Positions 1 to 37,608 of a stretch of 37,608 nt of DNA are shown in pieces. Location of the stretch: positions 1 through 37,608 of the IMG/VR virus record IMGVR_UViG_3300031957_003825, one strand, 5' to 3'. The notes beneath the pieces were generated by a model. The model was not told where the DNA came from. It was given only the letters and a program-made list of their open reading frames with translations, and ran no database searches. Numbering within the stretch: position 1 is the first letter of the stretch; every line of letters starts with the position of its first letter. The translations under genes were made by a program, and so were the position numbers. This DNA comes from a virus.

Positions 1-1008
1 TCAACGTTCTCGTTTCGTATTCGTTCTGTCCATACGCGCTTTCTGGGCCTCTGTCGCCCGCGCTTTCTGTTGCGCGGCGCCGGCATAGAGGCGGATCATC
101 GCGCCGCTGGCGTGGCCGGTGATGGCCTTCACGTGGTCGCTGGTCATGCCGGGGATGGCGGCGATCTCGGACGCGGCCGCATAGCGCAGAGCGTGGATGT
201 CGTAGTCCTCAGCCCCGATCTTCCGCCGCACCGTCATGATGTCCTTGTGGGCGGAGGGGTAGCTGATCCGCTGCCCGTCCTCGCGACAGACGATGAACAG
301 CCCACGCTTCTTCTCCGCCGCTAGCACGGCGCGCAGGCGGTCGGTGAGAGGGATGTAGAGTTCTGCCTTGGTCTTCCCCTGCACCAGCGTGAATCCGTCG
401 TCGTCCAGGTCGGACCAGCGCAGCTTCAGCACGTCGTCGATCCGCTGCCCGGTGCCGAGAAGCATCTCGAAGAGAAGCAGGGCCCGGCCCTCTGCCTCCG
501 CCCGAAACGCCTCGATGAGATCTGCCGGCCACGGCTTGCGCTTCTTGCCGGTCGGGCTGAGCCTCTGGATGTCCTGCGCCGGGTTGCGGTCGATCCATCC
601 GATCTGGACTGCGTACTTCATCAGCACCAGCAGCGTGTCGATCTTCCGGTTCGCGTCGGTCGGCTTGTCCGCCAGGGCGTCCCGCATCTCGTAGACATGG
701 ACCGTGCGCAGCTTCGCCGGATCTATCTTGCCCGCCGTCTCGCGCAAGTAGCGGAAGTTCCGCTCGTGGTTCCTGCGCGTGTTGTGCGCGTAGTTCGCCC
801 ACTGCGGCGACTTCATGAACAGGTCGATGAGCTTGCCGACGTTCTGCTTCGGCGTGGCAACGCGGCCCCGCATCAGGCGAGCGTAGTCGGCGGCGAACTC
901 TGCGGTGCCAGGCTCGCTGTGGATGCGCTGACAGACCCCGCCGCGGACGAAGTAGAGATAGCCCTTCTTGCCTCGGGCGTAGACGTAGGCGGGGAGGCTT
1001 CTCTTCAC
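1..1008 (-). CDS. int: Tyrosine recombinase / phage integrase
   Basis: Site-specific recombinase expected to insert and excise the phage genome at att sites. The 335-residue protein has an N-terminal arm and core-binding region (about 1-150) and a C-terminal catalytic domain. Visible catalytic residues are Arg189 in GTGQR, Lys212/214 in the beta-hairpin, His272 and Arg275 in HALRY, His299 in TGHAS and nucleophile Tyr308 in IRLYAG. The start is GTG, in a GTGA overlap with the stop of the upstream 59-residue gene. It is the last gene of the leftward early operon, a common place for int. No excisionase was recognised nearby. Family assignment is firm; the attachment site is unknown. Confidence 0.96.
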   Translation of the reverse strand: MKRSLPAYVYARGKKGYLYFVRGGVCQRIHSEPGTAEFAADYARLMRGRVATPKQNVGKLIDLFMKSPQWANYAHNTRRNHERNFRYLRETAGKIDPAKLRTVHVYEMRDALADKPTDANRKIDTLLVLMKYAVQIGWIDRNPAQDIQRLSPTGKKRKPWPADLIEAFRAEAEGRALLLFEMLLGTGQRIDDVLKLRWSDLDDDGFTLVQGKTKAELYIPLTDRLRAVLAAEKKRGLFIVCREDGQRISYPSAHKDIMTVRRKIGAEDYDIHALRYAAASEIAAIPGMTSDHVKAITGHASGAMIRLYAGAAQQKARATEAQKARMDRTNTKRER

Positions 1009-1184
1009 TTGCGGTTCCAGTTCACGAAGTCAGGCTCGTCGCCGTCCAGCCCGCCCACGGTAGGCGCGATCTTGTAGACGCGGGATTGGTGCTCGATGGT
1101 GATGGTCACGCCGGTATTCTGGCATACCTGCGCGGCCTCTGTGAGCCATTTCGGCGGTTCTGGTTGGTGAGGTGTTGGCATCAT
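1005..1184 (-). CDS. Small hypothetical protein (59 aa)
   Basis: Unrecognised early protein. The start is set by the ATGATGA junction with the upstream gene, and its stop overlaps the integrase GTG. A longer in-frame start exists upstream but would overlap the neighbouring gene by about 70 bases. The sequence has a proline-rich start, then a short helix and a beta segment with VTITIEHQS. Its position next to int recalls an excisionase, but no winged-helix pattern is visible, so no function is assigned. Confidence 0.7.
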   Translation of the reverse strand: MMPTPHQPEPPKWLTEAAQVCQNTGVTITIEHQSRVYKIAPTVGGLDGDEPDFVNWNRK

Positions 1185-1846
1185 CCTTCCCCTCCCTGTG
1201 AGAGTGCGCGGAGGACGTTTATGAACTTGTATGCTCGAACCTTCCCGGCGCATGCGTCAGTGACCTCGCGAAAGTTCTCAGGATCTTGCAGAACCTGAGC
1301 CGCCTCCCGCACCGTGACCTCGCGCGCCGGGGCGTCTGAGCGTCGTGCAGATTCACACGGCGGGGCGTCGGATAGGGCGCTGAGAATGCGGCGCTCGTAG
1401 TCGGCTTGCGCTGCGGCCTTGGCGGCTTCGAGGGTGGGGTGGTAGGACTGGTGTAACCGATTCCGACCGTCCATGTTCAGAGTGTAGCGAGTATCCTGGG
1501 ATCTGGCGTCAGACGCAGGCGGCCCACCACGCCAGTTTACGAAGTCGTAATCCCAGATTTCGTAAACTACGCCGAAGTGAGAAACAGCATCCCACTTTCT
1601 GCGCTCATACGATCCCCGTTTTCCGTCTACGACCATCTCCCACTCCAACGGCTTCACAGTCAGCGCCCGCCGCCGTTCCTCGGCCAGCCGCGCCTCAAGC
1701 TCAGCCACGCGCGCGGTGGCCGCGTCTCGCTCGGCGCGCAGGGCCCGAATGTCATCGGCCAAGAATGGGTTGCAGTTCTCGTGGTCTCCTTCCAGCCATT
1801 CAATGTGCGACTGGAGCCGCTCCACGCTCTTAGTATCTGCGCTCAT
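1181..1846 (-). CDS. Phage early accessory protein with coiled coil (221 aa)
   Basis: The start is set by an ATGA overlap with the gene upstream. Residues about 30-65 form a charged, Ala/Glu/Arg-rich coiled coil, followed by a region with VKPLEWE, a motif often seen in phage early accessory (Ead/Ea22-like) proteins. The middle part has several aromatic residues (WDYDFVNWRGG). The C-terminal part is helical. No catalytic motif is visible and function is unknown. Confidence 0.8.
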   Translation of the reverse strand: MSADTKSVERLQSHIEWLEGDHENCNPFLADDIRALRAERDAATARVAELEARLAEERRRALTVKPLEWEMVVDGKRGSYERRKWDAVSHFGVVYEIWDYDFVNWRGGPPASDARSQDTRYTLNMDGRNRLHQSYHPTLEAAKAAAQADYERRILSALSDAPPCESARRSDAPAREVTVREAAQVLQDPENFREVTDACAGKVRAYKFINVLRALSQGGEG

Positions 1847-2076
1847 GGTGCCTCCGGGGTGTCATCAGTCGCGTCTGGTGTCGCGTCATGTCCGCACATC
1901 ACCCAGACAGTGACGCGGCCACATTTGCATTCGGTGCGCTGCTGAAAGGCTCCGCCCGGGCGCCAAACCTTGAGCGGTCGAAGCCCGCAGTTTGGACATG
2001 GGCTTTCTGCGTGCTCCTGCGGAAGGTATGCGCCGATTGTGGGCGCCTCAGTCAGGCCACCTGCATATCTAGTCAT
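1843..2076 (-). CDS. Small zinc-ribbon protein (77 aa)
   Basis: Contains CPNC followed about 20 residues later by CKC and then a lone Cys, an arrangement expected to bind zinc. The start at 2076 follows a GGGGAGA ribosome-binding site and overlaps the upstream gene by 8 bases. A longer reading from 2112 would overlap it by 44 bases and is less likely. Function unknown; small zinc ribbons in phage early operons are often anti-restriction or regulatory proteins, but nothing here is specific. Confidence 0.75.
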   Translation of the reverse strand: MTRYAGGLTEAPTIGAYLPQEHAESPCPNCGLRPLKVWRPGGAFQQRTECKCGRVTVWVMCGHDATPDATDDTPEAP

Positions 2077-2320
2077 GGTGGTCGTCTCCCCATGTGATGC
2101 CGGGGGCATCACCCTCGGCGGCGCGGATGATTGCCGCTTCTATCAGAGGCTCGATCCACGGACGCTCGGCTGTGTCTTCGCCGCTGATCTCGCGCGCGAC
2201 ATGCGGCGCAAAGACCGCTACGTCTGTCACAAGAAAGCCGCGGGGTTCTGGCTCATAGATCAGCGCAGAGACCGGTATGCGGATCACGATTTCGTCGCCC
2301 TCGACTGTTGCAATGGTCAT
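2069..2320 (-). CDS. Small acidic hypothetical protein (83 aa)
   Basis: The start was chosen at MTIATVEG because a GGAGG site lies just before it; the longer open frame begins inside the upstream gene. The protein starts with beta-strand-like IVIRIPVSALIY and ends with an acidic, His/Asp-rich tail. No family recognised. Confidence 0.72.
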   Translation of the reverse strand: MTIATVEGDEIVIRIPVSALIYEPEPRGFLVTDVAVFAPHVAREISGEDTAERPWIEPLIEAAIIRAAEGDAPGITWGDDHHD

Positions 2321-2333
2321 GGTGCCTCCGGTG

Positions 2334-2882
2334 TTAGCTGGACTGGCGCCAGCGCGGTTGATAGATCGGCGTTCCTGGTGCGGTCCCGACAATCCTGTCG
2401 AGCCGCTCGGTTCTCGCTATCTGCCGGCATTCATCGCAAAGGGCCCTTCCCTCGAACATCCGGCACTCGGTCGGCTCTCCAAGGTCGCAGGCCTCGCAGG
2501 GGACATCGCACCCTGCCTTGATCCATTCGGCGAGACTCGGATCTCGATCCACCGGAAGGGTGCTATCGAACGCGAACCCGTTTTCTTTGATCCACGGCAG
2601 CGGGGCGTCTAGGTCGTCATTGTGCTCGACGCAGGAGGCATCTCCGCATTCAGGGCATTCATCGCCAACAGTGTGCCCGTATTCGACGGCGTATTGTCGG
2701 ACGGCGCTTTCCATTGACGTGCCGAGATATGGATAGAGATACTCGTCTGTTCCGACCGCAAACCACTGCAGCGTGGGTGTGTCTTGCGCGACAAGCGCCA
2801 TCGCTCTTGGGATCGGCAGCACGGCAGAGACGGCCAAGGCCGTTGATCTGCCAAGGAAGCCTCTACGGCTCATGTTTCCCAT
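2334..2882 (-). CDS. Cys-rich protein with twin-arginine signal (182 aa)
   Basis: The N-terminus reads SRRGFLG followed by a hydrophobic stretch (TALAVSAVLPIP) and an Ala-rich region, matching the Tat signal consensus S/T-R-R-x-F-L-K. The remainder has two Cys clusters, CPECGDASC around residue 75 and CDVPCEAC with CDEC further on, compatible with a folded zinc protein. GGAGG stands 5 nt before the ATG, and the next ATG (MSRR) is three codons on. If exported by Tat it would fold in the cytoplasm and act in the periplasm. Function unknown. The signal is a sequence inference and could instead be a membrane anchor. Confidence 0.75.
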   Translation of the reverse strand: MGNMSRRGFLGRSTALAVSAVLPIPRAMALVAQDTPTLQWFAVGTDEYLYPYLGTSMESAVRQYAVEYGHTVGDECPECGDASCVEHNDDLDAPLPWIKENGFAFDSTLPVDRDPSLAEWIKAGCDVPCEACDLGEPTECRMFEGRALCDECRQIARTERLDRIVGTAPGTPIYQPRWRQSS

Positions 2883-2897
2883 GTCTTCCTCCGTTCG

Positions 2898-3104
2898 TTA
2901 ATCGAAGAACCCGGCCCGTCGGGCGCTGGTGTTCGTGGCGGCGTGGAGAGCGCTCACAGCGCGATCCAATGCGGCTCGGGTCATGTTGTTGCCGGGCATG
3001 GCTCGCGTTTGAGCGACGGCATCGAGAAGCGCCTCGGCCTCTGCTTTCGACAGGCCGAGCGTGATCACGTCGCGGTTCGCGGTGTTTGCGAGATAGGTTG
3101 CCAT
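2898..3104 (-). CDS. Small hypothetical helical protein (68 aa)
   Basis: The start at MATYLANTANR is fixed by a TAATG overlap with the stop of the 34-residue gene upstream. The sequence is mostly amphipathic helix (SKAEAEALLDAVAQTR, AALDRAVSALHAA). No recognised domain. Confidence 0.75.
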   Translation of the reverse strand: MATYLANTANRDVITLGLSKAEAEALLDAVAQTRAMPGNNMTRAALDRAVSALHAATNTSARRAGFFD

Positions 3105-3208
3105 TATGTCCGTTCCCTTCTGTATCCGTCGCAGATGATGGGTTTCGCGGGCAGCAGGCGGAGCGCCACACAGCCGCAGTGAGGGCAGGGGGAGAAGCCT
3201 GGGGTCAT
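3104..3208 (-). CDS. 34-residue zinc-knuckle microprotein
   Basis: Very short frame joined to both neighbours: its ATG forms an ATGA overlap with the gene upstream (3205-3208), and its TAA shares a base with the ATG of the gene downstream. It encodes a CPHCGC cluster near residues 8-13 and another Cys at about 26, enough for a single zinc site. The pattern resembles small Com- or Lar-like phage zinc proteins, but it is too short to assign. Exact coupling on both sides supports translation. Confidence 0.65.
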   Translation of the reverse strand: MTPGFSPCPHCGCVALRLLPAKPIICDGYRRERT

Positions 3209-3399
3209 GCGTGCTCCCAGCAGTCGAAGTCCGCCTCAGCACAAGCCTCCGGTCCGTCCTCTCGCTGCCAGTCCTCGGCAAAGTAGAGGGGAGCGGTCGA
3301 GCGCGCGTACTCCTCGACGCTGGTCCCGTCTGCGAATGTCGGCCCGCCCAGGCGCACCAACTCCGTCACGAATTTCTCGGTGAACTCTTCAAGCTCCAT
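3205..3399 (-). CDS. Small acidic hypothetical protein (64 aa)
   Basis: Strongly acidic protein beginning MELEEFTEKF. Its ATG follows a good GGAGG site (GGAGGCACG). It ends in an ATGA overlap with the zinc-knuckle gene. The C-terminal part is rich in Asp/Glu, Cys and Trp (DFDCWEHA). An acidic DNA-mimic role is possible in principle, but nothing specific supports it. Confidence 0.75.
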   Translation of the reverse strand: MELEEFTEKFVTELVRLGGPTFADGTSVEEYARSTAPLYFAEDWQREDGPEACAEADFDCWEHA

Positions 3400-3411
3400 C
3401 GTGCCTCCTGG

Positions 3412-3708
3412 TCAGGTTCGATCTGCCGCCGCAGCGGCAGTGACTTCGTTGATGGCTTTCGCCGGGATGTGCTCGGCGGAATGGATCGTCACCGATGTGG
3501 GCGATCCGGGCGGGCCATGACGGCAGAGGTGGCCGTCCAGGCTGTCCTTGTCTGCGGGTCGCAGATTGCGCCACTTCTGGATGTCGAAGTCGCCGAACAT
3601 GATCCCGCGCGGCGCGCCTCCCTGTAGCCTGCCGACGCTGAAGCCTGCCGCTTCGAGCGCAGACACCGCCGCCTCATCGGTTGGGAATGTCACCCTGACG
3701 CTGCTCAT
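3412..3708 (-). CDS. Hypothetical early protein (98 aa)
   Basis: Begins MSSVRVTFPTDEAAVSALEAAGF, a beta-alpha start that could be a small ferredoxin-like fold. The ATG is in an ATGA overlap with the gene upstream. No family recognised. Confidence 0.75.
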   Translation of the reverse strand: MSSVRVTFPTDEAAVSALEAAGFSVGRLQGGAPRGIMFGDFDIQKWRNLRPADKDSLDGHLCRHGPPGSPTSVTIHSAEHIPAKAINEVTAAAAADRT

Positions 3709-4124
3709 CGGTCCTTCCTCTCGAAGAAATCGCCGCGGTTCGGCACGGGCGGGAACACGGCATCGACCGGCGCCTCGGGGTGCGGGTCGATGGTCAGCCT
3801 GGTGCCGTGCCCTTCCTTGGGGGTGAACCTGCTCCGGTGGTACATGAAGGCCTGACGCTGGCGCTCGGCCTCCACCGGGTCACGGTAGCGCCCCACGGCG
3901 CCGCTGGGGGTGCCGGAAGGTGCTTCGTGGAGGATGGTGAACCACCAGTCGTATTCGGCGATCCAAGCGGCCTCGGCCGCCGCGGCATCGCTGCCCGGGT
4001 TGCAGATCTCGAAGGCGCGGAAGAACGCCTCGCGGACCCTCAGCTGCCAGCGCAGGATCTCGGCTTCGTGCTCGCCTTGGATCACCTGCGGCGGCACGTT
4101 GAGCGGGGTCACGGGAATGGTCAT
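3705..4124 (-). CDS. Hypothetical early protein (139 aa)
   Basis: Start taken at MTIPVTPLN, which overlaps the upstream stop as ATGA; the open frame extends six codons further. The middle is helical and aromatic (WQLRVREAFFRAFEI, AAWIAEYDWWFTILH). The C-terminal half is proline-rich and charged. Function unknown. Confidence 0.78.
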   Translation of the reverse strand: MTIPVTPLNVPPQVIQGEHEAEILRWQLRVREAFFRAFEICNPGSDAAAAEAAWIAEYDWWFTILHEAPSGTPSGAVGRYRDPVEAERQRQAFMYHRSRFTPKEGHGTRLTIDPHPEAPVDAVFPPVPNRGDFFERKDR

Positions 4125-4228
4125 CCGTTCCGCCTCCGCCAATCCCGGCGTTCATGCGCCTCTTCCAGCGCCTCGCAGACGCAGCCAATGGCAAGCGCGA
4201 CGATGAGGGGTGCGGCGTAGATGCTCAT
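4121..4228 (-). CDS. 35-residue membrane microprotein
   Basis: The ATG overlaps the upstream stop (ATGA at 4225-4228) and the stop overlaps the next start. It has one hydrophobic segment (YAAPLIVALAIGCVC) followed by a very charged tail (EEAHERRDWRRR), suggesting a single-pass inner-membrane peptide with its tail in the cytoplasm. It follows another membrane protein gene directly. Function unknown. Confidence 0.62.
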   Translation of the reverse strand: MSIYAAPLIVALAIGCVCEALEEAHERRDWRRRNG

Positions 4229-4437
4229 GCCAGCCACCATGCAATGAGAGCCCATGCCATCAGGCCCCAGACGACGAGGGAAACCACCAGCGCCGGGGCG
4301 ATCCACCAGCCGTGCGGGGCGCGACCGTCCAGCCAGTCGGCCAGCGGTTCTCCGCTCTGGAACGACCGGATCACGCGATCCGTCTGGTTGATCTCTGCGA
4401 AGTCCTGCGCCTCTGCGCGTGTGTCGCGGCGGGTCAT
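4225..4437 (-). CDS. Small membrane protein (70 aa)
   Basis: The charged N-terminal half (MTRRDTRAEAQDF) is followed by two closely spaced hydrophobic stretches rich in Trp (WWIAPALVVSLVVWGL, MAWALIAWW), probably a membrane hairpin. The ATG overlaps the upstream stop. Together with the 35-residue gene it forms a two-gene membrane pair. Role unknown. Confidence 0.75.
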   Translation of the reverse strand: MTRRDTRAEAQDFAEINQTDRVIRSFQSGEPLADWLDGRAPHGWWIAPALVVSLVVWGLMAWALIAWWLA

Positions 4438-4619
4438 TTGCAGGCCTCTCGTTCACTGAAGAGGGCCCCAAGAACAGCGCGGGCTTCTTCTGTCGTGCGC
4501 AGTTCAATGGTCAGGGCAATCCCGTCAAAATCCTTGCCGCTTCCGAAGATATCTCCGCTATGCTCTCCGACTGAGAATTTGCGCTCTTTGTCAATGATGA
4601 TCGGTAGTACGAAGCTCAT
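4434..4619 (-). CDS. Small hypothetical protein (61 aa)
   Basis: Start chosen at MSFVLPIIIDKER, in an ATGA overlap with the gene upstream; a nine-codon longer frame is possible. The sequence looks alpha/beta, with LTIELRTTEEARAVLGALF near the end. No family recognised. Confidence 0.72.
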   Translation of the reverse strand: MSFVLPIIIDKERKFSVGEHSGDIFGSGKDFDGIALTIELRTTEEARAVLGALFSEREACK

Positions 4620-4801
4620 TCTGCTGCCCTCCGCGCCATATCCCACGCGGCAACCTCCGGAGAGATGACCGGCGGAAGAGGGGCGCCAAGCGTCACGGTC
4701 GATCCCGTCACGCGGCGAACCCGCAGGATCTCGCGACGTGCCGCCTCTCCGTCCTTGGTGAGGACCAAGCGGCCCTGCGGGGTGATGATGATCGGCTTCA
4801 T
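4616..4801 (-). CDS. Small hypothetical protein (61 aa)
   Basis: Basic protein starting MKPIIITPQGRL, with beta-rich character in the first 40 residues. It lies 4 bases downstream of the HNH gene stop and is coupled to the next gene by ATGA. Function unknown. Confidence 0.72.
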   Translation of the reverse strand: MKPIIITPQGRLVLTKDGEAARREILRVRRVTGSTVTLGAPLPPVISPEVAAWDMARRAAE

Positions 4802-4805
4802 TGGG

Positions 4806-5162
4806 TCAGTCCCTCCAAACAGGCTCGCCGTTAAAGCGGCGGTAGCTCATCTTGCGTTTCGGTCGGTCGAGCCCGAGGTGCTTCTTGCGCTTCCGGGCTT
4901 CGGTGGATTTTTGGGCCACGTCCTCGCGGGTCTTCCCGGCGTGGCAGTTGCGGCAGAGCGCGCGCAGGTTCGTCTCGCGGTTCTCACCGCCAAGGATCAG
5001 CGCCTTGGCGTGGTCCACTTCCCACCGCTCGCCGGCGACACCCATCTTGCGGCCGCACTCGTCGCAGCACCCTCCTTGGGCTTCGAAGATGCGCAGGCGG
5101 ACGCGGGCCGGGATCACGCTGTCGGCAGTGCGGCCGATCCACTCGGGCAGGGCGCGGGTCAT
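4806..5162 (-). CDS. HNH endonuclease (118 aa)
   Basis: A metal-dependent nuclease fold. Cys33 and Cys36 (CDEC) and Cys70/Cys73 (CRNCH) form the structural zinc site. The betabeta-alpha-Me core is visible as WEVDHAKALILGG (Asp50, His51), Asn65 in TNLRAL and His74. The C-terminal tail is very basic (RKRKKH, RPKRK), suited to DNA binding. The start at 5162 is in an ATGA overlap with the NinB-like gene. Since it sits within the recombination genes, DNA processing is more likely than homing, but a selfish nuclease cannot be excluded. Confidence 0.9.
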   Translation of the reverse strand: MTRALPEWIGRTADSVIPARVRLRIFEAQGGCCDECGRKMGVAGERWEVDHAKALILGGENRETNLRALCRNCHAGKTREDVAQKSTEARKRKKHLGLDRPKRKMSYRRFNGEPVWRD

Positions 5163-5614
5163 GCCGCTTCCCTCCACTTGAGGTCTTCCGGGTCCATGAG
5201 GCGGACATGCGGCGCGTATTCCTGCCACACGGCATCCATGTACCGGCTCAGAAGCGCCTTGCTCATGAGGCTGGTGCAGGGGACGAAGCCTTGCACGATC
5301 ATCTCGATGACCTGCCCACGGTTCAGCCCGCCAAGCGCCCGCTCGATGAAGAGCGAATAGGCTTCGTCCTCGGCGCGGAAGAGCGGGATGCCCCAGCGGA
5401 TGTGGCACTGAGCCTTGATCTCGGCAGGATCGTCGTTCGTGGCCTTCGCGATCTGCCCCATCCACGCATGGAAAAGGCCGTTCTGCGACATGCTGCGCTT
5501 GTCTCCGACGCCATTCTTCACCAGCACGTTGAACGGCTGCGGCATGTCTCCAAGGCGGGCATACAGCGCGACAAGCCCGTCGGAGTTCTCGACTGTATGC
5601 CGCCAGTCCATCAT
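5159..5614 (-). CDS. ninB: NinB-like recombination protein
   Basis: The segment KRSMSQNGLFHAWMGQIA (residues 39-56) matches the conserved R-S-x-x-Q-N-x-x-F-H-x-W pattern of NinB/Orf-type phage recombination mediators, which bind single-stranded DNA. The length of 151 residues is near the family norm. The C-terminal region has Trp and charged residues typical of the family. It lies between an unknown protein that follows the YqaJ nuclease and the HNH nuclease. The assignment comes from this motif and context only. Confidence 0.72.
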   Translation of the reverse strand: MMDWRHTVENSDGLVALYARLGDMPQPFNVLVKNGVGDKRSMSQNGLFHAWMGQIAKATNDDPAEIKAQCHIRWGIPLFRAEDEAYSLFIERALGGLNRGQVIEMIVQGFVPCTSLMSKALLSRYMDAVWQEYAPHVRLMDPEDLKWREAA

Positions 5615-6198
5615 GCGTCTTGCCTCTGGGTCAGAAGCTCTGCCTCGATCTGGGCGGCGTATTCACGGCTCATGTCCTTGAGGTCGGCCATGTCGCTGGC
5701 GAAGTCTCGGTTATCCGCGATGCCGGGGCCATACTTGCGGACGCCTGCCAGCATCTTGTCGCGCAGATGCTCGGCGCGGTCTTCGCCATCGTAAGACCCG
5801 GACGACTGCTGGATGGGGCGCACGGTGACTTCGCGCTTCTTCCCGCGCGTCTCGGTCAGGAAGAACTTCTGCGGCCTGTCGATGTGCGAGACATGGGAGA
5901 CGCGGATGCCTCCAACCTTCATGCCGCCATACTTGACCTCCGGGTCGAGGTAGAGGGTCATTTCCCGGCCGGCGTAGAGGCTGCTGTCGTCACCCCAGAC
6001 GCGGACCAGAAGGCGCCGCACGGTCTTGCACGGCTTGAACGGCTTGCCATCGTCGCCGTGGAACGAGATCCACACGGGCTGATCCTCGGAGGCGGTCACC
6101 TTCACGCTGGTAACGCGGACAGTGCGCGGTCCTCCGATGAGATCCTCGGCGTTGAGCTGGTCGGATTTCGCGGCGATGGTCGGAAGAAGACTGGTCAC
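5611..6198 (-). CDS. Unknown protein of the recombination module (195 aa)
   Basis: Lies directly between the YqaJ-like nuclease and the NinB-like gene, joined to both by ATGA overlaps. The first 130 residues look beta-rich (TVRVTSVKVTA, MTLYLDPEVKYGGMKVGG), and the last 50 are helical and acidic. Position suggests a partner of the exonuclease, such as a single-strand DNA-binding or annealing protein, and the beta-rich part would suit an OB fold. No family motif was recognised, so this role is inference. Confidence 0.78.
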   Translation of the reverse strand: MTSLLPTIAAKSDQLNAEDLIGGPRTVRVTSVKVTASEDQPVWISFHGDDGKPFKPCKTVRRLLVRVWGDDSSLYAGREMTLYLDPEVKYGGMKVGGIRVSHVSHIDRPQKFFLTETRGKKREVTVRPIQQSSGSYDGEDRAEHLRDKMLAGVRKYGPGIADNRDFASDMADLKDMSREYAAQIEAELLTQRQDA

Positions 6199-6893
6199 AG
6201 GATCATCCCTTCGTAGTCGATGCGTTCGGTGGGGGTGTAGGTGCTGGCGTCTGCCGTCGCGGCCCGGAAGGTCTCGATGATCTCCAGAACGGACTGCTCG
6301 AAGCTCTTCGCCGCCTCGTAGATTGCGGCGATGTAGTCCTCGTCACGCTCGACGCGGTGAACCATCATCGGAAGGCCGTGCGAGAAGCTGATGAAGTCGC
6401 ACCACTCGCGCCCGGAGATCATCAGGCCAGATTGCACCTGGGCCATGTATTCCTTCGGGATGCCTTCGCCGCGCTCGCGGGCCGTGATGCTGGCAAGATG
6501 CAAGTGCGGGTCGCGGGACTTCACCTCGATCAGCCCATCAGATCCGACCAGCCCGTCAGGCGAGTAGCCGAAGTTCGGAAAGGCGTCGTTGGTAATGAAG
6601 CCGATCTCCGCGACGGGCGCGTATTTCTTCGCGTAGATTTCGCGGGCGACTTCCTCGTCAATGTGGCCGCGCAACATCTTCTCGCTGGTGAAGCTCTCTT
6701 CCGGGATTCCGGAGATACGCTGCACGGCAACCTTGTTGATGAGCGCGCGGGTCTTGTCGTTCGCGGCAAGCTTGAGCGTCGGGGTGACGATCTCTTTGAC
6801 TTGGCTCGCGGTCAGGCATCCGCAACGAAGCTGGTGCCATTCGTCGGAGCCTTGCTCTGCGTCATGCAGGCGGACAGGGGTCACGGCGTTCAT
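6195..6893 (-). CDS. YqaJ-type viral exonuclease
   Basis: Lambda-Exo/YqaJ family nuclease, a PD-(D/E)xK fold that resects double-strand ends for phage recombination. Visible motifs are QGSDEWHQLRCGCLTAS at the N-terminus (15-30), acidic Glu80/81 in the helix HIDEEVAR, SPDGL with Asp113 and IEVK with Glu123 and Lys125. The length of 232 residues is usual. It heads the recombination cluster with the 195-residue, NinB-like and HNH genes. The ATG overlaps the stop upstream. Confidence 0.92.
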   Translation of the reverse strand: MNAVTPVRLHDAEQGSDEWHQLRCGCLTASQVKEIVTPTLKLAANDKTRALINKVAVQRISGIPEESFTSEKMLRGHIDEEVAREIYAKKYAPVAEIGFITNDAFPNFGYSPDGLVGSDGLIEVKSRDPHLHLASITARERGEGIPKEYMAQVQSGLMISGREWCDFISFSHGLPMMVHRVERDEDYIAAIYEAAKSFEQSVLEIIETFRAATADASTYTPTERIDYEGMIL

Positions 6894-7294
6894 GCGTGTT
6901 CCTCCCGTCGGAAGGTCAGTACGTTCTCAGCGAGGCGCTTTGCCGTCTCTGCCAGAGGGTTGACGAAAGCCACGTCGATGCCGAGGTCACGGCCCTTGTC
7001 GATCAGGTGGCCGAGGTCGCGCTGGAACTCGCGCAGGTTCGCCTCTTCGGCGCAGGGGAGCGCGGCAATCTTCGCGATGAAGGCGTCAATCGCGGCTTCC
7101 GGCGTTTCTGCGGGATCAGCGCTGAAACGAACACCCATGCCGCCGTTGTCATTGCGCGTGTAGATGTAGCACTCCCACCCCTTTGACCCCTGAGAAAGGG
7201 CAAGCTGAGACGTGAGATACGGGCACTTGCCGGTCTTCTCGATGTAGGCGATGTCGGCGGCGGTGAGTGCGGCTTGCAGTTCGGTGACGTTCAT
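6890..7294 (-). CDS. Hypothetical early protein (134 aa)
   Basis: The start at MNVTELQAAL is set by a TGATG overlap with the 32-residue gene; earlier in-frame codons lie inside that gene. The sequence is mixed alpha/beta, with a helical C-terminal half (REFQRDLGHLIDKGRDLGI). No known family seen. Confidence 0.78.
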   Translation of the reverse strand: MNVTELQAALTAADIAYIEKTGKCPYLTSQLALSQGSKGWECYIYTRNDNGGMGVRFSADPAETPEAAIDAFIAKIAALPCAEEANLREFQRDLGHLIDKGRDLGIDVAFVNPLAETAKRLAENVLTFRREEHA

Positions 7295-7392
7295 CAGAAC
7301 CCCCATACGTTTGCGGCTTTGGTGATCGCGCCAGCCAGCCAGCCGAGCGCGATGAAGAACGAGAAGAAGTGGAAGAGGCTGGTCTTGCTCAT
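7294..7392 (-). CDS. 32-residue membrane microprotein
   Basis: Short frame lying 5 bases after the stop of the 110-residue gene and overlapping the next start as TGATG. It has a Phe-rich hydrophobic segment (FHFFSFFIALGWLAGAI) flanked by Lys residues, predicting one membrane helix. The filled gap and exact coupling support translation. Function unknown. Confidence 0.62.
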   Translation of the reverse strand: MSKTSLFHFFSFFIALGWLAGAITKAANVWGF

Positions 7393-7397
7393 GGGGA

Positions 7398-7730
7398 TCA
7401 CTCCGCAGCGATACGGTCGCGCCGCAGCTCCAGGAGGTAGTCGCCGTAGTCGCCGGCATCGGCCTCGGCGCGCTCGTCTGCCTCGCGAACCGCTGCGTCC
7501 TCCTGCGCCGCCTCTATGGCGTTAACTGCGTCTTCTCCGATGGCCTGAACCATCTGCTCGCGGGTGAGGGTCAGCGCGCCGATGCGCCACGATGTGATTT
7601 CGAGCCCGCTGATTGCCCAGCCACCGGGGAACCCGACGCTGCGGTCTTCGCGCTCATACTCGGCGCTGAAACCGATCACGCCCTCGGGGATCGGAAGCTC
7701 TTCCAGTTCGATGTGGATTTCGTAGCTCAT
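7398..7730 (-). CDS. First gene of leftward early operon (110 aa, unknown)
   Basis: Start chosen at MSYEIHIELEELPIP, preceded by AGGGAGA; the open frame extends upstream into the operator region, which would be implausible. The protein is acidic, with a beta-rich N-terminal part and a helical C-terminal part rich in Ala, Glu and Asp. In lambda this position holds regulators such as N, but no arginine-rich RNA-binding motif is visible here, so no such role is claimed. Confidence 0.8.
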   Translation of the reverse strand: MSYEIHIELEELPIPEGVIGFSAEYEREDRSVGFPGGWAISGLEITSWRIGALTLTREQMVQAIGEDAVNAIEAAQEDAAVREADERAEADAGDYGDYLLELRRDRIAAE

Positions 7731-7772
7731 GGCTGCATCTCTCCCTGTGCCGTGTTCGGCTGGTGTGAGATG

Positions 7773-7802
7773 AAGATAACTACGCAATATGCGTAGCGTC
7801 AA
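7773..7802 (-). promoter_or_regulatory. Leftward early promoter (pL-like)
   Basis: On the minus strand TTGACG (7802-7797) is followed after 18 bases by TATCTT (7778-7773), with a palindromic operator filling the spacer. It directs transcription into the recombination and integrase operon. The boxes are moderate matches to a sigma-70-type promoter. Confidence 0.7.
7780..7796. promoter_or_regulatory. Strong operator in the leftward promoter
   Basis: CTACGCA-ATA-TGCGTAG, a perfect palindrome with 7-bp arms, placed exactly between the -35 and -10 boxes. Its central 15 bases (TACGCAATATGCGTA) recur unchanged at 9083-9097 in the rightward promoter. Binding here by the repressor or Cro would block polymerase. 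Confidence 0.82.
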
Positions 7803-7811
7803 GATGAAAAA

Positions 7812-7826
7812 TAAACAAAGTGCGTA
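7812..7826. promoter_or_regulatory. Weak operator copy
   Basis: TAAACAAAGTGCGTA matches the strong operator at 11 of 15 positions, with the right half-site intact. It lies 31 bp from the strong site centre to centre, about three helical turns, which would suit cooperative dimer binding. Confidence 0.5.
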
Positions 7827-7883
7827 GTAGTCGATTTCTGCCTGCGCGACTCAGGGCGTCCAGCGCCCGGCTACTATCGGCAA

Positions 7884-7910
7884 CAAAAAGCCCCGCGCGA
7901 GGCGGGGCTA
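7884..7910 (-). terminator. Rho-independent terminator after the repressor-side genes
   Basis: Arms AGCCCCGC and GCGGGGCT (8 bp) around a 5-base loop. Read leftwards, the hairpin is followed by TTTTTG. It ends transcription of the secreted-protein gene before the leftward promoter. Confidence 0.85.
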
Positions 7911-7955
7911 GTTTGGGATAGGTTCCGGGTTCTTCTCACCCGGCGGGCATAACGA

Positions 7956-8315
7956 TCACCAGCAGCCGCTTGAGGTGCAGGTCGATGAGAACGAGTTGCC
8001 TTGAGCATCCATGCCGAAGGTGTTGCTCATGCCTGGCGTTCTGATCGTGGTCGAGTTCCACGAGTCGCCCGTGGCTGACCTGCCATAGGTTTGGGTGGTG
8101 TTCCCGTAGCTGTGGGAATCTTGAGACCAAGTAGAGCCGGTCTGGGAGTTGTAGCCCTGCACGCTCGTGGTGTTTCCATACCGCTGGACCGTGTAGGAGT
8201 TCCCGGATGCGTCGTTGCAGGTGTAGAAGCTACCCGATCCGATGCAGTTTGCCGACACCAATGAAGGCAGAGCGGCGAACGCCGCGATTAGGAAGAATTT
8301 GGCAGGAATATTCAT
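7956..8315 (-). CDS. Small secreted protein at the rex position (119 aa)
   Basis: The N-terminus has a clear Sec signal peptide: a Lys, the hydrophobic core FFLIAAFAALPSLV, then likely cleavage after VSA. The mature part is rich in Gly, Ser, Thr, Asn and Tyr with two copies of YGNTT, and has Cys residues near both ends (NCIGS, CTSSGCW) that could form disulfides in the periplasm. It follows the 70-residue gene by 29 bases and is followed by a strong terminator. Its place between repressor and leftward promoter is that of rexAB in lambda, so expression in the lysogen is likely. Function unknown; a conversion or exclusion role is inference. Confidence 0.8.
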   Translation of the reverse strand: MNIPAKFFLIAAFAALPSLVSANCIGSGSFYTCNDASGNSYTVQRYGNTTSVQGYNSQTGSTWSQDSHSYGNTTQTYGRSATGDSWNSTTIRTPGMSNTFGMDAQGNSFSSTCTSSGCW

Positions 8316-8344
8316 AACGCATTACCTTTTCTGGATCTGTCTCA

Positions 8345-8557
8345 TCATTTCCGCAAAGCCGCCGCGACCAAGCGCGCCAATCGCTGCATCTCCGCATCCT
8401 CGCCAGAGGCATCTGCCTCCAAGCTCCCGGCGATTTCCTCACGCGCAGCTGGGTCGGTCGCCAGCCCTTTCAGCATGCCAGAGATCATCCGAACGGCCGC
8501 GCTGCGCGTTGCCACAAGCTCCCGTTCAAGCGCGATGATCCTTTCGTCGGGCGTCAC
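8345..8557 (-). CDS. Helical protein downstream of repressor (70 aa)
   Basis: GTG start supported by AAGGAG eight bases upstream. The sequence is almost entirely helical and charged (ERIIALERELVATR, AEMQRLARLVAAALRK). It lies between the repressor gene and the secreted-protein gene on the same strand and probably shares their transcript. No family recognised. Confidence 0.72.
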   Translation of the reverse strand: MTPDERIIALERELVATRSAAVRMISGMLKGLATDPAAREEIAGSLEADASGEDAEMQRLARLVAAALRK

Positions 8558-8629
8558 GCTTCGGCTCCTTGACCGGTCCGGCGGTCGCAGGCTACCGTGA
8601 ACGTATGGGGAACGCTGGAGTTTTGATTT

Positions 8630-8818
8630 ATGGATTCTGTGGTGCGCAACGATGATGATCGGCTTCTTGAGCTTCTGAAGGAGGCTCGCGCAAAATCTGG
8701 CTTGCCGCTGGATTTCTGGGCTGATCTCACGGAAGGGCTTCCTTACAGCTCGGTTGCGATCCTGTGCGGCAGATCCGATTTGTTCCCGAAGTATATGAAC
8801 TCCAAGGGGATCGAATAG
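8630..8818 (+). CDS. Possible small gene convergent with the repressor (62 aa)
   Basis: ATG preceded by TGGAG about nine bases away. The frame fills the 185-base gap after the repressor and overlaps its 3' end by 76 bases on the opposite strand. The first half looks like a genuine helical protein (DDRLLELLKEARAKSGLPLDFW); the second half is constrained by the repressor on the other strand. A weak TTGACC box lies upstream. Could be chance. Confidence 0.4.
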   Translation: MDSVVRNDDDRLLELLKEARAKSGLPLDFWADLTEGLPYSSVAILCGRSDLFPKYMNSKGIE

Positions 8819-9018
8819 GCTTTCCGAAGCTTCTTGGCGACGGACAAGGGCAGGTCGCGCTTGCCGTTCTCATACTCGCCCCATGCCTGGGGAGACATGC
8901 CGAGCTTGTCGGAGAAGTCTTTCTTGTTCAGCCCGGACAATTCTCTGACACGGGTAAGGCGAGCGCACACGGCCTCCCTCGCGTCTTCCTGATCTTCAAG
9001 CACAGCTAACCCCATCAT
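8743..9018 (-). CDS. XRE-family phage repressor (short CI type)
   Basis: 91-residue protein consisting almost only of an HTH domain: ARLTRVRELSGLNKKDFSDKLGMS (19-42), with the recognition helix about SPQAWGEYENGKR (42-54). There is no C-terminal S24 protease or dimerisation domain as in lambda CI, so RecA-triggered self-cleavage is not expected. It is read leftwards, divergent from the Cro-like gene, and probably binds the TACGCAATATGCGTA operators. Start at the double ATG (9018 or 9015); the longer frame would run through the promoter region. Confidence 0.85.
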   Translation of the reverse strand: MMGLAVLEDQEDAREAVCARLTRVRELSGLNKKDFSDKLGMSPQAWGEYENGKRDLPLSVAKKLRKAYSIPLEFIYFGNKSDLPHRIATEL

Positions 9019-9034
9019 TTTGGGGATAATCCTA

Positions 9035-9064
9035 AATAAACATCCTGCGAACCGCAGTGAACAA
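9035..9064 (-). promoter_or_regulatory. Candidate repressor promoter (pRM-like)
   Basis: On the minus strand TTGTTC (9064-9059) and TTTATT (9040-9035) are separated by 18 bases. Both boxes are weak matches. The -35 overlaps the weak operator at 9058-9072, which would allow the repressor to control its own gene. The leader would be only about ten bases. Confidence 0.4.
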
Positions 9065-9072
9065 TGTGCGTA
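9058..9072. promoter_or_regulatory. Weak operator copy near repressor promoter
   Basis: TGAACAATGTGCGTA agrees with the strong operator at 11 of 15 positions and keeps the right half-site. It lies 25 bp from the strong site centre to centre. Confidence 0.5.
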
Positions 9073-9101
9073 TTGACCGCGATACGCAATATGCGTAGTG
9101 T
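9073..9101 (+). promoter_or_regulatory. Rightward early promoter (pR-like)
   Basis: TTGACC (9073-9078) and a weak -10 TAGTGT (9096-9101) with a 17-base spacer. The strong operator lies over the spacer and the edge of the -10. Predicted start of transcription is at or within a base or two of the ATG at 9108, so the Cro-like mRNA would be leaderless. Confidence 0.6.
9083..9097. promoter_or_regulatory. Strong operator in the rightward promoter
   Basis: TACGCAATATGCGTA is identical to the core of the operator at 7780-7796 and likewise lies between -35 and -10. Two identical palindromes 1.3 kb apart, each in a divergent early promoter, are strong evidence of shared repression. Confidence 0.82.
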
Positions 9102-9107
9102 TGTGGC

Positions 9108-9362
9108 ATGGAGCACATCGCGCATATCTGGCCGACCATGGCCGACTTGGCTGCCGATCTTGGCAAGCCCTACTCGACGGTCGCCGCTTGGAAGCAACGC
9201 GGCAGCATTCCGGCGAAGTATGACCTTCCCCTGATCCGGGCCGCACGGGCTCGGGGCAAGGATCTCACGTTGGAGGTTCTTGCAGAGGCGCGCACTGATG
9301 CCGCCGACGCGCCTTCGCATGCCGTTCATGAGCGTTCTCCGGGTGAAGGGGTGGCTGGCTGA
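9108..9362 (+). CDS. Cro-like HTH regulator
   Basis: 84-residue protein with a YdaS/carph-isopro-like helix-turn-helix: HIWPTMADLAADLGKPYSTVAAWKQRG (6-32), followed by SIPAKYDLPLIRAARARG. It is divergent from the repressor and is the first gene of the rightward operon, the position of Cro. It is expected to bind the shared operators and switch the phage toward lytic growth. No Shine-Dalgarno sequence precedes the ATG. Confidence 0.82.
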   Translation: MEHIAHIWPTMADLAADLGKPYSTVAAWKQRGSIPAKYDLPLIRAARARGKDLTLEVLAEARTDAADAPSHAVHERSPGEGVAG

Positions 9363-9468
9363 TGTTCGCTTGCCCACACACAGGACGTTTGCGCTGCATC
9401 GCGGCGTTTCAAGCCTCGGTTGAGATTTTCCCGCGTTCTTCGCGCTTTGTTCGCAACAGGGGGCGGGG

Positions 9469-9900
9469 ATGAACAGCTGTAGACACTTCCAAGGCCTCTT
9501 CTCGGATTCCCGGCCATCGTGCGCCAAGGGTCGCGACGTAAGGGCGTGGGCGAGGCGATGCAACGGGGGTTCTGACTTCGGAATTGCCCTGCGCCTGCCT
9601 TGCACAAAGAAAATCTCCGACGAGACCCCTCTGTTCGATTGTCCCGAGCTGGACAGGAAGACGGATGAGGAAATCGAGGCGGAGCGGGCCGCGCTGCGGG
9701 TGCATATGGATCGCTTCGTAGCGGGACTATCAGCCATCAATGAAATGCGCCGGAAGATGGTAGCGCACAAGCTGTCCAGCGCCAAGGCCACGTGCCCGTG
9801 GTGCGGGGTCAAGGATGCTCTGCAAGTCGGGTGCGCCATCGGGGCCAACAACCACATGAGGGCTCACTGCACCTCCTGTGGGGAGGGGTTCATCGAATGA
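9469..9900 (+). CDS. Phage zinc-binding protein (143 aa)
   Basis: The N-terminal part starts with CRHFQGLF, then Cys in RPSCAKG, a further Cys and RLPCTKK, a pattern common in small phage proteins with spaced cysteines. The middle is a helical region (DRKTDEEIEAERAAL). The C-terminal part carries CPWC (about 109-112) and CTSC, a second zinc ribbon. GGGGG lies a few bases before the ATG. Function unknown; nucleic-acid binding is plausible. Confidence 0.75.
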   Translation: MNSCRHFQGLFSDSRPSCAKGRDVRAWARRCNGGSDFGIALRLPCTKKISDETPLFDCPELDRKTDEEIEAERAALRVHMDRFVAGLSAINEMRRKMVAHKLSSAKATCPWCGVKDALQVGCAIGANNHMRAHCTSCGEGFIE

Positions 9901-10100
9901 GCTACGCCACAGACCTCCTCGGCCGTCCCCCTGTCATGCGCCCCATAGAGCGGGCCGACGAGACAGCGTGGCAGCCCCTCCGCTCTGAGGTGCAGAACGG
10001 CCTCAAGGTCGCCCATGTGCCCTACGCCACCTCCAACAGCAGCGTCCGGCTTTGCGCACCTGTGCATCTGCCCGCCGCGCCCTGGGAGGTGCAGGGATGA
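9897..10100 (+). CDS. Small hypothetical protein (67 aa)
   Basis: ATGA overlap with the preceding gene sets the start at MSYATDLLGRPP. The protein has many Pro and Val residues and no clear domain. Its stop overlaps the next start. Confidence 0.68.
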   Translation: MSYATDLLGRPPVMRPIERADETAWQPLRSEVQNGLKVAHVPYATSNSSVRLCAPVHLPAAPWEVQG

Positions 10101-10369
10101 GCTCCCACACACAGAACACCGGTCGTCCCCTCGTGACCGGTCAGCGCGGGGCGGGCCTCTCCTCCTCCCTGTCATGTCCCGCGCGCCTATTCGCCGCCGC
10201 CACCACTCACGAAGACACCGGCGGCATGGCCAGCAGCGGCTCCTCGCTGCGAGTGACGCGTTTCCGGGTCCGCGTGGCCAATGACCCGGATCAGATCCCG
10301 ACCCGGCGGGCAATCCGGGGAACTTCCTTGTTGGAACTAGCCGGGGCTTCGGCCTCGGCGCTTTTCTGA
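10097..10369 (+). CDS. Small hypothetical protein (90 aa)
   Basis: The start is in an ATGA overlap with the preceding gene. The sequence is rich in Ser, Thr, Ala and Arg and probably partly disordered. The gene fills the gap to the HTH gene, and coupling is the main support. Confidence 0.55.
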   Translation: MSSHTQNTGRPLVTGQRGAGLSSSLSCPARLFAAATTHEDTGGMASSGSSLRVTRFRVRVANDPDQIPTRRAIRGTSLLELAGASASALF

Positions 10370-10378
10370 GAGGGCAGC

Positions 10379-10819
10379 ATGGGTAAGACCTCGAAAATCA
10401 CCGCGGAAACGCTTGCCCCCATCTGGGCCAATCGCAGCATCCCGACGAAGAAGGTTGCCGACATGCTCGGGATCGATCGCTCCACGCTGAGCTGGAAGCG
10501 GGCGGAGCTTGGTATAGCCCCGCGCGTCACCGGCATCGTTCCGAAGGCAAACGAGGACACTTTTCGCCGCATGTGGCTGGCCGGTGTGAACGTGCGCGAG
10601 ATGGTCGAGTTCTTCGGCTACCGGCACAAGCAATCCATTCACAAGCGCCGAGACCGCCTTGGCCTATCCCCGCGCCCTGTGGGTTCTAAAGGCAAGAGCA
10701 TCACCCTGGCACAATTCCGAGAGCAGGAAATCGCCCGCCGCATGTCGGCGCAGGCTGGCGGGAAGAGGATCCACGCAGCCGGTGGCGAGGACCGCTCGAA
10801 GATGTGGAGGGATGCATGA
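10379..10819 (+). CDS. HTH DNA-binding protein (146 aa)
   Basis: Residues 5-45 (ITAETLAPIWANRSIPTKKVADMLGIDRSTLSWKR, given in part) form a helix-turn-helix, with TKKVADMLGIDRSTLSWK the likely recognition element. A second HTH-like unit lies near residues 60-95 (VREMVEFFGYRHKQSIHKRR). The C-terminal tail is basic. The gene has an AGGGC site before its ATG and couples to the PP-loop gene. It may be a regulator of the rightward operon. Confidence 0.78.
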   Translation: MGKTSKITAETLAPIWANRSIPTKKVADMLGIDRSTLSWKRAELGIAPRVTGIVPKANEDTFRRMWLAGVNVREMVEFFGYRHKQSIHKRRDRLGLSPRPVGSKGKSITLAQFREQEIARRMSAQAGGKRIHAAGGEDRSKMWRDA

Positions 10820-11661
10820 GCCCCTACACCCTACCGGATGGAAACGTTCAGATCAGCTTCTCCGGAGGACGGACGAGCGGGTACATGCTTCACCAGATCG
10901 CGGAGGCGAACGGCGGCATCCCTGAGCGGGCCAAAGTCGTTTTTGCGAACACAGGGCGCGAGATGCCAGAGACGTTGGACTTCGTTCAACAGTGCTCTGA
11001 TCGATGGTCTATCCCTATCACTTGGGTGGAGTACCGACGCCGGGTGGACCCTCGCGAGCGCTTCGAGGTTGTGTCGCACAATAGCGCCAGCCGGAATGGT
11101 GAGCCGTTCGAGGCCCTGATCCGCAAGAAGCAGTATCTGCCAAATCAACAGACGAGATTCTGCACCTCGGAACTGAAGGTGCGCCCAGCAAAAGAGTTCC
11201 TGGTTTCTGAGGGTTGGGGCAATTGGATTTCGGCTCTTGGCATCCGCGCAGACGAACCGAAGCGCGTCAATCGTGAGCCCCAGAAGGAGCGGTGGCAGCG
11301 TTGGTATCCCTTGGCTGATGCGAACGTGTCCCGCCATGACGTTGCACTGTTCTGGCGTAGGCAGGACTTCGATCTTCGGCTCTTCGCTGTGAATGGGAAC
11401 ACCGCGCTCGGAAACTGCGATGGGTGTTTCCTAAAGAGCGAAGCGCACCTGTCCATGATCGCGCGGGACTACCCTGAGCGTCATCAGTGGTGGGAAGACA
11501 TGGAGATGATGACCTCCGACTGGACGCTCGGTAACGGGGCTCGGTTTTCCAAACGTTACAGCCGCAGGGAGATACGCTTCTTCGTGGAGGCTCAAGGCGA
11601 CTGGATTTTCGAAACAGAGGACGCGCTATGCCAAGCCAATGGTGGGGAGTGTTTCGCATGA
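10816..11661 (+). CDS. PAPS-reductase-like PP-loop protein
   Basis: 281-residue member of the adenine-nucleotide alpha-hydrolase superfamily related to phosphoadenosine phosphosulfate reductase. The PP-loop SGGRTS is at 16-21; FANTGREMPETLDF at 43-56 fits the following strand and helix. Cys116 lies in RFCTSELK, the motif resembling the family's C-x-x-x-L-K signature. Extra cysteines at 201 and 204 (CDGC), 272 and 279 could hold a metal or iron-sulfur cluster. Phage members are common, and their true substrate, whether sulfur metabolism or nucleic-acid modification (compare DndC), is mostly unknown. The start is in an ATGA overlap with the HTH gene. Confidence 0.82.
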   Translation: MSPYTLPDGNVQISFSGGRTSGYMLHQIAEANGGIPERAKVVFANTGREMPETLDFVQQCSDRWSIPITWVEYRRRVDPRERFEVVSHNSASRNGEPFEALIRKKQYLPNQQTRFCTSELKVRPAKEFLVSEGWGNWISALGIRADEPKRVNREPQKERWQRWYPLADANVSRHDVALFWRRQDFDLRLFAVNGNTALGNCDGCFLKSEAHLSMIARDYPERHQWWEDMEMMTSDWTLGNGARFSKRYSRREIRFFVEAQGDWIFETEDALCQANGGECFA

Positions 11662-11909
11662 CCGCACCCATTCTCAACGCATCGTGTCCAGTGAAATCTA
11701 CTGGACAGCAACCGGCAGAGAAGCGCCGCGACCTGTTCGGCCTCAAGGCGAAATGGCTTCGCTTCGCTGACGAGCGACAGCTTCGGCGCTTGGCAAAGCA
11801 GCACGACCGCATCGAGCGCCGCAAAGCCCTGATCGCGGATGACCACGCCGAGCGCCTGCGCATCCAAGACTGCTGCGTGAAACGGATGCAGCGCGAGAGG
11901 ATGCACTGA
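11658..11909 (+). CDS. Basic helical hypothetical protein (83 aa)
   Basis: The start overlaps the PP-loop gene stop (ATGA). From residue 20 the protein is a run of Arg/Lys/Glu-rich helices (AKWLRFADERQLRRLAKQHD). The stop overlaps the rusA start as TGATG. No family recognised; nucleic-acid binding is possible. Confidence 0.72.
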   Translation: MTAPILNASCPVKSTGQQPAEKRRDLFGLKAKWLRFADERQLRRLAKQHDRIERRKALIADDHAERLRIQDCCVKRMQRERMH

Positions 11910-12265
11910 TGGGCACCACCATCACCCTGCCTTGGCCTCCCTCGGCCCTATCTCCGAATGCCAGAGGCCACTGGAGCATCAAGGCGCGCCACGCGAAGAA
12001 ATACCGCTCGGACGCCGCGTTCCTCTGCATGGCTCAGGGACTACGCAAAATCGCCTCTGACAGCCTCTCTCTGCGCATCACGTTCAACCCGCCGAGCCGC
12101 AGGGCTCAGGATCTCGACAACATGCTGGCGAACCTGAAATCCGGCCTAGACGGGATCGCAGACGCGACCGGCGTGGATGACAGCAGCTGGACCATTTCCA
12201 TGTCCAAGGGCGAGCCCGTCAAAGGCGGCGCTGTGGTGATCGAGGTGTTCGAGGTGACGGCATGA
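11909..12265 (+). CDS. rusA: RusA-type Holliday junction resolvase
   Basis: Dimeric endonuclease that cuts four-way junctions produced during recombination and replication. Family signs in this 118-residue protein: LPWPPSALSPNARGHW at the N-terminus, DLDN (68-71) with the catalytic acidic residues, Lys77, DGIADATGVDD (81-91). The length is usual. It acts in the same pathway as the exonuclease and NinB-like protein of the leftward operon. Confidence 0.93.
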   Translation: MGTTITLPWPPSALSPNARGHWSIKARHAKKYRSDAAFLCMAQGLRKIASDSLSLRITFNPPSRRAQDLDNMLANLKSGLDGIADATGVDDSSWTISMSKGEPVKGGAVVIEVFEVTA

Positions 12266-12438
12266 GCGACACGCTGTCCCGCATCGAAGCAATGGATGCT
12301 GACCACCTCCGCGGCGTCTGGTGGCGCCTCAACGACGAGGTGCTGCGCAAGACCTGCCCGGAAGCGCCGGGCGAGCGCGCCGCAGTCATCGCGAGGGCCA
12401 AGGTGCTTCGCGTCGAGCTCAAGGAGCACAACCAGTGA
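12262..12438 (+). CDS. Small helical hypothetical protein (58 aa)
   Basis: Overlaps the rusA stop as ATGA. The protein is helical throughout (DTLSRIEAMDADHLRGVWWRL) with a charged C-terminus. It lies between rusA and the helicase gene. Function unknown. Confidence 0.7.
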   Translation: MSDTLSRIEAMDADHLRGVWWRLNDEVLRKTCPEAPGERAAVIARAKVLRVELKEHNQ

Positions 12439-12501
12439 CCTTTCAACACATCGGAACGATAGCGCGCCGCCTTGTCGAGCGTGCAGCAGACGGAGCAGAG
12501 A

Positions 12502-13902
12502 ATGGGCGAGATCGTGAGACTGAGACCGGAGCAGGAGCAGCCGAGCGTATTCAGCGCGGAAGCGGAGCAGAGGGTGCTCGGGGCAATCCTCCTGGACAAC
12601 TCGAACGTCTCGATAGCGGCGACGGCCGGCGGGCCTGATCTCTTCTATGATCCGGTCCACGCGGCGCTCTACCAGCGCATCGCTCACCTTGAGCGTGACG
12701 GTATCCTCGCGTCACCTGTGACGCTTCAGGAGTGGGCCGCGCATCACGACGGCATGAAGGATATCGGCGGGCCGCGATATCTCGCGCGCATCTCCGGCAG
12801 CGCAGCCTCGCGCTTCGAGTTCAAGGACTACTGCCACCACCTCGCAGAGCTTCGTCGCCGCCGCCTTGTCATCGAGGCAACGGACGCGGCCACCCGCGAG
12901 GTGATGACCGGAGAGCATGAGGCTTCGCAGGTGGCCGGGCGCCTTGAGGCGGCTCTGTCCGTCATCGAGCCGGGGCAGGGTCGCGGGCTTGTCTCAATGA
13001 CATCCGCCGTGACCAAGGCCGCACAGGAAGCGTGGGCCGCGCAGCAGGGCGAGCAGAGCAACCGCGTGCCTTCTGGTATCAACGCTCTGGATCGCATCGT
13101 GGGAGGCTTCTACCCCGGCGATCTGGTGCTTCTCGGCGGGCGCCCGTCGATGGGCAAGAGCGCCGTCGCCGTCAACCTCGCGCTGAACGCTGCCCGGCGC
13201 GGCGAGGGTGTGGCCTTCTGCTCTCTTGAGATGCAGCCGGAAGCGATTGCGCTGCGGGCTGTCTCCGAGGCGATGGCAGCGCGAGGCAAGGCCGTGTCCT
13301 ACCGCGATCTGCGTTCCGGCAACTGGACCGACATGCACCGGGACGCCTTCGCTGATGCCATGAAGGAGATCGCGGAGCTTCCGATTTTCATGATGCCCCG
13401 CGACTATGCCGATGTGGGCGCGCTCATGGCCGGAGCCAAGCAGGCCCGCGCACGGCTTGGCGGTAACCTTCGCCTCGTCGTGGTGGACTATGTGCAGCTG
13501 ATGCGCGCCAGCCGCGCCGCCAGCCGCTACGAGACAATCACGGAGATCAGCACCTCGCTCAAGCGCCTTGCCGGGACGCTGGACGTGCCCGTGGTGGCCC
13601 TGTCTCAGCTCTCCCGAGCAGTCGAGACGCGCGAGGACAAGCGCCCCATGATGAGCGACCTGCGCGAGTCCGGGCAGCTGGAGCAGGACGCAGACACGGT
13701 GCTCTTCTGCTACCGCGACGAATACTACCTGGAGCGCGAGAAGCCGCAGGACGCGGAGGAATTCGATGCGCACGAGCGCGCCCTGAACCACGCGCGAAAC
13801 AAGCTGGAAATCATCGTGGCGAAGCAGCGTCAGGGCGGCATCGGGACCGCTCACGTCATGTGCAACGTCGCCTTCAACCGCATCTGGGAGGCGGGAGCAT
13901 GA
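12502..13902 (+). CDS. dnaB: Replicative DNA helicase, DnaB family
   Basis: Hexameric ATP-dependent helicase that unwinds DNA at the phage replication fork. The N-terminal domain starts SAEAEQRVLGAILLD. The RecA-like core has Walker A GGRPSMGKSA (about 212-221), Walker B LVVVDYVQLM (about 325-334), and the conserved LSQLSRAVETR and DLRESGQLEQDAD motifs. The length of 466 residues is usual. The ATG at 12502 follows GGAG; an in-frame TTG ten codons earlier is an alternative. The next gene, the O-like protein, overlaps its stop and probably loads it. Confidence 0.96.
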   Translation: MGEIVRLRPEQEQPSVFSAEAEQRVLGAILLDNSNVSIAATAGGPDLFYDPVHAALYQRIAHLERDGILASPVTLQEWAAHHDGMKDIGGPRYLARISGSAASRFEFKDYCHHLAELRRRRLVIEATDAATREVMTGEHEASQVAGRLEAALSVIEPGQGRGLVSMTSAVTKAAQEAWAAQQGEQSNRVPSGINALDRIVGGFYPGDLVLLGGRPSMGKSAVAVNLALNAARRGEGVAFCSLEMQPEAIALRAVSEAMAARGKAVSYRDLRSGNWTDMHRDAFADAMKEIAELPIFMMPRDYADVGALMAGAKQARARLGGNLRLVVVDYVQLMRASRAASRYETITEISTSLKRLAGTLDVPVVALSQLSRAVETREDKRPMMSDLRESGQLEQDADTVLFCYRDEYYLEREKPQDAEEFDAHERALNHARNKLEIIVAKQRQGGIGTAHVMCNVAFNRIWEAGA

Positions 13903-14684
13903 GTGTATCGGTCACATCGGCCGCGGTCGCGGCATCGATCTCTACCGGGGTGACGAGGCTTGTCTTGCTCTGCCTATGCGACAAGGCGGGTGATCATGGC
14001 GTGGCGTGGCCCGCTGTTTCTACGATCTGCGAGTGGACGAATTCCAGCGAACGGGCCGTGCAAAAGGCCCTCAAGCAGCTGGTCGAAATGGGCGAGATCA
14101 AGCTCCTTGAGGCCGGCGGCGGGCGCAACAAGCCGTCTCGATATCTTGTGTCTGTGGGCCTCGAAGACACAAATACCCCGCAGGAAAAACACCGTAAACC
14201 GTGCGGGGTATCGAACGAAAACCCCGCAGGAAAAACACCGTATTCCGCGAAAACCCCGCAAAATCGGTCGGAAAACCCCGCAGAATGTGCACCCAACCCA
14301 TCAATAAACAGCAGTAGCAGTGCGCGCGAGGCGCGGTCGGACGACGAACTCTACGACGAGGTTCTCTCGGCAGCCGGAATCAGAAACGGCTCGATGCCAA
14401 CCTACTGGATGCCACCAGCAGCGGTGATCCACGTCGGCCGGTGGAGATCGCAGCTTGGGCTGACTGACGCCGAGATCATCTCGACCGTCCGGGAATGCCG
14501 GAAGCGCCACGATAACCCGCCGAACGGGCCGAAGGGTCTCGACAGCGCCATGCAGCGCACCGCTGGGGCGAAGGTGACCGAGCTGAAGCCTCGCACCCCT
14601 TCTCAGCACGGCAAGCCCGATGAGAAATCGAAGCGCATGGCCTTCTACGCATCCATCACCGACAGAGCCGGAGCCACCCAATGA
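13899..14684 (+). CDS. O-like replication protein with winged HTH
   Basis: 261-residue protein. Residues 20-85 form a helix-turn-helix of the HTH_36 kind (VAWPAVSTICEWTNSSERAV). Residues 92-128 are a low-complexity linker encoded by the iteron-like repeats. The C-terminal 110 residues are a separate helical domain of the sort that contacts a helicase or loader. The gene layout, a DNA-binding N-domain with the origin inside the gene next to a helicase gene, is that of lambda O. Initiator function is a reasoned inference. Confidence 0.75.
   Translation: MSVSVTSAAVAASISTGVTRLVLLCLCDKAGDHGVAWPAVSTICEWTNSSERAVQKALKQLVEMGEIKLLEAGGGRNKPSRYLVSVGLEDTNTPQEKHRKPCGVSNENPAGKTPYSAKTPQNRSENPAECAPNPSINSSSSAREARSDDELYDEVLSAAGIRNGSMPTYWMPPAAVIHVGRWRSQLGLTDAEIISTVRECRKRHDNPPNGPKGLDSAMQRTAGAKVTELKPRTPSQHGKPDEKSKRMAFYASITDRAGATQ
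14174..14282. repeat. Iteron-like repeats, probable replication origin
   Basis: ACCCCGCA occurs at 14175, 14221, 14253 and 14275. GAAAACCCCGCA is exact at 14217, 14249 and 14271. A perfect 22-base direct repeat occupies 14175-14196 and 14221-14242. A 9-bp inverted repeat TACCCCGCA / TGCGGGGTA spans 14174-14210. The array has more A runs than its surroundings and lies in the linker-coding part of the O-like gene. Confidence 0.7.
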
Positions 14685-14866
14685 CCCGCGCCCAGCACCG
14701 CAAGACGAACGCCTACCGAGCAGGAGGCCGCGCAGGGATAGACGCTCTGGCTGACCGGCTGATCGAAGGCGCGCCCGATCCGGTGGCCACGGTCATCGAC
14801 GGCATACGGCAGGAACTGAAGGCCAGCGGCGACTGGCGATACGAGCCGCAGGAGGAACGCACATGA
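14681..14866 (+). CDS. Small hypothetical protein (61 aa)
   Basis: Coupled by ATGA overlaps to the replication gene before it and the next gene. Basic N-terminus, then an Ala/Ile helical segment (AGIDALADRLIEGAP). Function unknown. Confidence 0.72.
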   Translation: MTRAQHRKTNAYRAGGRAGIDALADRLIEGAPDPVATVIDGIRQELKASGDWRYEPQEERT

Positions 14867-15306
14867 CCATGACGATCGAAGAGCTACAGCGGCTGGTGGA
14901 TGCTGCGACACCGGGAAAGCGCGTCCAGTTCCACCCGGCTTACTGCGAGGAGGCGAAAGGCACGCCGTTCAGTGAATGGGACACCTCGCACGACAGCAGC
15001 GCGATCCTTCCTGACGGAACGCGGAAGCGCATCGGAAGCTTCACCCACGCCGCCGACGCCGCTCTTGCGGACAAGGCCCCGGACCTCGCCAGCGAAGTCC
15101 TCGCCCTCCGCGCCGAGCGGGACAGGCTGCGGGAGGCGGGAAAGTGGGCGTTGTCACTTTGGCGCGGAGATCACTTCGGAGCTGTATCGTCGAGTGACGC
15201 CGGGGCGATTAATACGGCGTTCTTCGATGCGATGGACTACATTCTGGCGCCGGAAACCGACGCCGCCCTCTCAGCATCCAGCGACAAGAAGGGAGAGAGC
15301 GCATGA
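14863..15306 (+). CDS. Ead-like early accessory protein (147 aa)
   Basis: Begins with IEELQRLVDAATPGKRVQF, typical of phage Ead/Ea22-type proteins, then an acidic region and a coiled coil (VLALRAERDRLREAG). The start is in an ATGA overlap; a second Met follows at codon 3. Function unknown. Confidence 0.75.
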   Translation: MTMTIEELQRLVDAATPGKRVQFHPAYCEEAKGTPFSEWDTSHDSSAILPDGTRKRIGSFTHAADAALADKAPDLASEVLALRAERDRLREAGKWALSLWRGDHFGAVSSSDAGAINTAFFDAMDYILAPETDAALSASSDKKGESA

Positions 15307-15671
15307 CCGCCCGCCTCGAAGCACTACGCGCCCTCAAGGCCAAGGTGGAGGCGGGGGAGTGGGATTTCCGCGCAGATGCGCCAGCACGACAGGTTTTCCC
15401 ATACCAGTCATCAATCACCGATGACTTAGGGCTTACCGCCCGCGCTGCATTCGAAGGCTCTCTCGACGCGGCCAAGGCGCTGCACGAAGCGGTGCTGCCG
15501 GGGTGGGGCTGGAACGCTGGCGTGTATGGCGCTCGCGTATGGCCGTACCCGGATGAGATGGCGAGAAAGCCGGGCGTAATTCAGGTGGAGGATCGCGAAA
15601 TTTCACCGGCCCGCGCGTGGTTGCTGGCCATCCTCTCCGCCCTCATCGCTCTAGAGGAGGCCAAGCAGTGA
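15303..15671 (+). CDS. Ead-like early accessory protein (122 aa)
   Basis: The N-terminal helix LEALRALKAKVEAGEW and the C-terminal motif SLDAAKALHEAVLPGWGW with ARAWLLAILSALIA are a pattern I know from alphaproteobacterial phage early regions. Coupled to both neighbours (ATGA before, GTGA after). Function unknown. Confidence 0.78.
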   Translation: MTARLEALRALKAKVEAGEWDFRADAPARQVFPYQSSITDDLGLTARAAFEGSLDAAKALHEAVLPGWGWNAGVYGARVWPYPDEMARKPGVIQVEDREISPARAWLLAILSALIALEEAKQ

Positions 15672-15988
15672 AGCGTAGGGACTTTTTGAGAGGCGCGGTG
15701 GTAGCAGGCATCTCCGCCAATATCCCGACCGCCATCAAGGCGACGATACCGGCACGCCTCGGCGTCGAAGACTTCTACCGCCTGGCAGCGACAGGGATCG
15801 TCAAAGGCCAAACCTTCTACGTGGATCGAACCATCGTCATAGGCGCTCAGATGCTGGATGGGCCTGTGATCGAGAACTGCAGGTTCATAGCCGTGGATGG
15901 CTTCGAGACCGGACCGGTTCTGAATATCAAGAAGACGGTAAGGGTCGTCGGTGATCTGTGGATTTTGAGCGAGAGGGACGAGAGATGA
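15668..15988 (+). CDS. Short protein with twin-arginine-like signal (106 aa)
   Basis: GTG start in a GTGA overlap with the preceding gene. The N-terminus KRRDFLRG followed by AVVAGISANIPTAI resembles a Tat signal, with Lys in place of the first Ser/Thr. The remainder alternates short beta strands (QTFYVDRTIVIG, GPVIENCRFIAVDG), as in a small beta-helix. Export to the periplasm is inferred. It is the second such protein in this phage. Confidence 0.7.
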   Translation: MKRRDFLRGAVVAGISANIPTAIKATIPARLGVEDFYRLAATGIVKGQTFYVDRTIVIGAQMLDGPVIENCRFIAVDGFETGPVLNIKKTVRVVGDLWILSERDER

Positions 15989-16221
15989 AAACCTATACCG
16001 TGGAAGTCAAGGTACAAGGATACAAAGACGGCGATGAGAGCGAGGTAGTCGGGATCAACATCCACGCAGAGAACATCGACCAAGCCATGGCTCATGCTAA
16101 GCTGGCGCGAAACTGCTTGGCATGGAACCGGTTCGCGGCGGAGGGATTGAAGCGCGCGATCATCATTCGTATCGAGCAGATGAGCGAATATGAGGAAGGC
16201 CGGCACGGTGATGTGAAATGA
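15985..16221 (+). CDS. Small hypothetical protein (78 aa)
   Basis: ATGA overlap with the preceding gene sets the start at MKTYTVEVKVQGYKDG. Alpha/beta pattern, starting with a beta strand and then a helix (DQAMAHAKLARNCL). No family recognised. Confidence 0.72.
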   Translation: MKTYTVEVKVQGYKDGDESEVVGINIHAENIDQAMAHAKLARNCLAWNRFAAEGLKRAIIIRIEQMSEYEEGRHGDVK

Positions 16222-16436
16222 CCATCACACCACAGCCCAAACCAGGCAACCACATCCCCGAGCAAGGCTTCGAGACAAACGCATACCGCAGGGCGCTGGC
16301 TTGGTGGGCGCCAAGATTGAACGTAGAGCCCGAATTTAGCGCCGCTGGTGCGCAAGTCGGACCTTTCGGCGGCAAGGGTAGCCGAGAGGGCAAGACGGCG
16401 CTCTACGGGGCCGCAGAGCAGAAAGGCGCAGAGTGA
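16218..16436 (+). CDS. Small hypothetical protein (72 aa)
   Basis: Pro/Gly-rich and basic, probably little folded; contains YRRALAWWAPRLN. Coupled at both ends (ATGA, then TGATG). Function unknown. Confidence 0.68.
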   Translation: MTITPQPKPGNHIPEQGFETNAYRRALAWWAPRLNVEPEFSAAGAQVGPFGGKGSREGKTALYGAAEQKGAE

Positions 16437-17095
16437 TGGGCGCAGGCAGCAAGACACGCCGCAGGGCACAGAAGACGCTGGACAAGCGCGAGCGGCTGAA
16501 ACTGCCGGAGCTGGCCGGCGTCCCGCGCAAGCCCAAGGCAAAACTCAGAGGGCAGGCAAGAATGGTGGAGATCGACCAAGAGCGGGCAGACGACGCGCAG
16601 CGCACGGTGCTTGAGGCGCGGGCCAGAATGATCGGCGTCAACCCAGACAGCAGGGAAGACCGGGACGAGATGCGCGCGCAGAGCTACGGAGACGAGGCAG
16701 GAAGGGCTATCTCGCTATACCGCAAGGGCGAGGCGCGGCAGCGTCTACTCGACGCCTACAGGGGCCTCACGGCGGCAGAGGAACGATACCACCGGATCGT
16801 GCTTGGCAAGAGCATCCACGCAAAGACGGCCAAGATCGAGATGGAGCCCGAGCGGCTGGAAACCAGCGCCGACGACGCGCCGCCAGATCTCCGCAGCGAG
16901 GACGACCGCCACCGGGACGCCGTGAATACCTGGATGCGATGGAAGGGCTACACGCAATGCCTTTGCGCCGCCCACCGAAACGCGCTCTGGAACGCTTCAC
17001 GAGGTCTGGTCACGCTGCACAAGGGCGACGTACTCACGCCGCACGGCAGGGCATTCGTACTGGCGCTAGAGGCACTTGCCGACGAGGTGGGTTGA
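16436..17095 (+). CDS. Basic protein at late-regulator position (219 aa)
   Basis: Start ATG in a TGATG overlap; GTG one codon earlier is an alternative. The N-terminal 50 residues are strongly basic (SKTRRRAQKTLDKRERLK, PRKPKAKLRGQAR). The middle is acidic and helical, and the C-terminal 60 residues contain WMRWKGYTQCLCAAHR. It is the last gene before the candidate late promoter, whose TTGACA overlaps its stop codon. In lambda that place belongs to the antiterminator Q, of similar length. No family motif was recognised, so the regulator role is inference from position. Confidence 0.72.
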   Translation: MGAGSKTRRRAQKTLDKRERLKLPELAGVPRKPKAKLRGQARMVEIDQERADDAQRTVLEARARMIGVNPDSREDRDEMRAQSYGDEAGRAISLYRKGEARQRLLDAYRGLTAAEERYHRIVLGKSIHAKTAKIEMEPERLETSADDAPPDLRSEDDRHRDAVNTWMRWKGYTQCLCAAHRNALWNASRGLVTLHKGDVLTPHGRAFVLALEALADEVG

Positions 17096-17122
17096 CATAT
17101 CCGGCGAACACGGCAGTATGAT
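17092..17122 (+). promoter_or_regulatory. Candidate late promoter
   Basis: Perfect -35 TTGACA (17092-17097) overlapping the preceding stop codon, and TATGAT (17117-17122) as -10, with a long 19-base spacer. It is placed to transcribe the whole virion and lysis region. The wide spacer suggests a weak basal or activated promoter. Confidence 0.55.
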
Positions 17123-17123
17123 C

Positions 17124-17174
17124 GCAAAGCGATATTGTGGGCGCCCACGGGAAACCGGCGGGCGCTTTGCTTTT
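17124..17174 (+). terminator. Nested hairpin after late promoter, possible terminator
   Basis: Outer arms GCAAAGCG (17124-17131) and CGCTTTGC (17163-17170). Inside are the palindrome GTGGGCGCCCAC (17137-17148) and a competing hairpin GCGCCC...GGGCGC closed by CGG-GAAA-CCG (17141-17165), followed by TTTGCTTTT. The alternative pairings are mutually exclusive. Such a structure just after a promoter could be an intrinsic terminator subject to antitermination. Confidence 0.55.
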
Positions 17175-17186
17175 CGGGGGTGACGC

Positions 17187-17729
17187 TTGGCATACATCCC
17201 GCTACTCAACACCATCGCTCTGGAAATACCGAAGGCAGGTAGCCGCTCACTGCACTGGGCAGCGCAGATGGTAACAGGACAGACGAACCCGCCGGCATCA
17301 GGGCACTACGACATAGCGGATAGCATACGCCGCGCTCAGTGCGAAAACCCTCACGTCGTGGCAATCATCCGAGACCCGCGCCAGCGCCTCACCAGCGCAA
17401 TCAACTTCCACTTCCGCCGCAGTGAGCACACAGCCAAGAGCGCAATAAGGCTGTGCATCATGAACGGCCCAGACTTCGCGGCAGTCTTCACCCGGCAAAG
17501 CGCATACCTCAACTCAGACGGCTTCGCACACTCTCTCAGCCTCTTCCCCATGGAGAGGATGCAAGACGCCCTCAAGGCAATCGGGTTCCGAGGAAAGACG
17601 CCTCACCGCAACGCGTGGCCATACGCATTCCCGCCAGAAGAGATCGAAGCAGCGCCGGGATTTGAGCAGGTTCTCGCGTGGTACGATGAGGACGCGGAAT
17701 TGTATGACAGACTGACGGCCGAAAATTAA
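17187..17729 (+). CDS. Sulfotransferase-like protein (180 aa)
   Basis: Two PAPS-binding motifs are visible: IPKAGSRSL (14-22), matching the 5'-phosphosulfate loop PKxGSxSL, and IIRDPRQRLTSA (60-71), matching the 3'-phosphate motif RDPxxRLxSA. The C-terminus WYDEDAELYDRL fits the family's last helix. Sulfotransferases move sulfate from PAPS to a hydroxyl or amine; the target is unknown, with host surface glycans a possibility. TTG start with GGGGGTG six bases upstream. First gene after the late promoter. At 180 residues it is shorter than most members. Confidence 0.72.
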   Translation: MAYIPLLNTIALEIPKAGSRSLHWAAQMVTGQTNPPASGHYDIADSIRRAQCENPHVVAIIRDPRQRLTSAINFHFRRSEHTAKSAIRLCIMNGPDFAAVFTRQSAYLNSDGFAHSLSLFPMERMQDALKAIGFRGKTPHRNAWPYAFPPEEIEAAPGFEQVLAWYDEDAELYDRLTAEN

Positions 17730-17756
17730 GAGGCCGCAAATCGTTAGGCTTCAATA

Positions 17757-18014
17757 ATGGCTGGTAGAAAAGGCGAGAAATTCTGGGCAGATGCTGTGCG
17801 TCGTGCAGTCAACCGTCGCATGGAGGACGAAGAGGGGCAGCCGAAGAAGCTTGACCGCCTCGCGGACTGCCTTGTTGACGCTGGACTTGCAGGCGACGTG
17901 AGCGCGCTGAAGGAGATCGGAGACCGTCTCGACGGCAAGCCAAAGCAGGCAACGGAAGTAAGCGGCCCAGACGGCGGCGACATTCCCGTGGGGATCAAGA
18001 TTGGCTTCAAGTGA
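17757..18014 (+). CDS. Probable terminase small subunit (85 aa)
   Basis: Lies directly upstream of the large terminase and overlaps it by 14 bases. The sequence starts MAGRKGEKFWADAVRRAVNRR and includes LADCLVDAGLAGDVSALKEIGDRLDGKP, a pattern common in the gene preceding terL in alphaproteobacterial phages. Expected to recognise the packaging site. The assignment rests on this pattern and position, as no classic HTH is clear. Confidence 0.65.
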   Translation: MAGRKGEKFWADAVRRAVNRRMEDEEGQPKKLDRLADCLVDAGLAGDVSALKEIGDRLDGKPKQATEVSGPDGGDIPVGIKIGFK

Positions 18015-19278
18015 GCCGGAAGTTCTCTTTCCGAGATACTTCAAGGATTACTTCGCTCCGGCTCGGTACAAGGGTCTCTATGGCGGACGCGGCTCTGGCA
18101 AGTCTCACTGCTTCGCAGGGCTAGCTGTCCTGAGATGCGCGGAACGCCCAGGCTTCCGCCTCGTCTGTGTCCGTGAGGTCCAAAGGTCAATCGCGGATTC
18201 GGTCAAGATGCTCATCGAGGACAAGATATCCTCATTCGGGCTGGCCGAGTTCTTCAAGGTCACTGAGGCGGAAATAACCGGGCTCAACGGATCGCGCATC
18301 ATCTTCCGAGGGATGCAGAACCACACGGCGGCAAGCATCAAGTCTCTGGAGGGCTTCGACGCTGCTTGGATCGAAGAGGCGCAGACGATCAGCCGCAAGT
18401 CGCTGGAGCTTCTGACGCCCACGATCCGAAAGGAAGGCTCGGAGATCTGGGCGAGCTGGAACCCGGAAAACCCTGACGACCCGATTGACGAGGAATTGCG
18501 CAAGCACCCTCCAGACGGAGCGATTGTGAAGCTGGTGAACTGGGACGACAACCCGTGGTTCCCGGAAGAGCTTCGCAGCGACATGGAGCGCGACAAGAAG
18601 CGTGACCCTGACAAATACGCGCACGTCTGGGAAGGCCAGTACAGGGCGCTCTCAGAAGCCCGTGTGTTCCGCAATTGGCGCGTGGACGAGATGACGCCGC
18701 CTGACAACGTGGTGTGGTTCTATGGCGCGGACTGGGGCTTTGCCAACGACGAGACCGCGGGGCTTCGGTGCTGCATACCGGATGAGCGGACGCTGTACGT
18801 TGACGCAGAGGTCTACGGGCTAGGCATTCCGACAGACGCGCTTCCGGGCTTTCTCAATGGCCTGCCAGACGCCCGCAAGTGGCCGATGCGGGGCGACAAC
18901 GCGCGGCCTGAGACAATCGACTACGTGCGGCGGCACGGCTTCCCGAAGATACGCTCCGCGAAGAAGGGCAAAGGCTCCATCGAGGATGGCGTCACGTTCC
19001 TGCAGGGCATGGATATCGTGATCAACCCGGCCTGCGTGAACCTGATCCGCGAGATGCGGTCCTACGCCTACAAGACAGACCCGAGGACGGAGGAGATCCT
19101 GCCCGTCATCGAGGACAAGAACAACCATGCAATCGACGCGCTGAGATATGCGGTCGAAGGGCTGCACCGCCGGGGAAAGCTGATCAAGCCGTCTGAGCGA
19201 GAAGACGCAAACCCGCGCCGCCGTGACTACGGCTACAGCGAAGATGAGGACGAGGGCGAGACATGGAAGATCGCGTGA
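18001..19278 (+). CDS. terL: Terminase large subunit
   Basis: ATP-driven packaging motor and nuclease. Walker A GGRGSGKS at 28-35, Walker B region FDAAWIEEA (119-127), coupling segment ASWNPENPDDP. The nuclease domain has GADWGF with its metal-binding Asp, a central DNARPE and KNNHAIDALRYAVEG near the end. The length of 425 residues is normal. TTG start, preceded by GGGGAT, inside the small-subunit gene; no ATG precedes the Walker motif. Confidence 0.95.
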   Translation: MASSEPEVLFPRYFKDYFAPARYKGLYGGRGSGKSHCFAGLAVLRCAERPGFRLVCVREVQRSIADSVKMLIEDKISSFGLAEFFKVTEAEITGLNGSRIIFRGMQNHTAASIKSLEGFDAAWIEEAQTISRKSLELLTPTIRKEGSEIWASWNPENPDDPIDEELRKHPPDGAIVKLVNWDDNPWFPEELRSDMERDKKRDPDKYAHVWEGQYRALSEARVFRNWRVDEMTPPDNVVWFYGADWGFANDETAGLRCCIPDERTLYVDAEVYGLGIPTDALPGFLNGLPDARKWPMRGDNARPETIDYVRRHGFPKIRSAKKGKGSIEDGVTFLQGMDIVINPACVNLIREMRSYAYKTDPRTEEILPVIEDKNNHAIDALRYAVEGLHRRGKLIKPSEREDANPRRRDYGYSEDEDEGETWKIA

Positions 19279-21173
19279 GCGACAACAGCCTGACCTTCGT
19301 GGAGATGTTCGAGGCCGCAGAGCAGGCGAGCGACACGGCGCGTCAGGTGTCCGAGCGGTGCCGGGACTACTTCGACAACAAGCAGTGGACCGAGGAAGAG
19401 GCGCAGACGCTCCGCAAGCGTGGGCAAGCGCCACTCGTGGACAACGTGATTGCCGGAAAGGTCAACTGGCTCATCGGACAGGAGATGAACAGCAGGACGG
19501 ACCCGAAGGCATTCCCGCGCACCCCTCAGCACCAACAGGGCGCAGAAGCCGCAACGGATGCGATCCGCTACGTCTGCGACAATGCCGAGTGGCCGGCAAA
19601 GCGCTCGGCGGTGTGGGAGAACATGCTGATCGAGGGCTTCGGCGGTGTCGAGGTCACGCACGTAATGAAGCGCGGCGAGCCTGAGATCGTGGTGAACCAC
19701 TACGCCTGGGATCGCCTCTTCTACGACCCTCACAGCCGCATGGACGACTTCTCTGACGCGACCTATCTCGGCGCGGTCATCTGGGCTGACAAGGACAAGA
19801 CAGCGAAGAAGTATCCCAAGATGGCGGATGCGCTGACCGGAGTTGTGAACGAGTACGGCAGCTTCGGCGAGACCTACGAGGACCGCCCGCGCTACGAGCT
19901 TTGGGGCGACCGCGAGCGCAACCGCATTCGCTGCGTCCTGATGTACTACCTTGAGGATAGCAAGTGGAAGTGGGTCAAGTTCACCAAGGGTGTGATCCTC
20001 GAAGAGGGCGAGAGCCCTTATGTCGATGAGGATGGTGAAAGCGTCTGCCCGCTGATCCTCCAGTCGGCATATATCGACCGCGAAAACCGCCGCTATGGCG
20101 AAGTGCTCAAGATGCTTGACCAGCAGGACGAGATCAACAAGCGCCGGTCGAAGGCGCTGCACCTGCTCACCAGCCGGCAGACCATCGGGGTCAAGGGCGC
20201 GCTGGATTCCGTCGCCGCCATGAAGCGCGAGATGGCCAAGCCTGACGGGCACGTCGAGGTGAATATCGAAGCGTTCGAGGATGCCGGCCGCGTAGGAATG
20301 CGCCCGTTCGAGGTGCAGCAGACAGGCGACCTTGCTCTCGGGCAATTCCAGCTTCTTCAGGAGGCCAAGCAGTCGCTGCAGAACATGGGCGCGACCGAGG
20401 CTCTGATGGGCGCGGCAGATGGCGAAAGCGGGCGCGCGGTTCTGGCAAAGCAGCAGGGGGCCATGCAAGGCATCACGCCGCTTGTGGACAAGCTGAAACG
20501 GTTCACGCGCCGGGTGTTCGAGGCAATCTGGCAGCGCATCCGCCAACTCTGGACCGCGCCGAAGTGGATCAGGGTCACAGACGATGAGCGCAACGTGCGC
20601 TTTGTCGGCCTGAACCAGCCGGTGACCGTGCAGGACTTCCTGTCTCAGCAGCCCGAGGAAGACGTTCGGGCCTTCGTGCAGAGCCGGGGCATTGGCCCAG
20701 GCGATCCGAGGCTCACGCAGGTTATCGGCCGGCAGAACATGGTCGAGGAAATGGAAGTCGATATCATCCTCGAGGAAGTGCCTGACACGGTGACCCTTGA
20801 GGCTGAGACCTTCCAGCAGCTTGTGGACATCGACACGGCCCGAGGCGGCATTCTGCCGCTGGAGTTGATCATCGAGGCATCTCCTCTGCGCACGGACAAG
20901 AAGCAGAAGATCCTTGACTGGCTGGACCAGCAGAAGCAGGGCCAAGGCCAAGCCGGGCAAATGCAGCAGCAGATGGCACAGCTTCAGGCGCAAATGGCAC
21001 AGATGCAGGCCGAAGCCGAGATGCGGAGCAAGGCAGCTTCCGCGCAACGAGACATGGCAACCGCTGAGAAGACACTCGCGGATGCAGACAAGATCAGAGC
21101 CGAGACAGCCGAGACGGTCGCAGACACGCGCAAGACGCTTGTCGAGACCCAACGGCTTGCCTTGGGGTACTGA
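19263..21173 (+). CDS. Portal protein, P22 type
   Basis: 636-residue dodecameric ring protein at the packaging vertex. The N-terminus (QVSERCRDYFDNKQWTEEE) and LVDNVIAGKVNWLIGQEMNSR are family-typical, as are WDRLFYDPHSR and DDFSDATYLGAVIW. The C-terminal 110 residues are a Gln/Ala-rich coiled coil (repeated MAQLQAQMAQMQAEAEM), like the barrel of P22 portal. The start overlaps terL by 16 bases. It identifies the phage as a short-tailed P22-like type. Confidence 0.9.
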   Translation: MEDRVSDNSLTFVEMFEAAEQASDTARQVSERCRDYFDNKQWTEEEAQTLRKRGQAPLVDNVIAGKVNWLIGQEMNSRTDPKAFPRTPQHQQGAEAATDAIRYVCDNAEWPAKRSAVWENMLIEGFGGVEVTHVMKRGEPEIVVNHYAWDRLFYDPHSRMDDFSDATYLGAVIWADKDKTAKKYPKMADALTGVVNEYGSFGETYEDRPRYELWGDRERNRIRCVLMYYLEDSKWKWVKFTKGVILEEGESPYVDEDGESVCPLILQSAYIDRENRRYGEVLKMLDQQDEINKRRSKALHLLTSRQTIGVKGALDSVAAMKREMAKPDGHVEVNIEAFEDAGRVGMRPFEVQQTGDLALGQFQLLQEAKQSLQNMGATEALMGAADGESGRAVLAKQQGAMQGITPLVDKLKRFTRRVFEAIWQRIRQLWTAPKWIRVTDDERNVRFVGLNQPVTVQDFLSQQPEEDVRAFVQSRGIGPGDPRLTQVIGRQNMVEEMEVDIILEEVPDTVTLEAETFQQLVDIDTARGGILPLELIIEASPLRTDKKQKILDWLDQQKQGQGQAGQMQQQMAQLQAQMAQMQAEAEMRSKAASAQRDMATAEKTLADADKIRAETAETVADTRKTLVETQRLALGY

Positions 21174-21255
21174 GCCCGCCGCCGGGGTTTCCGGGCGACA
21201 CGCGCCGCCAGCGATATGGGCGTTTCGTAACCTCTCCAACGATACAGGCGAGACA

Positions 21256-21936
21256 ATGGCTGACGAGAACTTCGAGGATCTCGTGGGCGAAGAGGTCGTG
21301 ACCTCCGAGACCACGGAAGAAGAGCAACCGCAACAGGAAGAGCCGGAGGCGTCGGAAGCCCCGACCGAACCGGAACAGCCAGCAGAAGAGCCCGACCAGT
21401 CTCAAAGCGAGCTGGAAGGGATCAAGGCCGCGCTTCGGGAAGAGCGCCGCAAGCGTCAGGAAATGGAGCGGAGTTTCACGCAGCAGCGTGAGCCGCAAAA
21501 GGCGCCTGACGTGTTCGAGGACCCGGCGGGCTACCAGCGGCACATGGAGAGCAACTTCACGCGCTCCATGATGCAGCAGAAGCTCGAAACGTCCCGCTTC
21601 CTCGCAGAGCGCGAGTTCGGGGCTGACGTGGTTCAAGAGGCGTTCGAATACTTCAACGAACACCCGGAGCAATCCCAGGCACTGCTCAAGAGCCCGTCGC
21701 CTTTCCACGAGGCGGTGAGCATCTACCAGCAGCAGAAGGTGGCCCGAGAGGTCGGCAACGACCCGAAGGCGTACCGCGAAAAGCTTCGCGCCGAAATCCT
21801 CGCAGAACTCGAAGCCGAGAAGACGGCAAAGCAGATCAAGTCTGCCCCGTCGATGGCAAACGAAACCTCAATCGGTGGGCGAACCCCTCCGGCACCGCCG
21901 TCCTTCACTGCTTTGGACAGCATCCTGCCGGATTGA
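21256..21936 (+). CDS. Scaffolding protein
   Basis: 226 residues, strongly acidic N-terminal 55 (EETTEEEQPQQEEPEASEA-like), then long charged coiled coils (LREERRKRQEMER, KAYREKLRAEILAELEAEK). This composition and its location between portal and capsid genes are typical of scaffolds, which guide procapsid assembly and leave before packaging ends. The ATG at 21256 was chosen over a longer frame that runs inside the portal gene. Confidence 0.85.
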   Translation: MADENFEDLVGEEVVTSETTEEEQPQQEEPEASEAPTEPEQPAEEPDQSQSELEGIKAALREERRKRQEMERSFTQQREPQKAPDVFEDPAGYQRHMESNFTRSMMQQKLETSRFLAEREFGADVVQEAFEYFNEHPEQSQALLKSPSPFHEAVSIYQQQKVAREVGNDPKAYREKLRAEILAELEAEKTAKQIKSAPSMANETSIGGRTPPAPPSFTALDSILPD

Positions 21937-21965
21937 CCGCCCTTTCATCATGAAGGGAACGCCAG

Positions 21966-23048
21966 ATGGCGAATACCGTAGCAGCAACTGGTCTCACGCC
22001 GCAGCAGTGGGACGACAAGTACTTCCTCGAATACATCCAGAAGAACCGCTTCGCCAAGTACATGGGCAAGTCGGCCGGCTCGATGATCCAGGTCAAGGAA
22101 GACCTGACCAAGAAGAAGGGCGATGCCCTGACCTTCTCCCTCATCAACCGCCTGACCGGCAATGGTGTCACCGGCTCGGCCGCGCTGGAAGGCGCCGAAG
22201 AGGACATGGTGAGCCGCTCGCACGCTCTCACGGTCGAGCTCTACCGGAATGGCGTCGTGGTGCCGGAGATCGAGGAGCAGAAGTCGGCAATCGGTCTGCG
22301 CAACGCCGCGCGCCCGGTGCTGATGGACTGGTCGATGGAGCACACCCGTGACCTGATCCTGACCGCGCTGGCGTCGATCAATGGTGTGGCCTATGGCTCG
22401 GCCTCGGAAGGCCAGAAGGACGCATGGCTCGCGGATAACGCAGACCGCGTTCTCTTCGGCGCTGCCAAGTCCAACAACTCTGGCAACGACCACTCGGCTT
22501 CGCTGCTGAACATCGACACGACCGCCGACCGTCTGACCCCGGATGCCCTGTCGCTGATGAAGCGCATGGCTCTCTCGGCAAGCCCGAAGATCCGGCCGAT
22601 CCGCGTTGATGGCGACCGCGAGTACTACGTGGTCTTTGCCGGCGTGAACACGTTCCGCGACCTGAAGACCAACACGACCATCACGCAGGCGCAGCGTGAA
22701 GTCACCCTTCGGAACCAGAACAACCGGCTCTTCCAGGGCGGCGATATCGAGTGGGACGGCATGATCATCCGGGAAATCCCAGAGATCACCGGCTACACCG
22801 GCGTGGGCGCTTCTACCTCGGACGTGGCGCCGGTCTACCTCTGCGGTGCGCAAGCCCTCGGCGTCGGCTTTGCCAAGCGCTGGGGTTCGAAGACCGAAAC
22901 TCGCGACTACGGCGACAAGGTCGGCGTGGCGATGCGCGCCATCTACGGCATCGAAAAGCTGACCTTCGGCTCGGGCGCGGGCGACACAGACGACCTGAAG
23001 CAGCACGGCGTCGTGACCGGCTATTTCAGCGACGTCGCAGACAGCTGA
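21966..23048 (+). CDS. Major capsid protein, N4-gp56/DUF4043-like
   Basis: 360-residue shell protein. The opening (MANTVAATGLTPQQWDDKYF), GDALTFSLINRLTGNGVTGSAALEG and EHTRDLILTAL fit the N4-gp56 family of HK97-fold capsids. AAGGGAA precedes the ATG. It follows the scaffold gene and is followed by a hairpin at 23057, consistent with high expression relative to downstream genes. Confidence 0.9.
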   Translation: MANTVAATGLTPQQWDDKYFLEYIQKNRFAKYMGKSAGSMIQVKEDLTKKKGDALTFSLINRLTGNGVTGSAALEGAEEDMVSRSHALTVELYRNGVVVPEIEEQKSAIGLRNAARPVLMDWSMEHTRDLILTALASINGVAYGSASEGQKDAWLADNADRVLFGAAKSNNSGNDHSASLLNIDTTADRLTPDALSLMKRMALSASPKIRPIRVDGDREYYVVFAGVNTFRDLKTNTTITQAQREVTLRNQNNRLFQGGDIEWDGMIIREIPEITGYTGVGASTSDVAPVYLCGAQALGVGFAKRWGSKTETRDYGDKVGVAMRAIYGIEKLTFGSGAGDTDDLKQHGVVTGYFSDVADS

Positions 23049-23056
23049 TCTTTCCG

Positions 23057-23080
23057 AGGGGCCGGGAAACTGGCCCCTTT
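23057..23080 (+). terminator. Hairpin after capsid gene, likely partial terminator
   Basis: AGGGGCC and GGCCCCT form a 7-bp stem around an 8-base loop, followed by TTTCT. The T tract is short, so partial termination that lowers expression of downstream genes is more likely than a full stop. Confidence 0.6.
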
Positions 23081-23102
23081 CTCAAGATCAGGAGGCTTTA
23101 TC

Positions 23103-23297
23103 ATGAAACTCAAATACGAAGGGCCGCGCGATGAGGTCACGGTGCGCCACGTCACCTTTGAGAAGGGCAAGGCCGTGGAGCTTTCCGACGATGACCCGAA
23201 AGACGCGGCGCTGGCCGAAAAGCTGGCTTCGTGGCCGGAGTTTTCGGAAGTGAAGCGCGGCAGAAAGCCGAAGACCGATGACCAAGACGACGCTTGA
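23103..23297 (+). CDS. Small head-associated protein (64 aa)
   Basis: Lysine- and acid-rich protein starting MKLKYEGPRDEVTVRHVTF, followed by an acidic linker and a basic tail (KRGRKPKTDD). AGGAGG stands before its ATG. It overlaps the gp4-like gene by 20 bases. Small proteins in this position often help head completion; no function is assigned. Confidence 0.72.
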   Translation: MKLKYEGPRDEVTVRHVTFEKGKAVELSDDDPKDAALAEKLASWPEFSEVKRGRKPKTDDQDDA

Positions 23298-23664
23298 TAT
23301 CTGCACCCGTGCGATGCGTCAGATCGGCGTTCTTTCCGTTGGGGAGAACCTTGCCGCTGATGATTTCGAGGTCGTGCGGAATGCATATGAAGCCGAGTTC
23401 GAGCGGATCAACACAGATCACTCGCTCAGCTTGACCTACACGGCAAACACCGTTCCTGATGCGCTGCTCGTTCCTTGGGCTTCTGTGGCGGCTGCGGCTG
23501 TCGCTCCGATCTACCTCGTTCAGGGGCCTAATCTCGCTCGCGCCATCGGGCAGATCCGTTCCTACACGCTCCCGGATGACAGGGAAGACTGGCGCGACCT
23601 TGACGAGGACGGGACTGTCTCAGAGTCCGAAGAGAACGCGGCCAAGCGGGCACAGTATTACTGA
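23278..23664 (+). CDS. Head-tail adaptor, P22 gp4-like
   Basis: 128 residues; the opening TTLDICTRAMRQIGVLSVGE matches the helical start of P22 gp4-type tail accessory factors, which attach to the portal after DNA packaging. The helix EVVRNAYEAEFERIN follows. Its order after the capsid gene and before the gp10-like gene is the P22 order. Confidence 0.75.
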   Translation: MTKTTLDICTRAMRQIGVLSVGENLAADDFEVVRNAYEAEFERINTDHSLSLTYTANTVPDALLVPWASVAAAAVAPIYLVQGPNLARAIGQIRSYTLPDDREDWRDLDEDGTVSESEENAAKRAQYY

Positions 23665-25010
23665 TGCTCTCGATCCTCGCGCGCCAGTCCAAGCCGGGCA
23701 GCTACGCCTACAGTGGCGAGCGACTGGTGAACTATTTCCTGCGGCCTTCTGACGGGGCAACGCCGGGCGTCTTGCTCGGGCGCGGCGGCATGGTCAGCAC
23801 GACAGACACCGGTACACTGAGCCCGGTGCGTGATGCTCTCCAGTTGAATGGCGTCATCTTCGCTTGCGCCGGAGGGCGGATCTGGAAGATTTCCGGGGGC
23901 ACCGCAACGAATGTCGGGACCATCACGGACGGCGAAACCTACATGGCGGCGAACCGGACGCAGATCGCGGTGGTTGTCAGCGGGCGCTACTATGTCTGCG
24001 ACGGAGCCACGACAACGCAGGTCTCGCCGGGCGCGGTGGATACGCCCGTCGCTGTCGTGGAGTCGGATGGCTACATGGTCGTCATCGGCGTCGGCGCTGG
24101 CCTTGGCGATATCATGCAGGTCTCTGCGCTAGATGACGCCAGCACCTTCGACGCTGCCCAATTCGCCGCGGCTGAATACCGGTCTGACGATCTAGTCGGC
24201 GCCATCGTGGATCATGGCCAGATCCACCTGTTCGGCACCGAGACCGTGGAGACGTGGTACAACAGCGGGGATGTGGACTTCCCATTCGCGCCGAACCGGG
24301 CCGCTCTGATCGAGCACGGGTGCATCAATGGCCGCACCATCGCGAAGGCCGACAGCGCGGTTTACTGGGTCGCGCCTGACGGCAAGGTGATGCGGAATTT
24401 CGGCGGATCTCCGGAGGTCATCAGCACCCCGGAAATCAAGGACGCACTGAGCCAATCGACGGTATCCGGCGGGTTCACATTCTCGGAGCGTGGGCACGAG
24501 TTCTACGCGGTGACGCGCGAGAATGGCACAACGTTCGTCTTCGATATGGTCACCCGCCTGTGGCATGAGCGGGCTAAGGGCATCGACTACTACCCGTGGT
24601 CAGCGCTCTGCCGGGTTCGGCTGGATGGCGTGGATTACTTCGGCTGCGACAACGGTATGCTGGCCGTATCGAGCGAGACGACGTACCAGGACTTCGGCGA
24701 CTACCTGCTTGGTGAGTTCGAAACGCCGCTTCAGATGAACGGCGCCGAGCTCTTCCGGGTATCTCGGCTGCACATCGACGTTGACAGCGGGACGGGCGGT
24801 CTCGGCCGGCAGCCGAAGTGCATGCTTCAGGTCAGCAACGACGGTGCGACTTGGGGCCGGGAGCGGTGGCGCGATCTGGCGGACCTTGGGCACTACGGCC
24901 AGCGCGTGACGTGGCATGCTCTCGGTCAGTTCCGGCGCGGGAAGATCCGGTTTCGGGTGACTGACCCGGTGAAGCGCGACGTGATCGGCGGGGCGGTGCG
25001 ATATGGCTGA
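23664..25010 (+). CDS. Packaged-DNA stabilisation protein, P22 gp10-like
   Basis: 448 residues, beta-rich throughout, with repeated VxxCxG-type blades (VIFACAGGRIWKISGG, RYYVCDGATTTQV), as in a beta-propeller. FGTETVETWYNSGDVDFPFAPN is the best family sign. In P22 gp10 plugs the channel below gp4. TGATG overlap with the gp4-like gene. Confidence 0.82.
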   Translation: MLSILARQSKPGSYAYSGERLVNYFLRPSDGATPGVLLGRGGMVSTTDTGTLSPVRDALQLNGVIFACAGGRIWKISGGTATNVGTITDGETYMAANRTQIAVVVSGRYYVCDGATTTQVSPGAVDTPVAVVESDGYMVVIGVGAGLGDIMQVSALDDASTFDAAQFAAAEYRSDDLVGAIVDHGQIHLFGTETVETWYNSGDVDFPFAPNRAALIEHGCINGRTIAKADSAVYWVAPDGKVMRNFGGSPEVISTPEIKDALSQSTVSGGFTFSERGHEFYAVTRENGTTFVFDMVTRLWHERAKGIDYYPWSALCRVRLDGVDYFGCDNGMLAVSSETTYQDFGDYLLGEFETPLQMNGAELFRVSRLHIDVDSGTGGLGRQPKCMLQVSNDGATWGRERWRDLADLGHYGQRVTWHALGQFRRGKIRFRVTDPVKRDVIGGAVRYG

Positions 25011-25350
25011 GCAATACAACGCGCTATCAATGCTCTTCCACCCGTTTGACCCGCGCCGTGACACCCCAAGGGATGTAGGATTTGGTGGGCCGTCAACAGA
25101 GTATCTGATGACCGAACGAGCTCCTGATTTCGGATATTGGAATATCCCTCAGATTTGGTGGACACCAAGCGGCCAGCCTGTCGTTGTTGAGCCATGGCAG
25201 GCGAATGCCTTGGCAATAGAGTATGAGGCTGCAAGCGGAAAGCATTTCCCGCGATATCCGACTATGGGTGTTAGCGAAGAGAGAGCAATGAACAGGTCTG
25301 CGCTTGGCGGGTCGACTCAAAACGCCTTGGCTAAGTACGGCAGGTGGTGA
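25003..25350 (+). CDS. Hypothetical virion-region protein (115 aa)
   Basis: Overlaps the gp10-like stop by 8 bases. It is rich in aromatic and Pro residues (FGYWNIPQIWWTPSG). Codon use is visibly more A/T-rich than its neighbours, suggesting recent acquisition. Between head-completion and ejection genes, so a minor virion part is possible. Function unknown. Confidence 0.75.
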   Translation: MAEQYNALSMLFHPFDPRRDTPRDVGFGGPSTEYLMTERAPDFGYWNIPQIWWTPSGQPVVVEPWQANALAIEYEAASGKHFPRYPTMGVSEERAMNRSALGGSTQNALAKYGRW

Positions 25351-25353
25351 CAT

Positions 25354-25719
25354 ATGGCTAACCTTCCGCAGTATCCGCGACCCGGCGCAATCGCGCAGAT
25401 GCCGAACGGTATGAAGTTGCAGATGACGCCGGAGTTTGCGCGATGGCTGGACCTTCTGCGCACCCGGACGGACATCAACACCGCGGCGACTGGCGCTGGT
25501 GCATCCGCCCCAATCGGGGCCTACGCTGACTATCGAGGGTCTGGCCTACCGATCACTGTCGCTGGCTACGATGTGGCGTTCTCCGGCCTCACCTTCGCTG
25601 GCTATGAGGTTCCTGATATCGACCTGACCTTTGCCGAATACGGTGACAGGTCGTCGTCGCTGGATTTCGCGAGTTACGCGCCCCCGGACATTGACCTGAC
25701 CTTTGCGGAGTATTCCTGA
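25354..25719 (+). CDS. Virion protein with 12-residue tandem repeats
   Basis: 121 residues. The N-terminal half is helical (MTPEFARWLDLLRTRTD). Residues 59-118 form five repeats of 12 residues with consensus x-Y-(6x)-(L/I)-T-(F/V)-A, for example GYEVPDIDLTFA and SYAPPDIDLTFA. Such a period suggests a beta-roll or fibre. Coupled to the next gene (TGATG). Function unknown, likely structural. Confidence 0.75.
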   Translation: MANLPQYPRPGAIAQMPNGMKLQMTPEFARWLDLLRTRTDINTAATGAGASAPIGAYADYRGSGLPITVAGYDVAFSGLTFAGYEVPDIDLTFAEYGDRSSSLDFASYAPPDIDLTFAEYS

Positions 25720-26045
25720 TGTCTCGACGTTCTCTCTATGTCGGCCAACCCACTGATGCGGCGGCGGCGGTCTACACGTCCACGAACACCTACACCACGA
25801 TCACCGCGGCGACCGCGTTCAACGGCTCCGGCGGGGCGGTGACGCTGGATGTCTACGTGGTTCCGAGTGGCGACAGCGCCGGGGATGACAACAAGGTCTA
25901 TGAAGGCCTGAGCTTGGCGGATGGTGCATCGGTCGGGCTTCAGTACCTCGTCGGCCAGACGCTCGAACCCGGCGATACGGTGCAGGCGGCAGCGTCCACG
26001 ACCACCACGATCTCGATGCGCCTCAGCGGCGACATTCACGGGTGA
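25719..26045 (+). CDS. Small virion-region beta protein (108 aa)
   Basis: Begins MSRRSLYVGQPTDAAAAVYTSTNTYTTITAATAF and is Thr/Ser/Gly-rich with beta-strand pattern (AVTLDVYVVPSGDS), as seen in small phage decoration or tail proteins. Ends 3 bases before the next gene. Confidence 0.75.
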   Translation: MSRRSLYVGQPTDAAAAVYTSTNTYTTITAATAFNGSGGAVTLDVYVVPSGDSAGDDNKVYEGLSLADGASVGLQYLVGQTLEPGDTVQAAASTTTTISMRLSGDIHG

Positions 26046-26048
26046 CCC

Positions 26049-26477
26049 ATGCACGAGCAACTCCTAGGATGGTGCCGCGGCGACGAGGAAGCCGCGCGCT
26101 TCGTTCTCGATCTCTACGAGGCGATTCAGGAGTGGGACGACCTCGAAGACGAGGGGCGCTGCAAGGACGCGAACGCGCTGCTCTCATGGCTGGCTTTCCG
26201 TAAGGAATACGATCCGTTCTTCCTGCGCTGGGGGCATATCCTGCGCCCTGTGATGCTGTCCTGCTACCTGCAATGGCGGGCGTCCAACGTGCTGGATCGA
26301 GGCGACAAGCTGGACGTGGCGAAAAGCTACATGCTCCGCGCGGCCTTCTATCAGGTGATCCACGTCATTGCATGGATCATCGGCGGGCACGAGTGGGCCG
26401 AGAAGGTCGGTCCAGAGATCTACCGCCACTACGCCGAAACGCCTGACGAAATCTGGAAGGAATTCAACGATGCCTGA
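26049..26477 (+). CDS. Hypothetical virion-region helical protein (142 aa)
   Basis: Helical and aromatic, with many Trp (EAIQEWDDLEDEG, FYQVIHVIAWIIGGHEW). No membrane segment long enough to be sure. Overlaps the next gene by 8 bases. No assigned function. Confidence 0.75.
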   Translation: MHEQLLGWCRGDEEAARFVLDLYEAIQEWDDLEDEGRCKDANALLSWLAFRKEYDPFFLRWGHILRPVMLSCYLQWRASNVLDRGDKLDVAKSYMLRAAFYQVIHVIAWIIGGHEWAEKVGPEIYRHYAETPDEIWKEFNDA

Positions 26478-27465
26478 TGGTGTAAGCGCCCTCGCTGGCG
26501 GCTCGATCGTTGGCGGGCTCTTCTCTGGCAGTTCTGTGAGCGAGGGTGCCGATGCTCAGGCCGAGGCGGCAGCTGACGCGGCACAGGTCCAACGTGAGGG
26601 GCTTGAGCTCCAGGAGCGGATCTACGACCAGAACGTCGAGCTTCAACAGCCGTGGTACAACGCAGGCACCAACGCGCTCGCGGCCTACCAGTACGAGCTT
26701 GGCCTTGGCCCGCGCCCGGGGACCGTTCCGCAGATCATCGAGCAGACCAGCACGCCATCGGCAGCGACGACCGGCGCCCAGACTGGTATCGGAGCCATGC
26801 CGGCCGACCCGTGGCAGGGGACGACCTCTAACTATCAGGCCGCGCGGCGCATGGCCGAGGACAGCCCGTTCGGGACCGGCCTGTTCGGCATGCTGGCCGG
26901 GTACAATCAGAACGGGCTCGAAGCCTACCAGCAGCGCCAAGCGGTGGCTCAGCAGGCAGCCGCGCAACCCGCCGCGCCCACGACGACCTACAGCGTCAAC
27001 GGGCAGAGCTACGACACGATGGACGCGGCCCAGCAGGCGGCGAACGCGCTGGCGGGCTACGAGTACCAGGGCTTCCAAGAGACGCCGGGCTTCCAGTACG
27101 GGCTGGACCGCTCGGCGCAGGCCATCAACAACAACGCTGCGGCGCGGGGGATGCGCCTCAGCGGGGCCACTCTCAACGCGCTGGCCACGGACGCGCAGGG
27201 CCGGCAGAGGCAGGAATACGGCACGTGGCTAGACCGTCTCGGCGGGCTTTCGACCACGGGGCAGAACGCTGCCAGCCAGACGGCTGCGGCAGGCACGAAC
27301 TACGCCACCGCATACCAGACCGGGGCCAACATCATCGGCAACGCTCTCATGGCAGGCGGTGACGCTCGGGCGTCCGGGTATCTCGGGCAGGCGAACGCGC
27401 TGAACAACACGCTGGGCAATCTGGCCAGCATCTACGGAATGCAAAAGGCTGGTTACTTCAGCTGA
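26470..27465 (+). CDS. DNA ejection protein, probably gp7-like
   Basis: 331 residues, rich in Ala, Gln, Gly and Asn. The glycine-rich start (SALAGGSIVGGLFSG) is followed by helical coiled regions and QQPWYNAGTNAL, a motif common in podophage ejection proteins, with GFQYGLDRSAQAINNNAAARG in the middle. Such proteins leave the virion with the DNA and form a channel through the cell envelope. ATG at 26470 chosen for its overlap with the preceding stop. Confidence 0.75.
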   Translation: MPDGVSALAGGSIVGGLFSGSSVSEGADAQAEAAADAAQVQREGLELQERIYDQNVELQQPWYNAGTNALAAYQYELGLGPRPGTVPQIIEQTSTPSAATTGAQTGIGAMPADPWQGTTSNYQAARRMAEDSPFGTGLFGMLAGYNQNGLEAYQQRQAVAQQAAAQPAAPTTTYSVNGQSYDTMDAAQQAANALAGYEYQGFQETPGFQYGLDRSAQAINNNAAARGMRLSGATLNALATDAQGRQRQEYGTWLDRLGGLSTTGQNAASQTAAAGTNYATAYQTGANIIGNALMAGGDARASGYLGQANALNNTLGNLASIYGMQKAGYFS

Positions 27466-27477
27466 TAGGGCAACATC

Positions 27478-28776
27478 ATGGCTACTCCTTACGGCTTCGA
27501 CCTCGCAGGCAGCATCGGCGCAGGGCAGCAGCTCGGCGCGCAGCAGACCGCAATCCGGCAGCGCAACGCTCTGGCTGACCTCTACCGCACGCAGGGCGCT
27601 GGCATCGCGTCTGGAGACCCGGCGGCGATGAACGCGCTTGCCCAGATCGACCCCATGGCCGCATTCGACATGCAGCGGCAGCGGGCCGGTGACGCGCGGG
27701 CCGATGCACAGCTTCAGATGGAGCGCGACCGGCTCGGCATGGCCCGCGAGCGGCAGGGCCTAGAGATGCAATACACCACGCAGCAGCTCGACAACGCCCG
27801 CCAGCAGGGCCGTATCAACATGGAGACCCACGCGGCCAAGATGGACGCACTACAGGCCGCCAAGATCGCGGAAGGCCTCACGCTCGGGCTTCAGGGCGCC
27901 GCCATGGCCTACCGGCAGGGTCCGGAGGCCTACGCGCAATACGTGCAGTCCAACGCGCAGGAACTTCAGGCGCTCGGCCTCACACCAGAACAGCTCAGCT
28001 ACGAGAACTTCCTGCCCACCGCGGCGACGGTAAAGGGTGGCATCGAGGCGCTTTCGAACGCGGCTTCTGCCGTCGATGCGATGAACCCGCAGTACAAGCC
28101 GCAATCCGGGGCCGGGAAGTTCTATGCCGATCAGGCGGCAGGAGCGATCCCGCCGGGAGAGCAGTACAAGGGCACCGGGCCGAACATCACGGTGAACACT
28201 GGCCCGAACGAGGGAGAGTTTGCCAAGGAAACCGGCAAGCTCATGGCGAAGGAGGCTGGCGACATCGTGACCCAAGGCGCGCAGGCACAGCGCGCTATGG
28301 GGTCTGTCGAGCAGCTTGGCCAAGCCCTCCAAAACGCCCCGCAGGGCGCGCAGGGCGCTCTCACTTCGATGGCATCCAGCCTTGGCCTCAAGATGGAAGG
28401 CGCGAGCGATGTTGAACTCGCGGACGCCATCATCAACCAGCTTGTCCCGCAGCAGCGCCCGCCTGGGTCCGGAACCATGTCTGATGCGGACCTTGCGCTG
28501 TTCAAGCGATCGCTCCCACGCATCATCAACTCGCCGGATGGCAACCGCAAAATCATCGGATATCTGCGCGCCATTGCAGAGTACGACATGCAGCGCGGCA
28601 ACATTGCTCGGCAATGGCAGCTTGGCAGTATCGACGCCGCGGAGGCAGACCGCCAGTTCGGCGCGCTCGGGAACCCGCTCGGCAGTCTCAGAGCCGACCT
28701 TGAGGCGGTTCCGCAGGGCGGCAGTGTCCAGATGGATATCGGCGGATCAACCTACACAATTCAGCGGCTCGACTGA
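27478..28776 (+). CDS. DNA ejection protein, probably gp20-like
   Basis: 432 residues, very Gln/Ala/Arg-rich, with long helices (DRLGMARERQGLEMQYTTQQ-type) and GANITVNTGPNEG-like spacer regions in the middle. The C-terminal part reads PQGGSVQMDIGGSTYTIQRLD, a beta motif. Second of three consecutive ejection-type genes, coupled to the third (TGATG). Confidence 0.72.
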   Translation: MATPYGFDLAGSIGAGQQLGAQQTAIRQRNALADLYRTQGAGIASGDPAAMNALAQIDPMAAFDMQRQRAGDARADAQLQMERDRLGMARERQGLEMQYTTQQLDNARQQGRINMETHAAKMDALQAAKIAEGLTLGLQGAAMAYRQGPEAYAQYVQSNAQELQALGLTPEQLSYENFLPTAATVKGGIEALSNAASAVDAMNPQYKPQSGAGKFYADQAAGAIPPGEQYKGTGPNITVNTGPNEGEFAKETGKLMAKEAGDIVTQGAQAQRAMGSVEQLGQALQNAPQGAQGALTSMASSLGLKMEGASDVELADAIINQLVPQQRPPGSGTMSDADLALFKRSLPRIINSPDGNRKIIGYLRAIAEYDMQRGNIARQWQLGSIDAAEADRQFGALGNPLGSLRADLEAVPQGGSVQMDIGGSTYTIQRLD

Positions 28777-31133
28777 TGGCGACATATGAAATCACCGGCC
28801 CGGACGGGAAGAAGTACCGCGTCACCGGGGAAACGCCGGAGGGTGCTGCGCAGGCCGTCGCAACCATGATTGGTGGTGGCGAGCAGCAGCCACAAGAGCG
28901 TGTCATCGCTACGACTGCGAACGAAGGTCGCATCATCGAGCGCGCAGACGGTTCTCGCGTGTTTGCATCCCCCGGATATAGCACAACCGATCCGGAGGCG
29001 GTCTCTCGCCTCATGGAGGGGGCAACGCCGCTGGAAGTGGCGCAGTCCACGACTGACCGCCTGACGATTGCTCAGCACCCCATCGCGGCCCGCGCTCAAG
29101 AGGTGAATCAAGGCGCTCCGTTCGTCGGACAATGGCTTGATGAAGCCGTTGGCGTCGTAAACCCACAGGCTGGCCGGGCAATGGATCAGCTCTCTGATGC
29201 GATGGAACGTGAGCGCCCCGGAGAGACGACGGCTCTCAACATCGTTGGCGGCATCGGCTACGGCGCGCCTCTCGTATCTGGCGGCGTAAGCTGGGCATCT
29301 CAAGGCCGCAACCTCGCCACGCAAGCAGGGCGCGGGGCGGCAGTAGCGGCACCGGCTGCGGCGGCAGAAATGGCATCGTCCGAAGCTGGGCGTGCAGATC
29401 CGGGGCAGCGAACAGAGGCAGCCATTCGTGGAGCAGGAACGGGGGCCGCACTAGGGGCCGCGCTTGGTGGGATTCTGCCGGTCGGTGCGGCTGGCATCAA
29501 GGCGGTTGCAACGCGCATCAAGAAGCTCGACGTGCGCACGATTATGGACGAGTTCGGCGTTTCCGCGCCCGCGGCTCGGACCATGAGGTCCGCCTTGGCG
29601 AATGATGACCTGAACGCGGCCGCGCAAGTCATCCAGCGCGGTGGAGACGACGCCATGCTCGCGGACGCTGGGCAGTCAACGCGCTCCCTTCTTGATGCAT
29701 CCTCGCAGACTGGCGGCAGGGCTCTGGCGGTTTCAACTCAGCGCATCCAGCAGCGCGCGAACGAGGCCGGTGTCGCGTTCAAGAAGTCGCTCGATGACAC
29801 CCTTGGCCAGCCGCGCGGTGTGTCCAGCACGGCGGAAGGAATCGCAGCAGCTACCGCTCGCCCCCGGCGCATCGCCTACGATCGCGCCTATTCCTCGCCC
29901 ATCGACTACGCGGCAGAGGGACGGCAGATCGAAGACGTTCTGTCCCGCATCCCGCCGCGCACTGTCCAGGCGGCAGTGAACGAGGCGAACGACGCGATGC
30001 GCGCGGCAGGTGTCACGAACCGCCAGATCCTCGCGGATATCGCTGATGACGGCTCGGTGACCTTCCGCGAAATGCCGAACGTGCAGCAGCTTGACGAGAT
30101 CAAGAAGGCGCTCGGGGAAATCGCGAACCGTGAGGTTGACCAGTTCGGACGGAAGACTGCGGCCGGAAACCGTGCAGCCAAGCTGGCGGCGCAATTGCGC
30201 GATGCGATCTCCGACGCCGTGCCGGCCTACAAGAACGCGCTGCGCCTCGGCGGGGACAAGCTTCAGATGGATGAGGCTTTCGAGACCGGCCTGAACCTTC
30301 TCAGCCCGCGCACAAAGCTTGAGGACGTGGTGAAGGCGTCGAAGACCTGGCGCAGCGGCACGGCGGGCAACCTGCCTGTTCCGATGAACCTTGCCGGGGC
30401 CCCGACATCGACGCGAGACGCGGCCAAGCAGGGTCTGCGCGAGGCCATCGAGGGCGTCATGGGCCGGGCGCGCACGACGCTTGCCGAGATCGAGGGCGGG
30501 AACTTCGATTTCCAGACCGGCCAGAACGCGGCCAAGGAGGCGCTGGACGCGCTGCGCGCCTTGACCACGCCGGACAACTTCAAGAAGGCGCGGCTCGTGC
30601 TCGGGACGGACGCCAAGAAGCTGTTCGACCAGCTGCAAAAAACCTCGGACGCCATGGCGCTGCGCGCGGCGATGGCGAAGAACAGCGCCACCGCAGTTCG
30701 TCAGGCGATCCAAGGCGAAGCACGCGCCCAGATGCAGCCGGGGGCAATCCGCGAGTTCGCAGGAAGTGTTCTCGACCCATCACGCGGCTTCGGCCTTGCG
30801 GACCTTCCGCGCCGCCTTGTCGCGCTTGATGCGCGCAGCATGAGCGAGGCAGAGCGCAGCATGATGGCGGAAATCTCAGACGCTCTTACCCGCATCCGTG
30901 GGGGTGATGCGGAGAAGGCCCTGCGCGCTGTCAATCAGGCCATGCAGGGGCAGCCCATCAAGGAGGCTGAGGCACGCCTGATCAGTGATGTTCTGACGTC
31001 TGTTGGGGGCTCTGCCGCCTATCAATCAGGTGAGCAATACCTACCGCAACTACTGCGTGGGACGCCCCAATTGGAAGCAGTGCCCAGAGCGGCGCCTTCT
31101 GAAGCACGAGCAACAATCCGAAGCCGTAAGTGA
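28776..31133 (+). CDS. Large DNA ejection protein, gp16-like
   Basis: 785 residues. It starts MATYEITGPDGKKYRVTGET, a motif common at the N-terminus of podophage internal proteins. A Gly/Ala-rich region around 145-250 (APLVSGGVSWASQGR, GTGAALGAALGGILPVGAAG) may insert in membranes; the remainder is long Ala/Arg-rich helix. The last 45 codons use unusual triplets (CTA, CGA, TTG), where an antisense gene overlaps. Confidence 0.78.
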   Translation: MATYEITGPDGKKYRVTGETPEGAAQAVATMIGGGEQQPQERVIATTANEGRIIERADGSRVFASPGYSTTDPEAVSRLMEGATPLEVAQSTTDRLTIAQHPIAARAQEVNQGAPFVGQWLDEAVGVVNPQAGRAMDQLSDAMERERPGETTALNIVGGIGYGAPLVSGGVSWASQGRNLATQAGRGAAVAAPAAAAEMASSEAGRADPGQRTEAAIRGAGTGAALGAALGGILPVGAAGIKAVATRIKKLDVRTIMDEFGVSAPAARTMRSALANDDLNAAAQVIQRGGDDAMLADAGQSTRSLLDASSQTGGRALAVSTQRIQQRANEAGVAFKKSLDDTLGQPRGVSSTAEGIAAATARPRRIAYDRAYSSPIDYAAEGRQIEDVLSRIPPRTVQAAVNEANDAMRAAGVTNRQILADIADDGSVTFREMPNVQQLDEIKKALGEIANREVDQFGRKTAAGNRAAKLAAQLRDAISDAVPAYKNALRLGGDKLQMDEAFETGLNLLSPRTKLEDVVKASKTWRSGTAGNLPVPMNLAGAPTSTRDAAKQGLREAIEGVMGRARTTLAEIEGGNFDFQTGQNAAKEALDALRALTTPDNFKKARLVLGTDAKKLFDQLQKTSDAMALRAAMAKNSATAVRQAIQGEARAQMQPGAIREFAGSVLDPSRGFGLADLPRRLVALDARSMSEAERSMMAEISDALTRIRGGDAEKALRAVNQAMQGQPIKEAEARLISDVLTSVGGSAAYQSGEQYLPQLLRGTPQLEAVPRAAPSEARATIRSRK

Positions 31134-31197
31134 TCGCCCAGACCGGGAAGCAGAGCAGCACGAGAAGCACTGCGACGTTCACTAAGGTACTTCTCAA
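30982..31197 (-). CDS. Antisense two-helix membrane protein (71 codons)
   Basis: Lies opposite the 3' end of the large ejection gene and the gap after it. TTG start with GGAG seven bases upstream; GTG at 31182 is an alternative. The protein has two clear membrane helices (NVAVLLVLLCFPVWAITYG with FGLLLVL, and LWALLPIGASHAVVAVGIA) and a polar tail (DRRQSPQQTSEHH). Composition is that of a real small membrane protein, unlike other antisense frames in this window. No promoter was identified. Function unknown; a superinfection or moron role is a guess. Confidence 0.6.
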   Translation of the reverse strand: MRSTLVNVAVLLVLLCFPVWAITYGFGLLLVLQKAPLWALLPIGASHAVVAVGIAHLIDRRQSPQQTSEHH

Positions 31198-31212
31198 ATC
31201 GAGGCTCCCGAG

Positions 31213-31884
31213 ATGTGGAACACTGATGCGTCCCAAGTGGGCGGTTTCAACGCGTTGTCTTACGCTGCCCCGATAGAGGCTGCCAGACAGCAGGAATACC
31301 GGAACGCACTGTCCAACATGGGCGCTATGTCGCCGTCTGGCAATGCCTCGGCCCAATATAACGCGCTTCAGACCTACGGCGGGCCGACGAAAGCAGCGGC
31401 GGGAGACGTGGACATGCGGCAGCGGATCTATTCCGGCCTCGTGGACCGCGGACTTCCCCCGCACGTGGCCGAGGGCTTCGTTCTGAACATGCAGGACGAG
31501 AGCGGGCTGAACCCTGGCATCAACGAGCAGAACCCCATCGTTGCAGGCTCTCGCGGTGGCTACGGGCTCTACCAGCTCACCGGACCCCGGCGCCGCGCAT
31601 ATGAGGCCTATGCCTCGCAGTCCGGGGCGCCGCTCGACAGCGTAGACGCGCAGCTCGACTTCCTCGTCTCCGAACTTCAGGGCCCTGAGGCGCGGGCGGC
31701 AAGGTCGATCTTCAACACCACCACGCCGGGGGCCGCCGCAACGGCAATCGTCAACGACTTCCTGCGCCCGGCGGAAGAGCACCGGCAGTCCCGCGCAGCG
31801 CGCTACGCCGGATACCAAGGCGGCATGGGCGGCGCCCAGCAGACCACCACGACAGACGACCTACTGGCCTATCTCGGCCTCTGA
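31213..31884 (+). CDS. Virion-associated lysozyme-like protein (223 aa)
   Basis: Central domain (about 70-175) resembles phage tail lysozymes: GLPPHVAEGFVLNMQDESGLNPG with likely catalytic Glu96, then GGYGLYQLTGPRRRAYEAYA and QLDFLVSELQG. It would open peptidoglycan locally during DNA entry. GAGG lies 8 bases before the ATG. Placed between ejection proteins and tailspike. Confidence 0.8.
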   Translation: MWNTDASQVGGFNALSYAAPIEAARQQEYRNALSNMGAMSPSGNASAQYNALQTYGGPTKAAAGDVDMRQRIYSGLVDRGLPPHVAEGFVLNMQDESGLNPGINEQNPIVAGSRGGYGLYQLTGPRRRAYEAYASQSGAPLDSVDAQLDFLVSELQGPEARAARSIFNTTTPGAAATAIVNDFLRPAEEHRQSRAARYAGYQGGMGGAQQTTTTDDLLAYLGL

Positions 31885-31903
31885 ACTCCCCGAAAACCTA
31901 ATC

Positions 31904-31919
31904 AGCGGCGGATGCCGCT
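31904..31919. other. Small hairpin before tailspike gene
   Basis: AGCGGC and GCCGCT around GGAT in the 54-base spacer. No T tract, so terminator function is doubtful. Confidence 0.35.
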
Positions 31920-31938
31920 CAACTCATGAGGCTGGCTT

Positions 31939-34572
31939 ATGGGCGGCAGACTTGCATTTGAAGACTTCCCGCGCGCGTTCAATGATGACGGCTCGGTATC
32001 CCCCGGCGCGCAGATGTTCCTTTTCGAGGCTGGATCGACCACGCCCTACGTGACGTACAGCGATCCGCTGTACACCTTCCCGCAGGCGAACCCGATTATC
32101 GCCGATGCCTCGGGCTACTTCCCGCAGGTCTACATGAAGGATGACGGCCTCTATAAGGTCCGCATCCTCGACGCGGATGATGTGCTGCTCTTCGAGGCCG
32201 ACTTCGTGGAGCAGGGGCAGGAAGACCGCCTCTATGCGGAATCCACTGCGACGGTGGCCGCGGATACGGCGTGGACCTACACCAGCGGAACCGGAAAGGT
32301 CGTCGCAGAGGGCGATTACATCCAGACCCGCAAGGAAGGCGCGATTTATCGCGTCGAGCCGTCGAGTTCCACGTCGAATGACACAGCCACCGCTGGCGGG
32401 GTAAAACTGAACATCTCCGGTGACGGCACGGCTGCCGATCTCGTCGGCGCGACCGATGGCGCAGATCCGGACGGACGCGAGGCCTATGCCCCCGCCCTGG
32501 TCGCATCCATGCAGCGGCGGCGCCTCTACGGCGTCAGCCTGCGCGACCTGCTCGGACGGAGCTACAACGGCGATACGGCGCTCGGCACCGCCTACGACGG
32601 CTCTGCGGCGCTGAACGGGTTCATTCCGGAGCTGGTGGGCGACGGCATTGGCATCACCGATCCTGACAGCCTTGCGGTGTCCTGTGAAAGCGCTTTGATC
32701 ACCCAGAAGGGCATGCGCATGCAGCTGGGGCCCCGCACCCGGATCATCAAGCGCAGCAACGTTTCCCGCCTGATCACCCGCGACAAGACGCGCGACACGA
32801 TCGACACCGCCGCCTCGATCAGCGGCACGGCTGGTGGCTATCTCTCGATCACCTCGACCGTACTTGGAGGCATGACCAACCCGCCGGCCGTCGGCGATAA
32901 GATCAACCTGCGCCGCTGCGGCGGGACGTACCGCTACATCCAGGGCGCCATGGTCGAAGTGACCGCCGTCGCGGGGAACGTCTTCACGACTGACTTCTAT
33001 TGCGTGGAGGACGTGTCCGCGACAACGTGCTCGGCCTACTTTGCCGACTGGACCGATGACGTGGAGATCGCGGGCGGTGTCTGGGGCAACTTCGGCGATA
33101 CCGACTATGGCGGGCACCTGTTCGAATTCTTCGGCAGCGACTGGATTGTACGTGACGCCATCCTCTACGGCTTCTCTCCGGGCGGTGGTGGCCTCGGGAT
33201 GCTCTTCGCGGGTGACAACTACCTGATCCAGAACGTGCGGGCCTATAGCCTCGCCTACGAGAACTCGGGCACTGGTGGCTTCCGCTGCGTCGGCGGTCGG
33301 AACGGCCAGATCATCGGCAGCTATACCAAGTGCGGCGACGATGCGCTTCAGTTCGTGACGAACACGAACCCCGAGAACTTCGAGTACGACTGGGACATCA
33401 TGTCCAGCCGGTACATCGGATGCGTTGGCGAGAGCACCCACGCGCGCTCCGCAATCATCGCCATCGACGGGCCGCAGACGCACAACGACTGCATGTCGCG
33501 CATCCACGACACCGGGCACATCGCTTGCTCCGGCTATGGGTCGAAGACGACGGCGCGGATCTCCAACGGTCTTGGCCAGTGCTACTATGGCCAGATGGAC
33601 CGCCTGTTCATGAAGGACTGCTCCTTCGACGGGCGCCTCGCGGACTCGCTGCAAGCCTACATGATGCAGCTCTACAGCCGCGACCCGGACGGGGTGAACC
33701 GGGTCAACCTGGAAAACCTGAACCTCATCCACAACGTGCGCCAGATCGGTCTGGACATCCGCGTTCGCGGGGCAAATGTGTTGCTCCGGAACTGCCGCAT
33801 CGAGGCAGAAAAAGAAGCTGTAGCGATGAACAGCGACGACACCGTGGTCACCATCGACGGCGGGGAATATGCCACTCTCGACCGCGGCAACGGCGGCATT
33901 CCGAACCACGTCATCAACCAGTATGGCGTGAACACGCTCCGCCTGAAGAGCAAACCGCGTATCCAGAGCATTGCCGCGAACAAGGCTGGCATCCGCGTCG
34001 GCGCGGGCGCTGTGCTTCGGGCCGAGGAGGGCGTGGACGCTCGCCGAAACGCGAACAGCTTCATCGACATGACCGGCGCGACACAGGCGAACCCGTGCGT
34101 CATCACTGCGCCGGGGCACGGCATGTCGAATGGCCAGGAGGTCCTTATCTCCAATGTGGTCGGCATGACCGAACTCAACGGCAACATCTACTCGATCACC
34201 GGCGTGACGACCGACACGTTCAACCTCGTTGGGATCAACAGCACCGGCTTCACCGCCTATTCCAGCGGGGGCGAGGTCTCCGGCCAGATCGCTGTCAGCC
34301 TCGGCACCACGGCAATCTGGGAGGTCGGCGATATCGACGGCAACACTCCGACGAAGAGCTATGGGTCTGGCGCGCTAGAACGCCGCTATGGTGTGAGCTT
34401 CGCGAGCGCGGCTGATCTGGCTGACGCAACCTCGGAGATCAACACCATCCTCAAGCAGCGCGGGGTTCAGGTGCAGGACACCACGAACTCCATCCGCTAC
34501 ACGGCTGAGGGGCCGAACGCCACATCCAACTGGCAGGCCTCGGACGGGTCTGCGGATATCGCGCCGAGCTAA
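31939..34572 (+). CDS. Tailspike / beta-helix receptor-binding protein
   Basis: 877 residues. The N-terminal 110 residues (FEDFPRAFNDDGSVSPGAQMF, then QANPIIADASGYFPQVYM) are a head-binding-like domain widely found on podophage tailspikes. Residues about 260-690 have the repetitive strand-turn pattern of a right-handed beta-helix (VEIAGGVWGNFGD, LIQNVRAYS, VLLRNCRIEAEK). Residues about 715-785 (ITAPGHGMSNGQEVLI, LNGNIYSITGV) form a separate beta module often annotated as FCCH-like. It recognises and may cut a host surface glycan; no catalytic site was identified. Confidence 0.85.
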   Translation: MGGRLAFEDFPRAFNDDGSVSPGAQMFLFEAGSTTPYVTYSDPLYTFPQANPIIADASGYFPQVYMKDDGLYKVRILDADDVLLFEADFVEQGQEDRLYAESTATVAADTAWTYTSGTGKVVAEGDYIQTRKEGAIYRVEPSSSTSNDTATAGGVKLNISGDGTAADLVGATDGADPDGREAYAPALVASMQRRRLYGVSLRDLLGRSYNGDTALGTAYDGSAALNGFIPELVGDGIGITDPDSLAVSCESALITQKGMRMQLGPRTRIIKRSNVSRLITRDKTRDTIDTAASISGTAGGYLSITSTVLGGMTNPPAVGDKINLRRCGGTYRYIQGAMVEVTAVAGNVFTTDFYCVEDVSATTCSAYFADWTDDVEIAGGVWGNFGDTDYGGHLFEFFGSDWIVRDAILYGFSPGGGGLGMLFAGDNYLIQNVRAYSLAYENSGTGGFRCVGGRNGQIIGSYTKCGDDALQFVTNTNPENFEYDWDIMSSRYIGCVGESTHARSAIIAIDGPQTHNDCMSRIHDTGHIACSGYGSKTTARISNGLGQCYYGQMDRLFMKDCSFDGRLADSLQAYMMQLYSRDPDGVNRVNLENLNLIHNVRQIGLDIRVRGANVLLRNCRIEAEKEAVAMNSDDTVVTIDGGEYATLDRGNGGIPNHVINQYGVNTLRLKSKPRIQSIAANKAGIRVGAGAVLRAEEGVDARRNANSFIDMTGATQANPCVITAPGHGMSNGQEVLISNVVGMTELNGNIYSITGVTTDTFNLVGINSTGFTAYSSGGEVSGQIAVSLGTTAIWEVGDIDGNTPTKSYGSGALERRYGVSFASAADLADATSEINTILKQRGVQVQDTTNSIRYTAEGPNATSNWQASDGSADIAPS

Positions 34573-34579
34573 GAGCAGC

Positions 34580-34611
34580 GCCCCCGACCAGCGTGCAGGC
34601 TGGCCGAGGGC
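34580..34611. other. Long hairpin after tailspike gene
   Basis: 13-base arms (34580-34592 and 34599-34611) pair with two mismatches around GTGCAG. No U tract follows. May limit or stabilise tailspike mRNA. Confidence 0.45.
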
Positions 34612-34643
34612 TACCACAGACCGGCCATGTGGAGGGCCAGCCG

Positions 34644-34718
34644 ATGGGTAACGATCAAGATGGGAACGCAGATCGCATGCCGCCAGTCTTGAATATCGGA
34701 CTTGACGGACAGGGGTAG
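34644..34718 (+). CDS. Possible 24-residue peptide
   Basis: ATG preceded by GGAGGG with 7-base spacing, the best ribosome site in this gap. The peptide is polar (MGNDQDGNADRM), ending in NIGLDGQG. It stops 2 bases before the next ATG. Coding status uncertain. Confidence 0.4.
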   Translation: MGNDQDGNADRMPPVLNIGLDGQG

Positions 34719-34720
34719 AG

Positions 34721-35320
34721 ATGGGGAAGGAACAGATGACAGGCGACACGTTCCCGAGGTCATGGTCCGGGCGCATCATCGAGACAGCGAAGATCGTCGG
34801 CGCGATCTCGATCATCGTCTCGGCGGTGGTAGGGATCTGGGCCGGGACGGTAGGGCCGGTGGCGGAGTTCTTCGACCGCATCGACCGGCTCATCGAGGAC
34901 GTGGCAAAGCTGCAGGATGACGTGGCCCGCGCGAATGGTGATGACCGGGTGATCCGCCAGCCGACCGGGCTGAGCTACATATTGGAGCCAGTAAGGCAGG
35001 GCGACAACGTGGTGATGATCATGGTGGCGGGGCGAACGAAGCTCGGCGCGGACTGTCGCCTCACTGACTGGACGCCGATCTTCACCGACGAACTCAACAT
35101 CCCGACGCCGGGGCAGCGGCTGAATGCCGGGCGTATGCCGCGGCAGATCAGCGATGACCAGCAGACCCTGCGCATCGAGATGCTGCCGCCGTCGATCCTG
35201 CGGCCCGGGCGCATCACGGTCTACCTGACGCTGACCTACCAGTGCCCGACCGAGGGCGGGATGACGACCGTCCAGGACAGGACGGATAGCCTGCCGTATC
35301 AGCTCCTGCCGGCGGCGTGA
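34721..35320 (+). CDS. Membrane-anchored hypothetical protein (199 aa)
   Basis: One membrane helix near residues 24-46 (IVGAISIIVSAVVGIWAGTVG), then a short coiled coil (FFDRIDRLIEDVAKLQDDV) and a beta-rich C-terminal domain of about 110 residues, probably periplasmic. AGGGG precedes the ATG; a second Met lies five codons on. At the start of the lysis region. Function unknown. Confidence 0.75.
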   Translation: MGKEQMTGDTFPRSWSGRIIETAKIVGAISIIVSAVVGIWAGTVGPVAEFFDRIDRLIEDVAKLQDDVARANGDDRVIRQPTGLSYILEPVRQGDNVVMIMVAGRTKLGADCRLTDWTPIFTDELNIPTPGQRLNAGRMPRQISDDQQTLRIEMLPPSILRPGRITVYLTLTYQCPTEGGMTTVQDRTDSLPYQLLPAA

Positions 35321-35321
35321 G

Positions 35322-35522
35322 ATGCGCCTCGCGCTCGAATGGCTGTCCTGTGGCATCCATGGGGCGCTCTACGGGGATCGGGGCATGAGCCTGTGTGCTA
35401 GGGCATGGATGCTGCGAGAGCGGCGCTTCTGGGCCGCGTGGGTGGCCGTCTGGGACGTGCTGCTCGGCTGGTATGAGCCGGAGCACTGCCGGGCGTCCTA
35501 CAGGCGCTGCAAAGGCAACTGA
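35322..35522 (+). CDS. Small Trp/Cys-rich protein (66 aa)
   Basis: Rich in Trp, Cys and Arg (WLSCGIHGALYG, RRFWAAWVAVWDVLLGWYEP), amphipathic, possibly membrane-associated. Lies one base after the preceding stop. Function unknown; between the membrane protein and the endolysin. Confidence 0.68.
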   Translation: MRLALEWLSCGIHGALYGDRGMSLCARAWMLRERRFWAAWVAVWDVLLGWYEPEHCRASYRRCKGN

Positions 35523-35548
35523 ACTTCACACATCGAGAGGACTGACCA

Positions 35549-36094
35549 ATGCGCATCAACGATGCCACGCTTGATCTCGTCAAGCGTTTCGAAGGCCTGC
35601 GTCTCGATGCCTACAAGGACCCCGTGGGCATCGTCACCATCGGCTACGGCTACACCAACCGCGCGGGCTTCGGGCCGGGCGTGAAGATGGGCGACCGCTG
35701 GACCGAGCAGATGGCCGAGGAGATGCTGCGCGAAGGGCTCGACCGCTTCGGCGCGCAAATCCAGAAGGGTTTCACCCGCGCGCCGAACGAGAACCAGTAC
35801 GGCGCCTTCGTCTCGCTGGCCTACAACATCGGCCCCGGCGCCTTCCTCAACTCCACCGCGCTCAAGCGCTTCAACGCGGGCGACGACGAGGGCGCAGCCG
35901 AGGCGCTGACCTGGTTCAACAAGGCCGGTGGCAAGGTCCTCAACGGCCTCGTGCGCCGCCGTGCGGCCGAGAAGGCGCTGTTCCTCGAAGGCGCGCCAGT
36001 CATCACGCAGCCCGACCTGGCAGAGACCTCGGGCGGCTTCATAGCGGCCATCGTCGCCGCGCTTCTAAGTATCTTCGGAAAGGGCAAGGCATGA
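35549..36094 (+). CDS. Endolysin, GH24 lysozyme with C-terminal hydrophobic tail
   Basis: Cuts peptidoglycan at lysis. Glu15, Asp24 and Thr30 have the same spacing as the T4 lysozyme triad (11, 20, 26) in the segment FEGLRLDAYKDPVGIVTIGY. NQYGAFVSLAYNIGPGAF and NGLVRRRAAEKALF are family motifs. The C-terminus has a hydrophobic helix (GGFIAAIVAALLSIFG) ending in Lys; the domain lacks an N-terminal signal, so this tail may tether it to the inner membrane. GAGAGGA-type site before the ATG. Confidence 0.93.
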   Translation: MRINDATLDLVKRFEGLRLDAYKDPVGIVTIGYGYTNRAGFGPGVKMGDRWTEQMAEEMLREGLDRFGAQIQKGFTRAPNENQYGAFVSLAYNIGPGAFLNSTALKRFNAGDDEGAAEALTWFNKAGGKVLNGLVRRRAAEKALFLEGAPVITQPDLAETSGGFIAAIVAALLSIFGKGKA

Positions 36095-36357
36095 CCCCCA
36101 TATTCATCGGCTGGACGCGCAGCTTCTGGCTCGGAATCGTCCCGGCGATCATGGTTCTGGCCGACCTGATAGCTGCGCTCTTCACTGACGCTACCATCGG
36201 CCCAATCGCGGGTGTGATCTCTGTCATGCTCGATCTGCCTCCCGAAAAAGTAGAGCAGGTGTTGCGTGGCTTGGCCGCTGTTGCGGCGCTCATCGTAGCC
36301 CACCAGCGGCGCGGCGCCGCTCGCCCCTACACAGCCAACCCGAAGGCCATCAACTGA
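36091..36357 (+). CDS. Holin candidate (88 aa)
   Basis: Two or three hydrophobic segments (FWLGIVPAIMVLADLIAALF, TIGPIAGVISVML, LAAVAALIVA) and a charged C-terminus. ATGA overlap with the endolysin gene and TGATG with the spanin gene make it part of the lysis cassette. Holin role inferred from position and size. Confidence 0.7.
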   Translation: MTPIFIGWTRSFWLGIVPAIMVLADLIAALFTDATIGPIAGVISVMLDLPPEKVEQVLRGLAAVAALIVAHQRRGAARPYTANPKAIN

Positions 36358-36593
36358 TGGGCGCGTTCTGGTTCGCCATCCCGGACGGGCTCAAGCTGGT
36401 CATCGTGCTCGCTGTGGGCGTCGGAGCGTCGTTTGGGGCTGGCTATGCCTACGGGCGGCACCATGGCGCTGTGCGGGCCGCTGAGGCGGCGGCAGAGGCA
36501 TATTCGGAAACCCTACGGAGGATCGAGGATGCGGACGTTGATGTTTCCGACCCTGATGCTGTTCTGCGCGAGTTGCAGCGCCTCGCTGAGTGA
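36357..36593 (+). CDS. Inner-membrane spanin, Rz-like
   Basis: 78 residues: one N-terminal membrane helix (GLKLVIVLAVGVGASFGAGYAYG) followed by an Ala/Glu/Arg coiled periplasmic segment (AVRAAEAAAEAYSETLRRI). The Rz1-like gene begins inside it in another frame. With the outer spanin it would fuse the two membranes at the end of lysis. Shorter than typical Rz. Confidence 0.72.
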   Translation: MGAFWFAIPDGLKLVIVLAVGVGASFGAGYAYGRHHGAVRAAEAAAEAYSETLRRIEDADVDVSDPDAVLRELQRLAE

Positions 36594-36726
36594 CAGCGCG
36601 ATCTGCGACGGCACGCGCGCCGAGCGAAAGGCTCACGCCTCTGCGCTAATCAAGGACGGCGGGCCGCTTAGCCAAGCCACTGGCGCTGTAGTGCTCGGGA
36701 AGGTCTCGGCAGGCTGCGCTGAGTGA
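36529..36726 (+). CDS. Outer-membrane spanin candidate, Rz1-like lipoprotein
   Basis: 65 residues; starts inside the Rz-like gene and overlaps its last 65 bases in another frame. The N-terminus has hydrophobic LMFPTLMLFCASC, giving a lipobox-like Cys at 13 or 16, though the lipobox is imperfect. The mature part is short and polar. The overlapped arrangement is characteristic of Rz/Rz1 pairs. Confidence 0.65.
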   Translation: MRTLMFPTLMLFCASCSASLSDSAICDGTRAERKAHASALIKDGGPLSQATGAVVLGKVSAGCAE

Positions 36727-36840
36727 ATTCCGCCGTGTTGGCGGGCTGCGTGCCGGGCGCTACCCGGAAGTGTCGCGAGACATCGCGCCGCGGCGGAACA
36801 GGGCTGATCCCGATGGTTTCGCTGTCCCCATGCACCACCT

Positions 36841-36862
36841 CCCCGACGCTTCGGCGTCGGGG
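36841..36862. terminator. Strong hairpin between convergent genes
   Basis: Perfect 9-bp stem CCCCGACGC / GCGTCGGGG with a TTCG tetraloop, lying between the last late gene and the leftward gene at 36895. No T tract on either strand, so it may act as an mRNA end barrier rather than a classic terminator. Confidence 0.55.
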
Positions 36863-36894
36863 CATGGTTGCTGCCTCACGCTGGCAGATGGCGT

Positions 36895-37113
36895 TCAGTT
36901 CTCGTGGGAATCGGCCACCGGCGCGCGGATGGTCCAGGCACCTCCAGCGTCGGGAGGGCGGGTGAGATCGATCTTGCCGTACTCCATCCTCATGACACCG
37001 CACGGGCAGGTATAGACGCTCCCGTGCGGCATGCTCTTGGGGGCGCCTGCGCCGCACCCTGCGCAGGAAACGCCTTCCATGGCCTCATAGAGAGGCACCC
37101 ATCCATCGTTCAT
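36895..37113 (-). CDS. Small zinc-binding protein (72 aa)
   Basis: Contains CAGC around residue 17 and CPC near 36 (YTCPCGVM), a zinc ribbon. AGAGGTG lies 6 bases before the ATG. It is read leftwards, against the late operon. Function unknown. Confidence 0.75.
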   Translation of the reverse strand: MNDGWVPLYEAMEGVSCAGCGAGAPKSMPHGSVYTCPCGVMRMEYGKIDLTRPPDAGGAWTIRAPVADSHEN

Positions 37114-37159
37114 CTTGTCACCTCTTTCTCTGCATCGAGACTACCACTATTTCGGCAGT

Positions 37160-37363
37160 ATGAAACGCGGCCATTTCGCCTCCCTTACATGCGCCTGCGG
37201 GCACGAGGTCATCCTGCACCTGCCAGACCTTCCGCCGGAGCTGCTGCACCCTACCGGCTGGACGCTCACGGACGCGGCGCTGGCGCGGCTGCGGTGCTCG
37301 GTCTGCGGGCGGGTAGGGCGGCCGGCGGAGATCCGGTGTGGATGGAGCCACGGGGGCGGGTGA
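37160..37363 (+). CDS. Small zinc-binding protein (67 aa)
   Basis: MKRGHFASLTCACGHEVILHL contains CAC, and CSVC follows about 40 residues later, another zinc ribbon. Start placed at this Met; a longer frame begins at 37115. The Shine-Dalgarno sequence is weak. The opposite-strand frame here looks like a shadow because it is Pro/Arg-rich. Confidence 0.6.
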   Translation: MKRGHFASLTCACGHEVILHLPDLPPELLHPTGWTLTDAALARLRCSVCGRVGRPAEIRCGWSHGGG

Positions 37364-37371
37364 CCGCGCTC

Positions 37372-37608
37372 CTATTCGCTCTCGATCGACACGAGTCGCA
37401 GCGCCGAAGCATCGGTGATCTCGACCGGCGTGACCATCAGTGCTTCCCGCTCTTCGGCATTCTTGGCACCGCCCCAGAAGAACTCCCCAGATGAGACGAC
37501 GTAGGCCTCACACGTGCCTCTTTCGCTTCGGTATTCGGACTTGAAGCCAAGGCAGTCGCCCGCGAGGAAAAGCCCTGGCGGGCAGTGGTCTAGACGGCAT
37601 GCGAACAT
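37372..37608 (-). CDS. Hypothetical protein, possibly cut at window edge
   Basis: 78 residues from the ATG that forms the last three bases of the window; the true start may lie outside. Features: FACRLDHCPPGLFLAGDCLGF with spaced Cys, then beta strands (EAYVVSSGEFFWGG). Pattern familiar from alphaproteobacterial prophages, function unknown. Confidence 0.65.
   Translation of the reverse strand: MFACRLDHCPPGLFLAGDCLGFKSEYRSERGTCEAYVVSSGEFFWGGAKNAEEREALMVTPVEITDASALRLVSIESE

Follow-up and report, generated by a model that had tools for sequence, protein, structure and literature searches.

A predicted SOS-controlled small gene lies antisense to the repressor gene in the lambda-like immunity region of a temperate Rhodobacteraceae phage

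Results

Gene content of the immunity region

The window analysed here, a stretch of 37,608 nucleotides of viral DNA (IMG/VR record IMGVR_UViG_3300031957_003825), contains the immunity region of a temperate Rhodobacteraceae phage with a lambdoid gene order. To the left of this region lie the genes for an integrase (1-1008), an HNH protein and a RecE-like exonuclease, while those for a DnaB-like helicase, an O-like protein, a terminase, a portal and a major head protein lie to its right. The rightward early operon also carries a phosphoadenosine phosphosulfate reductase-like gene (10804-11661), and the O-like replication initiator gene contains a 22-bp exact direct repeat, ACCCCGCAGGAAAAACACCGTA, at 14175 and 14221 (46 bp apart); these repeats are possible iterons of a phage origin. 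The features of the immunity region are collected in Table 1.

Table 1. Features of the immunity region, in window coordinates (strand given where assigned)
Feature	Positions	Strand	Description or basis
First gene of leftward early operon	7398-7730	-	110 aa, no known family; downstream of PL
PL-like leftward promoter	7773-7802	-	TTGACG (7802-7797)-18-TATCTT (7778-7773); promoter scan
OL1	7781-7795		Strong, TACGCA-ATA-TGCGTA; matrix and exact repeat
OL2	7812-7826		Weaker, TAAACAAAGTGCGTA, 11/15; 16.6 bits; 31 bp from OL1
Intrinsic terminator	7889-7909	-	8-pair G+C-rich stem and T run; terminator scan
Cargo gene 1	7956-8315	-	119 aa, apparent signal peptide, no known family; between repressor and OL
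Cargo gene 2	8345-8557	-	70 aa, no known family
ORF promoter	8569-8598	+	TTGACC-18-TACCGT; by eye
LexA (SOS) box	8599-8613	+	GAAC-GTATGGG-GAAC; alphaproteobacterial motif GAAC-N7-GAAC
62-aa ORF, candidate antirepressor	8630-8818	+	Shine-Dalgarno GGAG at 8617-8620
Repressor	8743-9018	-	91 aa, XRE/HTH_3; Pfam HTH_3 E=1.8e-9
OR3	9037-9051		Weak, TAAACATCCTGCGAA; 12.7 bits; just upstream of repressor start codon
OR2	9058-9072		Weaker, TGAACAATGTGCGTA, 11/15; 12.3 bits; 25 bp from OR1
PR-like rightward promoter	9074-9101	+	TTGACC (9074-9079)-16-TAGTGT (9096-9101); by eye
OR1	9083-9097		Strong, TACGCA-ATA-TGCGTA; matrix and exact repeat
Cro-like DNA-binding protein	9108-9362	+	84 aa, first gene of rightward operon; position, orientation, HTH

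Between the two groups of operators lie, as the initial annotation had described, the repressor gene and two further genes, together with a fourth ORF that it had missed. The first three are leftward; the fourth ORF is the one which runs rightward and is convergent with the repressor gene. The leftward transcript of the repressor and the two cargo genes is closed ahead of OL by the intrinsic terminator (7909-7889). The same scan also flagged a small hairpin on the minus strand at 9057-9045. Zero rightward terminators were found in the scan of 7300-9500, so none lies between 8818 and OR1.

Neither cargo gene has a match in Pfam or PHROGs, hence no rexA or rexB homologue was recognised. A relative of the second is readable in the nearest locus (L004/L126), and in other relatives the cargo position is occupied by other genes or is empty. 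The product of the first is rich in Ser, Thr and Gly and looks secreted; this gene is possibly a conversion or exclusion gene.

The repressor consists of a helix-turn-helix domain, and neither Pfam nor the AlphaFold2 model (pLDDT 83.7) contains a protease or dimerisation domain, which makes self-cleavage of the lambda type very unlikely. The core of the model resembles the N-terminal domains of the 434, P22 and lambda repressors.

One operator at both early promoters

The 15-bp sequence TACGCAATATGCGTA, reported earlier as an unchanged repeat, occurs exactly at 7781-7795 and 9083-9097, and no other site within three mismatches exists in the whole window (0.33 matches are expected in shuffles). 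By itself such a repeat is weak evidence, as the window holds 20 repeated 15-mers, overlapping ones counted. Among the 11 perfect 6-3-6 palindromes of the window, however, only the pair at 7781 and 9083 has the same arms. We therefore scanned the 37.6 kb with a half-site matrix derived from OL1 and OR1 in 19 relatives, the window itself being excluded. Exactly five sites emerged: the two strong ones at 23.1 bits each, 7812 at 16.6, 9037 at 12.7 and 9058 at 12.3, with the next best at only 4.6 bits. Thus the two weaker 11/15 copies proposed previously are real, a third weak site at OR (OR3) had been missed, and the many equal copies elsewhere that would have spoken against an operator are absent. 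The scan detects three operators at OR and two at OL, and OR3 has counterparts in loci L126, L130, L135, L138 and L142.

At the left end, OL1 occupies the spacer of the PL-like promoter, exactly as had been claimed; at the right end the claim holds nearly, since OR1 shares two bases with the -10 element TAGTGT of the PR-like promoter, for which the promoter scanner made no call. A divergent arrangement, as described earlier, is seen at the right end only. The Cro-like protein has a sub-threshold match to the Phage_CI_repr HTH (E=0.002). Its ATG is located at the expected transcription start, so its mRNA is probably leaderless; the gap between OR1 and the start codon of the rightward gene is about 8-13 nt in nearly all core loci, which suggests that a leaderless mRNA to the right of OR may be conserved among the core relatives.

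Operators change together with the repressor

We collected related loci through the convergent ORF, through the repressor, from phage records and from Rhodobacteraceae genomes. An operator of the window's 6-3-6 kind is present at both ends in 26 of 26 core loci, with OL1 and OL2 always 30-31 bp apart and OR1 and OR2 24-25 bp apart in 17 of the 26. The distance from OL1 to the repressor stop ranges from about 215 to 2567 bp leftward, because the cargo in between varies. Within the core operators the half-sites hold while the middle three bases drift. The full 15-mer was rejected as a marker of the family: at least 120 stretches of viral contigs match it exactly, too many and too scattered.

Changes in the half-site follow the recognition helix of the repressor. 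Where position 45 is V or G (L128, L137, L149, L193; L134, L140), base 3 of OR1 is A and the half-site reads TAAGCA or TAAACA; where it is A, S or T, base 3 is C. In addition, nine distant loci encode another XRE repressor; there, too, both ends carry a 6-3-6 operator, whose half-sites have other letters (CTCACA, GCCAAG, GCTAAG, GACAAG). An operator that changes along with the repressor would make little sense if the two ends were not repressor binding sites, and from this covariation we infer that they are. In six loci (L128, L131, L134, L137, L145, L149) the gene to the right of OR1 is unlike the window's Cro-like gene (MEHIxHIWP), with operators and repressor still of the window's family; the Cro position seems to have been swapped there.

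A conserved ORF overlaps the 3' end of the repressor gene

The convergent ORF shares 76 bp with the 3' end of the repressor gene (8743-8818). Each of the 35 core loci examined, 29 of them distinct, has the ORF with exactly this overlap, among them all seven new loci retrieved by searching with the repressor. Outside the overlap the ORF has zero stops and a pN/pS of 0.29 (28 codons, 21 distinct sequences), and the other frames there range from about 0.9 to 2.3, the antisense frame excepted. On this comparison of codons, purifying selection acts on the ORF beyond the overlap. Inside the 76 bp the wobble positions of both genes coincide, and selection on one is not separable from selection on the other. 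The excepted frame, on the minus strand opposite the ORF, was rejected as a gene: it is stop-free with a pN/pS of 0.43, but this is explained by wobble positions that fall together on the two strands and by an ORF stretch almost devoid of Tyr, His and Gln. Shine-Dalgarno-like sequences are found upstream of the ORF in many loci. In distant relatives of the ORF (30-40% identity) the overlapping partner is a different XRE gene and the shared stretch mostly measures 130-172 bp, yet the ORF motif is kept.

The ORF family has no match in Pfam, PHROGs or NCBIfam, and no known antirepressor is homologous to it. AlphaFold2 predicts a small three-helix protein with moderate confidence (pLDDT 73.8, pTM 0.53), a fold search with this model matched no solved structure, and no membrane segment is apparent. 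When the ORF profile was run against 385 alphaproteobacterial genomes, the centre genome was the only match, so within this sample the family looks confined to Rhodobacteraceae. The literature outside subscription journals gave no account of such a module in Rhodobacteraceae. In the record of phage Pan4 (L003, ON968455.1) the ORF is unannotated; it has probably been overlooked since it is antisense to an annotated gene and gene callers skip such frames. This record is named 'Pseudanabaena phage Pan4', and its immunity region, its alphaproteobacterial-type LexA box and its antisense ORF match those of Rhodobacteraceae phages; the cyanobacterial host given for it is doubtful.

A LexA box precedes the ORF

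The LexA box lies directly behind the likely -10 of the ORF promoter and 16 bp ahead of the ORF start codon. A similar TTGAC element and a -10 stand ahead of the box in L126, L127, L129, L130 and L174. The alphaproteobacterial LexA site has been described as GTTC-N7-GTTC (PMC3323433; PMC8565304), which is the box of the window read on the other strand, and the same box precedes recA, at -70 to -79 from its start, in 10 of the 10 host genomes reached.

The box is present in 25 of 41 distinct loci (17/27 core, 1/2 further and 7/12 distant), against about 0.3 expected from the background rate (P about 1e-42, shared ancestry ignored). In 16 of 26 core loci it lies at -125 to -152 from the repressor stop. 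It is found in both orientations, which differ by clade, with at least five state changes on the tree. The exact box is absent near the ORF in 10 of the 27 distinct core loci, mostly of the Leisingera/Ruegeria/Epibacterium group, although the ORF is kept. SOS control is thus not universal, and in these loci control must be of another kind or rely on a degenerate LexA site.

Discussion

Our analysis supports well the view, first put forward in the initial annotation, that this locus is a lambda-like immunity region with two operator ends and one operator serving both early promoters, an arrangement that is conserved in every relative examined and comes with a lambdoid gene order. As in lambda, P22 and 434 (OL-cI-OR-cro), operators are shared by two early promoters, the repressor lies between them and a Cro-like gene diverges from it, OR has three sites, a terminator precedes OL, and cargo is placed between OL and the repressor. 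Unlike in those phages, the operator is a 15-bp 6-3-6 sequence with two sites detected at OL, the repressor is a single-domain protein, and a convergent gene with an SOS box overlaps it. The further statement that the locus is built exactly as cI-rex does not stand: instead of the two-domain repressor of lambda, whose self-cleavage is stimulated by RecA, there is a bare 91-residue HTH protein, and the cargo belongs to no known family and is replaced or absent in relatives.

The SOS-box gene antisense to the repressor is the most interesting part of the region, and its addition makes this a known kind of switch in a new variation. In a lysogen, the repressor would occupy OL1 and OL2 at PL and OR1, OR2 and OR3 at PR, silencing both early operons, and in the lytic phase the Cro-like protein would probably act on the same sites. 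Since the repressor carries no self-cleavage domain, the signal of DNA damage must arrive in some other way, most likely through the 62-aa ORF. With a host LexA box at its promoter, the ORF would be switched on by the RecA-driven loss of LexA, and its product would then bind and inactivate the repressor. The ORF transcript, being antisense to the last 76 bp of the repressor gene, would also oppose repressor expression; antisense and read-through effects may plausibly add to the action of the protein, as the scan of the region yielded no rightward terminator. In our judgement, with a probability of roughly 0.65, the locus is best explained by an SOS-induced antirepressor whose gene lies within the immunity region and antisense to the repressor gene.

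We could also speculate that the SOS-induced transcript acts as RNA, with the protein being secondary. By serving as antisense to the repressor mRNA, by convergent transcription and by read-through over OR into the Cro-like gene, it would bring repressor levels down and set off the lytic operon. The position of the ORF end, 76 bp into the repressor gene on the opposite strand, and the empty rightward terminator scan up to OR1 would suit such a mechanism. However, the N-terminal half of the ORF, beyond the overlap, is conserved as a protein, Shine-Dalgarno-like sequences precede the ORF in many loci, and the distant relatives vary the length of the overlap yet keep the ORF motif, all of which makes this explanation unlikely. 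Still less probable is that the target of the small protein is the host, through division arrest or shut-off for instance, rather than the repressor. SOS-induced small host inhibitors do exist in alphaproteobacteria, but a host target sits poorly with the strict linkage of ORF and repressor in all loci, which is kept even with quite different XRE repressors, and the protein has no apparent membrane segment. Finally, a plain cI-rex region of the lambda type with the convergent ORF as a chance antisense frame, while agreeing with the operator layout, the terminator and the gene order, is very improbable, given an ORF that is conserved well past the overlap (the pN/pS analysis there already largely refutes a chance frame), comes with a LexA box and accompanies the repressor at each locus, and a repressor that lacks a cleavage domain.

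An SOS-induced antirepressor would have partial precedents. The OOP RNA of lambda is LexA-regulated and antisense to cII. The transcript proposed here would likewise be LexA-regulated and run against the 3' end of a lysogeny gene, but it contains a protein-coding ORF that is conserved, and the gene opposite it is that of the repressor rather than cII. LexA-controlled antirepressors that act on non-cleaved repressors are established for the Gifsy phages (GfoA/GftA), 186 (Tum) and N15 (AntC) (PMC3121763). The locus shares with these phages a small repressor that does not cleave itself and a small LexA-controlled protein, here the presumed inducer. In Gifsy, the antirepressor gene sits outside the immunity region (PMC3121763), in contrast to the gene described here, which lies inside it, on the strand opposite the 3' end of the repressor gene, and matches no protein family. 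In the TF-smORF modules a phage transcription factor drives expression independently of SOS (PMC10432266), whereas here a LexA box precedes the ORF.

The convergent overlap persists in Rhodobacteraceae prophages whose operator sequences are unrelated. It is tempting to speculate, at somewhat less than even odds, that these genes form an antirepressor family that shares the 3' end of its target gene, in which protein binding and antisense or convergent transcription would act together in induction, and in which neither C-terminus would be free to change alone.

If the proposed role is true, the ORF would represent a previously undescribed family of prophage antirepressors. As the 91-aa repressor would not be cleavable in the way of lambda CI, the locus offers a concrete and testable route from the host SOS response to lysis, whose operators, promoter and presumed inducer are all mapped here.
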